Under the pieces are notes generated by a model. It made no database searches. It was not told the origin of the DNA and saw nothing but the letters and a program-made list of their open reading frames with translations. The position numbers were made by a program, and so were the translations under genes. 64,000 nt of DNA from Proteobacteria bacterium 005FR1 (GTDB lineage Bacteria; Pseudomonadota; Gammaproteobacteria; Pseudomonadales; Cellvibrionaceae), in NCBI GenBank assembly GCA_026192395.1, contig WACF01000001.1, positions 3,532,309 to 3,596,308 of the forward strand, read 5' to 3'. Shown piece by piece: positions 1 through 64,000 of this stretch (positions within the stretch are counted from its first letter, which is position 1; each line of letters opens with the position of its first letter).

Positions 1-358
1 AGCCTTTTTCTGGCCCTTCAAGAACTGGTTGATTGGAATCGGCGGAATCCCCGTTGACCGCTCCCAGCCGATGCGCATTGCGACGCAGATCACCAAGCAG
101 TACCGCGAGCAGGACAAGCTCTGGATCGTGATAACACCCGAAGGCACACGAAAGAAAGTGCACAAGTACAAAACCGGTTTTCTGCGGATCGCGCACTCCG
201 CCGAGGTGCCGGTTATCGTGGTGGGTTTGGATTATCAGCGCAAAGCGATTGTCTTCTCCAAGGTGGTGCAGCCGACGGGTAATCACGAACAGGATGCGGA
301 CCAGCTCTATCACCACTGTCGCGACAACTTCATCGGCAAGAATCCGCAGAACCAGTGA
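1..358 (+). CDS. 1-acyl-sn-glycerol-3-phosphate acyltransferase-like protein (PlsC family), 5' end missing
   Basis: The window opens inside this gene; the reading frame runs from base 2 to the stop at 356-358. The visible C-terminal part of about 118 residues starts with FWPFKNWLIGIGGIPVDRS and contains EGTR, which fits the LPLAT/PlsC motif that binds the glycerol phosphate of the acceptor, but the upstream HX4D catalytic motif lies outside the window. PlsC-type enzymes acylate lysophosphatidate or related lysolipids at the inner membrane. The short C-terminus and the IVITPEGTRKK form resemble the small acyltransferases of about 190-200 residues rather than full PlsC, so the exact acceptor is uncertain. 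Confidence 0.75.
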   Translation, partial: AFFWPFKNWLIGIGGIPVDRSQPMRIATQITKQYREQDKLWIVITPEGTRKKVHKYKTGFLRIAHSAEVPVIVVGLDYQRKAIVFSKVVQPTGNHEQDADQLYHHCRDNFIGKNPQNQ

Positions 359-598
359 TTGCCAAATTCGGATTCGTAATAAGGCAGCCGGTGTGACGCC
401 GACCTGGCTCATGTTTCGGGCTTAGAATGTTAAGTGGGTGCAAACGCGCTTGCGCCCGGCGGGTCACTTGGCGATGATAAGCGCGAACGAGACCGCCGGC
501 GATTCGCACGCGCGGCTGCCAGTCGCCCGAGGGGCTTCAGACCAGGGGCATTTGGCCTTCGGGGAGTGGGGCAGGCTGGGCTGGGGCAGGAGAATAAA

Positions 599-1159
599 AT
601 GGAGCTCGCCACACAAAACAAAGACCTCGTTTGGGATCTCGACGCTTTCAAACAGCGTCAGCAGGCCATCGAGTTCGTCATGGGCTTTGAAAACAGGCTT
701 TGCGTTTACTCGGGGTCTGTGGGGCAGCTCTATACCAACTACAACCTGTTTTTTCCGAAAGAGGAAAACCGGAAGCTGGTCGTGTTGCCCAACCCCTACG
801 CGCATCACGATACCTACCATGGAATTCCCGAGTCCGCCCTGGTCGCGACCGGCCTGAATATCGTCCCGGGACAGACCTTCGGCAAAGACGGGACTTTCCT
901 GACCATCCCATTCAAGAGCGGTAAAACCGCTTACCGACCAGTTCCGCTTCAGGTGGGCCTGCGAGTTGTGAATCAGCACCGCCCTGCCGACAAGCCTTTG
1001 CTGCCCATCCTTATGAAGGGCGATTTGCGGGAGCTGAATTCCACCACCCCCTGTCTCCATCTTCACTCCATCAATCTGGATCGGCTCGAGGGGCTCTCGA
1101 CCCTTGAACGCCAGAGCATTCGGCGGGTGATAACGGAGCGGATGGCGAAAATCAAGTAG
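599..1159 (+). CDS. conserved hypothetical protein, 186 aa
   Basis: I do not recognise the family. I chose the ATG at 599 because AGGAG sits at 589-593 with good spacing. The frame is open further upstream to 434, but that part is Arg/Ala/Gly-rich, as expected for non-coding high-GC sequence. The protein is soluble: no signal peptide or membrane segment is visible. It starts with MELATQNKDLVWDLDAFKQR and has mixed alpha/beta character with several HH and Pro-containing turns (PNPYAHHDTYHGIPESALV). It stands alone between the acyltransferase gene and a strong terminator at 1203-1235. No function is proposed. Confidence 0.7.
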   Translation: MELATQNKDLVWDLDAFKQRQQAIEFVMGFENRLCVYSGSVGQLYTNYNLFFPKEENRKLVVLPNPYAHHDTYHGIPESALVATGLNIVPGQTFGKDGTFLTIPFKSGKTAYRPVPLQVGLRVVNQHRPADKPLLPILMKGDLRELNSTTPCLHLHSINLDRLEGLSTLERQSIRRVITERMAKIK

Positions 1160-1202
1160 GCGTTTCACGACGCAAAACCACCGCATCGCTTCCGTGAGGA
1201 CG

Positions 1203-1235
1203 AAAAAAAAGCCGCGATGATGAGCGGCTTTTTTT
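1203..1235. terminator. bidirectional rho-independent terminator
   Basis: An A8 run, a stem AAGCCGC (1209-1215) / GCGGCTT (1224-1230) and a T7 run follow one another, so the structure works on both strands. It separates the convergent genes ending at 1159 and 1252. Confidence 0.9.
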
Positions 1236-1251
1236 GGGGTCTCAGTTCCTG

Positions 1252-2502
1252 CTATTGCAGCACAAAGGTGACCGGTATGCCGAAGGCGAAGCTCTCTCCC
1301 ACGATGCCGTCCGGCACCTTGGGGAAGGGACTGGCACGCTCCACGCTGGCCATGGCTTCCTTGTTCAACAGACTGTGACGTGACTCTTCGACGATCTGAA
1401 CATTCTGCAAATCTCCGCCACGCCCAACGGTGACTGCCAGTCGGATGCTGCCCTGCTGTCCGCGTTCCTGCGCTCGGCGGGGGTAGCGCATACTTTGCAG
1501 GGTCTGGCGCATCACGTCGGAAATGTAGCGCTGACGCAGGAGCAGGCTCTCGGCAGTCACCATCACTTCTTCGGCTTCCTCATCTTCCTCTTCCGGCGCG
1601 GCAGGCGCAGGTTTGGCAGGAGACTTGGCGACCTGACTGGCTGACGCCGTTGCGGGCTCCTTAGGCTGCGCGGGCGGCTGGGCCGGCTTCGGCGGCGCGC
1701 TGACTACCTTCCTCTGCTCTGTATCGGTGGTCGAAGGTGCTGCTTCCGCGGTCACTTGAGGCGATTCTCGGGGTTGCGGCGTGGCGTCGACTGTCGGTCG
1801 GGGACCACTCACCGGCGGCGGCGCGATGGCCACATCCGGCTTCGGCGGCTGAATGCCTGAGCCTCCTGCCACCTGCGGTTGTGGCGGCTCGGGGGCCACC
1901 CAGGTGGATACGGCCTGGATTCTCGCCTCGCTGGGCTCTATGGCGGCAAAGCGGGTCGAGAGCCCCGGGTCTACGTCTCCGTCGGCCAACAACGCGTCTT
2001 TGAATTCCGAGGACAATGGGATGCTGCCAATCCAGGTGCGCAGCAGCATCGGGAAGAAGTCGTCCGAGCGAATCGAGCCCAGCTTGACGCCGTTCAGGGT
2101 CACGGTAGTGCCGTTTCCGGGACTCGCTGCAAAGGCGAGAACGTCTCCCGCCCTCAAGCGCTTGCGAACCATGTTGTTCAGGCGAGCCAGGTTTTCAGCC
2201 TGTGCTTCCAGGGAACTGGCTGGGTTATTGATGGCCATCCCCTCGATCCACATGCTGTTTACGCTGCGCGCGGACAGTGAATCCGCCGTGACCCGAATTT
2301 CCATCCGGCGCTCGCCAGAGCTGCTTAGCATCTCTTGCGCGTCTGTGGTGAGGTTGTCAGAGTACAGCGCGGCAATAAAACGTTCTTTCCCGAACTCGGT
2401 ACTGACCGCCAACCCGTTGAGCAGGGGCTCGGCGTGCAATCGCCCGGTTGTGAGTGACAAGCAGAAGCAAATGGTAATTGGGATGAGTCGTTTCCATTTC
2501 AT
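1252..2502 (-). CDS. secreted protein with chalcone isomerase-like domain and TonB C-terminal domain, 416 aa
   Basis: The ATG at 2502 gives a clean signal peptide (MKWKRLIPITICFCLSLTTG, cleavage near LHA). An ATG at 2529 would add nine residues and cannot be excluded; neither has a good Shine-Dalgarno. Residues about 25-190 look like the bacterial chalcone isomerase-like fold, with an NG-x-x-LGSI-x-x-DDFF segment followed by WIGSIPLSSEFKDALLA. Then comes a Pro/Ala/Glu-rich linker of about 130 residues and a C-terminal domain (YPRRAQERGQQGSIRLAVTV onward) of the TonB_C type, usually seen at the periplasmic end of energy transducers. Unlike TonB, there is no obvious retained N-terminal membrane anchor and no ExbB/ExbD gene nearby. 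A role in binding an outer-membrane or peptidoglycan partner is inference. Confidence 0.75.
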   Translation of the reverse strand: MKWKRLIPITICFCLSLTTGRLHAEPLLNGLAVSTEFGKERFIAALYSDNLTTDAQEMLSSSGERRMEIRVTADSLSARSVNSMWIEGMAINNPASSLEAQAENLARLNNMVRKRLRAGDVLAFAASPGNGTTVTLNGVKLGSIRSDDFFPMLLRTWIGSIPLSSEFKDALLADGDVDPGLSTRFAAIEPSEARIQAVSTWVAPEPPQPQVAGGSGIQPPKPDVAIAPPPVSGPRPTVDATPQPRESPQVTAEAAPSTTDTEQRKVVSAPPKPAQPPAQPKEPATASASQVAKSPAKPAPAAPEEEDEEAEEVMVTAESLLLRQRYISDVMRQTLQSMRYPRRAQERGQQGSIRLAVTVGRGGDLQNVQIVEESRHSLLNKEAMASVERASPFPKVPDGIVGESFAFGIPVTFVLQ

Positions 2503-2931
2503 AGTGAAATTCGCTCTATTTTTATTCATGTAGCTTGCGGCCAGGTGCTGCGAAGCAGGAGCTGCGGAGCCGTACGTGCTCGTTCTCCCTTTATATAGTT
2601 CAATTGCGTAGTTCAGTGAATTGGGTGACACCCGGCCGACCCCGGTGCGGCTTAATGATGCCCATAAGCCCCGGGGCTTTGCAAGTCATTGTCCGTCAAA
2701 GGGTTTCTAAGTCCCACATTGGGTAAGGCCAGCCATCAAACGGAATAAATGATTGGGTTTTCGCCACTCAAGGTTATTAACAACCCAATCAGGAACGCGA
2801 ATCGGGACACGGAAGTGGCAGTTGGTGAGAAGGTTCGCAGTTATTGCGGCTCGTTATTGATTAAGCTCCCCTTCTGACCGCAGTTTTTCTGGCAAGCTGT
2901 CTTTGGATGACGTGATCTCTTTGGGAGTCGT
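2503..2931. promoter_or_regulatory. divergent intergenic region with four ATTGGGT copies
   Basis: This 429-base spacer must hold the promoters of the leftward TonB-C gene and the rightward cNMP-binding gene. ATTGGGT occurs at 2620-2626, 2718-2724 and 2752-2758, and inverted at 2783-2789. The last two sit inside a perfect 10-bp inverted repeat (2750-2759 / 2782-2791). No gene is seen here. Confidence 0.45.
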
Positions 2932-3624
2932 ATGGAAATTAAACAGATTAGCCAGTTCCCGCGCGCAACCGTCGAGCAGCTGCTCGCCGCCATTCCTTTT
3001 TACAAGACCGTAAAGCAACAGGACCTGTGGCAGTTCGAGGTGCTCCTGCAGCATTCGCGTGTCGTTAACTTCGCACCGGGCGAATTGGTACTTAAGTGCG
3101 GGGAAGTGGACACCTGGTTGTACTTTCTCGTCAAAGGCCAGCTTGCCGTGTTCGTGGGCGAGGACATCGCCGACGCCGAAGCGATCAATTACATCACCCC
3201 CGGCGAAGTGTTCGGCGACCTGGCGATGCTTGTGGGAGATCAGCGGACGGCCACTCTGGTGGCCGACAGCAACTGTCGTCAGATCATGGCATTCGCCACC
3301 GACTTTCGGGTGTTTGGCGAGTTGGATGACTTCCGAACCATCAAGCTGGCGACCAAGCTCATCTACTATCGCAACACCGTGCACAATTTGCGATGGAAAC
3401 TCGAAGTCTACCGAATGAAATATCCAGGCTATGAGCTCGCCAACGATCACCACAAGGTGAAGCTCTACAAAGGCAGGCCCGGTACGGCGGAAGAACTCCA
3501 TTCGCTCCACCAACAGGCTGTTCAGCTCGCCCGACTTCTGGTGAGCTGGAATCACCAATTCGGAATGCTCTCCTTTCCAACTGGCACTGCGCCCAACCCT
3601 CAACTGCTCGCCAGCGTCGAATAA
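2932..3624 (+). CDS. cyclic nucleotide-binding domain protein without a DNA-binding domain, 230 aa
   Basis: Residues about 20-140 form a cNMP-binding beta-barrel. The phosphate-binding cassette reads PGEVFGDLAMLVGDQRTAT, close to the CRP/PKA consensus FGE-(L/I)AL-x-x-PRTAT but with Asp for the usual Glu that contacts the ribose. The rest is helical, with no helix-turn-helix like that of CRP, so this is probably a stand-alone ligand sensor or partner-binding protein rather than a transcription factor. The start ATG follows GGGAG at suitable distance. It is monocistronic and divergent from the TonB-C gene. Whether it binds cAMP, cGMP or neither cannot be decided from sequence. Confidence 0.8.
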   Translation: MEIKQISQFPRATVEQLLAAIPFYKTVKQQDLWQFEVLLQHSRVVNFAPGELVLKCGEVDTWLYFLVKGQLAVFVGEDIADAEAINYITPGEVFGDLAMLVGDQRTATLVADSNCRQIMAFATDFRVFGELDDFRTIKLATKLIYYRNTVHNLRWKLEVYRMKYPGYELANDHHKVKLYKGRPGTAEELHSLHQQAVQLARLLVSWNHQFGMLSFPTGTAPNPQLLASVE

Positions 3625-3989
3625 ACCGCTAATCTGAAAATGACCTTGCAGCCATTACGTCATTGTGGTTGTGGCCTGGGAGGGTCATCTTTAGAATAGC
3701 GCCGTCCCAGGGAAGCGGCCGCAGTATTCACCCGGACGGTATCCGGTTATCGGTGCTTTTGGACCGGCGAAGGTTTGTCGATCATTTCAATCTTTTGACT
3801 GATTTGCGGTGCCGTTTCGTTGGCGGCACGCGGATGTCGCCTGTCTAGTTTTTACACTAATTAACTTGTACGTCCGACCAGGCCCCCCACATAGTAATTT
3901 CTCTTTCCTGAGTTCACCCATTGCGCACGAAAGTCGCGTCTCTGCGCGGTCTGTTCCCGCGCGGTTCACTCATCTGATATCGAGCAATC
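3625..3989. other. intergenic region upstream of the RND efflux genes
   Basis: 365 bases with no convincing gene. It should hold the promoter of the efflux pair at 3990. The part from about 3770 to 3900 is AT-richer than its surroundings. I see no operator I can name and no strong terminator for the upstream gene. Confidence 0.5.
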
Positions 3990-5147
3990 ATGACTTCACT
4001 GAAAGAAATTTGGGCTAACAAGAATTACCGTACCTCGGGCGTCATTGCTCTCGCCCTCGTGATCTGGCTGGCGTCCGGTCTGCTTGACGAATCGGAAGAA
4101 GAGGCCGCACAAATGGGCGAAACCGTGGCGCAAGCCGATGAAAACGCGGGCGCTCTCACCACCGTTCGCGGTCGCTACATTTACGCTCAGCCTTACCCCC
4201 TCACGGTGGCGGTGACTGCGCAAACCGAAGCCAATCGTCTCGTCGATTTGCGAGCTGAGCTGGCCGGGCAGGTCGAATCGCTGCCAGTGAAAGAAGGAGC
4301 GCGGGTCGAAACGGGTGATGTGATTTGCCGACTCGCGGTCGAAGATCGTGAGCAGCGTCTGGTAGAGGCAGAAGCGGCGGTGGAGCAGGCGCAAATCGAT
4401 TACGACGGCGCGCAGCGATTGGAAACCGGTGGGTTTCAGTCCAAGACGGCGATCGCCAACGCGAAGGCTCGGCTTGAAGCTGCCAAAGCCAACCTGCTGC
4501 GTCGCAAGATCGACCTCGAAAAAACCCAGATCCGCGCACCCTTCGCCGGCATTGTTGAGCAGCGCCCGGTGGAGATCGGCGATCTAATGAGACCTGGCGA
4601 CACCTGCGCGACCATCATCGATTTGGATCCGCTGGTGGTTAGCGCCGAAGCGTCCGAAGCAGAGGTGGTTCGTATCAGCGAAGGTGAACCCGCCCGCATG
4701 CGCTTCGCCACTGGCGAGCAAGCCAAAGGCGAGGTGACTTACATCTCCCGACGCGCCAACGAAAACACCCGGACCTTCAGGGTGGAAGTGGCTGTGAACA
4801 ATCCCGATATGCGTTTGCTCAGCGGTATTACCGCCGACATGAACATCGAAGTCGGTGTTGTGCCGGCCCATCTGGTTCCATCGTCCCTGCTCATTCTGGA
4901 CGAACGAGGCGAGCTGGGACTGCGCGTGCTCAACGACGAAAAACGAGTGGAAATGTACAACGTCGAACTTGTCGGCGACGCTGGGGACGGCGTCTGGGTC
5001 ACCGGTCTGCCTGAGTCCACGCTTTTGATCACTGTGGGCCACCAGTACGTCGGCGTTGGCGAACAGGTTGCGGTCAGCCTCGAGGACAAAAGCCGGTCCA
5101 CTCACGGGATCGGGGAAAACGCAGCAGCCATGAGAGCGACGAAATGA
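3990..5147 (+). CDS. RND efflux periplasmic adaptor (membrane fusion protein), 385 aa
   Basis: The protein begins with a short cytoplasmic tail and one membrane anchor (residues about 15-31, SGVIALALVIWLASGLL). After it come the split biotinyl-lipoyl halves (about 85-115 and 178-210, with APFAGIVEQRPVEIGDLMRPG), an alpha-helical hairpin (about 118-175) that docks onto an outer-membrane channel, and beta-barrel and membrane-proximal domains to the C-terminus. This is the HlyD/AcrA-type adaptor that bridges an RND pump and a TolC-like channel. Its stop overlaps the start of the pump gene by four bases (ATGA), so the two are translationally coupled. No outer-membrane factor gene is adjacent, so a shared TolC is likely (inference). 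Confidence 0.9.
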   Translation: MTSLKEIWANKNYRTSGVIALALVIWLASGLLDESEEEAAQMGETVAQADENAGALTTVRGRYIYAQPYPLTVAVTAQTEANRLVDLRAELAGQVESLPVKEGARVETGDVICRLAVEDREQRLVEAEAAVEQAQIDYDGAQRLETGGFQSKTAIANAKARLEAAKANLLRRKIDLEKTQIRAPFAGIVEQRPVEIGDLMRPGDTCATIIDLDPLVVSAEASEAEVVRISEGEPARMRFATGEQAKGEVTYISRRANENTRTFRVEVAVNNPDMRLLSGITADMNIEVGVVPAHLVPSSLLILDERGELGLRVLNDEKRVEMYNVELVGDAGDGVWVTGLPESTLLITVGHQYVGVGEQVAVSLEDKSRSTHGIGENAAAMRATK

Positions 5148-8100
5148 GTTTTCTCGACAATGCGGTCTCCCATTACCGCAGTACCCTGAGCATCCTGTTT
5201 CTCATCGTCATCGCCGGACTTGCGTCCCGCGCCTCGATGACGACCGAAGCCAATCCGGCCGTGTCCGTGCCGATGATCATGGTGCAGGTATTCCACGACG
5301 GTATTTCGCCGCAAGATGGTGCGCGAATGATCGTGAAGCCGCTGGAGAAAGAATTGCGGGCGCTGGACGATCTCGATCAGGTGACTGCCACCACGCGAGA
5401 GTCCCTGGCCACGGTGATGGTGAGGTTCGAAGCCCAGGCGGATCTCGACAAAGCTATGGAAGATGTGCGCGCGGCGGTCAACCGGGCCAAAGCCGAATTG
5501 CCTCAGGAGTCGGAAGAGCCGGTCATCATGGAACTCTCGGCCACCGGTTCTCTCGCTCTCGTGGTGACTATCGGGGGCGAGGGGGTGAATGAGCGCACCA
5601 TCTACGAAGTCGCCACTGATCTGCGGCGTAAGATCGATGCCATCAGCCTGGTCCTGTCCGCCGACATGGTAGGTCATCGGGAAGAGGTGGCGGAAGCGGT
5701 GGTCGATCCGATCCGCATGGAACAGTACGGCATCACCAGTGATGAACTGACCCGCGCAATCAGCGCCAATAACCGCCTAGTGCCGGCCGGGGAACTCGAG
5801 GCCGCCGGCGGACGTTTCTCGGTCAAGGTGCCGGGACTGGTCGAAACGGCCGAAGATCTTTTCAACCTGCCGCTGAAGTCCACCAGCACCGGAACGGTAC
5901 TGCTCCGGGATGTGGCGGATGTGCGACGCACGTTCAAGGATCCCAGCGGCTTCAACAGCGTCAACGGCGAGCCCGGCATCGCGATTCAGATCACCAAGCG
6001 CACCGAAGCCAACGATATCGAAGTGGTGAACGAGGTACGTGCGCTGGTGGAGTCCGAGCGCGATTCCTTCCCGCACGGCGTCGAGGTGGGCTACACGGCG
6101 GACATGTCCGAGTTTACTCTGGACATGGTGAGCGAAATGCAGGGCAACATTCTCACGGCCATGATGCTGGTGATGATCATTGTCGTTGGGGCGCTCGGAC
6201 TGCGCTCGGGCATCATTGTCGGCTTCGGCATTCCCTTCTCACTTCTGTTCTCGTTGATAGTCCTGTTCACCGTCGGCTTCTCCTTCAACATGATGGTGAT
6301 GTTCGGGATGCTGCTGGCGCTGGGTATGCTGATCGACGGCGCCATCGTGATCGCCGAATTCGCCGACCGGAAAATGGCGGAAGGTTTGAGTGCGCAGCAG
6401 GCCTATGCCATTGCCGTGCGGCGGATGTTCTGGCCGGTGGTGGCGTCCACCGCGACGACTCTGGCCGCCTTCCTCCCGATCATGTTTTGGCCCGGGGTGG
6501 CCGGTGAGTTCATGCGCTACCTACCGGTAACCGTGTTCGCGGTGCTGGCCGGGTCCTTGCTCTACGCTCTGCTTTTTGCTCCGGTGATCGGGTCCGTACT
6601 GCCCGCTTTCATGAATGGCTTGCGACGTCTGTTCCGGATGCCGGAGGCAGTTGCTGCCGAGGACCAGGCAGCCAAGCAGTATCTGAAGGACCTGGAAACC
6701 AGCAACATCGATGCGCTGCGAGGTTTTACCGGCACCTACGGACGCAGTCTGCGCTGGCTCATGGGCCGCGTGGGGCGAACGGCGCTGGCGGGCTTCGCAG
6801 TGCTGTTTGGCATATTCTTCCTGTACGGGAAGTTCAACGCGGGCGTGGACTTCTTCGGTGACTCCGAACCCAAGTACGCGAATGTGCATATCCGTGCCCA
6901 GGGCAACCTGTCGGTGCAAGAGATTCGTGAACTGGTGCAGGAAGTGGAGCAGATCATCCTGGATATTCCGGGCGTACTGGTCACCACTGCATCCAGCACC
7001 GGCACCAGCATCTTTGGCGGCGGCGGTGAGAGCATCAAGGATCAGGTGGGCCAGATCATGGTGGAGCTCGCCGACGCTGAAGATCTCGAAAGCGGCTCGG
7101 CCGTCAGCGTGATTTATGAGATTCGCGAGCGCACCAAAAACATTCCGGGCATCAAGGTGGGTGTGGACATTCCTGAAGGCGGACCGCCGGTTGGCCGTCC
7201 CGTGAACGTGCAGTTGGAATCGCACAATCGCGAGAAGCTGATTGCCGCTGCCCGCAAGCTGCAGGACTACATGGAGAGCAATATCCCCGGGCTGGTAGAC
7301 GTCGTCGACAGTTCGCCGCTGCCGGGAATCACTTGGGAAATGGAAGTCAACCGCACCCTGGCTGCCCAGATGGGCGCGAACATTTCCGAAGTGGGTCGCG
7401 CCGTTCAGCTGGTTACCAACGGCATCAAGCTCGGTGAGTATCGGCCCGATGATGCGGAAGATCCGGTGGATATCCGCATCCGTTTCGCGGAAGACTATCG
7501 CGGCATCACTGCACTGGATCGCCTGCGCATCAACACCAATCAGGGACCGGTGCCCATCAGCACCTTCGTCGAACGCGTGCCTCGCCCCAGCGTGGACAAG
7601 ATCGATCGCGTGGATGGCATCGAGGTCATGACCGTTAAAGCGGGTCTGGCGAAGGATGTGCTCGCCTCCGACATGGTCAGGGAGATCCAGGCCTATCTTG
7701 AAGCCAATCCGCTGGACCCGGAAATAAACGTGGTATTTCGCGGCAGCAATGAAGAACAACAGGACTCCCAGGCCTTTCTGATGGTGGCTATGCTGCTCGC
7801 CCTGTTCCTGATGTTTATTCTGCTGGTGACTCAGTTCAACAGCTTCTACCAGGCCTTGCTGATTCTGTCCGCGGTAATCATGTCCACGGCAGGTGTGTTG
7901 CTGGGACTGTTGATCTCCCAGTCCCCGTTCAGCACCATTTTGACCGGAACCGGCATCGTGGCGCTGGCGGGCATTGTGGTAAATAACAACATCGTGCTGA
8001 TCGATACCTACAACTTCATCCGGCAAGAGCAGCCCGATCTGCCCAGGACGCAGGTAGCGGTGATGGCCAGCGTGCAGCGTTTGCGACCGGTGTTCCTGAC

Positions 8101-8362
8101 TACCTTCACCACCATTCTCGGCCTGCTGCCAATGGCATTCGGACTGAGTCTGGATCTGATCGGCCGCAATGTCGCCCACGGCGGAGCCATTGCAACTCAG
8201 TGGGTGCCGTTGGCCAGCGCGATCGTCTACGGCTTAAGCTTCTCAACCCTGCTGACCTTGCTGCTGACCCCGGTGCTGCTGGTACTGCCGCATCGTATCA
8301 AGGAAGTAATTGCCGGATGGCGACAGAAGTTTTCAAAGCCCAAGACCGAACCCGCCACCTGA
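5144..8362 (+). CDS. RND family efflux permease, 1072 aa
   Basis: Length and layout match the hydrophobe/amphiphile exporter branch: one membrane helix near the N-terminus, a large periplasmic loop, helices 2-6 (from about residue 335), a second helix 7 and periplasmic loop, and a C-terminal block of helices from about 875. The helix 4 motif reads GMLIDGAIVIAEF, keeping one Asp where AcrB has two, so proton relay residues differ from the model pumps. Substrates cannot be predicted. It is coupled to the adaptor gene upstream. A hairpin without a clear T-run follows at 8380-8412. Confidence 0.9.
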   Translation: MSFLDNAVSHYRSTLSILFLIVIAGLASRASMTTEANPAVSVPMIMVQVFHDGISPQDGARMIVKPLEKELRALDDLDQVTATTRESLATVMVRFEAQADLDKAMEDVRAAVNRAKAELPQESEEPVIMELSATGSLALVVTIGGEGVNERTIYEVATDLRRKIDAISLVLSADMVGHREEVAEAVVDPIRMEQYGITSDELTRAISANNRLVPAGELEAAGGRFSVKVPGLVETAEDLFNLPLKSTSTGTVLLRDVADVRRTFKDPSGFNSVNGEPGIAIQITKRTEANDIEVVNEVRALVESERDSFPHGVEVGYTADMSEFTLDMVSEMQGNILTAMMLVMIIVVGALGLRSGIIVGFGIPFSLLFSLIVLFTVGFSFNMMVMFGMLLALGMLIDGAIVIAEFADRKMAEGLSAQQAYAIAVRRMFWPVVASTATTLAAFLPIMFWPGVAGEFMRYLPVTVFAVLAGSLLYALLFAPVIGSVLPAFMNGLRRLFRMPEAVAAEDQAAKQYLKDLETSNIDALRGFTGTYGRSLRWLMGRVGRTALAGFAVLFGIFFLYGKFNAGVDFFGDSEPKYANVHIRAQGNLSVQEIRELVQEVEQIILDIPGVLVTTASSTGTSIFGGGGESIKDQVGQIMVELADAEDLESGSAVSVIYEIRERTKNIPGIKVGVDIPEGGPPVGRPVNVQLESHNREKLIAAARKLQDYMESNIPGLVDVVDSSPLPGITWEMEVNRTLAAQMGANISEVGRAVQLVTNGIKLGEYRPDDAEDPVDIRIRFAEDYRGITALDRLRINTNQGPVPISTFVERVPRPSVDKIDRVDGIEVMTVKAGLAKDVLASDMVREIQAYLEANPLDPEINVVFRGSNEEQQDSQAFLMVAMLLALFLMFILLVTQFNSFYQALLILSAVIMSTAGVLLGLLISQSPFSTILTGTGIVALAGIVVNNNIVLIDTYNFIRQEQPDLPRTQVAVMASVQRLRPVFLTTFTTILGLLPMAFGLSLDLIGRNVAHGGAIATQWVPLASAIVYGLSFSTLLTLLLTPVLLVLPHRIKEVIAGWRQKFSKPKTEPAT

Positions 8363-8379
8363 TCCATCCCTGAAACGGT

Positions 8380-8412
8380 GAGCCCGGATTTCGTAGAGCG
8401 GGGTCCGGGCTC
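8380..8412 (+). terminator. weak hairpin after the RND operon
   Basis: GAGCCCGGA (8380-8388) pairs with TCCGGGCTC (8404-8412). There is no T-run after it, so termination would be weak or rho-assisted; the position just after the pump gene is the main support. Confidence 0.4.
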
Positions 8413-8620
8413 ACGACGTCTGTCCCTATTCGATTCACCCGATCAGATTATCTCCGCCAAAATCGCACGAAGCGATCGGCAGGAGTCGTGGTGCGGCCTG
8501 ATTATTCTCAAGCCCCGAGTGGATTCCAGAGCGAAGTTTGGCGACAGCGACACCACCCAGTCGCAAACCTACCGGCGTCGAATCTTTACGAGGATTGCGT
8601 TGGGTAGCAGGAGGGTATTC

Positions 8621-8644
8621 CGCAGCAGGCACTTGCCTGCTGCG
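8621..8644 (-). terminator. hairpin after the AlgP-like gene
   Basis: CGCAGCAGGCA and its complement form a near-perfect stem with a tiny loop, 12 bases beyond the leftward stop at 8657. The leftward strand has no good T-run, so it may act mainly as a 3' stability element. Confidence 0.5.
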
Positions 8645-8656
8645 GAGGGGAGTGCC

Positions 8657-9490
8657 TTAGGCGGTGGCAGCAACGACGGCTGCAGGAGCGGGAGCGGCGG
8701 CTGAGTTGGCCTTGGCTGCTTTGCGACGGCGGGCGGGAGCGGCTGCCTTCGTGGTGGCGGCGGCTTTGGCTTTGCGAGCTGGCTTGCGCTTGGCGGGCTT
8801 CGCTGCGGCTGCTTCCGGCTTGGCGGCGGTGACTGCCGGCTTCGCCGCTTTGACTTTGCTGCGCTTGCTGGCGGCACCAGTCTTGCCGGCAGCTGCCTTC
8901 ACGCGCTTGGCGACTTTCTTTTCCGCTTTCTTCAGTTTGGCAGCCAGTCGTTTCTCCTGAGCTTTTGCTTTGACTGCGGCCTTCTTGGCGGCAAGTTTGG
9001 CTTTGGCGGCAAGCTGCTTTTCACGGGCTGCGGCTTTCGCGGCTGCTTTCTTCGCGGCCAGCTTTGCCTTTGCGGCGAGCTTCTTCTCTTCCGCCTTCAA
9101 CTGCTTCATAACTTTGGCTTCTTCGCGAGCGACAGCCTTGGCCAGTTCGCTGGCGCGCTTGCCTGCGGCCTTGATGTCACCCAGGTGGCTGGCGGCAGAA
9201 CTGACGCTGGCGCCCAGCTTGCTGACCAGTTGCTTGGCTGAATCCAGTGCCTTCTGCGCGGAATCCAGCTGAGCGCCCTTGGTGTTCTTCTTGCGCAGAG
9301 CGGCCACTTTCTTCTGGGCTGCCTGGGCTTTGCTTGCCGCGACGGCGGCTTCTTTCTGCAACTGCTTCAGCGCCTTTTCCGCTTCTGCCTGCTGCTTGTC
9401 ACGAGCTTTAGCCAGGTCCGCCTTGACGCGGGCGAGTTCCTGTTCGAGCTTGCTGACAGGGTCCAGCTTTATGGATTGACGAGCTGCCAT
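8657..9490 (-). CDS. AlgP/histone H1-like Lys-Ala-rich protein, 277 aa
   Basis: Residues 1-125 form a charged helical, probably coiled-coil region (KLEQELARVKADLAKARDKQ onward). Residues from about 126 are almost entirely Lys, Ala and Arg, with three related blocks (KLAAKAKLAAKKAA, QLAAKAKLAAKKAA, RLAAKLKKAEKK) and a tail rich in KPA and AAP motifs, as in AlgP/AlgR3 of Pseudomonas and eukaryotic histone H1 tails. Such proteins bind DNA non-specifically and are thought to affect nucleoid structure and expression. The repetitive tail is prone to length variation between strains. AAGGAA precedes the ATG at good spacing. The gene is monocistronic. Confidence 0.8.
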   Translation of the reverse strand: MAARQSIKLDPVSKLEQELARVKADLAKARDKQQAEAEKALKQLQKEAAVAASKAQAAQKKVAALRKKNTKGAQLDSAQKALDSAKQLVSKLGASVSSAASHLGDIKAAGKRASELAKAVAREEAKVMKQLKAEEKKLAAKAKLAAKKAAAKAAAREKQLAAKAKLAAKKAAVKAKAQEKRLAAKLKKAEKKVAKRVKAAAGKTGAASKRSKVKAAKPAVTAAKPEAAAAKPAKRKPARKAKAAATTKAAAPARRRKAAKANSAAAPAPAAVVAATA

Positions 9491-9887
9491 AGTGATGTTT
9501 CCTTGTTGATGTCGGATAGACGAGGGGTGGGTTTAACTTTTCCGGATGGTTGGAAATCTTGTTTTGCCTTGCAGCGGCCAATAGGTGATATCAGCGGAGG
9601 GGCGCCCCAGTTAGCACCGCCTTTCTTCATGAGGCGGTCTGATAATTCGCCATAAATTAAAACTTTTTACATAAACGTCAAGATTTATTTTTGAGCATCA
9701 GCAGTCAGATCAAAAGCGAGCTTTCGATTGCACCCGAGTTGCGATCCCTCGGCCGCCTTGATTCCGGAAGACACTTTGGGTATACAGCTGTATATCAATA
9801 CATGCTTCAGCGCTGCGATGCGAATCGAAGAAAGTTTTGCTTCGGTCGGCGAGTCGTCATGCGGAAATCGAATCGGGAACATATGCA
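9491..9887. other. divergent intergenic region between the AlgP-like gene and dinB
   Basis: 397 bases. Apart from the SOS box listed separately, I see only a 7-bp hairpin (ACCGCCT 9616-9622 / AGGCGGT 9632-9638) with a nine-base loop and an AT-rich stretch at about 9650-9700 that could hold promoters. Short open frames here have no convincing start signals. Confidence 0.5.
9788..9803 (+). promoter_or_regulatory. LexA (SOS) box upstream of dinB
   Basis: CTGT-N8-ACAT with an AT-rich core matches the gammaproteobacterial consensus CTGT-N8-ACAG at seven of eight fixed bases. It overlaps a perfect 14-bp palindrome (9781-9794) made of ATACAG and CTGTAT back to back. It lies 85 bases upstream of the dinB start, and dinB is SOS-induced in related bacteria. 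Confidence 0.75.
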
Positions 9888-11024
9888 GTGAGTACCGGCA
9901 GGCAGCGCAAGATCATCCATCTGGACGCCGACTGTTTTTTCGCGGCCCTGGAGATGCGCGAAGACCCCTCGCTGAAAGGTCGGCCGCTGGCGGTGGGCGG
10001 TTCGGCAGATCAGCGGGGCGTGATTTCCACCTGCAATTACGAAGCACGAGCCTACGGGGTGCGCTCCGCAATGCCCTCGGCTCATGCAAAGCGGCTCTGT
10101 CCCGACTTGCTGATCGTTCCCACCAACATGAATCTCTATCGGGAGGCGTCCCGAGCAATGCAGGAGATTTTCCACTCCTATACCGAGCTGGTTGAGCCGC
10201 TTTCATTGGACGAAGCCTTTCTCGACGTGAGCGACAGTCCGCATTGTCAGGGCAGTGCCACGCTGATTGCGCGCGAGATCCGCGAACGGGTGCGGGCTGA
10301 GTTACGCATCACAGTCTCCGCCGGCGTGGCACCAAATAAGTTTCTCGCCAAAATCGCCAGCGACTGGCGCAAGCCCGACGGCCTGACCGTCATCGAACCT
10401 GCTCAGATCGCTGACTTCGTGCGACGACTGCCGGTCAAGAAGATTTACGGTGTCGGTAAGGTCACCGCACAAAAACTTCACGGCATGGGCGTGCAAACCT
10501 GCGCCGATTTACAGAGGCTGGATGAGCTTACCCTGACACAGCACTTTGGCAGCATGGGCCTGCGCCTGCACCAGCTAAGTCGTGGTGAGGATACTCGCCC
10601 GGTCAACCCCAGTTGGCGTCGTCAGTCGGTCAGTGTCGAGCACACCTATCCCGTCGACCTTCCAACTCTGGAACGCTGCTTCGCGGAACTGCCAAAGCTA
10701 TTGATGCAACTGCGGTCCCGTTTGCGCAGACTTGACCGGGACTACCGAATCGTGAAGGCTTTCACCAAGGTGAAATTCAGCGATTTCACCTCGACCACTG
10801 CTGAACGAATCGGCACAGGGGTGAGCCTGAATGACTATCGCAGTCTTTGCGAGGAAGCATGGTTGCGCCGGGAGATGCCGGTGCGCCTGCTGGGGCTCGG
10901 CGTCAGGCTGGTGGACCTTGCGCAGCGGCAAACCGAGCGGCAGCTGGACCTTTTCGATGAAGGTGATCCGCTTGGCGCAGAGCATGACCTGATGGAAACC
11001 GACGGTACGGATGACGAGCGCTGA
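9888..11024 (+). CDS. dinB: DNA polymerase IV (Y-family translesion polymerase), 378 aa
   Basis: The palm opens with KIIHLDADCFFAALEMRED, carrying the first catalytic Asp and the CFFA steric gate region, and the second acidic pair is in EPLSLDEAFLDV. Thumb (helix-hairpin-helix near KKIYGVGKVTAQKL) and little-finger domains follow. The C-terminal QLDLF matches the beta-clamp binding motif. I chose GTG 9888 because it gives the usual short N-terminus (MSTGRQRKIIHLDAD); the frame is open to 9837 but that extra part is not family-like. It copies past damaged template bases with low fidelity. A LexA box upstream indicates SOS control. Confidence 0.95.
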   Translation: MSTGRQRKIIHLDADCFFAALEMREDPSLKGRPLAVGGSADQRGVISTCNYEARAYGVRSAMPSAHAKRLCPDLLIVPTNMNLYREASRAMQEIFHSYTELVEPLSLDEAFLDVSDSPHCQGSATLIAREIRERVRAELRITVSAGVAPNKFLAKIASDWRKPDGLTVIEPAQIADFVRRLPVKKIYGVGKVTAQKLHGMGVQTCADLQRLDELTLTQHFGSMGLRLHQLSRGEDTRPVNPSWRRQSVSVEHTYPVDLPTLERCFAELPKLLMQLRSRLRRLDRDYRIVKAFTKVKFSDFTSTTAERIGTGVSLNDYRSLCEEAWLRREMPVRLLGLGVRLVDLAQRQTERQLDLFDEGDPLGAEHDLMETDGTDDER

Positions 11025-11049
11025 CCAAAATCGACCTACAGGACCAACG

Positions 11050-11373
11050 GTGAAACTACTCTATACGCATCCCAACCGTATTCTGGTGGACAACGCGCGG
11101 AACATCGTGGCAAACGCCGGGATCGCCACCGAACTACGCAATGAATTCGCCGGCGGCGGGATGGGGGAACTGGCTCCCATCAATACCTGGCTGGAGCTCT
11201 GGGTCCGTACTCGGGATCTGGAGCGTGCCCGCGCGGTGCTCGATGCCGCTTTCGCCAGTGCCGAGGGCGAGGACTGGCGTTGCCCCCAGTGTGGTGAGCT
11301 CAACAGCGGCAGCTTTGAGTTCTGCTGGCGATGTCATGCGCTCCCGCGCGGGCAAAAAGATCTGTCAAATTGA
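11050..11373 (+). CDS. DUF2007 domain protein with C-terminal zinc ribbon, 107 aa
   Basis: The GTG at 11050 has AGGA six bases upstream and gives the typical DUF2007 start (MKLLYTHPNRILVDNARNIV). An ATG at 11011 overlapping dinB would add 13 residues and is less likely. Residues 1-70 match the small alpha/beta DUF2007 (signal transducing PII-like) fold. Residues about 78-100 hold CPQCGELN and CWRCHALP, two CxxC pairs that should bind one zinc. DUF2007 has no established reaction. The gene lies 25 bases after dinB and is probably cotranscribed with it. Confidence 0.8.
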   Translation: MKLLYTHPNRILVDNARNIVANAGIATELRNEFAGGGMGELAPINTWLELWVRTRDLERARAVLDAAFASAEGEDWRCPQCGELNSGSFEFCWRCHALPRGQKDLSN

Positions 11374-11564
11374 CAGTGCATTGAAGTCAAACCTACCCCT
11401 CTCAGCCTTTTGGCACCCTCGCTCGCCTTCTCTTGTGTTGGAGCCAAAAGGGGCAATCTGAGTAGGCTTCGTCCGAGCCCGCCCGAGGCTGGCGTGCTTG
11501 TTGCCTGACCGTGATCAGAGCCGGCCAAAATCAATCACTTGGAATTCAAAGGAGGAAAGTGATC

Positions 11565-12023
11565 ATGGCTACACAAGCACATCACAAAGAATCGGATATT
11601 AAGTACCTCAACTCGTTTTTGAAAAACGAGCTGGCTGCAATGGAAACCTACAAGCAGGTTATCGGCAAGGCGGACACGGCGGACCTCTCGTCCAGCCTGT
11701 CTTCGCTGCAGCAGTCTCACAAGCGTCGGGCGGATATGCTCAGCGAGCGCATCCGCGAGCTTGGCGGCAAACCCGCCGACAGTGCCGGCGCCTGGGGCGG
11801 TATAGCCAAAATGGTTCAGGCAGGGTCGAATCTCTTCGGCGAAAAAGCTGCCATTCACAATCTGGAAGAGGGCGAAGACCGTGGTCGTGATGACTATCAG
11901 CGCGATGTCAGCAAATTATCGCCGGAAAACCAGCGCTTCATCGAAGAGCGCATCATGCCGGAGCAACTGCGCAGTCACGATGCGATGGAGGCGATTGAAC
12001 AACAGGTGAAGCGCCTTCACTAA
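11565..12023 (+). CDS. PA2169-type DUF2383 four-helix-bundle protein, 152 aa
   Basis: An almost perfect Shine-Dalgarno (AAAGGAGG ending at 11555) precedes the ATG. The protein is wholly helical with ferritin-like spacing of acidic residues (LKNELAAMETYKQVIGKAD near the N-terminus; HNLEEGEDRGRDDYQRDV in the third helix), as in the DUF2383/PA2169 family. Ferritin-like metal binding is suggested by the ExxxY and HNxxEGExxxxxDY patterns, but enzymatic activity has not been shown for the family to my knowledge. It is monocistronic and ends at a strong bidirectional terminator. Confidence 0.85.
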   Translation: MATQAHHKESDIKYLNSFLKNELAAMETYKQVIGKADTADLSSSLSSLQQSHKRRADMLSERIRELGGKPADSAGAWGGIAKMVQAGSNLFGEKAAIHNLEEGEDRGRDDYQRDVSKLSPENQRFIEERIMPEQLRSHDAMEAIEQQVKRLH

Positions 12024-12046
12024 CTTGCCTTACCGCTTGGCACCCG

Positions 12047-12092
12047 AGTTCCGCCCGCTGGCGGGCGGAACTCATCCCCGATTTTTTTGCTG
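12047..12092. terminator. bidirectional terminator between convergent genes
   Basis: A 12-bp perfect stem (12047-12058 / 12062-12073) with a three-base loop is followed on the + strand by a T7 run at about 12082-12088. It overlaps the stop of the leftward MFS gene. Confidence 0.8.
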
Positions 12093-13511
12093 ATCTTCTG
12101 ATTCCGCCCACCGGCTTTCTTCTGTCGTCGATTCCTCTCCCTGCGGCTGCGGCTCTTCTTCGCTTTGCGGTGCTTGTTCTTCCTCGTGACGATGGTGGTG
12201 TTCGCCGACGTCGGGCACGAGCTCTTCCAGTTTGTCGGCGATGTCCCACTCGGCGGGTTCACCCGGATGGTGCTGCTCGAACTCTTCGTTCCGCGGGTCG
12301 ATTTCCACTAACACGGGCGTTGCCACCGGGCTGCTGGTGACGTACTCGACCTGGTCTTCGAGAGGTACCTCGTCGCCCTTATGGAAGACAAACTGAACAA
12401 GGGCCGCGGAGAAAATCATGGCCACTCCGATCATCGTGAACAGGGCCGCATCGCCGACCACGCCCATCAGGTAAGCGGCCAGCAGCGGCCCGATCATGGT
12501 CCCCACGCCGTAGGTGCGCAGCATACTTGCACAGGCTGCCACCAGTTGCTCATGGGGAAGGTTGTCATTGGTCAGCGCGACGCTGATGGGATAAACGCTC
12601 GCGGTGAGTGCGTAGAAAGCGCCGCTGAAGCCGAACAGCGCCAGCTTGGAAGTCTGGCCGAAAAACGCGGCCGCCGCCGACGCCAAAGCCCCGAGCGCGA
12701 GAAGCCCCACCAGCACCGGCAAGCGCCCCTTTCGATCCGACAGCCAGCCGGCAGGCCACTGCAGCAGAATCGCGCAAATCACCGCAAAACCCATGTAGCG
12801 GGACACTTCCGCAACGTCCAGCCCCGCGCGCAGTGCATACACCGGCGCCAGGGCGACGAAGGCGCCCAGCGCCAGGCCGGACACCAGCGCGCCGGTCAGG
12901 CCGGAAGGTGCATGGCTGGCCAGCTGCCTCAGGCCGAGCGTTTCCGTGTGGGTGGGGGTGGCTGGAATCAGGCTGCGTGTGAGCGACAGAGGAATCAGCG
13001 ACATCACCACCAGAATGGCGACGATTGTGTAGGCGACAAATTCCGCCGGGTTTGCCAGACCCACCAGCAGCTGGCCGATCGAAGACGCAATGTAAAAGTT
13101 GATGGTGTAGATGCCAAGCAACTTACCGCGTGATTCGTTGGTGGCGCGGTCGTTGATCCAGCTTTCCGTCACCGTCATCAGTCCGGCCAGCGAGAAGCCA
13201 ACCACCAGGCGCATCACCGCCCAGGCTTCCGGAGTCACGATCAAGGGGTGGGCCAGCGTAGTGGCGCAGGCAATCGCCGCATACACCGCGAAAGCCCGAA
13301 TATGGCCCACCTGCCGGATGATGTCCACACCCCAGGTAGCGCCCAGAATAAACCCGACCGAGTAGAAGGCGAGGACAATACCCAGGGTGGCGTTCGCCAC
13401 GTTTTCCATGTCCAGTCGCAGCGAAATCAGGGTACTCAGCATGGCGTTGCCGCTGACCAGCAGGGCGAGACTGAGGAAGAGAGCGCTGACTGAAAGTATG
13501 ACTATTCTCAT
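12072..13511 (-). CDS. MFS transporter (YcaD-like) with long acidic, His-rich tail, 479 aa
   Basis: Twelve hydrophobic segments fill residues 1 to about 385. The loop between helices 2 and 3 (RQVGHIRAF) and the WINDRATNESRGKLLGIY segment resemble the YcaD/MFS_1 branch of predicted exporters. After the last helix comes a 90-residue cytoplasmic tail that is strongly acidic (EEEQAPQSEEEPQPQGEE) and contains EHHHRHEEE, a possible metal-binding patch not typical of the family. The ATG has no strong Shine-Dalgarno. The gene stands alone and converges on the DUF2383 gene. Substrate unknown. Confidence 0.85.
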   Translation of the reverse strand: MRIVILSVSALFLSLALLVSGNAMLSTLISLRLDMENVANATLGIVLAFYSVGFILGATWGVDIIRQVGHIRAFAVYAAIACATTLAHPLIVTPEAWAVMRLVVGFSLAGLMTVTESWINDRATNESRGKLLGIYTINFYIASSIGQLLVGLANPAEFVAYTIVAILVVMSLIPLSLTRSLIPATPTHTETLGLRQLASHAPSGLTGALVSGLALGAFVALAPVYALRAGLDVAEVSRYMGFAVICAILLQWPAGWLSDRKGRLPVLVGLLALGALASAAAAFFGQTSKLALFGFSGAFYALTASVYPISVALTNDNLPHEQLVAACASMLRTYGVGTMIGPLLAAYLMGVVGDAALFTMIGVAMIFSAALVQFVFHKGDEVPLEDQVEYVTSSPVATPVLVEIDPRNEEFEQHHPGEPAEWDIADKLEELVPDVGEHHHRHEEEQAPQSEEEPQPQGEESTTEESRWAESEDQQKNRG

Positions 13512-13607
13512 GTAAAACCAAATAACCCGTCGTCATTTCAGGAAAGCACAGACTTAGACTGGCTGTGCCAGGATGAGGACTCCGATGGAGCCAGTGACCG
13601 CCCGCGA

Positions 13608-14231
13608 TCAGCGGGTCAGCAGAATGAATATCAGCTGCAAAAAGCCGATCAGAAATCCGAGTACCGCGCCAAGTATTTCAATGAAATGAAATTCTTTCGC
13701 GACAATATCGTAAAGCAGCTTCTCCAGCCGGTCGGTTGAAAACGACCTGACCCGGTCCTCCACCAGCTGATGGATATCCAGCGCGCCGCCCTTGGGCTCG
13801 GTCAGATTCTCCACCAGCGCAGGAAGCTGCTCGAGCAGCTCGTCGGCAAACGCTTCTTTCAATTTTGCCAGAGTTCGCGATCGAAGCAGCAAAGTCGATA
13901 CCGGAACTGCTCGGCTGAGCTTGCCGCGGATGAATTTCTCGGTCTGGCTGTCGATAAAGCTGTTGTACACCGCCCGACTGCGCTCATTGGTAAGTTGTTC
14001 CACAAGGTCGCGCGAGGAAAGCAGTTCGGTGGCCACGATACGGCCCAGTTGCACGGCGATATCGCCCTGCCGGCGGGGCAGAATACCCTGCAGGGTGAAG
14101 GAGAGAACGCGCACCGGCTTGCGCGGATGGAACAACATCTTGATGGCGATGTAATTGGTTATCCAGCCGATCAGTGCGGTGATCAGGGGCAGGGAATAGA
14201 TCGCCAGAGAAAAAACATCGAAGTGAGTCAA
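13608..14231 (-). CDS. DUF445 family membrane protein, 207 aa
   Basis: An N-terminal membrane helix (PLITALIGWITNYIAIKMLF) followed directly by HPRKPVRV is the hallmark of DUF445/YheB-like proteins. A helical middle and a C-terminal membrane helix (GAVLGFLIGFLQLIFILL) complete it, so both ends are in the membrane and the centre is exposed. The frame needs a TTG start at 14231 with no clear Shine-Dalgarno; no ATG or GTG keeps the conserved N-terminus. The family is involved in membrane organisation but no precise function is established. Confidence 0.85.
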   Translation of the reverse strand: MTHFDVFSLAIYSLPLITALIGWITNYIAIKMLFHPRKPVRVLSFTLQGILPRRQGDIAVQLGRIVATELLSSRDLVEQLTNERSRAVYNSFIDSQTEKFIRGKLSRAVPVSTLLLRSRTLAKLKEAFADELLEQLPALVENLTEPKGGALDIHQLVEDRVRSFSTDRLEKLLYDIVAKEFHFIEILGAVLGFLIGFLQLIFILLTR

Positions 14232-14539
14232 GCAGGATTACCAATCTGAGCGTCCCGCTGCCGTGACGGGAATATGGAAGATGTTCAAGTCAACGGCGGC
14301 TAAAACCGCCAACAGCGGGAAGGAGGGTACCTCGAACCGCCACGGGTATCCAGATCTCAGCAGTTTTCAAGGACAAACGTGGGCATCTGCCTTAGACCAG
14401 CGGCACTTACGCAGGGGGCTGGGCGGCTTCAGGGCAAGCCAGGGGCAGGCTCCGATAGCCGCCAGAATGATCGAGGTGGCTCCCTAGATGCAGCGGAATC
14501 CGGAGGACGGATTCCCGCGTTCGTGGGGATGATGAATGA
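14232..14539. other. intergenic region between the DUF445 gene and the glycan operon
   Basis: 308 bases without a convincing gene. A short hairpin (GGCGG / CCGCC around 14293-14312) and several GGA-containing stretches are present but no T-run, so I see no clear terminator for the long operon that ends at 14540. Confidence 0.5.
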
Positions 14540-15661
14540 TCACCTTCCCGCCGCCATTGAAGAGCCTGTCGCAATTGTCGCCAGCGGCGGCATCGCACTT
14601 TGCCGCCAGTAGTTTTCCAGCTCCTTCGCGCGGTGGTCGGCGGTGTGTTCCCGCATGACTTTATTGCGCATTCTCTCGCCGATTGCGCGTCGATTGACTT
14701 CGTCCATCTGAAGGTACTCGACCGCTTCCTCAGTGGAACTGGCCACCAGGATTTCCTCGCCGATGGCAAACAAGTCACCGAGACCCTCCCAGTAATCGCT
14801 GATCACCGGTGTGCCGCAGGCGCCCGCTTCGAACAGACGCACGCTGGGCGAGTGGCCAGCGGCAATCATGCTTTGTCGGGTGACGTTCAGGGTGAAACGC
14901 TGACTGTTGTAGAAGTGCCGGTGTTGCCGCGGCGGGATATGCTCGATGTGCTTCACGTTCGCCGGCCAGTTGATCTCCTTGGGATATTGCGCGCCGGCCA
15001 CGCAGAAGCGGGATTCGGGCAGCCGCGACGCCGAGTCGATCAACAATTTCTGTACCGTCGGCTGGCGGTCGTCACTGTAGGTGCCGAGATAGCCAAGGGT
15101 ATATTCGAGCGGCGCAGCGCTCGGCGGCTCGGGGTAATACAGTTCCGGGTCCACGGAGCAGTACAGTGGCTGCGCCCAGCGGGCATCCCAGCGTCGCTCC
15201 AGCTCGTCCAGACTTGGACCGCCAGTGAATGAAAGATAGATATCGAACTCTGGAATGGTGTCCGGGTGCAGGTACTCGTAATCGCCCGCTTCAAGTTTCG
15301 CGAGGGTTACCGGCGTATCGATGTCGTAGAAAGCGAGACACACCGGCGCGAAACGCCGGACCTTATCCGCCAGGATGTCGCTGTCCGGGACATAGGAGCC
15401 AATGATCACCATGTCGGCGGCGGCGACGATTTGTTCGTGACGATCCACTTCCTCCACCGACTGATAAAGAATCGTCTCGCAGAAAGGCGGTTCGGGCAGA
15501 TCACGATTGTTGGCATACCAGGGCACGTCCTTTTCGAAAAAGGTCACCGAGTGGCCGCGCCGATTCAGGGCCTTGATAAGGCTTCGGAAAGTGGTGGCAT
15601 GGCCGTTTCCCCACGACGAGGTGATGGAAAGCCCGAAGACCACGATATTCAAGTGCTGCAT
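14540..15661 (-). CDS. CgeB-like glycosyltransferase (third paralogue of the operon), 373 aa
   Basis: The N-terminal Rossmann-like half starts with IVVFGLSITSSWGNGHATTF and a RRGHSVTFFEKD segment. The C-terminal half carries the GT-B nucleotide-sugar site in SPSVRLFEAGACGTPVISDYW, where the Glu of the LFEAGACG loop is expected to contact the donor. This is the CgeB/Glyco_trans_1_2 type, paralogous to the next two genes. No signal peptide or membrane helix, so it acts in the cytoplasm. It is the last gene of the leftward operon, 102 bases after the preceding gene, with GAGGGA upstream of its ATG. Donor and acceptor are unknown. Confidence 0.8.
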   Translation of the reverse strand: MQHLNIVVFGLSITSSWGNGHATTFRSLIKALNRRGHSVTFFEKDVPWYANNRDLPEPPFCETILYQSVEEVDRHEQIVAAADMVIIGSYVPDSDILADKVRRFAPVCLAFYDIDTPVTLAKLEAGDYEYLHPDTIPEFDIYLSFTGGPSLDELERRWDARWAQPLYCSVDPELYYPEPPSAAPLEYTLGYLGTYSDDRQPTVQKLLIDSASRLPESRFCVAGAQYPKEINWPANVKHIEHIPPRQHRHFYNSQRFTLNVTRQSMIAAGHSPSVRLFEAGACGTPVISDYWEGLGDLFAIGEEILVASSTEEAVEYLQMDEVNRRAIGERMRNKVMREHTADHRAKELENYWRQSAMPPLATIATGSSMAAGR

Positions 15662-15763
15662 AAATCCCTCTCGATCGTTATCACCACTATTTTTCGCCAG
15701 GCTGCGGGCACCGCAGCGCCTGGCGGCAGAGGACCGCTGCTTGGCAGCTATGGACCGTTCGCC

Positions 15764-16918
15764 TCAGGCTGACTTCCGCGCGGCGTAGCGCTCATTCATC
15801 AGCGCTTCGAACTGCTCCGCGCGGTGCCGGTAGGTGTGCTCGGAGAGCACCCGCTGGCGGGCGGCCTCACCGATTTTCTTCGAACGCTCCGGCGTGAGCT
15901 TGCGCAGGTGTTCGATCACCTCTTCACCGCTTGAGGCGAGCAGTACTTCCTCTTCCGGTTTCAAGAACAGCTCTGCGCCTTCCCAGCGATCCATGATCAG
16001 GCAGGCGCCGGCGCCGGCGGCTTCGAATACCCGTGTGGGCGGCGAAAAGCCCGTTTCGGCCATGCTCTCGCGATTGATGTTGAGCACCGCCAAGGGCGTG
16101 CAATTGAACGGGTTGTGATCCCGGGTGTACACGTGGCCGAGGTAACGGAGATTGTCGAACTGCGGTGCATGCTCCTGCCAGCCATTACCGCCGAGAATAA
16201 AGCGGCGTTCGGGCAATTCGCGCACCGCCTTGAAGAAGAATTCCTCCACTCGCGCTTCGCGATCCGGCAGACGATTGCCAAGAAAACCCAGGTCCGCTTC
16301 GAACTGCGGATCGGGATCCACCGGATGATGCGTATCGGGATCCAGCGCGTTGTAGATGGGATGGCAGGCTTTGGCGCCCAGTGCGGTATAGGCATTTACC
16401 ACCGGATCTCCGCCGCCGTAGGTGAGAATGTAATCGTACTGCGGGATCAGCTTGCGGAAGGGGTCCTCCGCATCGTCGTGGACCCGGGCCAGTGTGGCTG
16501 GGGCGTCCACGTCCCAGAAGATAATCGTTTTGTTGCCGCGATAGCCCCGGTGCAACTCCAGCACTTCGCGCTCGAGAAACTCGTCGAGCACGCCGACGCC
16601 GCTCGCTTTCACCAGAATGTCGGCACCCTTGGCGGACTTGAGCGCTTCGCGGGCGCTTTCCTCATCAGCGTTATAGACCACCACCTTTGCCCAGTCCGGG
16701 TCTTCCATGTCGCGATGCTGCTGGCGCTCGAAGGCATCGGGCTCATAGAAGGTGATGCGATGGCCGCGCTCGGCGAGCGCCTTGATGATGCCGCGGTAAT
16801 AAGTGGCGGCACCATTCCAATAGGAGGAAACCAGGCTGGAACCGAAGAAGGCAATGTCGAGTGTATTGCTGTTCTCAGAGGCAGCAGTTTTGGAGGCAAC
16901 AGGCTTAGAACTGGGCAT
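15764..16918 (-). CDS. CgeB-like glycosyltransferase (second paralogue), 384 aa
   Basis: After a short Ser/Ala-rich leader it repeats the family start (LDIAFFGSSLVSSYWNGAAT, then ERGHRITFYEPDAF). The C-terminal donor site reads FSPPTRVFEAAGAGACLIMD, with the RVFEAxGAGA loop and its Glu. Two Asp/Glu-rich loops in the first half (IIFWDVDAPATLARV) match the paralogue at 14540. The ATG overlaps the end of the preceding gene by 14 bases, with GGGAG as Shine-Dalgarno, so translation is likely coupled. Predicted inverting or retaining chemistry cannot be decided from sequence. Confidence 0.8.
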   Translation of the reverse strand: MPSSKPVASKTAASENSNTLDIAFFGSSLVSSYWNGAATYYRGIIKALAERGHRITFYEPDAFERQQHRDMEDPDWAKVVVYNADEESAREALKSAKGADILVKASGVGVLDEFLEREVLELHRGYRGNKTIIFWDVDAPATLARVHDDAEDPFRKLIPQYDYILTYGGGDPVVNAYTALGAKACHPIYNALDPDTHHPVDPDPQFEADLGFLGNRLPDREARVEEFFFKAVRELPERRFILGGNGWQEHAPQFDNLRYLGHVYTRDHNPFNCTPLAVLNINRESMAETGFSPPTRVFEAAGAGACLIMDRWEGAELFLKPEEEVLLASSGEEVIEHLRKLTPERSKKIGEAARQRVLSEHTYRHRAEQFEALMNERYAARKSA

Positions 16919-18095
16919 AACGTCGTCTCCCGTTCAGGTCGGATGGATTGGCGGCCTGCATAGCGGCCTGGTGTTGGTCACCGGATTCGGACTCGGCTTC
17001 CAGACCCAGCTCCGAAAGCGCGGCAAAGAGTTCGTCGACCCGGATGGCGCAGGTGTGCCGTTCGCGAATGGTGGTAAAGGCCTGCCTGGCCATTTCGGCG
17101 GCGAGGTCCGCATCATTGAGCACGGTGCGGAGGTGCTGTTTCATTTCGTCTGTGTCGTGCGCGACGAGAAAATCCTTGCCAGGCGTAAACAGGTTTTCAC
17201 TGTCGTCCCAGGGCGCGGTGATCAGGGGGATGCCGCAGGCCATCGCTTCGAAGGGGCGAATGGTCGGAATGCCGGGCAGGCACTCTCGGTAATAGCGGCG
17301 CGGCACATGAACGGTAACCTTGTGGTTGGCGAATACATCCGGCACGTCGAAGTTGGCGAGCCAGCCGAGATAGATGATGTTTTGTCGCGCAAGCCGCTCC
17401 AGCACCTCAGCAGGATAGCGCACGCCGTAAAGATGGCAGCTCAGCGCCAGTTCGCGCACCGGACGAAACAGGAATTCCTCCAGCTGCTTGGTACGCTCGT
17501 CATCACCCCAATTGCCGATCCAGCAGATGTCGCCGCGAGGGTGCTTGGTGTTTTCCGCGCGAGGATAAAATATTCGCGTATCGGCCGCCTCGTGCCAGGT
17601 CCAGACGCGGCGATTCCAGCCGAATTTCTCGTAGGCGTGGCTGATCACGTCGCCAAAGGCGAGCACGCCGTCATAGGGGTCCAGATGGAAGCGTCGCAGC
17701 CATTCGGTATCGCTGACCACCCGATGGTGGGTGTCGTGGAAGAGCAGCCGGAATCCGCCCCTATTTTTGCGCCGCTCGCCGAGACCGTTCACCAGCCAGG
17801 GATCGTTCCACTCGTGGACGATGACCACGTCAGAATCGTCGGTGATCTTGTCCAGGTCCAGCGTGTTGCGCTCGTACATGTAGCTTTGCAGCTTGGGATA
17901 GTTGCGCTGAAATTCCGCCACCGGCGCGGGCCCGTGATCGCGGAGCAGATTTTCCCGGCTCCAGCCATCGGCGGGTTCGAACACGCAGACCTCGTGTCCG
18001 CGCGCCATCAATTCGCTGACGATGCCGCGCAGAAAATGCGCGTTGCCATGGTTCCAGTCGGATACCAGGGAGTGATAAAACAAACTGAACTTCAT
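16905..18095 (-). CDS. CgeB-like glycosyltransferase (first paralogue), 396 aa
   Basis: I chose the ATG at 18095 because AGGAG lies eight bases upstream and the ATG overlaps the stop of the preceding GT4 gene by four bases; the frame runs 30 codons further upstream but that part is not family-like. It starts MKFSLFYHSLVSDWNHGNAH with GHEVCVFEP, the same signature as the two paralogues downstream. The donor loop is TIRPFEAMACGIPLITAPW. The middle contains HEWNDPWLVNGLG and HDTHHRVV, which may form the acceptor side. Cytoplasmic enzyme of the glycan operon; substrate unknown. Confidence 0.8.
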   Translation of the reverse strand: MKFSLFYHSLVSDWNHGNAHFLRGIVSELMARGHEVCVFEPADGWSRENLLRDHGPAPVAEFQRNYPKLQSYMYERNTLDLDKITDDSDVVIVHEWNDPWLVNGLGERRKNRGGFRLLFHDTHHRVVSDTEWLRRFHLDPYDGVLAFGDVISHAYEKFGWNRRVWTWHEAADTRIFYPRAENTKHPRGDICWIGNWGDDERTKQLEEFLFRPVRELALSCHLYGVRYPAEVLERLARQNIIYLGWLANFDVPDVFANHKVTVHVPRRYYRECLPGIPTIRPFEAMACGIPLITAPWDDSENLFTPGKDFLVAHDTDEMKQHLRTVLNDADLAAEMARQAFTTIRERHTCAIRVDELFAALSELGLEAESESGDQHQAAMQAANPSDLNGRRRYAQF

Positions 18096-19306
18096 GTTTT
18101 GGCTCCTGCCATTCCGTGCTTCAGGCCGATGTTTTTTGCAGTCAGTGGCACTGCGTGAGGTCCGTGTACCAGGGTGCGATAGCACTGCACGTAGTCGTTG
18201 GCCATGCGCTCAGCGCTATAAACCTGCGCCCGTTGCCAGGCTCGCCCGGCCAGATATTGACGTCGGCTCGGCAAGGCGGCGAGACGACTCACCGCCTGCT
18301 TGAGTTCGTCGGGATTGAGCGGATCCACATACTCCGCTGCATCGGCCCAGACTTCCCGCAGACTGGGAATGTCTCCCAGCACCAGTGCGCAACCGGAGCG
18401 GGCCGCCTCCAGAATGCCGAGGCCGAAAGGTTCGTAATGCGCTGGGGCAACATAGATCGAGGTGCGCTCAAGCCATTGCGCCATTTCTTCCTTGTTGAGG
18501 AACCCGAGGTAGTGGGCGCCGGACTGCGAGTCCCGGTCGCTGCCGTTGACTGCACCGGGTTGAGCCGTCTCGCCGGCCACGTAGACCGGCAGAGGAAGCT
18601 GGTCGGCGATTCCCACGAGCGAGGCGATGTTCTTTGCCTCGTCCCAGATACGGCCGGCGGCAAAGATGATCGGCTCGCGGTCACCTTCACTGATGGCCAG
18701 ATCAGCGCCGGCTTTTCCCGAAACGGATGCCGGCTTGGACGAGCCCGCGACCGGCGCCAGTGGTGGATAGTTGCGGCCATTGGGAATGACCATGGAAACC
18801 TGGGCCGGACCATAGTAGTAAAGCAGTGATTTGAGGATGGCTTTGGATGGAGCCACCAGCCAGTCGGCGCGCTGTACACTGGCGCGCACCACCGATCGGT
18901 AGCGGCTCCATTGGCGTGGTTCCGGCAGCTGCTTTTTCACCGCCTCCCACCAGGAATACACGCAGGAATGGCCCACCAGGACGACTGGCGATTGCCAGGG
19001 CAGATTGCCGTGGCCGAAGTCGTTCAGCTGCACCAGGTCGGGCTTCAGCTGCCGTTCCAGTTTCAGCAGCCATCGGCTGGCGCGGTCCACATCATCCCAC
19101 GGGTTATCCATCCAGCACAGGCGGTAGTCGCTTTCGTGCACGCGAACGTGAGTGAGTTGTTCCACTTCACGGGCCTGATCCGTGGACAGCCGGCGGCCCA
19201 TGGAGGCGAGTTCGATCTCGATCCCGTACTCTTCCAGAGCGGCGCAGAGCTCCATGGTATAGGTCCAAACGCCGCCTACGGTGTCGGTGGTCATCAGCAC
19301 TTTCAT
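18092..19306 (-). CDS. GT4-family glycosyltransferase, 404 aa
   Basis: A GT-B fold enzyme: N-terminal TDTVGGVWTYTMELCAAL glycine loop and C-terminal EPFGLGILEAARSGCALV, the EX7E motif of retaining GT4 enzymes. The donor-site strand IIFAAGRIWDEAKNI precedes it. It looks related to starch/glycogen-synthase-like and sucrose-type GT4 proteins in having the GGVWTY opening, but the acceptor cannot be named. It sits in the middle of the operon, 117 bases after the oxidoreductase and overlapping the next gene by four bases. Confidence 0.85.
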   Translation of the reverse strand: MKVLMTTDTVGGVWTYTMELCAALEEYGIEIELASMGRRLSTDQAREVEQLTHVRVHESDYRLCWMDNPWDDVDRASRWLLKLERQLKPDLVQLNDFGHGNLPWQSPVVLVGHSCVYSWWEAVKKQLPEPRQWSRYRSVVRASVQRADWLVAPSKAILKSLLYYYGPAQVSMVIPNGRNYPPLAPVAGSSKPASVSGKAGADLAISEGDREPIIFAAGRIWDEAKNIASLVGIADQLPLPVYVAGETAQPGAVNGSDRDSQSGAHYLGFLNKEEMAQWLERTSIYVAPAHYEPFGLGILEAARSGCALVLGDIPSLREVWADAAEYVDPLNPDELKQAVSRLAALPSRRQYLAGRAWQRAQVYSAERMANDYVQCYRTLVHGPHAVPLTAKNIGLKHGMAGAKT

Positions 19307-19423
19307 TGGAAGACTTCCCTTCGCAAAGTCGTTGGCAGATCTCAGATGGTTGGTCGTGGCTCGCCTTCGAAGGCGGCCAGACCGCCTTCGAGATTCAACA
19401 AGGACGATCAGTGGCGGCAGTCA

Positions 19424-20464
19424 CTAACGACGATAGATTCGATCGATCACGTCGGCCACCTGCACTGCCTGCTCCACTTCGTCATCGAAGCGATCGCTGA
19501 CAGCGAGCTGGTCGACCCAGCGGCTCAATGCGCGGCCGCCCCAGTCGTCGGGATAGCCGGCCAGCTGTTCGCTGCCGGTGCCATTGAACCGATGGATTTC
19601 AAAGTCGAAGAAAGAGCCGCCGACATTGCGGATCGCCGCACCGCCATTGGTGCCGTAAAGCTTCGTCTCGATAACCGCGTCCTGGCCCGCGTGCAGATTC
19701 CAGGAGCAGCACAAGCGCGCGTGAGTGTCGCCGATCACCAGATTGGTAGCGGCGTAGTCTTCCACTTCGTCGAAAGGCGGCGCGAGTTTGCGGCCATGTG
19801 CGTACAGTTGGCTGTCCACCTCGTCGACACTGGTCTGGTCCAGGAGCCAAAACAGGCTGTCCACCAGGTGGATACCCAGGTCCATGACGCAACCTCCGCC
19901 CGCGGATTTAACGTCGTAAAACCAGGGCTTGTCCGGGCCGTAAGCATTATGAAAAACCAGGTCGGCGGCGAAGATATCGCCAAGTTCACCGGCACCGATA
20001 ATCTCGCGCAGGCGGTCCATCCCGGCCAGGTGGCGGTAGGAGAAGTCCACGCCGAGGAGCTTGTCTGCCTCGCGCGCCGCGTTCACGACGCTTTCGGTTT
20101 CGCTGCGGGTGCGTGCCAGTGGTTTCTGGCAGAACACCGCCTTGCCTGCGCGCAGAGCCTGTTCGCACTGCTGGGCATGCAAGGCACTCGGTGTGGCAAT
20201 AACTACGCCGTCGATGTCGCTGTCCAGCAGCGCTTCGAACGAATCTGCAATCTCCGTGTGGTCCTGCAGTGTCGAGGCCGCTTGCGCTGCTTCCGGCGAA
20301 GGATCGAAAACAGCGGCGAATTCTGCATTGTCGCACTCGTTCAGAGCCTGCATGCGCAGCCGGCCGATCCAGCCGGTTCCCATGAAGCCGAGACGCGGTT
20401 TGCCTGTGCGTGTGAGAGGTCGATTGAAAACGGATTGAGTGGTGGCTTCGCTCGCTGTGCTCAT
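19424..20464 (-). CDS. Gfo/Idh/MocA family sugar oxidoreductase, 346 aa
   Basis: The N-terminal NAD(P) domain has LGFMGTGWIGRLRMQAL (GxGxxG) and the catalytic-lysine motif in VFCQKPLARTRSE (EKP in most relatives, here QKP). The C-terminal alpha/beta domain carries GGGCVMDLGIHLVDSLFWLL, the conserved helix with Asp and His of the substrate site. Such enzymes oxidise or reduce a sugar or cyclitol hydroxyl. The ATG at 20464 overlaps the stop of the upstream dehydrogenase gene by four bases; a start four codons earlier is possible. Presumably it modifies the sugar that the operon transfers. Confidence 0.88.
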   Translation of the reverse strand: MSTASEATTQSVFNRPLTRTGKPRLGFMGTGWIGRLRMQALNECDNAEFAAVFDPSPEAAQAASTLQDHTEIADSFEALLDSDIDGVVIATPSALHAQQCEQALRAGKAVFCQKPLARTRSETESVVNAAREADKLLGVDFSYRHLAGMDRLREIIGAGELGDIFAADLVFHNAYGPDKPWFYDVKSAGGGCVMDLGIHLVDSLFWLLDQTSVDEVDSQLYAHGRKLAPPFDEVEDYAATNLVIGDTHARLCCSWNLHAGQDAVIETKLYGTNGGAAIRNVGGSFFDFEIHRFNGTGSEQLAGYPDDWGGRALSRWVDQLAVSDRFDDEVEQAVQVADVIDRIYRR

Positions 20465-21480
20465 GCCGCCACCCATGCCTTGATAAAGCCGTCCGGTCGA
20501 TCCAGCAAGGTGTGGAAGGCCTTGTCCAGTTCATTGAAGGAGAACTTATGGGTGAGCAGATCCTGCGGACGGATTCGTCCTTCGACCGTCGCCTCCACGG
20601 CCATCTTCATTCCCTCGATGCAACGGCGCGGATCACGTTCGTGGGCGTTGATCACATCGATGGCCCGCCAGTTCCACTTCTGCATGTTGACCTGCCGCAG
20701 ATCTTCCTGGTGATAGCCACCGATCACCAGCTTGCCATACTCGCCGACCATTTCCGTGGCGGCGTCGAGGGCGAATTGCATGCCGGTCACTTCGATCACT
20801 CGCTCGCAGCCGGCACCGCCGGTCAGCTCCACTATCCGATGCGCATTGCCCCACCAGTCCTCGGTATCGAACACGGCTTCCGCGCCGTACTGCTCGGCCA
20901 GCTTCCGCGCGCTTTCACGACGGGACATAACGAATACGCGAGCGCCGGCGCTGGTAGCCAGTTGCACCAGCAGCAGTCCCAGAAAACCGGCGCCGATGAT
21001 GGTGACCGCCTGGCCTTCCTGCACGTCCGCGCGCCGGAATATATTCATCGCACAGGCGATCGCCTCGCCCGGGAAGGGACGATTGCCCAGCTCGGGAGGC
21101 AGAGCAACGACATACTCCGCCTTCACATTGAGCTGATCCACATAGGCATTTTCGGCAAGACAGGCGACGCGTTGCCCGGCCACGAATCCATTCACTTCCT
21201 CACCGATCGCCACGATGCGACCCCAGGCTTCGTGGCCTGGTGCACCCGGCTCAAGGGGATAATCAAACCAGGGGCGGCCTTCCCACACGGGTATGCTGGA
21301 TGCGCACAAGCCGCAACCTTCCACCTGAACAACCACTTCGTCGCCCGCACAAACGGGCGGGGTGGAAAACTGAATTTCACAGTGCTGCGGTGCTCCCACC
21401 ACGACTGCGCGGCAGGTGGCGGGCTGAGGCTGGATGTTGCGTTGGGATATGTCGAGCGCAGAATTACCTGTGCTTGCCAT
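20461..21480 (-). CDS. zinc-type medium-chain alcohol/polyol dehydrogenase, 339 aa
   Basis: The catalytic domain has CGLCASSIPVWEGRPW and GHEAWGRIVAIGEEV. The first Cys and the GHE pair are the usual catalytic zinc ligands of medium-chain dehydrogenases, while the structural four-Cys zinc lobe is missing. The cofactor domain has the glycine motif in AVTIIGAGFLGLLLVQLA. It resembles threonine/sorbitol dehydrogenase-like proteins seen in sugar clusters. AAGGAG precedes the ATG, which lies 17 bases inside the upstream gene. Together with the Gfo/Idh enzyme it could do a two-step oxidation/reduction on a sugar (inference). Confidence 0.88.
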   Translation of the reverse strand: MASTGNSALDISQRNIQPQPATCRAVVVGAPQHCEIQFSTPPVCAGDEVVVQVEGCGLCASSIPVWEGRPWFDYPLEPGAPGHEAWGRIVAIGEEVNGFVAGQRVACLAENAYVDQLNVKAEYVVALPPELGNRPFPGEAIACAMNIFRRADVQEGQAVTIIGAGFLGLLLVQLATSAGARVFVMSRRESARKLAEQYGAEAVFDTEDWWGNAHRIVELTGGAGCERVIEVTGMQFALDAATEMVGEYGKLVIGGYHQEDLRQVNMQKWNWRAIDVINAHERDPRRCIEGMKMAVEATVEGRIRPQDLLTHKFSFNELDKAFHTLLDRPDGFIKAWVAA

Positions 21481-23653
21481 GTTGCAGGACTCCTTGTTCC
21501 GCCGCGATGGACGGTCGTTCTGATTGTTGAGTGATTGCGTTATCGTCCAGCCATTCGTAAAGCCGGCGCAGACCGGTTGAGATGTCGGTGCGTGGCTTCC
21601 AGCCGGTAAGTTGTTGGAAAAGGCTCGTATCGCTCACGTAGTAACGCTGATCGCCGAGACGCCAGTCGGCGAAGTCGTAGTCGCAGCTTCGGCCGGTGAG
21701 ATGCTCGATGCGATGGATGATTTCCAGCAGGCTTGTGCTGTTGGCAGCGCCACCGCCCATATTGAAAGCGCGGCCGGCCAGCTCGGGCATCTTCTTCTGG
21801 GCGAGCACCATGGCTTCCACCAGATCTTCCACGAACAGAATGTCGCGTACCTGGTTGCCATCGCCGTAGAGGGTAATGGGATTTCCTTTGAGAATCTGGA
21901 TCAGGAAATGCGCCACCCAGCCCTGGTCCTCCGTCCCAAACTGATGGGGACCGTAGACACAGCTCATTCGGAAAACTGCAGCCGGCAGGTTGTAGCTACG
22001 CGCGTAGTCCAGCACGTACTGGTCCGCCGCTCCTTTCGAACAGCCGTAGGGGCTATGAAAATCCAGCGCCTGCTGTTCGGAAACACCACGGGCGAAGAAG
22101 TCCGCCGCGGGCTCGTATCGACCATCGACGCGCACCAGGTCGATATCGTCGAGAGCACCGTACACCTTGTTGGTGGAGGTAAACAGCAGCGGAGGCGGTG
22201 ACGGCATTTCTCGCATGCTTTCGAGAATGTTCAGGGTGCCGGTGAGGTTCACGTCGAAGTCTTCGCGCGGTGCTTCGAGACTCGTGGTCACGGCCACCTG
22301 CGCGGCGAAGTGATAGATCTGCGATGCGTTCTGTACCAGCTTGCGAACCTTGGACACATCGCGGATATCGGCAAGCTCCACCTTAATCTGCTGATTGCCG
22401 AAAGTGTTGAGCAGCATCTCCAGATTGCGCTCGACACCAGGCCGTTGAAGGCTGTCGAGGATTACGATGTCCCGACCTTCCTCCGCCAGACGCCAGGCCA
22501 GATTGCTGCCGACGAAGCCGGCGCCGCCGGTAATCAGAATCGGCTTTCGTGTTGCCGACGGCTGTGCGACGACCGAAAGTCCGATTTGCTGCTGAATGCT
22601 GTTGCGCGGGTTCTGAAATGAGCGCAGCAGGGCTTCGCCCGGATGTGGCGTTCGCCCGAACAGGGTGTCCATAAGTTCGCCGAGACCGGAGAGGCCCCGT
22701 TCGCGCCAGATTCGCAGCGCAAATTTCGCTTCCCCTGCAGCGTCCTGCAAGCCGAAGTGATAGCAACGCTCATCGCCCTGGAGGCTTTTGGCACTCTTCT
22801 CCGAGGCCTTCTTGCCATCCCGTGGAAGATCGGAAACTGAATACCAGTACACCCGATCAACCGGTGCCCGCAACGCTTCCACCAGCCTTCGGGCCTGCAC
22901 CGCATCGTCGCGGCGCCAGGTGGAGTAGCCGGTTGCGGTAATCCAGAGCGCCGGCGAAAGATCATGTTCCTGCAGCAGACGCTGCACCCTGCCGATCACC
23001 GCCGGCCAGTTCTGCCAGTTGAAGTCCCAGGTGCCGGGATAGCCGCTGATGCCGATCGCGTCCACACTTCGCAACAGTTCGCTGATGCAGAGCCGCTCAA
23101 GCCGTTCCATATCGTCCGGCGCGACGCCGGTAAGCACCAGTTTCTTGCCAAGAGCCCGGACGCGCTCGGCGGCGGCATCCATCTGCTCGAAAAAGCTTTG
23201 CCAGTTGAGTTCCTCTTCCCAATCCCAGGCCTTCAGATCGTCGAGAGGATTGCCGAGATCGACCCAGTCGAAGTGTCTGCCGTGCTCGCTGATAAAGGCC
23301 TGCACGAAGTCGGCGAACTGTTCCGTCGAGCAGGGCAGCTCGCTTAGCTTGCCTCGGCCATGGGCCACGGGCGGTGAACAGGTCAGGCAGGGCAGAACCT
23401 CGAACTTGTCCGCGAGCGTTGGAATCAGCCACTGAAACCAGGCCCGACCTTCAGTCGTTTGCCAGTCGCTCAGGGGCACCGCGGTGCGCAGATGCCTGAC
23501 ACCCAGCGCGGACAGGTTTTCAACCGCTTGTGTGGCTCGCAGGTACTCTCCCGGGCGAAACCACTCCACCATTCCGAGTTGCTCTTCCACTGTGATCGTT
23601 TTCTTTACGGTCTGCTGCGTTTCCGGCGACTTTCCCTGCGCACTGCTTCTCAT
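21464..23653 (-). CDS. fusion: N-terminal glycosidase-like TIM barrel and C-terminal CDP-paratose 2-epimerase-like SDR, 729 aa
   Basis: Residues 1-369 look like a clan GH-A style (beta/alpha)8 domain: repeated strands such as VRHLRTAVPLSDW, FDWVDLGNPLDDL, VDAIGISGYPGTWD and LWITATGYSTW. The usual NEP acid/base is replaced by GNP, so activity is doubtful. Residues 370-729 are an extended SDR epimerase with TGGAGFVGSN and YGCSK (Tyr536, Lys540), and FRMSCVYGPHQFGTEDQGW, characteristic of CDP-paratose/CDP-tyvelose 2-epimerase-like proteins. One continuous frame, no frameshift. It is coupled by a four-base ATGA overlap to the epimerase gene upstream. The fusion suggests sugar editing tied to recognition of a glycan, which is inference. 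Confidence 0.8.
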   Translation of the reverse strand: MRSSAQGKSPETQQTVKKTITVEEQLGMVEWFRPGEYLRATQAVENLSALGVRHLRTAVPLSDWQTTEGRAWFQWLIPTLADKFEVLPCLTCSPPVAHGRGKLSELPCSTEQFADFVQAFISEHGRHFDWVDLGNPLDDLKAWDWEEELNWQSFFEQMDAAAERVRALGKKLVLTGVAPDDMERLERLCISELLRSVDAIGISGYPGTWDFNWQNWPAVIGRVQRLLQEHDLSPALWITATGYSTWRRDDAVQARRLVEALRAPVDRVYWYSVSDLPRDGKKASEKSAKSLQGDERCYHFGLQDAAGEAKFALRIWRERGLSGLGELMDTLFGRTPHPGEALLRSFQNPRNSIQQQIGLSVVAQPSATRKPILITGGAGFVGSNLAWRLAEEGRDIVILDSLQRPGVERNLEMLLNTFGNQQIKVELADIRDVSKVRKLVQNASQIYHFAAQVAVTTSLEAPREDFDVNLTGTLNILESMREMPSPPPLLFTSTNKVYGALDDIDLVRVDGRYEPAADFFARGVSEQQALDFHSPYGCSKGAADQYVLDYARSYNLPAAVFRMSCVYGPHQFGTEDQGWVAHFLIQILKGNPITLYGDGNQVRDILFVEDLVEAMVLAQKKMPELAGRAFNMGGGAANSTSLLEIIHRIEHLTGRSCDYDFADWRLGDQRYYVSDTSLFQQLTGWKPRTDISTGLRRLYEWLDDNAITQQSERPSIAAEQGVLQHGKHR

Positions 23654-24759
23654 ATGCTCAACCCCCTGCGGGACAACTCGTTGCGCATTACATCGACGCG
23701 ATCATCCGCCTGCTGGTCCTTCAGCCACTCGGCCAGCTCGCCCAGACCGTCTTCCAGCGTGATTTGCGGCTTGTAGCCTAGAAGGTCGCGTGCTTTGCTG
23801 ATGTCCGCAAAGCAGTGGCGGATATCGCCGACGCGGTACTCGCCGGTGATCTGCGGGGTGATGCCTTCCTTGCCCAGCACCTCGCCGACCTTTTGGGCAA
23901 TCTCGTTGATGCTGTAGTGATTGCCGCTGCCGATATTGAAAACCCTGTTGTCGGCCTGATCCTTTTCCAGCGCCAGCAAGCAACCCTGCGCGATATCGTG
24001 AACGCTGACGAAGTCGCGACGCTGCTGGCCGTCTTCGAAGATTACCGGCGCCTTGTCGTTCAGAAAGCGCGACGAAAAGATTGCGAGCACGCCGGTGTAT
24101 GGGTTCGACAAAGCCTGGCGCGGACCGTAGATGTTGAAAAACCGCAGAGCCGTGGTCGGAATGCCATAGGCCGCGCCTGTGACCAGACAAAGGCGTTCCT
24201 GGTCGTACTTGGACAGCGCATACACGGAAGAAGGAAAGGGCCGCTTCGTTTCCGGGGTGGCGACCGGGTCGAGCGCCTGCCCGTTTACGTCTATTTCCCA
24301 CTGACCACTTTTAAGCTGCACAGCGCTGCGTTCGTTGGGAGAATGGATCTCGCCGTTGCGATCGCGATAAAGCCCTTCGCCATACAGGCTCATGCTCGAG
24401 GCGACCACAAGCTTGCGCACCGGCTGCTTGATGAGCGCTTCCAGCAATACGGCGGTGCCCATGTTGTTGACGTCGGTGTAGTGACGGATCTCGTACATGC
24501 TCTGGCCAACGCCCACCGCCGCGGCGAAATGGTAGACGGCGTCGATCCCCTTCAGTGCATCCGCCATTCGGTCCGGGTCGCGCACGTCGGCGTGGATGCG
24601 CTCCACCCGTTCGTCGAGATAGTCGGGCCAGCCGGCTTGGCCGTGAACTTGTTCAGTGAGATTGTCGACTACTCGTACCTGGTAGCCTTCGCGCAGCAAA
24701 CGGTCGGCGAGGTGCGAGCCCACAAAGCCCGCACCGCCGGTAATCAGTATGCGATCCAT
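23650..24759 (-). CDS. NAD-dependent sugar-nucleotide epimerase/dehydratase, 369 aa
   Basis: An extended SDR: glycine motif MDRILITGGAGFVGSHLADR and active-site YALSK within PFPSSVYALSKYDQERL. RFFNIYGPRQALSNPYTGV and DFVSVHDIAQG are typical of GalE-like UDP-hexose epimerases. An insertion of about 40 residues (VQLKSGQWEIDVNGQALDPV region) before the YxxxK is longer than in GalE. I chose ATG 24759 because it shares one base with the upstream stop (TGATG). An earlier start at 24807 lies inside the upstream gene. The product sugar cannot be named from sequence. Confidence 0.88.
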   Translation of the reverse strand: MDRILITGGAGFVGSHLADRLLREGYQVRVVDNLTEQVHGQAGWPDYLDERVERIHADVRDPDRMADALKGIDAVYHFAAAVGVGQSMYEIRHYTDVNNMGTAVLLEALIKQPVRKLVVASSMSLYGEGLYRDRNGEIHSPNERSAVQLKSGQWEIDVNGQALDPVATPETKRPFPSSVYALSKYDQERLCLVTGAAYGIPTTALRFFNIYGPRQALSNPYTGVLAIFSSRFLNDKAPVIFEDGQQRRDFVSVHDIAQGCLLALEKDQADNRVFNIGSGNHYSINEIAQKVGEVLGKEGITPQITGEYRVGDIRHCFADISKARDLLGYKPQITLEDGLGELAEWLKDQQADDRVDVMRNELSRRGLSI

Positions 24760-25787
24760 CACGATACAGCCTTCCTGCTTTTGTCCGCTTGAAAGTTTCC
24801 GCTCCATTGGGCGCTGGCAAGCTGCGCCTTGGACGCATGGGTGAGGAGGTCGTCAAAGTAGGCAATAGTCTTTTCCAGCCCTTCCCGCAGAGTGACTTTA
24901 GGCTCCCAGTTCAGCAGGCGCTTGGCGCGACTTATATCCGGGCAGCGCTTGACGGGATCGTCCTTGGGCAGGCCGTTGAAGACCAGTTTGGAAGAGGAGC
25001 CGGTAAGCTCCAGAACCAGGTCGGCCAACTCCAGCATCGTGAACTCGCCGGGGTTGCCGATGTTGATGGGGCCACTCACAGCACGGGGCGACGACATCAG
25101 CGCGTGGATGCCTGCGATCAGATCGTCCACATAGCAAAAGGATCGCGTTTGGCTGCCGTCACCATTAATGGTTAACGGTCGATCAAGCAACGCCTGGACA
25201 ATAAAGTTCGATACCACGCGGCCATCTTCCGGTTGCATGAAGGGGCCGTAGGTGTTGAAAATGCGGGCGATCTTCACGTCTACGCGATGCACGCGCTGAT
25301 AGTCCATGCAGAGTGTTTCTGCATAGCGCTTGCCCTCGTCATAGCAGGCACGGGGGCCGATTGTGTTGACGTTGCCGAAGTAATCTTCTGTTTGCGGGTG
25401 CGTCAGCGGGTTTCCGTAGATTTCGCTGGTCGAGGCCTGGAAAATGCGGGCATTGTTCTTCAGCGCCAATTGCAGAAGATTGTTAACGCCATGCGCGCTG
25501 GTGTGCAGTGCATGGATAGGATCTTGCTGGTATTGGACGGGACTCGCGACACAGGCGAGATTATAGATTTGGTCGACCGATTTAACGGGAAGCGCTTCGG
25601 TGACATCGTGTTCCAGAACGGTGAGCTTTTCGAAGTCCTCAAGGTGTTCCAGATTGCCTCGACTGCCGCTGGAGAAATTATCGACGCAGAAAACTTCGTG
25701 GCCTTGTTCAAGAAGAAGTCGACAAAGATGGGTGCCAAGAAAGCCACCGCCACCCGCCACCAAAATCCTTTTCTGTTTTCCTGCCAT
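24759..25787 (-). CDS. UDP-glucuronate decarboxylase-like SDR (UXS type), 342 aa
   Basis: Glycine motif ILVAGGGGFLGTHLCR, then the UXS-typical ACVASPVQYQQDPIHAL, STSEIYGNPLTHPQTEDYFG and GPRACYDEGKRYAE (active-site Tyr and Lys), and RIFNTYGPFMQPEDGRVV. These motifs match enzymes that turn UDP-glucuronate into UDP-xylose via UDP-4-keto-pentose. This is the first gene of the nine-gene leftward operon, and GAGGGA precedes its ATG. It suggests that the operon's product contains xylose or a sugar derived from it. No UDP-glucose dehydrogenase gene lies nearby, so UDP-glucuronate must come from elsewhere. Confidence 0.88.
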   Translation of the reverse strand: MAGKQKRILVAGGGGFLGTHLCRLLLEQGHEVFCVDNFSSGSRGNLEHLEDFEKLTVLEHDVTEALPVKSVDQIYNLACVASPVQYQQDPIHALHTSAHGVNNLLQLALKNNARIFQASTSEIYGNPLTHPQTEDYFGNVNTIGPRACYDEGKRYAETLCMDYQRVHRVDVKIARIFNTYGPFMQPEDGRVVSNFIVQALLDRPLTINGDGSQTRSFCYVDDLIAGIHALMSSPRAVSGPINIGNPGEFTMLELADLVLELTGSSSKLVFNGLPKDDPVKRCPDISRAKRLLNWEPKVTLREGLEKTIAYFDDLLTHASKAQLASAQWSGNFQADKSRKAVS

Positions 25788-26227
25788 TACAGCGTCCCTC
25801 TGTATTGTCGAAGCCCGGTCGCAGGCTCGTCTGAGAATCAGTTATCTGAAGCGCGCTTCCAAATAATAATTATCGAGCTACCAATGCCATGCACAGGTGT
25901 TTACAGGTGAAGTAGCTATAAGCATGCCACTCTGACTGAGGTGACACTCGGCCGTTTTTCAGACAAAAACGATTTAGCCGCACTAACGCATGAGCTGGCA
26001 ATTCGGTGCCTTGAGGTGCCCCAAAGAGGATTCAGAAGAAGTCAGGGCTTCATCTTCTTAGTGGATGACGTGAAAATCACCGGGAGGAAGAGAAGCCAGG
26101 GAGATGATCGAGAAGAAGGTGAGCTTGTTGATCATCAATGTTAATTTTGCTTCGCCCTTGCAAGCTTTACGAATAAGTTTTGATCTCGGTCACTAATTGC
26201 GGCTTCGAGATCTCAACCACATCGGAT
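25788..26227. other. 440-base intergenic region at the head of the glycan operon
   Basis: It should hold the operon promoter near its left end and the msrB 3' end on its right. It is AT-richer than the genes around it, with an AAATAATAATTATCG stretch at 25860-25875. A short open frame at 25941-26144 has no Shine-Dalgarno and unlikely composition. I see no clear terminator or named operator. Confidence 0.5.
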
Positions 26228-26761
26228 TTACGATTGCGCCTCCCTGGGCACGAAATCCAGCGCAAGTCCATTGATACAGAAGCGCAGCCCCGTGGGCTCC
26301 GGACCATCATTGAACACGTGGCCCAGGTGACCCCCGCAGCGTGAGCACAGCACCTCGGTTCGCACCAGCACCAGCCAACTGCGGTCCTCACGCAAAGAGA
26401 TCGCATCGTCTTCTATGGGCGCCCAGAAGCTTGGCCAACCGGTTCCGCTATCGAACTTGGTCTTGGAGTCGAACAAGCGCTGGTCACAACCGGCGCAGGT
26501 ATAAACGCCTTGTCGATCTTCCTTGAGCAGGTCGCTGCTGCCGGGTGGTTCGGTGCCGGCCTCGCGAAGAATTTCGAACTCCTCATCGCTCAGGCGCTGG
26601 CGCCACTGAGCTTCACTCAGTTGCAAGGGGAAGCGGCCGTCGTTGTGTTGGATTAGCGCGGCGAACGCCGGGGCCGTTATGAGACAGCCACTCAGGAAGA
26701 GGAAACGCCGGCGGTTGAGAGCGGGCGGCGGCTGAATTGCAGAGCCAGGTCTAGTGTCCAC
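26228..26761 (-). CDS. msrB: exported peptide-methionine (R)-S-oxide reductase, 177 aa
   Basis: The MsrB fold is complete: two zinc CxxC pairs (CAGCDQ and CSRCGGHLGHVFNDG), SGTGWPSF for substrate binding and the catalytic Cys in RFCINGLALDF. A GTG start with GAGG eight bases upstream gives an N-terminus with RRRFLFLSG followed by a hydrophobic stretch ending in AFA, a likely twin-arginine signal peptide, so the enzyme repairs oxidised methionines outside the cytoplasm. It is monocistronic and divergent from the GT4 gene at 27030. Confidence 0.92.
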   Translation of the reverse strand: MDTRPGSAIQPPPALNRRRFLFLSGCLITAPAFAALIQHNDGRFPLQLSEAQWRQRLSDEEFEILREAGTEPPGSSDLLKEDRQGVYTCAGCDQRLFDSKTKFDSGTGWPSFWAPIEDDAISLREDRSWLVLVRTEVLCSRCGGHLGHVFNDGPEPTGLRFCINGLALDFVPREAQS

Positions 26762-27029
26762 ATCGATACCTCAGAACGCAGCCCCTGCAGCGGCTTGCCA
26801 CTTAGCTGCACCTCCAAAGACCCTGCCTTCCACAGGTGGGTTCCGACGTAGAGGTCGAAAAACAGACGGCGCGAGATGCGGCACCTTGGCAGAAATCTGA
26901 TCTGCCTATCGCACGAGAACGAGATCTGGCCTCGTATTCGGCACGAGCTCCGCCTCAAGAATGCTATGATCCCTGGTCGAAAAAGTGTCATTTCTTATCG
27001 GGGCATTAGCGTGCAAAGGGAGTCTTGCC

Positions 27030-28301
27030 GTGCCATTGAATGTGTTGATCGTCGACCAGGGTCTTGATTTCGGTGGTTCGATTGTCTCGGCCTCCAATCT
27101 TATTCGGAGTGTCGATCCGAACCGATTCAGGTTTGTCTTCGTCAGTGCAACCGACGAAACCCTGATTCGCCGCAAGCTGCGAGAGCGCAGTGACGACACG
27201 GAAGTGGTGATCGCCCGCAAGAAGATCAATTACAAAAACAGTCGGCGCATCTTCGCCGGCTTGCGCAACTCGCGCCGCCGCTCCCTTCAACGCCTCGGGG
27301 TTGTCCTCTATTCGCTTACCAAGCTGGCGGGCAATCTACCTTACATGCTTCGCATTGCGCGCTGTATCAGGAAGTATCGGATCGATCTTGTTCAGCTCAA
27401 CAATGGCGTGGACGGTGAGGTGGGATTGGTTTGCCGACTGCTCGGCGTTACCCCGGTGTCCTACCTTCGGGGGCACGTACCGATCAGTGCGCCCCAGCGA
27501 AAAGTATTGTTGCCTGCGATTTCCCGGTTCTTTGCCGTATCCGCTTACATCCGCCAGCTGGCGATCAGAGATGGTGTCGAGGCGAGCAGGATTTCGGTGG
27601 CACCGCCATTGGCAATCCGCGAAACTGTCTCTCCCGCTTCCCTGTCGCAACTCCGTCGTCGCTACGATCTGGCACAGGGCCAAGCTACTGTGGGAATCTT
27701 CGGGCGCATTGTGCGCTGGAAGGGTCAAAAGGAATTCATCGAAGCGGCTGCCATCGTCGCGGAGCATTGGGATGTGAAATTCTTCGTAATAGGCGAAACA
27801 ACCGATGGTGAAGAAGCTTACTGGTCGCAAGTCCTCAAAACGGTCGAAGACCTCGGCCTTGAGGATCGCATTGTCTTCACTGGCTATGTGGAAAAGGTCT
27901 ATGACTACTACGCACTGATGGACGTAGTCGTTCACGCCTCGATCAAACCTGAGCCCTTCGGGCGCGTCGTGCTGGAAGCGATGAGCGAGGGTAAGCCCGT
28001 CATTGCCTCGACCCTCGGAGGCCCGAAAGAGTTCATCAACGATGGAGAGAACGGATTGCTGGTGGACCCGATGGACAAGGCGCTTCTGGCGAAGCGAATC
28101 CTCGAAGTCATTCGGAATCCGCAATTGGCCGAAGGGCTAGGCTGTGCTGCCAGAAAAAAAATCGAGCAGTTCTTCAGCCGGCAGGAATATGGGAAACGGA
28201 TGGAGGCGCTTTATCTGCGTGCCCTCCAGCCGGACTCCGAACGCTTGCAATCACCGCCGCTGCGCAAAGACCGATTCCAGCCCCGGAGGGAAAATGACTG
28301 A
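27030..28301 (+). CDS. GT4-family glycosyltransferase, 423 aa
   Basis: The GTG at 27030 has AAAGGGAGT seven bases upstream and begins MPLNVLIVDQGLDFGGSIVS, with the glycine loop of GT-B enzymes. An earlier GTG at 26985 lacks a Shine-Dalgarno. The C-terminal domain has GIFGRIVRWKGQKEFIEAA and the EX7E motif in EPFGRVVLEAMSEGKPVIAS. The very basic segment at residues about 60-100 (RRKLRERSDD, NSRRRSLQRLG) may bind membrane surface. It lies beside the glycan operon but on the other strand, so it may belong to the same surface polysaccharide (inference). Confidence 0.88.
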   Translation: MPLNVLIVDQGLDFGGSIVSASNLIRSVDPNRFRFVFVSATDETLIRRKLRERSDDTEVVIARKKINYKNSRRIFAGLRNSRRRSLQRLGVVLYSLTKLAGNLPYMLRIARCIRKYRIDLVQLNNGVDGEVGLVCRLLGVTPVSYLRGHVPISAPQRKVLLPAISRFFAVSAYIRQLAIRDGVEASRISVAPPLAIRETVSPASLSQLRRRYDLAQGQATVGIFGRIVRWKGQKEFIEAAAIVAEHWDVKFFVIGETTDGEEAYWSQVLKTVEDLGLEDRIVFTGYVEKVYDYYALMDVVVHASIKPEPFGRVVLEAMSEGKPVIASTLGGPKEFINDGENGLLVDPMDKALLAKRILEVIRNPQLAEGLGCAARKKIEQFFSRQEYGKRMEALYLRALQPDSERLQSPPLRKDRFQPRREND

Positions 28302-28324
28302 TGCCGACCAAGCCAGAGTGAATA

Positions 28325-28345
28325 GGGGCCACTTCGTGCCCCCTT
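28325..28345. terminator. imperfect hairpin between convergent genes
   Basis: GGGGCCAC and GTGCCCCC around a TTC loop form a short bulged stem in the 59-base gap between the GT4 stop and the gcvP stop. T-runs are poor, so this is a tentative call. Confidence 0.35.
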
Positions 28346-28360
28346 GACTGACTGCTACGA

Positions 28361-31243
28361 CTATTCCGCCTCTGCGTAGTCGCTCACTGCGGGACAGGTG
28401 CACATCAGATTGCGATCACCGTAAACCTGATCGATGCGATTCACGCTCGGCCAGTACTTGTAGTCGTGCAGGTAAGCGGCCGGGTGGGTGGCGACGGTGC
28501 GGCTGTAGGGATGTTTCCAGTCGTCGGCCATCAGATCGGTCAGAGTATGGGGTGCATTGACGAGCGGGTTGTCGTCGGCCGGATATCGGCCTTCGGCCAC
28601 GGCGTCGATCTCTTTGCGAATGGTGATCATCGCTTCGATAAATTTGTCCATCTCCGCTTTCGATTCGCTTTCCGTCGGCTCGATCATCAGCGTTCCCGCC
28701 ACCGGGAAAGACATGGTGGGTGCGTGGAAACCGAAATCCATCAGTCGCTTGGCGACATCTTCTTCGGTAATGCCGCTGGCTTCCTTGAGCGGACGCAAAT
28801 CCAGAATGCATTCATGAGCGACGAAGCCTTGCTTGCCCTTGTACAGAATCGGAAAGTGGGGTTCCAGCTGACGCGCCATATAGTTCGCATTCAGAATCGC
28901 GTATTCAGTGGCCGCGCGCATGCCGGTCTTGCCCATCATTTTGATGTACATCCAGCTGATCGGCAGGATGCTGGCGCTGCCCCAGGGCGCGGCCGAAATC
29001 GTGCCGTTCTCTACCTGGGTGCCGGGCACTGCCTGCACCGGATGGCCGGGCAGGAAAGGTTTCAGATGCTCGGCCACACCAATCGGACCCATGCCGGGGC
29101 CGCCGCCGCCGTGGGGAATGCAGAAGGTCTTATGCAGATTCAGGTGCGATACGTCGCTGCCGAACTGCCCCGGCGCGGCGACGCCCACCAGGGCGTTCAG
29201 GTTGGCGCCGTCCATGTAGACCTGGCCGCCCACAGAGTGAATGATCTGGCAGATTTCCCGGATGCCTTCCTCGTACACGCCGTGGGTGGACGGATAGGTC
29301 ACCATCAGCGCGGCGATTTCCTTGCCGTATTTATCCACCTTGCTTTGCAGGTCGGCAATGTCCACGTTGCCGTCGCTGTCGCACTTGACCACTACTACCT
29401 TCAGGCCAGCCATTTGCGCGGTGGCAGGGTTAGTGCCGTGGGCTGAGGAGGGGATCAGGCAAATGGAGCGCTGATCCTCGCCGCGAGATTCGAAATATTT
29501 TTTAATCGCGATCAGCCCGGCGTACTCACCTTGCGATCCGGCATTGGGCTGCAAGCTGATGGCGGCGTAGCCGGTACAGGTCTCGAGCATTTTTTCAAGT
29601 TCAGCAAACAGCTGCTGGTAGCCGGCGGCCTGTTCGATGGGCGCAAAGGGATGCATGCGGCCGAACTCGGGCCAGGTAACCGGCATCATTTCCGCGGCGG
29701 CGTTCAGCTTCATGGTGCAGGAGCCGAGCGGAATCATGGATTGATTCAGTGCGATATCGCGGGACTCGAGGCGCTTCAGATAGCGCATCATTTCCGTTTC
29801 GTTGTGATAGCTGTTGAACAAAGAGTGCTCGAGCACTTTGTCCTTGCGCAGCAGTTCCGCGGGAATACCAAGGGAGCCAGCATCGCTGTCCGCGAGGGAT
29901 GCGTCGGGGGCGAAGCACTGGAGCAAATCCAGAACGTCCGCTTGGCTGGTCATCTCGTTTAGGCTCACGGCCAGATGGTCTGCACCCATTTTGCGCAAGT
30001 TGATTTCCCGCTGCTGGGCGCGCTGATAGATCGCGTCCTGCTGATCGCCAACGGCAATATCCAGTGTGTCGAAGAACTGCTGGTTTTCCAACGCGAAACC
30101 AGCCGCCCGCAAGCCATTTGCCAGTGTTTTGGTGCGGCGGTGAATCTGCTCGGCGATTTCCCGCAAACCTTGCGGGCCGTGGTACATCGCATAGAAAGCG
30201 CTGATCAACGCGAGCAGAACCTGGGACGTACAAATGTTGGACGTGGCCTTTTCCCGGCGAATGTGTTGCTCACGGGTCTGCATGGCCATGCGCAGCGCCT
30301 GCTTGCCGGTGCGGTCCACAGAGACACCGATGATGCGCCCCGGGGCCAGTCGCTTGTAGTCGTCGCGGAAGGCGAAGAAGCCTGCGTGTGGGCCGCCAAA
30401 GCCCATCGGCACACCGAAGCGCTGATTGGTGCCTACCACGATGTCCGCGCCCATCTGTCCGGGCGGCGTGAGCAGCACCAGGCTCATCAGGTCCGCGGCG
30501 ACGGTGGCCAGCGCGTCCTTCTGGTGAATTGTTTCGATGAAGGGCGTGAGATCACGCAGTTGTCCGGTGCTACCGGGATACTGCAGCAGCGCGCCGAAGT
30601 AGTCGTGCTTGTCCAGCTCGCTGGCGGGGTCGCCGACGATGATGTTGAAGCCGAAGTGTTCGGCGCGGGTGCGCACCACGGCGATGGTCTGCGGGTGCAC
30701 ATCACTGGCGACGAAGAAATTGTCGGACTTGTTCTTCTTCATTTGCCTTTTGCATAGCGCCATGGCTTCCGCGGCGGCAGTACCCTCGTCCAACAGTGAG
30801 GCATTGGCCATGTCCAGGCCGGTCAGGTCCACGATCATCTGCTGATAGGTGAGCAGGCCTTCCAGGCGGCCTTGGGAAATCTCCGGCTGGTAGGGGGTGT
30901 AGGCGGTGTACCAGCCCGGGTTCTCCAGTACGTTGCGCTGAATCACCGGCGGCAGGTAGGTGTCGTGATAGCCCATGCCGATGTAAGACTTGAAGGTCCT
31001 GTTCTTGCTGGCGATGGTTTTGATCGCCGCGAGCGCATCCGCTTCGCCGTGAGCTTCGTCAAGGGCCAACTCGCCGCTGCTGCGGATACTTGCCGGTACA
31101 GCGCGATCGATCAACTCGGAGAGGGAGCCGAGGCCGAGGCTCTGCAGCATTGCTTCCGTCTCTCGGGCGTCCGGACCGATGTGGCGTTTGGCAAATCCTT
31201 GCAGGGGGCTGACGGAAACGGGGGCGTCGGAGTGTGAACTCAT
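28361..31243 (-). CDS. gcvP: glycine dehydrogenase (decarboxylating), P protein of the glycine cleavage system, 960 aa
   Basis: Full length for a single-chain P protein with both halves present. The PLP lysine lies in [20 protein letters not shown]. The N-terminal signature [18 protein letters not shown] is typical. The ATG at 31243 with AGGT upstream is preferred over the open frame to 31339. It decarboxylates glycine and hands the aminomethyl group to the lipoyl arm of GcvH. gcvT and gcvH are not in the window, so this gene is separate from the rest of the system. It is divergent from an XRE-cupin regulator with a symmetrical operator array between them. Confidence 0.95.
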
Positions 31244-31361
31244 AGGGCTACCTGTCACAATCTGGAGGTTGATCTTGAACGATGGGGAAGGCGGGCAGCA
31301 GCCAGGCGGCTGGCCTGATGAAGGCGCGCATCTTACCAAGCCCAGGGCCCCAGCCCCAATA

Positions 31362-31401
31362 GAAATTTCTTATAAGAAACTTGAGTTTCCTTTGAGGGAA
31401 A
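31362..31401. promoter_or_regulatory. GAAA/TTTC operator array between gcvP and the XRE-cupin gene
   Basis: A perfect 14-bp palindrome (31366-31379, TTTCT-TATA-AGAAA) is followed by TTTCC-N6-GGAAA (31386-31401), and GAAAC-TTGA-GTTTC bridges them (31376-31389). Half-sites TTTC/GAAA start at 31366, 31376 and 31386, spaced ten bases, so they lie on one face of the helix. A TATAAG -10-like element is embedded. The likely ligand is the neighbouring regulator (inference). Confidence 0.55.
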
Positions 31402-31456
31402 ATCTGCTAGTGTAGGCCGCCGCTGAAATGCCTCGAGCAAGCCCTTGGAGACGTGC

Positions 31457-32098
31457 GTGACCAGCAAGACCATCATCCCCGAAGCCCCGGTGATTCGCCG
31501 CGCAGACGCTGTCGAGAACAGGGAAGGGCCGCCTCTGGAGGAGCCGCTTCAGCTGGGTAAAAAGCTTCGGGAAATCCGCCTCGCCAATAAGCTCACCCTG
31601 GAAGAAGCCAGCCGACTCACCGGGTTGGCCCGTTCGACCCTGTCGAAAATCGAAAATGAGCAGATTTCGCCGAGCTTCCAGGCCGTGCAGAAGCTCACTG
31701 CCGGGCTGGGTATCGATATCCCCCAACTATTCGTTCCCTTATCGCCGGGTCATACCGCCAATAGCCGGCGCGACGTGACCCGCGCCGGCGAAGGCCAGCC
31801 TCACCCAACGACCACCTACGAGCACGAATTGCTTGCGCCGAACCTCAGCGCCAAGAAGATGGTGCCCTTCAAGTGCCGGGTCAGAGCTCGTTCGTTTGCG
31901 GATTTCGACGACTGGGTTCGCCATGCCGGCGAGGAGTTTCTGCTGGTGCTGGAAGGCGAAATCGACGTGTATACCGAGTTCTACGAGCCAGTGCGCCTGA
32001 GCGAGGGCGACAGCATGTACTATGATGCAGCCATGGGTCACTGCCTGGTCTCCGTGAGCAAGCGCGACGCGCTGGTATTGTGGGTGACCGCTCGCTAA
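31457..32098 (+). CDS. XRE-family transcriptional regulator with C-terminal cupin domain, 213 aa
   Basis: The GTG at 31457 has GGAG six bases upstream; a TTG start four codons earlier overlaps that Shine-Dalgarno. Residues about 30-90 are an HTH_3 domain (LGKKLREIRLANKLTLEEAS, then RSTLSKIENEQISPSFQ). Residues about 130-213 form a cupin_2 barrel (EEFLLVLEGEIDVYTEFYEP, then LSEGDSMYYDAAMGHCLV). This layout is shared with SutR/PuuR-type regulators that sense small metabolites. Divergent position and the palindromic array suggest it controls itself and gcvP, perhaps in response to glycine or a one-carbon metabolite (inference). Confidence 0.88.
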   Translation: MTSKTIIPEAPVIRRADAVENREGPPLEEPLQLGKKLREIRLANKLTLEEASRLTGLARSTLSKIENEQISPSFQAVQKLTAGLGIDIPQLFVPLSPGHTANSRRDVTRAGEGQPHPTTTYEHELLAPNLSAKKMVPFKCRVRARSFADFDDWVRHAGEEFLLVLEGEIDVYTEFYEPVRLSEGDSMYYDAAMGHCLVSVSKRDALVLWVTAR

Positions 32099-32152
32099 CC
32101 GTTAGGCCGCCGAAAATAAAAGGTCGGGAAGAATAACGACGGGAATCCGCAC

Positions 32153-33202
32153 ATGGATATTAGCTGGATCATTTTCATAGGGGCATCGCTTTTCTTGGCG
32201 TGGCGTGGCTTCCGGCAGGGGCCTTGGTTGGCCTTGTCGCGCTTCGTCAGTCTGCTCGCCGCCTATGCGGTGGCGATCCGCTTTTCACAGTCGGCTGCGG
32301 ACAATCTGGCCAACTACCTCCCGATTGGTGGACTGGCGGGGCGGATTGCCGCAGGCCTGCTGCTGTTTTTTGGCACCGCCTTTCTGGTCAGCGGCCTTTT
32401 CACCCTGCTGGACAAACTGCTCAGCCAGGGCCAGGCTGGTGTTCGCAGGTCTTTTGCGGGTGCCCTGGTCGGTGCCGCCGTGGGGTCGCTGTTCGGCTTG
32501 GCCGGCGTTCTCGCTGCGAGCTACCTGCAGGATTTGGGCGAGGCGAAAAAGGGCGGTGGGCTTCGCCAACCCGGCGTGCTGGAAATCACTGCCCGCAAGG
32601 TCGCCGGAAAAACCATCGAGACCTTCGGCGGGCTCGGGATGAATGAATCCACTAGTCGGCTTGGAGCCGCCCTGGTGCGGGATCCGGTGGCGGTCGTCGG
32701 CAACCTTCAGCAGCTGGCGCAGAACCCCGAGGCCCGGCAGCTGTTCAGCTCGCCCGAGGGACAGTCAGCGCTCGCTTCGGGCGATGCGCGGGCAATTGCC
32801 AGTTTGCCTTCCTTCAGCCAACTGGCCGACACTCCGGAAATGCAGGCCCTGATGGAGTCCGCCGGTATCGGCGACAGCGAGAATCGCGAGCAGGTGCTGG
32901 CGGAACAGCTGGCCGGCGCTTGGGAACGGGTGGAATCAGTGCGTGGAAGTCCGCGCATGGATGAGATTTTGAATGATCCTGAACTTCGGGAGAAGCTGGC
33001 CAACGGCGACACCCTGAGCCTGCTGGCTGACCCCCGGCTCGCCGAGATCCTGGAAATATTCCGCGGCGAAGATTCCGCGCCGGTGGCATCTTCTTCTGAC
33101 AGGGAAGCTGCCGGGAAAAGCGCGAGAAAACCCGCCGACATCTACCAGTGGCGGGACGCCGATGGTCAGCTTCACATGAGCGACACTCCACCGCCTCAAT
33201 AG
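32153..33202 (+). CDS. CvpA-family membrane protein with C-terminal DUF4124-like domain, 349 aa
   Basis: Residues 1-130 have four membrane segments arranged as in CvpA (MDISWIIFIGASLFLAWRGF, then RQGPWLALSRFVSLLAAYAV; GAALVGAAVGSLFGLAG later). A middle region holds two related helical units: NPEARQLFSSPEGQSALASG with LPSFSQLADTPEMQALMESA, and NDPELREKLANGDTLSLLAD with PRLAEILE, similar in style to short chaperonin-binding helices. The last 20 residues (IYQWRDADGQLHMSDTPPP) match the DUF4124 core. CvpA proteins are linked to envelope integrity; the fusion is unusual. Confidence 0.75.
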   Translation: MDISWIIFIGASLFLAWRGFRQGPWLALSRFVSLLAAYAVAIRFSQSAADNLANYLPIGGLAGRIAAGLLLFFGTAFLVSGLFTLLDKLLSQGQAGVRRSFAGALVGAAVGSLFGLAGVLAASYLQDLGEAKKGGGLRQPGVLEITARKVAGKTIETFGGLGMNESTSRLGAALVRDPVAVVGNLQQLAQNPEARQLFSSPEGQSALASGDARAIASLPSFSQLADTPEMQALMESAGIGDSENREQVLAEQLAGAWERVESVRGSPRMDEILNDPELREKLANGDTLSLLADPRLAEILEIFRGEDSAPVASSSDREAAGKSARKPADIYQWRDADGQLHMSDTPPPQ

Positions 33203-33280
33203 CCGCTGCTGAACTCTGTGGCGGCTTGCGACTCGAACGCGTCCCGAGTTCTCTCTATCGCGTATCGGTATCCGATTTCG

Positions 33281-33874
33281 ATGCTTGCCAACCAGAATAT
33301 TCCACTTGTCGATCTGCTGCAGGAAGTCCGTGCTTGTCGTGCCTGCGACGAGCAGCTGCCGCTCGGCGCGAATCCGATTGTCCGCGCGCGACCTAGTGCC
33401 AGGATTTTGATCGTGGGGCAGGCGCCGGGGACGCGGGTTCACGCCACCGGCGTGCCCTGGAATGATCCCTCCGGCGACCGCCTGCGCGAGTGGATGGATC
33501 TTTCCCGCGAGGCCTTTTACGACGAGCGCAAGATCGCCATCATGCCGATGGGTTTTTGCTATCCCGGGCGCGGCAAGTCCGGCGATTTACCGCCGCGGAC
33601 CGAATGTGCGGAATTGTGGCACGAGCGCATTCTGTCCGCGCTACCGAAGATCGAACTGACCTTGTTGGTTGGCAGCTATGCGCAGGCCCACTATATGGAA
33701 GGGCGCTATCCCTCATTGGCCGCACGCGTTCGCGACTGGCGACGCTTTGCTCCGGCCGCGATGCCCCTCGTTCACCCGTCACCCCGGAACCGCCGCTGGC
33801 TGAAGGACAATCCTTGGTTTGAAGAGGAGCTCATTCCGCACTTGCGCCAGCGGGTAGCCGAGGTGCTGAGTTGA
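33281..33874 (+). CDS. uracil-DNA glycosylase family protein, 197 aa
   Basis: Residues about 45-60 read ILIVGQAPGTRVHATGVPWN, the family motif A region (GQAPG). The C-terminal motif B is PLVHPSPRNRRWLKDN. An N-terminal CRACDE pair could be the start of a metal-binding patch, but the four-Cys iron-sulfur set of family 4 enzymes is incomplete, so this belongs to the small uncharacterised UDG-like branch. Base excision of uracil is plausible but unproven for this branch. The ATG at 33281 was preferred over an earlier open frame (33218), although its Shine-Dalgarno is weak. Confidence 0.8.
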   Translation: MLANQNIPLVDLLQEVRACRACDEQLPLGANPIVRARPSARILIVGQAPGTRVHATGVPWNDPSGDRLREWMDLSREAFYDERKIAIMPMGFCYPGRGKSGDLPPRTECAELWHERILSALPKIELTLLVGSYAQAHYMEGRYPSLAARVRDWRRFAPAAMPLVHPSPRNRRWLKDNPWFEEELIPHLRQRVAEVLS

Positions 33875-33904
33875 GTTCAGCGAGCAAGTCGCCGGGCAAA
33901 CAAT

Positions 33905-33936
33905 AAAAAAAGCCCGGCACAATCCGGTGCCGGGCT
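33905..33936 (-). terminator. rho-independent terminator of the sRNA
   Basis: AGCCCGGCAC (33936-33927) pairs perfectly with GTGCCGGGCT (33920-33911), followed leftward by T7 (33911-33905). Confidence 0.92.
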
Positions 33937-34100
33937 CGAACTAACAAAAGAGCAAGAAGGAAAAACCTCAAAGGAGTGGGCCATCCTTGGCCCTGTATCT
34001 TCCTTAAAGTGTTACCACGCTATCGGAGCGAGCATCCCTGCGGTAACTTGCCTTGGCCCGAAGGCCCCCTGGCGAGGTGCTTCCTGCAACGTCCCTGTTG
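33905..34100 (-). ncRNA. candidate CsrB/RsmY/RsmZ-type CsrA-sequestering small RNA, about 196 nt
   Basis: Read leftward, this gene-free region carries GGA motifs in an Rsm-like setting. CAAC-AGGGAC-GTTG forms a 5' hairpin (34100-34087); CAGGAAGC follows at 34086-34080; AGGGA between GCA and TGC is at 34039-34035; AAGGA at 34005-34001; and a perfect GGGCC-AAGGAT-GGCCC hairpin presents AAGGA in its loop (33993-33978). A GGCC-TTCG-GGCC tetraloop and a GTTACC/GGTAAC long-range stem add structure. It ends in a 10-bp terminator stem plus T7. An AATAAT -10 lies at 34112-34107. Five of the GGA motifs have the A(N)GGA form preferred by CsrA. No protein frame explains the region. Confidence 0.7.
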
Positions 34101-34155
34101 CTGCACATTATTGGCAAACGCGGGTGGCGCCGATAGTCGCTATAGCTGAGGACTT

Positions 34156-34173
34156 TGTAGGAAAAGGCTGATG
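34156..34173 (-). promoter_or_regulatory. possible GacA box upstream of the sRNA
   Basis: TGTAGG-N6-CTGATG matches the GacA palindrome TGTAAG-N6-CTTACA at 8 of 12 positions. Its centre lies about 64 bases upstream of the predicted sRNA start, the distance typical for rsmY/rsmZ promoters. Confidence 0.4.
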
Positions 34174-34210
34174 CGATTTGTGGGGAATCGACCGAAGCTT
34201 GCGGCAGAGA

Positions 34211-34690
34211 TTACCACCAGTACTTGTTCCAATTTTCGGGATTGGCCCAAAAGCGTGGATTGTTCCAGGTTCGTACGTGGTTGTAGGAGGCCAGGTCGTA
34301 GCCGTAACAGACCATCGGTGGTTCGTCCAGATCGCTCTCGAATTCCGCGTAACGGCGGAAGCCAAGACTGATGAAGTCGGCAAAAGTCCATGGTCCCGCC
34401 TTGTTTACCAGTACCCAGATGCGCTCGCTGTGAAGGTTGCGCAATTGCGCCAGCTTTTTCAGCCCTTCGGATTTGTGCAGATGCTCAAGATAGTCGGCGA
34501 CGATGGCGAATTGATATCGCCCGAGTCGCGACCAGTCGGGATCACGGGAAGTAATTCTGGTGAGTTCGCTGTGATGAACCTCGGCCCAATGCTCGACGGT
34601 GTCGGGAATGTGATCGGCGGCTACCAGGACGCGGTCCGGGTGCAGGTGCTCGAGTTGATGCAGAAGGTGTTGTAGAGGCGTCTCTGTCAT
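34211..34690 (-). CDS. hypothetical protein, 159 aa (DUF6231-like)
   Basis: I recognise it only loosely as a Pseudomonas-type small hypothetical (DUF6231-like). It starts MTETPLQHLLHQLEHLHPDR followed by VLVAADHIPDTVEHW and YQFAIVADYLEHL, the alternation of strands and helices expected of a Rossmann-type fold similar to methyltransferase-like proteins, but no SAM motif is clear. The C-terminus is aromatic-rich (RTWNNPRFWANPENWNKYWW). No signal peptide. It is followed by the sRNA promoter region and has no close operon partner. Function unknown. Confidence 0.6.
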   Translation of the reverse strand: MTETPLQHLLHQLEHLHPDRVLVAADHIPDTVEHWAEVHHSELTRITSRDPDWSRLGRYQFAIVADYLEHLHKSEGLKKLAQLRNLHSERIWVLVNKAGPWTFADFISLGFRRYAEFESDLDEPPMVCYGYDLASYNHVRTWNNPRFWANPENWNKYWW

Positions 34691-34845
34691 TGCTGCGCTG
34701 CATCCCTCCGGATCTGACTGCGGGCCGGCCGTACAAGGCTTTCGATCACCGGGTCAGACAGAGGTTCCTTCTGGCGGAGGGGCCCCGGGCACGACGGCGA
34801 GAATCGCCGACGTGCCTGGATCTGGAGACGAGAGCCGCAGTGACG

Positions 34846-35064
34846 TCAGTGCAGTACGCCCGAGTTTTCCTGCTCTAGCTCTTCGTCTGCCGATTGCTCG
34901 TTCTTCGGTTTCCGCTTGGGGGCGGACAGTTGCTCTGCTGAGGTTTCCTCGATGCTGCGTTTCAAACGTCCGACGACTTTACGCATCACGTCCATGGTTT
35001 GACTTAGCTGATCCAGGGCAAGCAGTACTGCTTCCTTGTCCGCTTCGGCTTTGATCTTCGACAT
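34846..35064 (-). CDS. small coiled-coil hypothetical protein, 72 aa
   Basis: The ATG at 35064 gives MSKIKAEADKEAVLLALDQL followed by a regular heptad-like helix (SQTMDVMRKVVGRLKRSIEE) and a charged, disordered tail rich in Lys, Glu and Asp. An AGAGAA Shine-Dalgarno-like stretch lies a few bases upstream. It is located just downstream of nrdB in the same direction, so it may be cotranscribed. Small size and lack of a known family keep confidence moderate. Confidence 0.5.
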   Translation of the reverse strand: MSKIKAEADKEAVLLALDQLSQTMDVMRKVVGRLKRSIEETSAEQLSAPKRKPKNEQSADEELEQENSGVLH

Positions 35065-35187
35065 AATTCTCTGCTTCTTTTTGTCCGATCCAGCTCTGAC
35101 ATCGGGAATATCGGCTCTTTCGCCTGATGAAGTCTGCAAAAGAGAGTCTGTAGCGAACGCCGATCAGCGCTCGCTATGGGCTGGGAA

Positions 35188-36543
35188 TTACTCCCAGCTC
35201 AATGCGCCACCGGTTTGATACTCGATGACGCGGGTTTCAAAGAAATTTTTCTCCTTGCGCAGATCCATGATTTCACTCATCCATGGGAAGGGATTCTGTG
35301 CGCCCACATACTGCTCCGGCAGCCCCAGCTGAGCGAGACGGCGGTTGGCGATGAAGTGCAGGTATTCCTCCATCATGGCTGCGTTCATGCCCAGTACGCC
35401 ACGAGGCATGGAGTCACGGGCGAACTGTACTTCCAGCTCGGTGCCTTCCAGAATCATCTGAATCACTTCCTGCTTGAACTTGTCGGTCCACAGGTGCGGG
35501 TTTTCCAGCTTGATCTGGTTGATTACGTCGATGCCGAAGTTCAGATGCATCGATTCATCGCGCAGGATGTACTGGAACTGCTCGGCAACGCCAGTCATCT
35601 TGTTGCGGCGGCCCATGGAGAGAATCTGGGTAAAGCCGCAGTAGAAGAAAATTCCTTCGGTAACCACATAGAAGGCCACCAGGTTTCGCAGCAATTCCTG
35701 ATCCGTTTCCGGCGTGCCGGTCTTGAAGGTGGGGTCGCCAAGAGCCTGGGTGTGCTTGAGGCTCCACGCGGCCTTGTTCGCTACCGACGGGAGTTCCCGA
35801 TACATGTTGAAGACTTCGCCTTCGTCGATGCCGAGCGACTCGATGCAGTACTGGTAAGCGTGAGTGTGAATCGCCTCTTCGAAAGCCTGACGCAGAATGT
35901 ACTGTCGGCATTCGGGATTGGTGATCAGTCGGTAAATAGCGAGCGCCAGATTGTTCGCCACCAGCGAGTCGGCAGTGGAGAAATAGCCAAGGCTGCGCAT
36001 GACGATTCGACGTTCATCGTCGCTGAGTACGTCGGCGCTCCTCCACACAGAGATGTCCGCCGTCATGTTCACTTCCTGCGGCATCCAGTGATTGGCGCAA
36101 CCGTCGAGATACTTCTGCCAGGCCCAGTCGTACTTGAAGGGCACCAGCTGGTTCAGGTCGGCGCGGCAGTTGATCATTGCCTTGTCGTCCACCTGTACCC
36201 GCGCTGCGCCCATCTCCAGCTCCGCAAGACCGGGCGCAGGATCCAGACTTTCCAGCGCGGCCTTGGCGGCGGCAATCGCCGCGTTCGCAGAGCCGGGCGA
36301 AGTCTTTTCAGCGCGCTTCGGCGACGCTTCGGTGGTGGCCGCCTGTTCGGTGACGGCTTGCTCCGCGGGCGCTGGATTCGGCTGGGCAGCGGCAGGTTGC
36401 GAATCAGCCTGCTGACGGAGCTCTGTCTGCGGATGGTCTGCTTGCGGATGGTAATGGGCCGCGGGCTCGCTCACCGGAGCGGGCTTGGTTTTGGCCTGTT
36501 TGCCAACGGCTGGATCTTCGTAAAATTCGTCCCAACTGAGCAT
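35188..36543 (-). CDS. nrdB: class Ia ribonucleoside-diphosphate reductase, beta subunit, 451 aa
   Basis: Diiron ligand motifs are present: [21 protein letters not shown] and [13 protein letters not shown]. The protein carries the tyrosyl radical cofactor that starts reduction of ribonucleotides by NrdA. Residues 1 to about 105 are an extra Pro/Ala/Gln-rich, probably disordered extension (beginning [16 protein letters not shown]) absent from E. coli NrdB. The conserved core begins near [10 protein letters not shown]. It follows nrdA by 119 bases that contain two strong hairpins, which may adjust the A:B ratio. Confidence 0.95.
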
Positions 36544-36602
36544 AAATAAACCCGATTCTTTCTTTGTTGCTTTGAAGTGTTTCTAGCGAAGTATTTGCAT
36601 TT

Positions 36603-36652
36603 GATCGTCACGGTGGTGACGATCAGCGGGCGGGGCTTGCGCGCCCCCCGCG
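36603..36652 (-). promoter_or_regulatory. two hairpins between nrdA and nrdB
   Basis: GATCGTCAC-GGTG-GTGACGATC (36603-36624) is a perfect 9-bp stem-loop and a very GC-rich imperfect stem follows (GCGGGCGGGG / CCCCCCGC, about 36626-36651). There is no T-run, so they look like processing or stability elements in the intercistronic RNA rather than a terminator. Confidence 0.5.
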
Positions 36653-36662
36653 GTTAGGGTGC

Positions 36663-39563
36663 CTACTGGCAAGCCTCGCAATCCGGATCGTCCAGTGAAC
36701 AGGCCTTCGGCACTTCCGCCGGTTGGGCTGCACTGTTGCCGGAACCGTTCACCGAGCCCGCGGAGGCTGATACCGCGTTCAGCGTACCCCGGTCCACCGT
36801 CGACTTCTCGGTGGTGGTCGCCGCGAGCGCGCGCAGGTAGTAGGTGGTCTTCAATCCGCGGAACCAGGCCATGCGGTAGGTGATATCCAGCTTCTTGCCA
36901 TTAGCCCCGGCGATATAGAGGTTGAGGCTTTGAGCCTGATCGATCCACTTCTGACGTCGGCTTGCGGCTTCGACGATCCAGCGTGGTTCCACTTCGAAAG
37001 CAGTGGCGTAAAGCGCTTTCAGGTCCGCGGGGATGCGATCGATCTTCTGTACTGAACCTTCGTAATACTTCAGATCGTTGACCATCACGTTGTCCCACAG
37101 GTCGCGATCCTTCAGATCGTGAACCAGATAGGGGTTCACCACGGTGAACTCGCCGGACAGGTTGGATTTCACGTACAGGTTCTGATACGTGGGCTCGATG
37201 GACTGGGAAACCCCGGTGATATTCGCAATCGTTGCGGTAGGCGCAATGGCCATCACGTTGGAGTTGCGCATCCCCTGTGTTTTTACCTTCTCGCGCAGGC
37301 TATTCCAGTCCATGGTCTGGCTGCGATCCACTTCGATGTACTGTGAGCCGCGGCTCTGAATCAGCTGCTCGAGGGAGTCCACCGGCATGATGCCCTTGCT
37401 CCACAGTGAGCCTTCGAAACTGGAGTAGCTGCCGCGCTCGCTCGCCAGATCACTGGAAGCGGTGATCGCGTAGTAGCTGATCGCTTCCATGGACTCGTCG
37501 GCGAACTTCACAGCTGCGTCGGAGCCGTAGGCAATGCGCTTGCGGTACAGCGCATCCTGGAAGCCCATCAAACCCAGACCAATGGGGCGGTGACGCAGGT
37601 TGGAGGTGCGCGCCGCCGGGACCGAGTAGTAGTTGATGTCGATGACGTTATCCAGCATGCGGATAGCGGTCTTCACCGTTTTTTCCAGCTTGGTCAGATT
37701 CAGCTCGCCGTTTTCGATGTGCTGGGCCAGGTTCACTGAGCCCAGATTACACACCGCAATTTCTTCGTTGGCCTTGGTGTTCAGCGTGATCTCGGTGCAA
37801 AGGTTCGAGGAGTGCACTACACCGACGTGCTGCTGGGGGCTGCGCAGGTTGCAGCTGTCCTTGAAGGTGATCCAGGGGTGGCCGGTTTCGAACAGCATGC
37901 CCAGCATCTTGCGCCACAGATCAACCGCGCGGACTTTCTTGAAGGGCTTGATCTTGCCTTGTCTGGCCAGCTCTTCATATTCCTCATAGCGACGCTCGAA
38001 GGCTGCACCGTAAAGGTCGTGCAGGTCCGGGGCGCTGCTGGGCGAGAACAGGGTCCATTCCTTGTCTTCGAACACCCGCTTCATGAACAGATCCGGCACC
38101 CAGTTGGCGGTGTTCATGTCGTGAGTGCGGCGGCGATCGTCACCGGTGTTCTTGCGCAGCTCGAGGAATTCCTCGATGTCGATGTGCCAGGTTTCCAGGT
38201 AGGCACAGACTGCGCCCTTGCGCTTGCCGCCCTGGTTGACGGCCACTGCCGTATCGTTGGCCACCTTGAGGAAGGGAACCACGCCTTGTGACTTGCCGTT
38301 GGTGCCCTTGATGTAGGAGCCGAGGCCGCGCACCGGTGTCCAGTCGTTGCCGAGACCGCCCGCCCATTTGGAGAGCATGGCGTTGTCCTGGATCGCGCCA
38401 TAGATGCCGTGCAGGTCGTCCGGTACCGTGGTGAGATAGCAGGAGGACAGCTGCGGGCGCAGCGTACCGGCATTGAACAAAGTCGGCGTGGAGCTCATAT
38501 AGTCGAAGGAGGACAACAGCTCGTAGAACTCGATCGCCCGCGCTTCTTTATTCGCTTCCTCAGTGGCGAGGCCCATGGCCACGCGCATGAAGAAAATCTG
38601 CGGCAGTTCGAAGCGAATATTGTCGCTGTGGATAAAGTAGCGGTCGTAGAGAGTCTGCAGGCCGAGGTAGCTGAACTGCAGATCCGCATCCGCGTCCAGT
38701 GCGGCGCCGAGCTTGTCAAGATCGTACTGCAGCAGCTCCGGTGCCAGCAGTTCCAGTTCAACCCCGCGGCGAATATAGGCCGGCAGCGCCTTGGCATACA
38801 GGGTATGCATGTCCGCCTGGGTCGCAGAGTCCGCCACGCCCAGGAAGCCCAGCGCCTCCGCACGAAGCTTGTCGAGCAGCAGGCGGGCAGTGGCGAAGGA
38901 GTAGTTCGGCTCTTTCTCCACCAGAGTGCGGGCGGTAATGACCAGTGAAGTGTTGACGTCGGTGATGGACACGCCGTCGTAAAGATTGCGCAGCGATTCG
39001 TTCAGAATTGCCTGGGGTTCCACATCCTTGAGGCCGGCGCAGGCTTCGTTGACGATCACTTCGATGCGCTGCATGTCCAGCGGCTGAACCGAGCCGTCTT
39101 CCATGGTGACATTGATGGTGGGGTGATTGCTGGTGGCCTGCTGCTGGGCCTTCTCCGCGCGTACCCTGGCCCGCTGCTCGCGATAAAGCACATAGTCGCG
39201 AGCGACCTTGTGTTCGCCGGAGCGCATCAGCGCCAGTTCCACCTGGTCCTGAATCTCTTCGATATGGATGGTGCCGCCGGACGGCATGCGGCGCTTGAAG
39301 GTGCTGCTGATCTGCTCGGTAATGGATTCAACCGTCTCGTGGATTCGGCTGGACGCGGCGGCAGTTCCGCCCTCCACGGCCAGGAAAGCCTTGGTGACGG
39401 CCACGGCGATTTTGCTGTCGTCGTAGGAAACGACGGTGCCATTGCGCTTAATGACGCGAATTTTCCCCGGGGCGGTTGCCGATACCGAGGCGCTATCAGC
39501 CCCAGTGCTGCCGGTGGATCCGGGTTCGGGATTGATCTCTGAAGGGGATTGCTCGGTGTACAT
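36663..39563 (-). CDS. nrdA: class Ia ribonucleoside-diphosphate reductase, alpha subunit, with two ATP-cones, 966 aa
   Basis: The first ATP-cone is at residues about 33-125 (IRVIKRNGTVVSYDDSKIAV). A second, more divergent cone is at about 148-245 (INVTMEDGSVQPLDMQRIEV), as in Pseudomonas NrdA, giving dATP feedback control. The ten-stranded barrel core has the substrate and radical motifs (ISSTPTLFNAGT-like STPTLFNAG; VCNLGSVNLAQH). The C-terminus CSLDDPDCEACQ carries the redox cysteines re-reduced by thioredoxin or glutaredoxin. Transcribed leftward with nrdB. NrdR and DnaA boxes lie 390-490 bases upstream of its start, so the leader would be long. Confidence 0.95.
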   Translation of the reverse strand: MYTEQSPSEINPEPGSTGSTGADSASVSATAPGKIRVIKRNGTVVSYDDSKIAVAVTKAFLAVEGGTAAASSRIHETVESITEQISSTFKRRMPSGGTIHIEEIQDQVELALMRSGEHKVARDYVLYREQRARVRAEKAQQQATSNHPTINVTMEDGSVQPLDMQRIEVIVNEACAGLKDVEPQAILNESLRNLYDGVSITDVNTSLVITARTLVEKEPNYSFATARLLLDKLRAEALGFLGVADSATQADMHTLYAKALPAYIRRGVELELLAPELLQYDLDKLGAALDADADLQFSYLGLQTLYDRYFIHSDNIRFELPQIFFMRVAMGLATEEANKEARAIEFYELLSSFDYMSSTPTLFNAGTLRPQLSSCYLTTVPDDLHGIYGAIQDNAMLSKWAGGLGNDWTPVRGLGSYIKGTNGKSQGVVPFLKVANDTAVAVNQGGKRKGAVCAYLETWHIDIEEFLELRKNTGDDRRRTHDMNTANWVPDLFMKRVFEDKEWTLFSPSSAPDLHDLYGAAFERRYEEYEELARQGKIKPFKKVRAVDLWRKMLGMLFETGHPWITFKDSCNLRSPQQHVGVVHSSNLCTEITLNTKANEEIAVCNLGSVNLAQHIENGELNLTKLEKTVKTAIRMLDNVIDINYYSVPAARTSNLRHRPIGLGLMGFQDALYRKRIAYGSDAAVKFADESMEAISYYAITASSDLASERGSYSSFEGSLWSKGIMPVDSLEQLIQSRGSQYIEVDRSQTMDWNSLREKVKTQGMRNSNVMAIAPTATIANITGVSQSIEPTYQNLYVKSNLSGEFTVVNPYLVHDLKDRDLWDNVMVNDLKYYEGSVQKIDRIPADLKALYATAFEVEPRWIVEAASRRQKWIDQAQSLNLYIAGANGKKLDITYRMAWFRGLKTTYYLRALAATTTEKSTVDRGTLNAVSASAGSVNGSGNSAAQPAEVPKACSLDDPDCEACQ

Positions 39564-39950
39564 GGATGTCTCCGATGACGCGAATTGCTGCCTGTTGTTA
39601 GTTTTTGCTTTTCCGTTCTTACTTCGACTTGCTGCTTGCTAACTCGAACCTGACCGCTGCTCGTAAGCTGTCCGGCCGCGATGTCGGGGTCAATGTCCCC
39701 TGAGCACCTCGGTGCGAGACAAAAAACAACGTTTACGGCATGGCAGCGGCCTGCCAGCGCCGGCGTTCATTGCTTTTCTTGCTGAATGTCGTCCGGGTTG
39801 TCTTGTCGGTCTCACGATCTGCTGCCTTCCCTATGCGTCGTGTTTGCCTGCCGGTTCGGAATCGGGAGCCGCACCCGTGATCCGCCATATCGCGCGCCAC
39901 TGGCCGTTTATTGTTCAGCCCGTCCGGTTCGCGCGGCGTTGTGGGTGAAA

Positions 39951-39966
39951 ACCCTATATATGGGGG
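39951..39966 (-). promoter_or_regulatory. NrdR box 1
   Basis: The core CTATATATGG matches CWATATATWG at 9 of 10 and the 16-mer matches the NrdR consensus ACACWATATATWGTGT at about 12 of 16. NrdR boxes occur in pairs near RNR promoters. Confidence 0.65.
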
Positions 39967-39981
39967 TGCGGTGGATTTGCG

Positions 39982-39997
39982 CTACAAGATAATGCGG
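39982..39997 (-). promoter_or_regulatory. NrdR box 2
   Basis: A weaker match (10 of 16, core CAAGATAATG) exactly 31 bases from box 1 centre to centre, the spacing of about three helical turns seen for paired NrdR boxes. Confidence 0.5.
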
Positions 39998-40035
39998 TTA
40001 TCGGTTGAATGCAAGGCCAGAACCTGACGGTTTCT

Positions 40036-40055
40036 TGTGGATAAAATGTGGGTAA
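40036..40055 (-). promoter_or_regulatory. tandem DnaA boxes upstream of nrdA
   Basis: On the minus strand TTATCCACA (40044-40036) is a perfect DnaA box. TTACCCACA (40055-40047), 11 bases away, differs at one position. DnaA activates nrdAB in E. coli in step with replication. Confidence 0.65.
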
Positions 40056-40201
40056 AGGTGACGGTCAGTAGCCGCTAATCGGCGACGCGGGAGTGCGCGC
40101 CGCGAGGCCAAAAGAATTGCGGAAAGGAAGGGATTTTATATTTTTTTGGTATATCCCGAAGGGGCGATATGCGCGCACCTTCCGGCCCCGATCAGCTGCG
40201 C

Positions 40202-40417
40202 TCAGTCGCAGACATCTGCCAGTTCAAGAGTGACTTCGAGGTGCTTTTCTTCCGGGTGCATGTCGTCCCGGCGCAGGACCTCTTCCCGGTGAACCGGCAT
40301 CGACCGGGGGGCATCGATGCCGATGCGCACCTGGTTGCTGCGTTGAGACAGGACGGTGATCTTGATCTGATCCCCGATCCAGAAGGACTCGCCTTTGCGG
40401 CGGCTGAGAATTAGCAC
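40202..40417 (-). CDS. csrA: CsrA-family RNA-binding regulator, 71 aa, secondary paralogue
   Basis: GTG 40417 with GGAG seven to ten bases upstream gives the canonical MLILSRR start. The core runs KGESFWIGDQIKITVLSQRS and NQVRIGIDAP, then VHREEVLRR, keeping the RNA-contact residues Leu4, Arg7 and Arg44 region (VHRE). It differs from typical CsrA/RsmA (about 61 residues) by several core substitutions (SFWIG for TLMIG) and a C-terminal extension of about 15 residues (HPEEKHLEVTLELADVCD). The usual csrA sits near alaS/lysC, so this is probably an additional copy. Its own Shine-Dalgarno contains GGA, so self-repression is possible. Confidence 0.88.
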   Translation of the reverse strand: MLILSRRKGESFWIGDQIKITVLSQRSNQVRIGIDAPRSMPVHREEVLRRDDMHPEEKHLEVTLELADVCD

Positions 40418-40642
40418 GGGTAGACTCTCCATGTTGTCCGGTTTTTACGCGCAGTTCGCTCTTTCTCTGCAGTATACGGGAGGGCTTTCCGGCCGCCAGA
40501 TGGGGCCGGAAGTTTCACCGACAAATGCGAACAGGTTGGCGTTTGCACGCACCGTTGGCGTTCCGTATGCCTGCCGGTGGGGCTGCTTGTCTCAAGCAAA
40601 GCCGCCGCGGGCAGCTTATAGCGGGCGATCCCTTGTAAGAGG

Positions 40643-41551
40643 CTATCGTTCCAGAAGAAATTCCAGTAGCGCCTTTTGAGCATGAAGACGGTTTTCCGCC
40701 TCGTCCCAAACCACCGAGATCTTTTCGTCTTCGAGCAGATCGGCGGAAACCTCTTCACCGCGGTGTGCGGGCAGGCAATGCATGAAGATGACGTCGCTTG
40801 CGGCACCCGACAGCAGCTCATGATTCACCTGGAAATCCGCGAATTGCTTGCGGCGCGCCTTCTGTTCCTCTTCCTGACCCATCGAGGCCCAGACGTCGGT
40901 GGCGACCCAGTGTGCGCCCTTGACGGCTTCACGGGCATCATTGACCACTGTCACCCACTTGGCGTTGGCGGCGACCAGTTCCGGATCCGGCTCGAAGCCG
41001 GGCGGGCAGGCCACGCGCAACTCGAAGTCCCACATTTGCGCGGCATTAATGAAGGACTGACACATGTTGTTTCCGTCGCCGACCCAGGCCACCACCTTGC
41101 CCTGGGGATCGCCGCGGTGCTCCACAAAGGTCTGCAGGTCCGCCAGCAGCTGACACGGGTGGTAGGCATCGGTAAGTCCGTTGATCACGGGCACCCGGGA
41201 ATATTCCGCAAAACGCTCGACGATCTCGTGACCGAAGGTGCGAATCATCACCACGTCCACCATTCGCGAAAGCACCCGGGCGGAATCCTCGATGGGCTCG
41301 CCTCTGCCGAGCTGCGTATCACGAGGAGACAGGAAGATCGATTGTCCGCCGAGCTGGGCCATGCCGGCCTCAAAGGAAACCCGGGTGCGGGTCGATGCCT
41401 TCTCGAAGACCATGCCGAGAATTTTGCCCGTCATGGGTTGGGGAGACTTGCCCTCTCGGTGCAGCTTTTTCAGCTCGATCGCCCGGTCAATCAGACCTTT
41501 CAGCTCGCTGGGGCTAAGGTCCTGAAGGGTGAGAAAGTGTCGAATGGCCAT
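40643..41551 (-). CDS. argF: ornithine carbamoyltransferase, 302 aa
   Basis: Carbamoyl-phosphate site [19 protein letters not shown], the HPCQLLADL motif and the ornithine loop [12 protein letters not shown] are all present. Length is normal for anabolic OTCase. It converts ornithine and carbamoyl phosphate to citrulline in arginine synthesis. The ATG lies 34 bases after argD in the same direction, so the two form an operon. The csrA-like gene follows after 225 bases and probably has its own promoter. Confidence 0.95.
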
Positions 41552-41585
41552 GGAATTATTCTCTTGCTCAATGGGCTGCGCCGGT

Positions 41586-42758
41586 TCAGTTGAACTCGCC
41601 GACCACCCGGGTGAGGGTATCGATCAGGGTGTCCGCCTCGGTGTCGGACAGGATCAGCGGCGGCAGCAGGCGAATCACCTTGCCGGCGGTAACGTTGATC
41701 ACCAGTCCCAGCTCAAGGGCGCGCCGCACGAGTTCGCCGCAGTCTTTTTTCATCTCTACACCGATCATCAGCCCGCAGCCGCGCACCTCACTAACCAGCG
41801 GGTGTCCCGCCAGGGCGCGGCGCAGGCCTTCGCGGATGTGCTCTCCCAGTTCCGCAGCACGTTCCATCAAATTGCTTTCGACCAGAGTATCCAGAACCGC
41901 CTGTGCGGTGTGGCAGGCGAGCGGATTACCCCCGAAAGTTGAGCCGTGGCTGCCGGGCTGGATCACCTGTGCAGCCTTCCCTCTGGCGAGGCATGCGCCG
42001 ATGGGGAAACCATTGCCGAGCCCCTTGGCCACGGTGACCACGTCCGGGAGAAAGCCCTGATGCTGGTAGGCGAACAGCTTGCCGGTTCGGCCCATCCCGG
42101 TCTGGATTTCGTCGAGCATAAGCAACCAGTCGTTCTGATCGCATAGCGCCCGCAATCTGCTGAGGTAGTCCGCCGCAGGCAGATTAACGCCGCCTTCGCC
42201 CTGAACCGGCTCCACCAGAACGCCGACAACATTTCGGTTATTCTTCCCCGCATCCACCACTGCCTGGATGTCGTTGTAGGGAACTCTCAGAAACCCTTCC
42301 AGCAGCGGCGCAAAGCCTTCGCGCACTTTGGCATTACCGGTGGCGGACAGCGTGGCCATGGTGCGTCCGTGGAAGCTTTTTTCCATGACGATCACCGTGG
42401 GCGTTTCTTTGCCGATCTGGTGACCATATTTGCGGGCGATCTTCAACGCTGCTTCGTTGGCTTCGGCTCCGGAATTGCCGAAAAAAACATTGTCCATCCC
42501 CGACAGCTTGCAAAGGGTCCTGGCCAGCTTTTGCTGAGGCTGACTGTTGAACAGGTTGGAGGTATGGGTAATCGTCTCCGCCTGTTCGCAGATGGCCCTG
42601 GTCACCGCCGGATGGGCGTGCCCCAATACGCAAACGGCAACACCCGCCAGCGCATCCAGATATTCACGTCCCTGATCGTCCCACAGGCGAGCGCCGTTGC
42701 CTTTAACAAAGGTGGTATCGCCTCTTGCGTAGGCCGGCACCAGTTCGGGTATGCTCAC
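41586..42758 (-). CDS. argD: acetylornithine aminotransferase, 390 aa
   Basis: A class III PLP aminotransferase: [17 protein letters not shown] binds phosphate, [20 protein letters not shown] holds the Asp that contacts PLP nitrogen, and the Schiff-base Lys is in [14 protein letters not shown]. Final residues fit ArgD rather than the catabolic AruC or AstC, and linkage to argF supports the anabolic role (N-acetylglutamate semialdehyde to N-acetylornithine). GTG start at 42758 with AGGAAG upstream. The leader contains a strong stem-loop. Confidence 0.92.
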
Positions 42759-42817
42759 AGCGACTCTTCCTAAGCCCTGGCCATGCAGGGACGCTGAAAA
42801 GTGGACTTACAAACTAA

Positions 42818-42842
42818 AACAGGCAGCGCAGTGCTGCCTGTT
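42818..42842 (-). promoter_or_regulatory. stem-loop in the argD leader, possible attenuator
   Basis: A perfect 10-bp inner stem (42818-42827 / 42833-42842) is followed on the minus strand by TTTTAGTTTG, like an intrinsic terminator. An outer stem ACTTAC/GTAAGT (42805-42810 / 42846-42851) encloses it. It lies between the argD promoter and start. Confidence 0.5.
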
Positions 42843-42879
42843 GCGGTAAGTTTTTCCATAAAAAATGTGGAAACCGGCA

Positions 42880-42908
42880 ATAGTATAAGCAAAGTCCGGG
42901 CTTGGCAA
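42880..42908 (-). promoter_or_regulatory. sigma-70 promoter of argD
   Basis: On the minus strand TTGCCA (42908-42903), 17 bases, then TACTAT (42885-42880). Start expected near 42873, giving a leader of about 115 bases. Confidence 0.6.
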
Positions 42909-42991
42909 TCTCCGCCGATCGGCTGGGTAGAGGGTGTGCTGGCTCGCAAATTGTTACCATTCACCGGACTTTTGAAGGACGGCGATTATCC

Positions 42992-44533
42992 ATGATGCAC
43001 GCGATCAAACTCGGCTTGTTTGCCAGTCGCATCGAGGCAGTTTGCGACGAAATGGGCGCAGTACTGCGGCGAACCGCATTTTCCCCCAACATCAAGGATC
43101 GGCTCGACTTTTCCTGTGCGGTCTTCGATGCAGGCGGTCAGCTCTGCGCTCAAGCGGCACACATTCCGGTGCATCTGGGCAGCATGGCCTATGCGATGGC
43201 CGACATCGTCTCCGGCCGCGACTGGCAGCGGGGCGATATGTTGGTGGTCAACGATCCCTATCTTGGCGGAACCCATCTGCCGGACGTGACCTTGGTAGCA
43301 CCGGTATTCGTCACCGGGGAGTTGCTTGGCTTCGTGGCCAATCGGGCTCACCACGCCAACATTGGCGCAGACAGTCCTGGCTCCATGCCCATTTCCCGTC
43401 ATCTGGAGGAAGAGGGTATCGTCATTGCGCCCAGTTTCATTCAGCGCCGATCCCGATTGGACGAAGCCCTGTTCGGACGACTCTGCGGCGGTCAGGGTGA
43501 GGATTCCCAGGCAGCGGGTGACTTCCGGGCGCAGATGAGCGCCAACGCCGTCGGTGTCAAACGACTGACTGAACTGATCGAGGGCACCGGCACCGCGAGA
43601 TTCAGGGATTCGCTCGAGGCGCTCAACGGTTATGCGGAGCGCCTGGCCCGCAACAGCCTGCTCGCCATTCCCGCCGGCTCCTACGAGTTTACGGACCTCA
43701 TGGACGACGACGGTCTGGGCGCAACCGACATTCCCATCTGTGTTCGGGTGACAGTGAATGCGGGCGAAGTGGAGGTGAACTTCACTGGTACTGGCGATCA
43801 GGTGAGTGGCAACATCAACTGCCCACTGCCGGTCACTGCCGCCGCTGTTTTTTACGTCTTTCGCTGCCTCATGCCGCCGCAAACGCCCGGTTGCGCCGGC
43901 AGCTTCCGGCCGATCCGGCTGACTGCGCCGGAGGGTTCGCTGGTCAACGCCCGGCGTCCGGCTGCGGTTGCCGCCGGCAACGTGGAAACCTCCAGCCGAA
44001 TCGTCGATGCCGTGCTTGGCGCGCTGGCTTGCGCCATCCCCGAGCGAATCCCCGCGGCCAGCCAGGGAACCATGAACAACATCGCCATGGGCGCCCGCGA
44101 GCCGGCCTGGGACTACTACGAGACCCTCGGCGGTGGCACTGGCGGCAGTGCCCGATCTGCCGGCCTGTCGGGAGTGCAGAGCCACATGACCAACACCCTC
44201 AACACCCCGGTGGAAAGCCTCGAATCCCACTACCCTCTACGGGTGACTCGCTATGCCCTGCGCCGTGGCTCGGAAGGTGCGGGCCGCAACCCCGGCGGCG
44301 CTGGTCTGCTGCGGGAGTACCAGTTTCTGGCCCCCGCGGAGGTGACCCTGCTCACCGAGCGCCGGCGGCGGGGACCGTGGGGCGCCGCTGGCGGCGCTGA
44401 CGGATCCACGGGCGAAAACAGGCTGAATGGACAGTTACTGCCGGGCAAGTGCCAGTTGCAGGTGGCGCCGGGCGATGTGCTCACTCTTGCGACCCCCGGC
44501 GGTGGCGGGTGGGGTGGCCCAGGCCGGGAATGA
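42992..44533 (+). CDS. hydantoinase B/5-oxoprolinase family protein (HyuB-like), 513 aa
   Basis: Typical HyuB start AIKLGLFASRIEAVCDEMG followed by RRTAFSPNIKDRLDFSCAVF, the metal-rich VNDPYLGGTHLPDVTL motif and NRAHHANIGADSPGSMP. It is full length for the B subunit, which in N-methylhydantoinases and ATP-dependent 5-oxoprolinases works with an HyuA-type ATPase subunit. No HyuA gene is adjacent, so the partner is elsewhere or this protein acts alone. Substrate may be oxoproline, hydantoin or a related ring amide. ATG 42992 is followed by a second ATG; GAAGGA lies 12 bases upstream. Confidence 0.88.
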   Translation: MMHAIKLGLFASRIEAVCDEMGAVLRRTAFSPNIKDRLDFSCAVFDAGGQLCAQAAHIPVHLGSMAYAMADIVSGRDWQRGDMLVVNDPYLGGTHLPDVTLVAPVFVTGELLGFVANRAHHANIGADSPGSMPISRHLEEEGIVIAPSFIQRRSRLDEALFGRLCGGQGEDSQAAGDFRAQMSANAVGVKRLTELIEGTGTARFRDSLEALNGYAERLARNSLLAIPAGSYEFTDLMDDDGLGATDIPICVRVTVNAGEVEVNFTGTGDQVSGNINCPLPVTAAAVFYVFRCLMPPQTPGCAGSFRPIRLTAPEGSLVNARRPAAVAAGNVETSSRIVDAVLGALACAIPERIPAASQGTMNNIAMGAREPAWDYYETLGGGTGGSARSAGLSGVQSHMTNTLNTPVESLESHYPLRVTRYALRRGSEGAGRNPGGAGLLREYQFLAPAEVTLLTERRRRGPWGAAGGADGSTGENRLNGQLLPGKCQLQVAPGDVLTLATPGGGGWGGPGRE

Positions 44534-44609
44534 GCCCTGGTCGTTGCCCACAAAGCTTCCGAGTAGTCAGCCCCGTTTTCTGCAAGCGCTGCCTGGGGTA
44601 GAATGCTCA

Positions 44610-44634
44610 AAACTTGAGTTTTGTACTCGGTTAT
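44610..44634 (+). promoter_or_regulatory. IscR type 1-like site upstream of grxD
   Basis: The 25 bases match the E. coli type 1 IscR consensus (ATASYYGACTRWWWYAGTCRRSTAT) at 19 positions, with the two mismatched core positions changed symmetrically (TTGAGT...TACTCGG). It lies about 135 bases before grxD. IscR senses iron-sulfur cluster status. Confidence 0.5.
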
Positions 44635-44768
44635 TCCCGCGCCGGGAAGCTAAATGCCATGGCGCTTGTCAAACCTTGCTGTTCCCAGGCGGGCTCGACT
44701 CACTTCTCTGGCTGAGCTCGAGGGCCAGCCCCAGGCCAAGCTCCAACTTACGAGGTATTACTGAATTC

Positions 44769-45107
44769 ATGGATACTCTGGAAACTATCAAGCAGCAAAT
44801 CGCCGACAACAAAGTGATCCTATATATGAAGGGTTCTCCCAATGCGCCTCAGTGCGGCTTCTCCATGCGCACCGCGCAAGCCGTGATGGCCTGCGGTCAG
44901 CGCTTTGCCTATGTGGACGTGCTGGCGAACCCCGATATTCGGGCGACCCTGCCCCAGTACGCGAACTGGCCTACCTTTCCGCAACTGTGGGTAAACGGTG
45001 AGCTGGTCGGAGGCTGCGACATCGTCACCGAAATGCATGAAAAAGGTGAACTCAAGCCCTTGATCGAACAGGCTGCCGGTACTGCTGAAGAGCAAAGCGG
45101 GCAATAA
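44769..45107 (+). CDS. grxD: monothiol glutaredoxin (Grx4 type), 112 aa
   Basis: Single thioredoxin fold with the CGFS active site (residues about 30-33, SPNAPQCGFSMRT) and the glutathione-binding WPTFPQLWVNGELVGGCDI. CGFS glutaredoxins carry or transfer [2Fe-2S] clusters and work with BolA, rather than acting as general reductases. The ATG at 44769 closes the region after hyuB. An IscR-like site upstream agrees with an iron-sulfur role. Followed by a strong terminator. Confidence 0.95.
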   Translation: MDTLETIKQQIADNKVILYMKGSPNAPQCGFSMRTAQAVMACGQRFAYVDVLANPDIRATLPQYANWPTFPQLWVNGELVGGCDIVTEMHEKGELKPLIEQAAGTAEEQSGQ

Positions 45108-45149
45108 GTAAGTCCAGCTACCCGTTCCCGGGTAGGTCGCCATCTATCG

Positions 45150-45185
45150 AACCCCGCCGCGTCTCCGACGCCGCGGGGTTTTTTC
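45150..45185 (+). terminator. rho-independent terminator of grxD
   Basis: AACCCCG and CGGGGTT close a GC-rich stem with one mismatch, followed by T6. Confidence 0.9.
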
Positions 45186-45239
45186 TGTCTGTGATACCGG
45201 TTTTCGCCGGCAGAAATCGCTCTCATTCACTCTTGCAAA

Positions 45240-45254
45240 TGAAAATAATTATCA
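45240..45254 (+). promoter_or_regulatory. Fur box upstream of the porin gene
   Basis: TGAAAAT-A-ATTATCA matches the 7-1-7 Fur consensus TGATAAT-N-ATTATCA at 13 of 14 fixed positions. It lies 46 bases before the porin start and suggests iron repression. Confidence 0.75.
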
Positions 45255-45299
45255 TTAGGATTGCGCGCACTGAGAATGACACGCAAACGGGAGCAAGGC

Positions 45300-46571
45300 A
45301 TGAAACAAAAAGTTACTTGGGGCAATTGGACAAAGCGATCATTCGGCGCAATGGGAGTGCTGGGCTTGACTGGCGCACTGCCATTGACGGCCTTGGCGCA
45401 GACTACGCCGAGCGTTGAGGAAATGTGGCGAATCATCCAGAAGCAACAGGAAGAGATTCGCGAACTCAAGTCCGAGCTCGACGAAGCGGAAACCAAGATC
45501 GAAGAGACCGACGTAAAAGTAACCGCCACCGCGGACACCGTGGAGCAGGTCATCAGCGTCGAGTCCGCGCAGGGGCGGGACACCGTCATTGGCGGTTATG
45601 GCGAGCTGCATTACAACAATCTGGACAATGATCTGGCAGGCGGCGACGACAAGGACATGATCGATCTGCACCGCTTCGTGATCTTTCTGAATCACTCCTT
45701 TACTGACGATGTCCGCTTTTTCTCCGAGCTGGAGGTGGAGCACAGCCTCGCCGGTGACGGCAAGCCAGGTGAAGTGGAGGTTGAGCAGGCTTACCTGGAG
45801 TGGGACTTCGCCGAAAGCCACCGCGCCAAGGCGGGGCTCTTCCTGGTTCCGGTGGGTATTCTCAATGAAACCCATGAGCCGGATACCTTTTTCGGCGTCG
45901 AGCGAAACAACGTCGAAAGCAAAATCATTCCGTCCACCTGGTGGGAAGGCGGTCTGGGCACCTCCGGAGAACTGGCACCCGGCTGGGGCTACGACCTGGC
46001 GTTTCACTCCGGGCTGTATATGAAGGACGGCAAAGTCGGCAATGTGCGCAGCGCCCGCCAGAAGGTGGCCGAAGCCAAAGCTGACGACTACGCCACCACT
46101 GGCCGCATTCGCTACACCGGATTGCCGGGACTGGAAGTCGGGCTCACGCTGCAACTGCAAAACGACGTGCTCCAGGGCGAGAACATACAAGGCGTCTCCA
46201 GTATTGAAGGTCTGCTGCTGGAAACCCATGTGGCGTACCAGAATGGTCCTTTCCTGCTGCGGGCGCTCTACGCGCAATGGGACTTCGACGACGAAATCGA
46301 GGAGCTCACTCCGGGCGCCGACAAGCAGAAGGGCTGGTATGTGGAACCCGGCTACCGAATCAGTCCCCAGTGGGGCGTTTTCGCCCGGTATAGCTTGTGG
46401 GACACGGAAGCCGGCGGTAACGGCGACAGCGAATACAACGAAACCAATGTGGGCGTGAATTACTGGCTGACCGAAAACGCTGTCCTCAAAGCGGACTACC
46501 AGGTCCAGGATGCTCCCAGTGGCGCCAGTGAGTTCGACGGCTTCAACCTCGGCGTGGGCTGGTCCTTCTGA
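45300..46571 (+). CDS. outer-membrane porin with N-terminal coiled coil, Fur-controlled, 423 aa
   Basis: A long signal peptide ends near ALPLTALAQ. Residues about 32-75 are a coiled coil (MWRIIQKQQEEIRELKSELD), as in porins anchored or trimerised through an N-terminal stalk. From residue about 100 alternating beta strands form a barrel of the phosphate-selective porin O/P-like type (IGGYGELHYNNLDND) that ends in WSF with the C-terminal Phe signal for BAM. The ATG at 45300 has GGGAG seven bases upstream. A Fur box immediately upstream implies induction under iron limitation, so the barrel may serve iron or an iron ligand rather than phosphate (inference). A perfect terminator follows. Confidence 0.82.
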   Translation: MKQKVTWGNWTKRSFGAMGVLGLTGALPLTALAQTTPSVEEMWRIIQKQQEEIRELKSELDEAETKIEETDVKVTATADTVEQVISVESAQGRDTVIGGYGELHYNNLDNDLAGGDDKDMIDLHRFVIFLNHSFTDDVRFFSELEVEHSLAGDGKPGEVEVEQAYLEWDFAESHRAKAGLFLVPVGILNETHEPDTFFGVERNNVESKIIPSTWWEGGLGTSGELAPGWGYDLAFHSGLYMKDGKVGNVRSARQKVAEAKADDYATTGRIRYTGLPGLEVGLTLQLQNDVLQGENIQGVSSIEGLLLETHVAYQNGPFLLRALYAQWDFDDEIEELTPGADKQKGWYVEPGYRISPQWGVFARYSLWDTEAGGNGDSEYNETNVGVNYWLTENAVLKADYQVQDAPSGASEFDGFNLGVGWSF

Positions 46572-46603
46572 TCCACGAAGTAGCCGTCAGACGGACTTAG
46601 GAC

Positions 46604-46646
46604 AGGCCGGGGCACCAGCCAAGCCGGTGCCCCGGCCTTGTTCTTT
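46604..46646 (+). terminator. rho-independent terminator of the porin gene
   Basis: A perfect 13-bp stem (46604-46616 / 46626-46638) ends in TGTTCTTT. The FMN-binding gene starts 35 bases later, so some read-through or a second promoter is needed. Confidence 0.8.
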
Positions 46647-46680
46647 ATGAATGCTGTTTGTTTTCGAGAGGGCTGAATGC

Positions 46681-47229
46681 ATGAAGGGGATCTGGTGGGT
46701 ACTGATCGCGGTGCTGTGCTCGCTCACGGCGGAATCTCACGGGCAGCGCGGCACTTTCATGACCGCCGACGAATTCCGCGAACTTGCCTTTCCTGATTCG
46801 GAGCCCGAGTCGGGCACACTCTGGCTTAACGCCCAGCAGCAAGAGCGTGCGGCCATGATCCTCCGGCATGCTTATCCTGGTCTGCGCGTGCGTTACTGGC
46901 GTCTGGGGCAACGCAGCGCCTGGATTCTGGAAGAAGTTGGCAAGGACCAGCCAATTACGATGGGAATCGTCGTAGAAAAAGACCATATTGCCGATTTCGC
47001 GGTGCTTGCCTTTCGCGAGAGCCGCGGCGGCGAAATCCGATATCCTTTCTTCACCGATCAGTTCCGCGGCCTGACACTGTCCGACCGAGGAGATCCGCCG
47101 GCCCTATCCGGCTCAGTGAACGGCATCACCGGCGCGACCCTGTCCGTGCGTGCCGCCAGCAAAGTCGCTAAACTTGCGCTATTTTTTCACCGGCAAGTGA
47201 TGGCGGGCGGGACCAGTGGGGCGGACTAG
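46681..47229 (+). CDS. periplasmic FMN-binding domain protein, 182 aa
   Basis: A signal peptide (MKGIWWVLIAVLCSLTAESH) is followed by an FMN-binding domain. The C-terminal segment SGSVNGITGATLSVRAASK matches the S(T)GAT motif whose Thr carries covalently attached FMN in NqrC/RnfG-type proteins after ApbE action. It is too small for NqrC and has no membrane domain beyond the signal. It overlaps the PepSY gene by 14 bases, so the two are made together. Likely an extracytoplasmic electron carrier for the neighbouring membrane protein (inference). GAGAGGG precedes the ATG. Confidence 0.82.
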   Translation: MKGIWWVLIAVLCSLTAESHGQRGTFMTADEFRELAFPDSEPESGTLWLNAQQQERAAMILRHAYPGLRVRYWRLGQRSAWILEEVGKDQPITMGIVVEKDHIADFAVLAFRESRGGEIRYPFFTDQFRGLTLSDRGDPPALSGSVNGITGATLSVRAASKVAKLALFFHRQVMAGGTSGAD

Positions 47230-48016
47230 AGAGCGGCGGACCAGAGACGGGCAGACTAATTTCCGACGCGGCCGACTACGGTTTCTACTCTGGCGCTGGC
47301 ATCGCCGTATTGGGCTGGTATCGGCCGCCTTCGTCCTTCTGCTTGCCGTCACCGGCATTCTCCTGAATCACAGTGATTCCATCGGCCTCGATGAAGCGCC
47401 ACTCGGGCCTCAATGGCTCAACCTGTTCTATTCCGTGGACCCACCTTCCGCCACAAGCTTTGAAACCGGTCATAGTCTGATCACGCAGTGGGGTGCGCGG
47501 GCGCTCTACCGCAATGGCGAACCACTGTCCGACTGTCGCGGGGAACTGAGAGGCGTTCTCGATTACTACCAGTACGAGGTGGTGGCCTGCGAGCAGGAAT
47601 TGATTATCCTGCTGGCGGAGAGCGGCGCGGTGGTGGAGCGAGTTGATCCGGTTCGTGGACTGCCGGCTCCGGTGGAAAGACTCGGAATGTGTCCGGCCGG
47701 CGTCTGCGTGCAGAGCGGTGAACAGATTCGGCAGCTGGACGCTGATGAAGTGACCTGGACTCCGGTGGCCGTATCCGCCGTCAGCCGCTGGTCGACGCCG
47801 GTCCCCACCCCCGATGTCGTCCGCGATGAGCTGGTCAGCCAGCACGTGGGCCAGTCCATCAGCTGGGAGCGCCTGTTGCTCGATCTCCATAGTGGTCGGT
47901 TGCTGGGAAGCTGGGGCGTTTACTTGATGGACCTGATGGCGGTTTTCTTCATTTTGCTGGCCGGCACCGGCATAGTGGTCTGGCTGCTGGCCCGGCGCGG
48001 CGGTACAAAACCCTGA
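47216..48016 (+). CDS. PepSY-associated TM helix protein, 266 aa
   Basis: A basic N-terminus (FRRGRLRFLLWRWHRRIG) leads into the first membrane helix (LVSAAFVLLLAVTGILLNHS). A periplasmic region of about 190 residues follows with Cys pairs (CRGEL, CEQEL, CPAGVC). A second helix (MDLMAVFFILLAGTGIVVWL) is near the C-terminus with LHSGRLLG before it. The WHRRIG and LHSG histidines on either membrane face are as in PepSY_TM proteins that may carry haem and act as ferric or other reductases. The GTG start lies inside the FMN-binding gene; no other start is available. Confidence 0.8.
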   Translation: MGRTRERRTRDGQTNFRRGRLRFLLWRWHRRIGLVSAAFVLLLAVTGILLNHSDSIGLDEAPLGPQWLNLFYSVDPPSATSFETGHSLITQWGARALYRNGEPLSDCRGELRGVLDYYQYEVVACEQELIILLAESGAVVERVDPVRGLPAPVERLGMCPAGVCVQSGEQIRQLDADEVTWTPVAVSAVSRWSTPVPTPDVVRDELVSQHVGQSISWERLLLDLHSGRLLGSWGVYLMDLMAVFFILLAGTGIVVWLLARRGGTKP

Positions 48017-48230
48017 GCGCGGCAAGCGATGATCCGCACTGTCGTCTCGCTCCCGTTAATCGGGGCGCGAACCTGATAGAGTGCGATCCGGATCACGCCC
48101 GGCTCGCGGGCGCATAGGCTTCCGACTCCATTCTGATAAATTGGCTAAACTTTCTGGATGGACAGAGGCTCCGAAAGATGCTGATTCATCTGTCGAATAC
48201 AGCTTGGGAAACTTGGGCAAAGAGGTTTAA

Positions 48231-50870
48231 GTGATCGATATTCCCGGTTACAAGATCGTGCGTACCCTCGGCAGGGGAGGGATGGCCACTGTGTATCTGG
48301 CGATCCAGGAAAGCTTCGAGCGCGAGGTGGCACTCAAAGTGATGAGCCCAGCCCTGTCCGAGGATCCCAAGTTCAGCGCGCGATTCCTGCACGAAGCGCG
48401 AATCGTCAGCCGTCTTGTGCATCCGAACATCGTGACCGTTTACGACGTCGGGGTTGAAGGTAACCTGCACTTCTTGTCCATGGAATACGTGCCAGGCATG
48501 GACTTGAAGCACAAGCGCACTTTCCTCACGCCGCCGCTTTGTTTGCAAGTTATCCGCGACGTGGCCAGGGCGCTGGATTACGCCGGGCGAAAAGGCTACG
48601 TGCACCGCGATGTGAAGCCAGAAAACATCATGCTGCACGATGATGATGGTCGCGCCGTGTTGATGGACTTTGGGATTGCCTGTCTCGCCGACGTGAAGTC
48701 CGGCATGACCCAGACCGGCACGGCGATCGGAACACCCCACTACATGAGTCCCGAGCAAGCCAAGGGTCGGCAGGTGGATCCGCGCTCCGACATCTACAGT
48801 CTGGGGGTGGTGTTCTATCTAATGCTGACCGGCCGGGTCCCCTATGACGCTGATTCCGCCGTGGCGGTGGGCATCAAGCATGTTCAGGAGCCGGTGCCGC
48901 GTCTGCCCCCCAATCTGCTGATTTTGCAGCCCATCATCGACAAGGCCCTGGCAAAGGAGCCCAAAGACAGATTCCAGACGGGCGCCGAGCTGATCGCGGC
49001 GATCGACGAAATAACTGACGACGATGTGGAGGCCATTCAGCTCGCCACCAAGAACTACACCGTGCTGACCGCTCAACCGGACGACGCCACGCGCGTGGTC
49101 GCGCGCAGCAAGGCGCCGGCACAGGCGGCTTCGGCTTCGGCGAAAGCTGGCGATGGCGAGCAGATCTTCGCGGTCGCCGAGGAAGATCGCCGGAAGGTGA
49201 GCGATGAACCGGCCACGGCCAGACGCTGGCCTTGGGTAGCGGCTGCCCTTCTGGTGCTCGGTATTGCCGCAGGCGGCAGTATTGCCTACCGCGATCATCT
49301 GCCGGCCGAGATGGCCGCGGTGGTGGATGCCGCTACTGACCGGGGGCTAGAATTGGGCACCCAGCTGGCCACTGCGCTGGGTTTGCCGCCGGGCGAACGG
49401 GCGCAGACGGTCACCGTTTCTCCGAAGAATGAAAGTGTACCGGCGCCGAGTGTTTCTCCTGAGAGCAATGACTCACCGTCAACGGAGGTCGTCGGGGCGC
49501 ACGAAGACAGCACTGAGCCGAATCCGGCGACTCCGTCGCCCGGCCAGCGTTTGAACGAACTCGGTGAGCGATCGCGCGCCTTGCGCGAACAACTCGAAAG
49601 CGGTGGCGATACCTCAGCGCAGCTGGCTGCTGTCTACCGCGAAATGCTCGCGCTCGAGCCCGCTAACAAACAGGCCGAGTGGGGACTCGAAGAGCTGCAG
49701 AGCCACCATTATCGGCAGTTGCGCGATGCGCTGGATGAGCGCCAGATAGAGCAGGCCGAGCATTGGTTCGCTGCCCTGCAGGCGAGCTTTCCGAAAGAGG
49801 CTGGCTGGGCGCAGGTAGCAAGCAGCGATCAATATCAGCGCCTGCGCGAGCGCTTCGAAGACCTGCAAGAGGCCCGTCGTCAGCTTGCCCTGGCAGACGA
49901 TTACTTCGAGGCCGACGCTCTCACCGAACCCGCCGGGGAAAACGCAGTGGAGGCCTATAGACGCGTTTTGCAGTTGGACGATGGCAACCCGGCGGCGCTG
50001 GCCGGTTTGCAAAAAGTCGCCGATCGCTACGCGCAACTGGGCGAAGAGCGGCTCGAGGCCGGTCAACCGGAAGGTGCCCTGGCCCTTGCCAATCGCGGAC
50101 TGAAAGTCGCAGGCGGGCATGCGGGCCTGCAGCATTTACGCCAATCGGCTCAAGCGCAGATCGATCGCCGGGCGCGGATCGCCGACTTGCAGCAAAAAGC
50201 CCAAACGGCCATGGCGGCCGGCAACTATCTTCAACCGGAAGGCGAGAGTGCCTACGACCTCTATAGCCAGCTGCGAGAACTGGACCCGGCCGACGGGCAG
50301 GCCGCGCAGGGGCTTGCGGCGGTGCAGCAGGAACTGATCCGCGAAACTGAAACCTTTATCAACCGCAACGAGTTCGATGCTGCCCAGGCGCAGCTTGCAG
50401 CCATTCGCAAAGCTTTTGGCGAGAGTGAGCGCCTGCTTTCACTGGGCCTCGCCCTCGACCGCGCAGTGGAGCAGGATTTCCTTTCCCGACAGCCGCAGAT
50501 TTCACGCGTTCTGGTGAGCAGCCAGGCCGGCAGCAGTCTCGAGGGCGAGCAGCCGAACACCATCAGTGTGGATCGAACCCTTTACATCGGCTTCAGCTAC
50601 CGCAACTTCGCAGCCCGGACCTCGGTTGTGCAAGCCAAGCTCTACGATGGCTCCCGAAGTGTGCAGATTGCGCAGGTGCCGGTCATCGTCAGCGGCGAGA
50701 ATGGACTCAAGTACTTTCAGATCGATCGCCCCGTAGAGGGGTTCGCCGAAGGTGGTTACATCATCGACCTCGTTCTCAACGCTGATCGCCTGAGCAGCCT
50801 CTCTTTTAAGGTGGAGCGTTCCTCCAAGTCCGCGCGGGAAGTCACCCGTGCGACTACCCATTCCGAATAA
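48231..50870 (+). CDS. transmembrane serine/threonine protein kinase with periplasmic repeat region, 879 aa
   Basis: The kinase domain is intact: glycine loop GRGGMATVY, Lys36 in VALKVM, HRDVKPEN (catalytic Asp127), DFG at 146-148 and SPEQAKG. A Pro/Ala/Glu-rich juxtamembrane part ends in one membrane helix (residues about 333-352). The periplasmic half of about 525 residues carries TPR/Sel1-like helical repeats (EAYRRVLQLDDGNPAALAGL style, about 450-760) and a last domain of about 110 residues with beta strands (RTLYIGFSYRNFAARTSVV). GTG start with GAGG seven bases upstream. It is PknB-like in topology but lacks PASTA domains. A lipoprotein gene follows after 30 bases, probably in one operon. 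Confidence 0.88.
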   Translation: MIDIPGYKIVRTLGRGGMATVYLAIQESFEREVALKVMSPALSEDPKFSARFLHEARIVSRLVHPNIVTVYDVGVEGNLHFLSMEYVPGMDLKHKRTFLTPPLCLQVIRDVARALDYAGRKGYVHRDVKPENIMLHDDDGRAVLMDFGIACLADVKSGMTQTGTAIGTPHYMSPEQAKGRQVDPRSDIYSLGVVFYLMLTGRVPYDADSAVAVGIKHVQEPVPRLPPNLLILQPIIDKALAKEPKDRFQTGAELIAAIDEITDDDVEAIQLATKNYTVLTAQPDDATRVVARSKAPAQAASASAKAGDGEQIFAVAEEDRRKVSDEPATARRWPWVAAALLVLGIAAGGSIAYRDHLPAEMAAVVDAATDRGLELGTQLATALGLPPGERAQTVTVSPKNESVPAPSVSPESNDSPSTEVVGAHEDSTEPNPATPSPGQRLNELGERSRALREQLESGGDTSAQLAAVYREMLALEPANKQAEWGLEELQSHHYRQLRDALDERQIEQAEHWFAALQASFPKEAGWAQVASSDQYQRLRERFEDLQEARRQLALADDYFEADALTEPAGENAVEAYRRVLQLDDGNPAALAGLQKVADRYAQLGEERLEAGQPEGALALANRGLKVAGGHAGLQHLRQSAQAQIDRRARIADLQQKAQTAMAAGNYLQPEGESAYDLYSQLRELDPADGQAAQGLAAVQQELIRETETFINRNEFDAAQAQLAAIRKAFGESERLLSLGLALDRAVEQDFLSRQPQISRVLVSSQAGSSLEGEQPNTISVDRTLYIGFSYRNFAARTSVVQAKLYDGSRSVQIAQVPVIVSGENGLKYFQIDRPVEGFAEGGYIIDLVLNADRLSSLSFKVERSSKSAREVTRATTHSE

Positions 50871-50900
50871 AAAACGAATCAATAACGAGAAGGAAAGATC

Positions 50901-51671
50901 ATGCTAGTCCGAGTCGCCGTACTTGCCAGTCTCTTCGGGCTGGTTGCCTGTCAGACCGCGCCGCAAATGGAACAACTGCGCAGCCGCAACCAGGAGCTTG
51001 AGCAGCAGCTCAGCGCAGCGCGCGGCGAAATCGATACCCTGGCAGCCGAAAATCAGAGCCGGCAGGAAAGCATCGACGAGTTGAACCGTGTGCTGGCGAT
51101 TCTGGACGCGGAAAAAAACTCCCGAGCCGCAGAGTCCTCCGAGTTGCGCCGACAGGTGCGGGGCTTCGTGCAGGGGCAGATGGATACGTTTCGCAGCTTC
51201 CTCATGAGCAGCGAACTGCTCGACTACATTGGCGACGAGCTGGTAGCCCGCAGCGGCGTCGAGACTGAACCGCTGTTTCTGGTGGATCTTGCCAATCCGG
51301 TGCCGCGCAACGGCAGCTTGACGGGCGTTGGCGTTCACCTGAGTCAGGCGGCTCCTTTTCAGGTGAAAATCCTGCGTCCGGTCGAGGACGAAATGGTGGT
51401 GATATGGGAAAGCAAGCTTATTGACGCCAAGGAGGCGGGTCTGTTTCGCCACCAGTTCCCGGTATCCGTCGGTATCGAAAAGGGCGATTACCTGGCTTAC
51501 TACTTTCCGCAGAATGCCGGCGTGAGCTTTGATCGGGGGACGGGCAATGCAGGTTACACCCGCCGCGACGTCGAGCTGGGGCAGTCAATTGCCAGGAAGT
51601 CTCTGGATGGTGAGCGGGACAAGCGCGCGTATTCTATTGGCGTTTATGGTCTTTTGAATCTGCAGAATTGA
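50901..51671 (+). CDS. coiled-coil lipoprotein cotranscribed with the kinase, 256 aa
   Basis: The lipobox LVACQ (Cys17) ends a short signal peptide, so the protein is lipid-anchored, probably to the outer membrane (no Asp at +2). Residues about 22-85 form a coiled coil (MEQLRSRNQELEQQLSAARG). A C-terminal beta-rich domain (VPRNGSLTGVGVHLSQAAPF, then GDYLAYYFPQNAGVSFDRGT) follows. I do not recognise its family. Its position 30 bases behind the kinase, in the same direction, suggests it is the kinase's envelope partner or ligand (inference). A hairpin follows at 51711. Confidence 0.75.
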   Translation: MLVRVAVLASLFGLVACQTAPQMEQLRSRNQELEQQLSAARGEIDTLAAENQSRQESIDELNRVLAILDAEKNSRAAESSELRRQVRGFVQGQMDTFRSFLMSSELLDYIGDELVARSGVETEPLFLVDLANPVPRNGSLTGVGVHLSQAAPFQVKILRPVEDEMVVIWESKLIDAKEAGLFRHQFPVSVGIEKGDYLAYYFPQNAGVSFDRGTGNAGYTRRDVELGQSIARKSLDGERDKRAYSIGVYGLLNLQN

Positions 51672-51710
51672 GCTGTAAAGCATCGGTCTTTCCCGCCAAT
51701 CAGTTCTAGC

Positions 51711-51737
51711 GCCTTCGCGGGCTCCTCCCGCGAAGGC
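51711..51737. terminator. hairpin after the kinase-lipoprotein operon
   Basis: A perfect 11-bp stem (GCCTTCGCGGG / CCCGCGAAGGC) with a five-base loop lies between convergent genes. The T-run is weak. Confidence 0.6.
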
Positions 51738-51806
51738 TTCCCAAGAAGCACTCCACCACCAAAGTTCGTGTAGTTATATCTTCCGCTCTCCATGCCGCCA
51801 CCATTG

Positions 51807-52766
51807 TCAGATCAGGCTGGCCGCCTTCAATATCACGATACCCGCGCTAACGCTGAGGACGGAAGCCAGCGTAGAGAGGACCACGATGTTCGCCGCCATA
51901 CTGCCTTTCCCGCCCATCGCATGCACCATGATGTAACTGGCAGTGGCGGTGGGTGCGGCGGCCATCAGAAATGACACGCCAAGCTCCATTTCGCTGAACC
52001 CAAACGGGTAGGCCAGCGCCACAGTGGCTGCCGGGACAATCACCAGTTTGAAGGCCACCGTGTAGGCGGGCACTTTCGAGGCAAGGCGCAGCTCACGGAG
52101 ATTGATGCTGCCGCCAATACAGAGCAGCGCCAGGGGCAAGGTCATTGCGCTGATGTATTCGCCGGTCTGCATCAGCACCGGGTGCAGACCAATGCCGAGG
52201 TAGGACCAGAGCAGTGCCAGGACGATGGAAATCACAATGGGATTCTTTACGATATTGCCAACCACTCGTTTTAACATGCCGCCATCTCCGGCGGTGAGCG
52301 TCTGTGTTAGTACGTAAACCGAAAGCACGTTGTACATGATCGTTAGCACCGCCATGTACAGTGAGGCGGTGGCGAGTCCGGCGTTGCCGTAGGCGTTGAT
52401 GCAGAATGCCAGCCCGATAACGCCCATGTTCCCTCGAAAGGAACCCTGAACAAATATCCCTCGTTCGCCGCGCTCGCGAATGAAGGCAACAGAAAGGGCG
52501 TAAAGCACCGCGAATGCGAGCGCGGTGGCGACGAGACCAACCGCCACCAGGCGCAGATTCAGCACCTGCTTGAAATCCGTTTGCACGATGTTGACGAACA
52601 GAAGCGTCGGCAGCCCAACGGAAAAAACCAGCCAGGAGGCCGAGTTGACGAAACCGTCGTTGATCAACTGGAATCGCTTGAGAATGATGCCGAGCACCAC
52701 CAACAGGAAAATGGGTGCGGTGATGCCCAGAGCAAAATTGAGCGTGGCGAGGAAGGATGTGTCCAT
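51807..52766 (-). CDS. AEC (auxin efflux carrier) family transporter, 319 aa
   Basis: Ten membrane segments in two blocks of five, the layout of AEC/BASS-like permeases. Conserved helix-breaking stretches are visible (GSFRGNMGVIGLAFCINAYG and MAAAPTATASYIMVHAMGGK). Bacterial AEC proteins export or import small organic acids or amino-acid derivatives; no substrate can be named. The ATG is at 52766. Followed leftward by a gap up to the convergent lipoprotein gene and preceded by the small DUF1289 gene in the same direction. Confidence 0.88.
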   Translation of the reverse strand: MDTSFLATLNFALGITAPIFLLVVLGIILKRFQLINDGFVNSASWLVFSVGLPTLLFVNIVQTDFKQVLNLRLVAVGLVATALAFAVLYALSVAFIRERGERGIFVQGSFRGNMGVIGLAFCINAYGNAGLATASLYMAVLTIMYNVLSVYVLTQTLTAGDGGMLKRVVGNIVKNPIVISIVLALLWSYLGIGLHPVLMQTGEYISAMTLPLALLCIGGSINLRELRLASKVPAYTVAFKLVIVPAATVALAYPFGFSEMELGVSFLMAAAPTATASYIMVHAMGGKGSMAANIVVLSTLASVLSVSAGIVILKAASLI

Positions 52767-52840
52767 GAGGTGAGGCTTGAACGACTGCGGACCACCACTT
52801 TAGCACAGCCGTCCCTGATGGGGCAGGTCGCCGGCTGAGG

Positions 52841-53029
52841 CTACTTCAACTGGAAGCGTTGGGTGGATTTCCGCCGCTCGCCCGCGCGCTGCAAAACTTT
52901 TTTCTTTTCATCGGCTGAAAGATTGCCCCACCTGGAAATCTCCTGGCCGCTGCGAAAGCAACCCACGCACACATCATCTTCGTTCAAGGCGCAAACCGAA
53001 ATGCAGGGAGATTTGGGTGAATTGTTCAT
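52841..53029 (-). CDS. DUF1289 domain protein, 62 aa
   Basis: The ATG at 53029 gives the typical start MNNSPKSPCISVCALNEDDV followed by CVGCFRSGQEISRWGNLSAD and an EKKKVLQRAGERR helix. Two Cys pairs (CISVC and CVGC) probably bind a metal or iron-sulfur cluster. The family has no established function. It ends 74 bases before the AEC gene start and may be cotranscribed with it. Confidence 0.85.
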   Translation of the reverse strand: MNNSPKSPCISVCALNEDDVCVGCFRSGQEISRWGNLSADEKKKVLQRAGERRKSTQRFQLK

Positions 53030-53065
53030 GCGTGTTTCACAACTCGCAAAAATGACATGCCAAAT

Positions 53066-53095
53066 AAAAAGGCCACGCTCTGCAGCGTGGCCTTT
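53066..53095 (-). terminator. rho-independent terminator of the aldehyde dehydrogenase gene
   Basis: AAAGGCCACGCT (53068-53079) pairs perfectly with AGCGTGGCCTTT (53084-53095); a T-run follows on the minus strand. Confidence 0.88.
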
Positions 53096-53115
53096 GGCGT
53101 TTCTACCGCCTGGCG

Positions 53116-54543
53116 TTACTTGGCTTCGAAGCCCATCACGGCCTTGAGTTCCAGGAACTCGTCGAAACCGTGTGCACCCCACTCACGGCCGTTACCGGAC
53201 TGCTTGTAACCGCCGAAAGGTGCTTTCACGTCCACCGGTGCGCCATTGATGTGGACCATGCCGGTGCGCATGCGCGAGGCAACGCGACGAGCCCGCTCCT
53301 GACTGCCGGAAACGTAGCCGGATAGACCGTAGATGCTGTCGTTGGCAATGCGGATCGCATCTTCTTCATCTTTGTAGGGAATGATCGAGAGAACCGGCCC
53401 GAAGATTTCTTCCTGGCAGATGGTGTCGCTGTTCTTCAGGTTGGCGAAGATGGTCGGCTTGGTATAGAAGCCGACTTCCAGTCCTTCCGGCTTGCCGGGA
53501 CCACCGTAAACAAGCTCGCAGCCTTCGTCGATGGCCTGTTGAATCAGCTTCTGTACGGTTTTCCACTGCTTCTCGTTGGCCTGCGGTCCGATAGTGGTCT
53601 TGGGATCGTCCGGCGCACCGACCACAACTTTCGCGGCTACAGCTTTGGCGATCTCTACAACCTGGTCGTGCTTGTCCGCGGGCACCAGCATGCGGGTGGG
53701 CGCGTTACAGGATTGTCCGGTGTTGTTGAAGCAGCTCATCACGCCAATCTTCACCGCGCGCTCGAGATCCGCGTCGTCGAGAATAATGTTGGCAGACTTG
53801 CCACCGAGTTCCAGAGACACGCGCTTGATGCTGTCGGCGGCGTACTTGGAGACCTGCGCACCAGCATAGGTGGAACCGGTCAGGGAGATCATGTCCACGT
53901 CCGGATGGGTGGACAGCCACTCGCCTACCTGAGGACCTGCGCCATTGATCAGATTGAAAACGCCCGGGGGATAGCCGGCGGCATCGATCATTTCAGCCAG
54001 AACATAAGCGTCCATCGGCGCCACTTGGCTGGGCTTCAGCACCATAGTGCAGCCGGTGGCCAGTGCCGGCGCCACTTTGCACATAATCTGGTTAATGGGC
54101 CAGTTCCAGGGAGTGATGAAGCCGCAGACGCCGATAGGCTCCTTGAACACGTGAGTGGTGCCGAGCTTTTCTTCGAATTCGAAGGTTTTCAGAATTTCCG
54201 CTGCGGTGGCGATGTGACCGAGACCGGTGGCTGCCTGGGCTTTCTGGGAGAAGGCTGCCGGTGCGCCCATTTCGAGCGTAATGGCTTCGGCCATGTCGGA
54301 ATAGCGCTCTTTGTAAACTTCGGCCAACTTGTTCAGCAGCGCCAGTCGCTCTTCGCGAGTGGTTTGAGAAAAGCTGTCGAAAGCTGCCTTGGCTGCTGCC
54401 ACTGCGCGATCAACGTCTTCCTTTCCCGCCATCGAAATTTTGGCAACCGGCTGTTCAGTAGCCGGGTTGATTACGTCAATCTGTCGGGACTCGACGGGAT
54501 CGACCCATTCACCATTGATGTAAAACTTCGTTAATTCTTTCAC
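53116..54543 (-). CDS. NAD(P)-dependent aldehyde dehydrogenase, 475 aa
   Basis: Cofactor loop TPWNWPINQIMCKVAPALAT, general base Glu in VSLELGGKSANIILDD and catalytic Cys in FNNTGQSCNAPTRML are all present. The GTG at 54543 has GGAGAA upstream. The class is broad (aliphatic, aromatic or semialdehyde oxidation to the acid); the substrate is not fixed by sequence. The ferredoxin gene lies 228 bases upstream in the same direction, perhaps reflecting a P450 or oxygenase pathway elsewhere (inference). Confidence 0.92.
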   Translation of the reverse strand: MKELTKFYINGEWVDPVESRQIDVINPATEQPVAKISMAGKEDVDRAVAAAKAAFDSFSQTTREERLALLNKLAEVYKERYSDMAEAITLEMGAPAAFSQKAQAATGLGHIATAAEILKTFEFEEKLGTTHVFKEPIGVCGFITPWNWPINQIMCKVAPALATGCTMVLKPSQVAPMDAYVLAEMIDAAGYPPGVFNLINGAGPQVGEWLSTHPDVDMISLTGSTYAGAQVSKYAADSIKRVSLELGGKSANIILDDADLERAVKIGVMSCFNNTGQSCNAPTRMLVPADKHDQVVEIAKAVAAKVVVGAPDDPKTTIGPQANEKQWKTVQKLIQQAIDEGCELVYGGPGKPEGLEVGFYTKPTIFANLKNSDTICQEEIFGPVLSIIPYKDEEDAIRIANDSIYGLSGYVSGSQERARRVASRMRTGMVHINGAPVDVKAPFGGYKQSGNGREWGAHGFDEFLELKAVMGFEAK

Positions 54544-54771
54544 GTTGTTCTCCAGAGTGATTAGCGAGATAACAGGACTTTATGAACTTGTATTGCGGAA
54601 AGTGATAGTACAGGCGAGCCATCGGTCAGCGAGTCGCCGATGTCCACGCGGATTGGCGATTTCACGGCGCGGAGTCGCCCGTTCGTCCATACGTGGAGCG
54701 AGTATTCGAGGTGGAGAAGGTACCCTCAGCAAGGGGGGCTGTCAATTGGACTACCCCTGTGGTGCGTGCGG

Positions 54772-55092
54772 TCAGATTTGCGACTTCGGCAGGCAAACCA
54801 CGAGGCCATCCAGTTCCTCGGTCACTTTGATCTGGCACGAGAGGCGGCTGTTCGGCTCGGGGTCCAGAACTATCTCGAGCAGATCTTTTTCAAACTCTCC
54901 CGGCTCTCCGACCTTGTCCATCCAGGCGTGATCCACATACACATGACAAGTCGCGCAGGTGCAGGAGCCGCCGCACTCTGCCAGAATGCCGTCGATCATA
55001 TTGTCGAGAGCGCCTTCCATTACGCTGTTGCCCTCGGGGACATCCACTTCCTGTTGATTGCCGTCGGGAGAGATGTAGGTCACTTTTGGCAT
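54772..55092 (-). CDS. [2Fe-2S] ferredoxin of the adrenodoxin/putidaredoxin type, 106 aa
   Basis: The ATG at 55092 with GAGGAAG upstream gives MPKVTYISPDGNQQEVDVPE, followed by the cluster motif CGGSCTCATCHVYV and the distal Cys in RLSCQIKV (C-X5-C-X2-C-Xn-C). Asp/Glu-rich helices (EFEKDLLEIVLDPE) match the surface that docks redox partners. Such ferredoxins pass electrons to cytochrome P450s, oxygenases or iron-sulfur assembly. It is monofunctional and near the aldehyde dehydrogenase gene, divergent from tadA. Confidence 0.92.
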   Translation of the reverse strand: MPKVTYISPDGNQQEVDVPEGNSVMEGALDNMIDGILAECGGSCTCATCHVYVDHAWMDKVGEPGEFEKDLLEIVLDPEPNSRLSCQIKVTEELDGLVVCLPKSQI

Positions 55093-55265
55093 AAACTTCC
55101 TCGGATAAGAGTCATTGCGGGCTTGTGCGGTGCGAGCGTGATGCAATCGCTGGCGCAGCAGGTGGCAATAGAGGTGGCGAAAAAGGTGGCCGTAATAATA
55201 GGAGTTTGTGCGCAGCGAGGCAAACGGGCGCGCCACGCCGGGCGATTTCAACTGGTTGAGAAGAG

Positions 55266-55763
55266 ATGACTGAAGAGCAGGACCTTCGCTGCATGCGTCG
55301 CGCGCTTGCGCTGGCTGATCAGGCCGCGGCGGTGGGCGAGGTGCCGGTGGGAGCGGTAATCGCCGATGCCGGCGGGGAAATCATTGCTGAGGGCTGGAAT
55401 CAGCCGATCAGCGCCAGCGATCCTACAGCGCATGCGGAGATTGTCGCGCTGCGTGCGGCCGCGCTGGCCATGCAGAATTATCGGCTGCCAGGCACGACGC
55501 TCTACGTGACCATCGAACCCTGCACCATGTGCGCTGGCGCCCTGTTGCACAGCCGCATCGATCGGCTGGTCATCGCCGCGCAAGAGCCGAAAGCGGGAGC
55601 TATCATCAGTCAGGCTCAAATACTCGATGCGCCTTATGGCAATCACCGAGTCAGTTATGAACTGGGGCTATGTGGTGAAGAGGCCGCTGCGAAAATGTCG
55701 GATTTTTTTCGAGTACGGCGCGCGCAAAAGCGGGAAGAAAGAAAAGCAAAGCGCGAGCAATAA
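55266..55763 (+). CDS. tadA: tRNA-specific adenosine-34 deaminase, 165 aa
   Basis: Zinc motifs HAEIVAL (catalytic Glu) and EPCTMCAG are present, with the PVGAVI-x-DAGGEI strand typical of TadA. Length is as for E. coli TadA. The enzyme makes inosine at the wobble base of tRNA-Arg(ACG) and is essential. The neighbourhood with convergent mltF and then purL is common in pseudomonad relatives. Confidence 0.95.
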   Translation: MTEEQDLRCMRRALALADQAAAVGEVPVGAVIADAGGEIIAEGWNQPISASDPTAHAEIVALRAAALAMQNYRLPGTTLYVTIEPCTMCAGALLHSRIDRLVIAAQEPKAGAIISQAQILDAPYGNHRVSYELGLCGEEAAAKMSDFFRVRRAQKREERKAKREQ

Positions 55764-55817
55764 CCAGCTCGTGATATCCAAGCAATGGCAAGCCAGCCGA
55801 AGGTCAAGCTCTCGCAA

Positions 55818-57299
55818 TCATAGAGACAGCGAGAGCGAAATCAGTCCTCTGTCCGCGGCCTTGATGCTGTCAAAGTGCTCGGTCGCGTCCGCCACTTGCC
55901 GCTGCTTCTGCTGATCAAGCCAGCGCAGGATGTTGTAGAACTGGCGGATGTGTTGCACGTAGGCCACCGGCTCCCAGCCGCGCGCGTAACCAAACTTGGT
56001 GTGCTGGTAGTACTTGCGCTTGGCAAGCAGCGGCAGATATTGCTTCACATCGGCCCACTTGTCCGGGTCGGCTCCGTGACTTTCGGTAAGAACGCGCGCG
56101 TCCTCCAGGTGTCCCATGCCGACGTTGTAAGCGGCCAGAGCAAACCAGGTTCGATCCGGCCCCTGAATGCGTTCGGGAATCCGCTGATAGATCTGTTTGA
56201 AGTAGCGGGCACCGCCATGAATGCTTTGCTCCGGGTCAATGCGATTGGAGATGCCCAGCTCTTTTGCCGTTACCAAAGTCAGCATCATCAGACCGCGCAC
56301 GCCGGTATGGGAGCGGGCTTTTGGATCCCAATGGGATTCCTGATAGCTCATCGCCGCCAGCAGGCGCCAGTCAATGCCATATTCTTCGCCGGCGGCTTGC
56401 AGATAGCCTTCCCAGTTGGGCAGTCGCGTCTTCACCCGGTCCGCAAACAACAGCGCGCCACCTTTATTGACCTTGTCCATGTGGCCGTAAAAATATTCCG
56501 TCACTTCCGCCAGTCGACCGCTCTCTGCTATGCGAGCGAAGAACTCCTGGGCGGCATCGTAGAGACTTGAATCCGCCTGCCTGGGAAAGGCCCAGGCCAG
56601 CTGCTGGGGTTCAGAAATGTCAAAGGCCGATTGCGCGTTGGGATAGACATTGCGATTGATGGCAAACGCATTGGAATCCACGATCGCATACTGCACCTGG
56701 CCGGTGTGGACCATCTGAACCAGATCGATCATTTCCAAATCGTGTCGCTCACTCCAGCGAAGCTCGGGGTAGTCGCGCCGCAGCTCCCGCAAGCGCTCGG
56801 AATGGGAACTGTTGGCTATCACCAGAATCTCTTTGCCGATCAGGTCGGCGACCTCGGCGGGGCGCTCACCGTCGCGGTGATAAATAAGCTGCTGAGTGAC
56901 TTCCAGGTAAGGCTGACCGAAACGCACCTTAGCTTTGCGCCGTTCGGTCACAGTCAGGCCGGAGGCTCCGATGTCTGCCATCGGGCGGCCTACAGAGTCG
57001 ATGAGCAGGCCGAGATTGGATTCTTCACGGATCACCAGTTCTACGCCGAGTTCGTCGGCAAAGGCTTTGGCGAGCGTGTATTCGAAACCGGTGAGGCCGT
57101 GCGGGCCTTCGTAGTAGGTGGTGGGTCCGTTGCGCGAGAGCACATACAGCTTGCCTTCGGCCTGGATTCTTTCCAGGACGGTAGGCGTCTTGCTGCTGAC
57201 GAGGACTGTCGAAGTCAGTAGCAGCAGACCGGTGGCGAGGAAGCGCTTCAACATGCGTTGGACTGGACTTGGTTTCCTGATTCGTCTTCGAAATCGCAT
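55818..57299 (-). CDS. mltF: membrane-bound lytic murein transglycosylase F, 493 aa
   Basis: The N-terminal signal/anchor is RRRIRKPSPVQRMLKRFLAT and the hydrophobic stretch after it. Residues about 35-260 are a periplasmic binding-protein type 3 domain (KLYVLSRNGPTTYYEGPHGL onward). Residues about 280-480 are an SLT goose-type lysozyme domain with the catalytic Glu in AAMSYQESHWDPKARSHTGV. It cuts glycan strands of peptidoglycan. The ATG at 57299 has GGGAAGG nine bases upstream; a TTG at 57308 would overlap that site. Confidence 0.93.
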   Translation of the reverse strand: MRFRRRIRKPSPVQRMLKRFLATGLLLLTSTVLVSSKTPTVLERIQAEGKLYVLSRNGPTTYYEGPHGLTGFEYTLAKAFADELGVELVIREESNLGLLIDSVGRPMADIGASGLTVTERRKAKVRFGQPYLEVTQQLIYHRDGERPAEVADLIGKEILVIANSSHSERLRELRRDYPELRWSERHDLEMIDLVQMVHTGQVQYAIVDSNAFAINRNVYPNAQSAFDISEPQQLAWAFPRQADSSLYDAAQEFFARIAESGRLAEVTEYFYGHMDKVNKGGALLFADRVKTRLPNWEGYLQAAGEEYGIDWRLLAAMSYQESHWDPKARSHTGVRGLMMLTLVTAKELGISNRIDPEQSIHGGARYFKQIYQRIPERIQGPDRTWFALAAYNVGMGHLEDARVLTESHGADPDKWADVKQYLPLLAKRKYYQHTKFGYARGWEPVAYVQHIRQFYNILRWLDQQKQRQVADATEHFDSIKAADRGLISLSLSL

Positions 57300-57695
57300 G
57301 ATCGTCAACCTTCCCTGGGACGTAAGCTACGCGATGTGGCGCGATTTTAATGGCTCAGTATGTGATCAGCTAGCTTGCACTCTTTTTAAAGATGAGGTAG
57401 GGCATTTGCCCTCGACCCGGAAATGGAGATCGGGGCACACTTTATTGTCCAGATAGAGCGTGCGGCGAGAACATTGTTCCCGGATCTGGTGTGTTGGCGT
57501 GAGAAACATTGCGCTATAAGCGTATCTAATAGTCGCTATTTGTGGCTATCCCAGGATTGTGCGCAGCCCATTTCACCGTCATCAGCTGCCATCCCCGGCG
57601 CTATCCAGTACAATGGCGCCTCCCCGGCAGCGGGCAAGTCGAGAGTCCCCCTGGCCCGCCTTCCAATTTGCATCAATTCGAGGTGATCAACCGCT
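57300..57695. other. 396-base divergent region between mltF and purL
   Basis: No gene or strong structure is seen. It must hold both promoters. An AT-richer stretch at about 57500-57550 fits the purL promoter; I see no clear PurR operator. Confidence 0.5.
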
Positions 57696-60600
57696 ATGCT
57701 GACCCTGCTCGGCGCTCCGGCACTTTCCGCCTTTCGCAGGCAAAAACTCCTGGCCAGCTTGCAAGAACAAGATTCCAGCATAGTCGGGGTCACTGCCCGA
57801 TACGTTCATTTCGCCGGCTTGAAGCCGGGGACGAATCCGCTTGACGAGGCGCAGCAAGCGGTCCTCGCCAAGTTGCTCGAGTATGGTCCTACCATTGAAG
57901 CCGGTGAGGCTCCCGCGCAGGCCAGCACCGAGCACACCTTCGTGGTGGTTCCTCGTCCCGGCACTATTTCTCCCTGGGCTTCCAAAGCCAGCGACATCGC
58001 CCACAACGTGGGGCTGGCCACAATCAACCGCATCGAGCGCGGTGTTGTTTACACCGTTCACAGCAGTGCAGACCGCATTGTCGACGTCACGACCGTTCTG
58101 CACGACCGCATGGTGGAAGTGGTCTTCACTCGCATTGACGAGGCCGAAGCGCTTTTCGAAGAAGAAAGCCCCCGGCCCTCCCGACAGATCCCGGTTCTCG
58201 AGCAGGGGCGCGCTGCACTGGAAAACGCCAATACAGAACTGGGCCTCGCGCTGGCCGAAGACGAAATCGATTACCTGCTCAAGAGCTACCGGGATCTGCA
58301 GCGCAACCCGGTGGATGTAGAGCTGATGATGTTTGCCCAGGCCAACTCGGAGCACTGCCGCCACAAGATCTTCAATGCCAGCTGGACGCTTGACGGCGAA
58401 GACCAGCCCCACTCGCTGTTTCAGATGATCAAGAACACCTACCAGCAGGGTGGCGAAGGCGTGCTGTCGGCCTATGCGGACAATGCCGCCGTTATGGAAG
58501 GTCATCTGGCCGGTCGTTTTTATCCCGACCCGCAAACCAAAGTGTATGGCTACAACCAGGAAGCCATACACATACTGATGAAGGTTGAAACCCACAACCA
58601 TCCTACGGCCATCGCGCCCTTTCCCGGCGCCGGCACTGGTGCCGGTGGTGAGATTCGCGATGAGGGCGCGGTGGGGCGCGGTTCCAAGCCCAAGGTGGGG
58701 CTGACCGGTTTCACTGTCTCGAATCTGCAGATCCCCGGATATCAGCAACCCTGGGAGAACGACTACGGCAAGCCCGATCGCATCGTCAGCGCTCTGGACA
58801 TCATGCTGGAAGGACCCATCGGTGGGGCCGCCTTCAATAACGAATTCGGTCGCCCGAACATCTGCGGTTACTTCCGGACCTTCGAAGCGGACTTCGATGG
58901 CGAGCGCCGCGGCTATCACAAGCCCATCATGCTGGCTGGCGGTTACGGCAACATCCGCGACGGGCATGTCGAGAAGCCCACCTTCAGACCTGGGACTCAG
59001 CTGATCGTTCTCGGGGGGCCGGCCATGCTGATCGGACTTGGCGGCGGTGCGGCCTCATCGATGAGCGCAGGCGCTTCCAGTGAAGATCTGGACTTCGCCT
59101 CCGTGCAGCGCCAGAACCCGGAAATCGAACGCCGCTGTCAGGAGGTCATTGACCAGTGCTGGCAACTGGGCGATCACAATCCTATTGCCTTCATTCACGA
59201 CGTGGGCGCGGGCGGTCTGTCGAATGCTTTCCCGGAGCTGGTGAAAGATGGCGGCTGCGGCGGCAAATTCCAGCTGCGCAATGTGCCCTCCGACGAACCG
59301 GGCATGAGCCCGCTTGAGCTGTGGTGCAACGAATCGCAGGAGCGCTACGTGCTCGCGGTCAGGTCGGACAACCTTGCGGTATTCGAAGCCATCTGCCAGC
59401 GTGAGCGTGCGCCTTACGCCGTTGTCGGCGAAGCCAGCGAAGAGAAGCGCATCGTTGTGGAGGATGCGTTCTTCAATAACGCGCCTATCGATCTGCCGAT
59501 GCCGGTTCTGTTCGGCAAGCCGCCGAAAATGCACCGGGAAGCAACGGCGCATTACGGGCCGGCGCAGGCGCTGGAAACGAGTGGTATCACCGTGGCGGAA
59601 GCGGCCGAACGTGTATTGCAGCATCCCACCGTGGCCAGCAAAAAGTTTCTGATCACCATTGGCGATCGCTTCGTGGGTGGCATGGTTGCCCGTGATCAGA
59701 TGGTCGGCCCCTGGCAGGTACCGGTAGCCGACTGCGCTGTTACCACCAGCGCATACGACACCTATGCGGGTGAAGCCATGTCCATGGGCGAGCGCACGCC
59801 ACTGGCGCTGTTGAACGCGCCGGCCTCGGGCCGCATGGCGGTGGCCGAGGCGATTACCAACATCGCCGCTGCCCGCATCGACTCCCTGAGTCATGTGCGG
59901 CTCTCGGCCAACTGGATGTGCGCTGCTGGCCATCGCGGCGAAGACGAAAAACTCTATCGCACCGTTGAAGCCATCGGCATGGAGCTGTGTCCGCAGCTGG
60001 GCATCACCATTCCGGTGGGCAAGGACTCCATGTCCATGCGCACCACCTGGTCCGAACAGGGGCAGAACAAAGCCGTCACCGCGCCGATGTCGGTGGTGAT
60101 TTCCGCCTTCGCCCCGGTGCTGGACGTACGCAAAACGGTGACGCCGCAGTTGCGCCGCGACCTTGGCGAGAGTCATCTGCTGTTTGTGGATCTCGCGGGC
60201 GGCAAGCAGCGCCTGGGCGGTTCCATTCTGGCACAGGTTTACAGTCAGCTCGGCGACGACGTGGCTGATGTGGAAAGCGCGGATGTTCTGAAAAACTTCT
60301 TCACCGCAATGCAGCATGCTCTCGCCAACCATCTGATCGCCGCTTACCACGATCGCTCCGACGGCGGTCTGTTCGCGACTCTCGCGGAGATGAGCTTCGC
60401 CGGCCGCTGCGGCTTTGCGGTGGATCTGAGTTCGCTCTGCCACAGTGTCGGTGGGGATGCCGTGCTGAATGCGCTTTTCAACGAAGAGCTCGGCGCAGTA
60501 CTGCAAGTGCGTGAAGCGGATCTGGATCACCTGCGCAAGGTATTTGCCGATGCCGGTCTCGCCGATGTCGTCTACGAGCTCGGCACGGTATCAGCGGATG

Positions 60601-61601
60601 AGCAGCTTCGATTCATGCGCGGCGACGAGACTGTTTTCACCGGCACACGCGCCGACCTGGAAACGCTCTGGAGCGAAACCAGCTATCGCATTCAAGCCAT
60701 GCGCGACAATCCGGAAAACGCCCGTCAGGAATACGAGCAGATCCGGGAGGACGATCCCGGCCTTTCCGTGCTGCTGTCCTACGACATCAACGAAGATATC
60801 GCCACTCCCTTCATTGCCTCCGGGCTCCGACCGAAAGTGGCCATCCTTCGCGAGCAGGGCGTGAACAGCCAGGTGGAAATGGCAGCTTGCTTTGATCGCG
60901 CCGGCTTTACCGCGGTGGACGTTCACATGAGCGATCTGCTGGCGGGCCGAGTTACACTTGCCGACTTTATCGGCCTGGTGGTTTGCGGTGGTTTCTCTTA
61001 CGGGGATGTGCTGGGCGCGGGCGAAGGCTGGGCCAAGACCGTGCTGTTTAACAGCAATGTGCGCGATGAGTTTCAGCGCTTCTTCCATCGCCCGGAAACG
61101 TTCAGCCTCGGCGTCTGCAATGGCTGTCAGATGATGTCCACCTTGCGGGAGCTGATTCCCGGCACCGAGCACTGGCCGCGCTTCGTGAAGAACGAATCCG
61201 AACAGTTCGAATCCCGTTTCGGTCTGGTGCAAATCCAGCAGTCGCCCTCGGTGCTGCTGGCGGGAATGGCCGGCTCCCACATGCCAGTGGCGATCGCGCA
61301 CGGAGAAGGCCGAGCCGAATTTGCCAATCCCGATGCGTTCCAGCGCTGCGACAGCAGCGGTTTGGTAAGCATGCGTTTTGTGGACAACCACATCCGTACT
61401 GCCGAACGCTATCCCGCCAATCCCAACGGATCGCCGGCGGGCATCACCGGCTTGTGCAGCACTGACGGCCGTGCCACTATCATGATGCCCCACCCGGAGC
61501 GGGTATTCCGTGCGGTGACCAACAGCTGGCACCCCGACGACTGGAAAGAGGATAGCCCCTGGATGCGCATGTTCAGAAACGCGCGCGTTTTCGTCAAATA
61601 A
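57696..61601 (+). CDS. purL: phosphoribosylformylglycinamidine synthase, single-chain, 1301 aa
   Basis: Full-length large PurL with N-terminal PurS-like region, two FGAM synthase halves ([20 protein letters not shown] region, ATP site; [11 protein letters not shown] later) and a C-terminal glutaminase domain with Cys in [15 protein letters not shown] and the His-Glu pair in MPHPERVFR. It catalyses the fourth step of purine synthesis using glutamine. ATG 57696 with GAGG upstream. The AI-2E family gene follows after 53 bases on the same strand. Confidence 0.97.
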
Positions 61602-61654
61602 ACGGAACCGTTCGGTCTTCAATAACAAAGGCGACAAAAAATCCGGAGGCTGAG

Positions 61655-62752
61655 GTGCTGGAGACCAAACCCGAGTACACCATTCAGGAAAAGCGAATCT
61701 TTGTCTGGGTACTCATTGCTGCGTCGCTGGCTTTTGGCTGGGTTCTGTCGCCCTTCCTGGCACCGATTCTGTGGGCGTCGATCCTCGCGGTACTTTTTCT
61801 ACCGGTACACAAGGCGCTTCTGCGCCTATTCCCAAAATTTCCCAACACCGTCACTGTTTTCACCCTGGTCATCGCCGTCTTCGTGGTGGTGCTGCCGGTG
61901 TTGCTGGTATTTACCTCGGTGCTCAACGAAGCTGCTCAGCTTTACGCTGATTACGAAGCGGGCAAGCTGGACTTCGGGAAGTACCTGAATCGCATCGAGC
62001 AGGCTTTTCCGGTGATCGAGCAGCAGGCGCAGTCACTGGGGGTGAATCTGGCCGACCTGCGGGAGCAGGCCAGCAGCATGGTGGGGACCGCCGCAAACTT
62101 TCTCGCCGAGCGCTCTCTCTACATCGGCCAAAATACGCTGTCCTTCCTGCTCAGCACTGGTCTGATGCTGTATCTCGCCTTCTTTCTGTTGCGGGACGGG
62201 CACAAGATCGTATTCTGGTTGAAAATTGCCTTTCCGCTCGATGACGAGCGCGAGAGTCAGTTGTTTGCGAAGTTCTCCGAAGTGACCCGCGCCACTGTGA
62301 AAGGCAATCTGGTGGTGGGGCTGGTTCAGGGTTCACTGGGTGGCATGATCTTCTGGGTGCTCGGCGTGCAGCCCGCGATTCTCTGGGCGGCCTTGATGGC
62401 TGTGGCCTCACTCATTCCGGCTGTGGGAACGGCGCTGATCTGGTTTCCGGTCTCGATCTATCTTTTCGCCATCGGCGACTACATGCAGGCGCTTTCGCTG
62501 ATCGCCTTCGGTGTGCTCGTTATCGGCACTGTGGATAACATCCTGCGTCCCATTCTGGTGGGTCGCGACACCAAGCTGCCGGATTATATCGTTCTGTTTT
62601 CCACGCTCGGTGGCCTGGCTTTATTTGGGATTCACGGTTTTGTCGTAGGCCCGCTGATCGCCGCACTGTTCTTTACGCTCTGGCATATGTTCATCCTTGA
62701 ATTCAATCCACACGATACCAAGGACATCGTGCCGGAAATCGAAGAGGTATAG
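61655..62752 (+). CDS. AI-2E/PerM family transporter, 365 aa
   Basis: Seven to eight membrane segments: a pair at the N-terminus (VLIAASLAFGWVLSPFLAPI, then TVTVFTLVIAVFVVVLPVLL), a helical extramembrane part (YADYEAGKLDFGKYLNRIEQ), then a C-terminal cluster including the GTVDNILRPILVGRDTKLPD motif typical of the family. Members export AI-2 or small solutes or drive Na+/H+ exchange; the name does not prove AI-2 transport. GTG start with GGAGG seven bases upstream. Confidence 0.88.
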   Translation: MLETKPEYTIQEKRIFVWVLIAASLAFGWVLSPFLAPILWASILAVLFLPVHKALLRLFPKFPNTVTVFTLVIAVFVVVLPVLLVFTSVLNEAAQLYADYEAGKLDFGKYLNRIEQAFPVIEQQAQSLGVNLADLREQASSMVGTAANFLAERSLYIGQNTLSFLLSTGLMLYLAFFLLRDGHKIVFWLKIAFPLDDERESQLFAKFSEVTRATVKGNLVVGLVQGSLGGMIFWVLGVQPAILWAALMAVASLIPAVGTALIWFPVSIYLFAIGDYMQALSLIAFGVLVIGTVDNILRPILVGRDTKLPDYIVLFSTLGGLALFGIHGFVVGPLIAALFFTLWHMFILEFNPHDTKDIVPEIEEV

Positions 62753-62801
62753 ACTCGAATCCGAGTCGACCCGCCGCTTTTCTCATCCCCTGCACAAACG
62801 A

Positions 62802-62836
62802 GCGAGCCTCACAGGCGGGCTCGCGCATGCCTTTTC
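62802..62836 (+). terminator. weak terminator after the AI-2E gene
   Basis: GCGAGCC (62802-62808) pairs with GGCTCGC (62818-62824), and TTTT follows at 62832-62835. Confidence 0.4.
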
Positions 62837-62850
62837 GTCACTCGTCCAAC

Positions 62851-62912
62851 GTGTCCGCCGGACACTCGCGGACACTTCTGGACAGTGTCCGCTTCCCTGT
62901 ATGAGTGTGTCC
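62851..62912 (+). promoter_or_regulatory. phased GGACA/TGTCC site array (candidate enhancer-binding sites)
   Basis: GTGTCCG-C-CGGACAC (62851-62865) is a perfect 15-bp palindrome. GCGGACAC and GTGTCCGC (62868-62875 / 62885-62892) form a second inverted pair, and GGACA-G-TGTCC (62880-62890) a third. GGACA starts at 62860, 62870 and 62880, exactly ten bases apart; another TGTCC is at 62908. The array lies 50-110 bases upstream of a sigma-54 promoter, the usual place for an activator's enhancer sites. Confidence 0.7.
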
Positions 62913-62963
62913 GTCTGCTCTGAATCCCTTGCCGCACAAGGGCTTGCGGCGAAAATCCCTCCG

Positions 62964-62979
62964 TGGCACAGCCGTTGCT
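62964..62979 (+). promoter_or_regulatory. sigma-54 (RpoN) promoter
   Basis: TGGCAC-N5-TTGCT fits the -24/-12 consensus (TGGCACR-N4-TTGCW) exactly, with GG and GC in place. The start should be near 62990, 57 bases before the adaptor gene at 63047. Confidence 0.88.
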
Positions 62980-63046
62980 ATCGCCGCCTCAGTACTTAGA
63001 ACCCGCCCCTGTTGGGCAGGCTCGGAAAAAAAAAGAGAGAGCAGCG

Positions 63047-64000
63047 ATGATTCGCGATACTTCCGCCCAGGATCTGGTGGTCGATGCAGGCCCGGCCAGA
63101 CGTCGAAAGATCAAAACCTTCAGCCTCATCGGTGGCGCACTCGCGCTGCTACTGACGGTTGCCGTGCCCGCTTACAACCGCTGGGCGCGATCGGAGATTG
63201 CGATACCGCTCGATCGCGTTCGCATGGCAACGGTCGAGCGAGGTGATTTTGTCCGTGAGGTGGGTGTAACCGGGCGCGTCGTTGCCGCCGTGGCACCAAC
63301 GCTTTATGCGGCGGCGCTGGGAAGCGTCACGCTCGAAGTCCAGGCCGGCGACAACGTCGAGCAAGGCCAGGTGCTCGCCCGCATCGACAGTCCGGACGTC
63401 ATCAACGAACTGGACCGCGCGAGGGCAAATCTCGAAAGCCTTACCGTTGCCTGGGAGCGCCAGAAGATTGAAACGCGATCGGCGCAGCTGCAAAACCAGC
63501 AGGCCGTGGATCTGGCCAAGGTGCGCCTCGACGCCGCTCAGCGCGAAGCCGAACGGGCTACGCTTTCCCACGAGAAGGGAGTGATGAGCCGACAGGAAAT
63601 GGAAAAGGCGCTGGACGAAAAGGCCATGGCGGACGTGGAGTACAAGCACGCCGTCGAAAACGCCTCACTGGCGAAAGACTCGCTTGCCTTCGAATTACGT
63701 ACGGCGAAGCTGGAAGTCGATCAACAGCAGCTGGTGGTGGACAACCTGCAGCGCCGCTCGGATGAACTCATCATTCGCTCGCCTGTGAACGGCATGATCG
63801 GCAATGTTGCCGTCGAACAGAAGGCGACGGTTGCGGCCAACACGCCCTTGCTGACGGTTGTCGATCTCAGCGCGCTTGAAGTGGAGGCGCAAATCCCCGA
63901 GTCCTATGCCGATGCTCTGGGTCTCGGCATGCCTGGCGAAATCAGCTACGGCTCATCGACTTACCAGGGCATCGTCACCGCGGTCTCCCCTGAGGTGCAT
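63047..64000 (+). CDS. efflux periplasmic adaptor (HlyD/MacA type), 3' end missing
   Basis: The frame is open from the ATG at 63047 to the window edge (318 codons) and has no stop. A membrane anchor (residues about 28-45, IGGALALLLTVAVPAYNRWA) precedes a lipoyl half (TLEVQAGDNVEQGQVLARID-like), a long helical hairpin (about residues 115-230) and the second lipoyl half (LIIRSPVNGMIGNVAVEQKA). AGAGAGAGC lies upstream as a weak Shine-Dalgarno. This type usually pairs with an ABC permease/ATPase or an RND pump, whose genes should lie just beyond the window. Its promoter is sigma-54 dependent with an enhancer array. Confidence 0.88.
   Translation, partial: MIRDTSAQDLVVDAGPARRRKIKTFSLIGGALALLLTVAVPAYNRWARSEIAIPLDRVRMATVERGDFVREVGVTGRVVAAVAPTLYAAALGSVTLEVQAGDNVEQGQVLARIDSPDVINELDRARANLESLTVAWERQKIETRSAQLQNQQAVDLAKVRLDAAQREAERATLSHEKGVMSRQEMEKALDEKAMADVEYKHAVENASLAKDSLAFELRTAKLEVDQQQLVVDNLQRRSDELIIRSPVNGMIGNVAVEQKATVAANTPLLTVVDLSALEVEAQIPESYADALGLGMPGEISYGSSTYQGIVTAVSPEVH

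Follow-up and report, generated by a model that had tools for sequence, protein, structure and literature searches.

Does a short gap between two genes of Proteobacteria bacterium 005FR1 encode a small RNA (sRNA) that acts as a Gac-controlled sponge for CsrA, as an initial annotation had proposed? The gap lies in the window, the whole 64,000-nucleotide stretch of DNA analysed here; positions are those of the window unless a contig name precedes them.

The predicted intergenic RNA and its fold

The predicted CsrA-sponge sRNA (the window sRNA) occupies 33905..34100 on the minus strand, a prediction based on the rank of its terminator and on its promoter. It would be ~196-200 nt long, with the start placed from the -10 element. 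On one side of the gap lies a gene on the same strand (34211..34690), and on the other a convergent gene of the uracil-DNA glycosylase superfamily (33218..33874, plus strand). The intergenic position, next to a uracil-DNA glycosylase gene and a hypothetical gene, was thus correctly described, and the hypothetical gene encodes a DUF6231 protein (PF19742).

Direct reading of the minus strand revealed five A(N)GGA motifs between 34100 and 33978, two of them in perfect hexaloop hairpins, together with an intrinsic terminator. The hairpin GGGCC[AAGGAT]GGCCC (33978..33993) is the strongest predicted CsrA site, with p 0.98-1.00 in every fold tried. Predicted CsrA site 1 is the 5' hairpin GCAAC[AGGGAC]GTTGC (about 34087..34102), in which CAAC[AGGGAC]GTTG corresponds to 34100-34087 and the stem reaches 5 bp when extended to 34101. 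This hairpin has p 0.99 in local folds and 0.07 in the unlimited-span fold; in the unlimited-span minimum fold long-range pairing replaces it, while the AAGGAT loop is kept in all folds. A further domain (34011..34047) is closed by GTTACC (34047-34042) pairing with GGTAAC (34016-34011), with p 0.83-0.98 for the closing stem, and includes GC[AGGGAT]GC (34041-34032), whose GGA is about half unpaired. The AGGA motif at 34082..34085 is mostly paired, and the AAGGA motif at 34001..34005 pairs with UCCUU in local folds. The terminator (about 33905..33937) consists of a GC-rich stem followed by T7, and the U/C-rich stretch TTTTTCCTTCTTGCTCTTTTG lies ahead of it. The five motifs, both hairpins (the CAAC-AGGGAC-GTTG hairpin at the expected 5' end), the GTTACC/GGTAAC stem and the terminator are therefore all present as the initial annotation had listed them. 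Its statement that several GGA motifs lie in hairpin loops stands for the two firm hexaloops: in local folds two of the five motifs are firmly exposed, a third about half, and the other two are mostly paired. Folding of the 196 nt, which had been proposed as a check, does not bury all GGA motifs, since the AAGGAT loop stays intact in every fold tried.

The 196-nt RNA folds better than its shuffles (z -2.4). Its GGA counts were equalled by 0.1-0.3% of dinucleotide shuffles and by 0.05-0.2% of random 196-nt genome windows, and its summed hairpin score was reached by 0.08% and 0.05% of them, respectively. Note that GGA counts alone would point to tens of such places in the 4.3-Mb genome, coding DNA included. 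We also ranked intrinsic terminators with non-coding DNA upstream, scanning 2.46 Mb of the genome, and the window sRNA came first of 42 by GGA-hairpin score (13, compared to 8 for the next).

Comparison with known RNA families

The divergence of Csr sponge RNAs is too rapid for searches by sequence or covariance to follow. Rfam at its gathering threshold gave no match in the window, and the suggested scan with the RsmY, RsmZ, CsrB and CsrC models found nothing above threshold. In a permissive scan the best of RsmX, RsmY, RsmZ, CsrB and CsrC was rsmX (17.1 bits, E 1.1; gathering score 56). The RsmY model, run over the organism's own genome, gave weak matches, at neither the window sRNA nor C1:2389600-2389950. 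DNA searches with the body of the window sRNA in 58 relatives, the genus itself being represented by a single genome, returned chance pieces only; the best match (L002) was rejected because it sits in an hflX-like GTPase gene.

Like Pseudomonas RsmX, RsmY and RsmZ (RF02144, RF00195, RF00166), the window sRNA is short and intergenic, with looped A(N)GGA repeats, a GacA-type box and its own terminator. Unlike them, it falls below the covariance thresholds, the right half of its box reads CCTACA, and GCSACT lies 23 nt before ATAATG. Its proposed role resembles that of Escherichia coli CsrB and CsrC, CsrA sponges with GGA hairpins, although the same count of A(N)GGA-type matches gives 21 for CsrB, 15 for CsrC and 7 for the window sRNA, which has no Rfam match. 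In Pseudomonas aeruginosa, RsmW has 7 GGA motifs, 3 of them exposed, and binds RsmA (PMC4950607), which makes it a precedent for RNAs with rather few exposed sites. As in the window sRNA, the GGA motifs of RsmW are partly exposed and it lies 3' of a same-strand hypothetical gene (PMC4950607); however, its weak GacA site is ~830 bp upstream, whereas the GacA-type promoter of the window sRNA is directly upstream.

A promoter common to other GGA-rich RNAs

Another high GGA scorer among the non-coding terminators of this genome, C1:2389600-2389950 (minus strand; L264), adjoins ispA-like genes. It apparently contains two Csr/Rsm-type sRNAs in tandem, A (ACACGGATGCAGCTAAGGGAGTCGGCAGGGAGTCGAC...) and B (AAGTTGAAGGATCAACT...), each with a terminator and neither matched by Rfam. 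A full GacA-type box, TGTGAGACATTTCCTACA, lies upstream of sRNA B. A DNA search with this locus matched other genera of the family (Cellvibrionaceae) mainly at the upstream box region, and at four of those loci different GGA-rich RNAs follow the same box. sRNA B (C1:2389600-2389745) and the window sRNA have in common the promoter elements and their spacing, a hairpin with an AAGGAT hexaloop and a terminator of their own; unlike the window sRNA, sRNA B is 136 nt long and has a full box, and there is no detectable homology between the two bodies.

In the promoter of the window sRNA, the AATAAT -10 element given in the initial annotation is present (34107..34112). ATAATG starts 23 nt after the element GCGACT (34135..34140, about -40 to -35), the same distance from GCSACT as in sRNA B and relatives. 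GCGACT follows 15 nt after TTTCCTACA (34164-34156), and GCSACT occupies the same place in the siblings. TTTCCTACA is half a GacA box: it forms the conserved right half of the GacA-box-like 18-mer CATCAGCCTTTTCCTACA (34156..34173), the left half of which has decayed. The centre of the 18-mer is 64.5 bases upstream of 34100. Thus, the claim of a GacA-like palindrome about 64 bases upstream was right as to position and right half, but the palindrome itself is not there: TGTAAG-N6-CTTACA with up to two mismatches is absent from the window box. Used as a stand-alone predictor, the Pseudomonas GacA palindrome with up to two mismatches was rejected (44 sites, compared to 77 for the control); one of the 44 is the box of sRNA B. 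The right half TTTCCTACA is identical in 19 promoters of GGA-rich RNAs in Cellvibrionaceae, and since the left half is likewise poor in four of these siblings, its decay in the window sRNA is not disqualifying. Despite this decay, a GacA/UvrY-type upstream site is present in a family-specific form with exact spacing.

The aligned sibling promoters consist of TTTCCTACA, 16 nt, GCSACT, 23 nt and ATAATG (ATACTG in one). We searched with a loose pattern, TTTCCTACA-N14-17-GCSACT, and a strict one, TTTCCTACA-N15/16-GCSACT-N23-ATAATG. The loose pattern occurred at more than 60 places, in 39 of the 144 family genomes and 13 of the 32 genera (3 for the reversed control). Among the loci fetched, most of those with a 16-nt gap stand ahead of terminator-ended RNAs that measure ~130-370 nt or more and contain between 3 and 29 GGA-type motifs; other loose matches look coding or unrelated, among them a group from genus g4 whose gap is 17 nt. 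A third loose match in the organism's own genome, C1:3280168-3280199 (plus strand), also has a 17-nt gap. The strict pattern matched five times across the order (390 genomes; reversed control 0), each time ahead of a GGA-rich RNA: these are the window sRNA, sRNA B and three sRNAs from a single relative. Since the window sequence had been known when the pattern was drawn up, it was left out of the training of two profiles. With a profile from 19 sequences the window promoter scored 29.7 bits, compared to 8.5 for the best unrelated site in 2.46 Mb, and with one from four other-genus sequences found by BLAST only it scored 28.5 bits, compared to 17.4. By both profiles it ranks second in the 2.46 Mb and sRNA B first.

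GGA-rich RNAs with the same promoter were found in other genera of the family at L265, L266, L268, L271, L274-L278, L280, L282-L285, L287-L289, L292, L302, L304 and L306; in one genus a genome can have as many as five promoter matches. These siblings fall into several size classes and carry up to 29 GGA-type motifs per RNA; those examined are unmatched by Rfam, and their bodies show no likeness to the window sRNA beyond chance. As judged from sequence, the promoter common to GGA-rich RNAs of other genera is the decisive evidence that the window sRNA is of the Gac type.

This promoter bears directly on the possibility that the region is a long 3' UTR of the DUF6231 mRNA, in which the GGA hairpins would be a CsrA-binding or processed 3' piece and not a separate Gac-driven gene. 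DUF6231 is on the same strand, no terminator was seen between its stop (34211) and the window sRNA, and a 3'-UTR origin has a precedent in RsmW, reported to derive from PA4570 (PMC4950607). The DUF6231 gene stops 38 bases ahead of the GacA-like box. Against a 3' UTR stands the promoter between its stop codon and the window sRNA, which is of the sRNA type, complete, and spaced as elsewhere in the family. Moreover, other genera do not share the DNA 3' of DUF6231: synteny was not conserved across 26 family loci and 29 of the 80 named loci. The DUF6231 locus of Aestuariicella (Pseudomaricurvus) albida, family Cellvibrionaceae, was found in one family genome (G013). We consider a 3' UTR improbable.

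Less probable still is a Gac-controlled sRNA acting mainly by Hfq-dependent base pairing, with incidental GGA motifs. Although TTTTTCCTTCTTGCTCTTTTG precedes the terminator and there is a weak likeness to VrrA (37 bits) and Spot 42 (27 bits), both below gathering scores, these matches were rejected because they are due mostly to the terminator and the pyrimidine-rich tract, and the other RNAs under the same promoter are GGA-rich. A chance origin, in which an ordinary terminator between convergent genes merely happens to have some GGA hairpins beside it, is scarcely credible, since, however many places in the genome have similar GGA-hairpin counts, the strict promoter match occurs only ahead of GGA-rich RNAs and its combination with a GGA-rich terminator is unique in 2.46 Mb.

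The Gac/Csr circuit and the proposed mechanism

The genome encodes orthologues of BarA/GacS (C3:270669-273314; 35% over 890 aa) and GacA/UvrY (C1:244610-245257; 52% identical to E. coli UvrY), and a canonical CsrA, closely similar to the E. coli protein, at C1:1029378. Two similar GacA-box-like sites (TGTAAGCTGCCAGTTTCA and TGTAAGCTGCCAATTCCA, at C1:1026873 and 1027373), 500 bp apart, are located ~2 kb from this main csrA gene. A divergent CsrA paralogue (LSRRKGESFWIGDQIKITVL...VHREEV; 40202..40432, minus strand) lies between nrdA-like and argF-like genes. The initial annotation had held the RNA to be relevant to this paralogue, 6 kb away, but we found no tie beyond distance; a partnership of the two is possible but unproven. 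A published Teredinibacter genome has GacS, GacA and two CsrA homologues, and the passages found in that paper mention no sRNAs by name (PMC2699552).

The exactly spaced Gac-type promoter, together with GacS/BarA, GacA/UvrY and CsrA in the genome, supports the proposed Gac-controlled CsrA sponge. From these signals we infer transcription, GacA control, CsrA binding and titration, and it is very likely that the window sRNA is a stand-alone gene of the Csr/Rsm sponge type under Gac control. With looped GGA motifs, a promoter and terminator of its own in non-coding DNA, a GacA site, and GacS, GacA and CsrA encoded in the same genome, it is, by these sequence signals, a probable member of the Csr/Rsm functional class, yet belongs to no Rfam family. 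In the proposed mechanism, phosphorylated GacA, acting with GacS/BarA, would bind the degenerate box centred at about -64 and activate the AATAAT promoter, giving an RNA of ~196 nt that ends at its own terminator. The 5' AGGGAC and the AAGGAU hexaloops, and possibly AGGGAU too, would bind CsrA dimers, and the window sRNA would in this way withdraw CsrA from its target mRNAs, a task shared with the putative tandem sponge RNAs at C1:2389600-2389950.

A dispersed repeat with loops resembling CsrA sites

A dispersed repeat of ~110 nt was also observed. Its long outer stem varies in sequence and encloses two hairpins, and the loops of both keep to A(G/T)GGA(T/C). These loops, for example GTAC[AGGGAT]GTAT, resemble the CsrA consensus. 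In the organism's own genome the repeat occurs at C1:143234, 457441, 938873, 1888571, 1920052, 2046173, 2159295, 2341921 and other places, and it is also present in family genomes: its core, GTACAGGGATGTATNCACAGCG, was found in 41 of 144, where it reaches 31 copies, while neither the reversed control nor versions with permuted loops gave any match. It is possibly a mobile or regulatory repeat with CsrA-type sites.

Putative sponge RNAs in the Cellvibrionaceae

The Cellvibrionaceae are known for polysaccharide degradation. In the open literature that we searched, Csr sRNAs of this family are nowhere described, though other papers could have such a description. One could go further and propose that the family has its own unlisted set of Gac/Csr sponge RNAs, in which a genome has as many as five promoter matches and an RNA as many as 29 motifs. 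Most of these RNAs would be unrelated in sequence, and what unites them would be a single promoter (a GacA half box and GCSACT at constant spacing). The window sRNA, with its half box, would then be a specialised member that is separately regulated or prefers the divergent CsrA paralogue nearby; as a whole, this proposal is speculative and rather unlikely. The more useful result, beyond the single RNA, is that the Cellvibrionaceae appear to have an uncatalogued set of sponge RNAs marked by one promoter. The promoter signature finds such putative sponge RNAs with few false matches, while Rfam misses all those looked at, and so the RNAs still missing from the Gac/Csr circuit of the Cellvibrionaceae become identifiable and testable.
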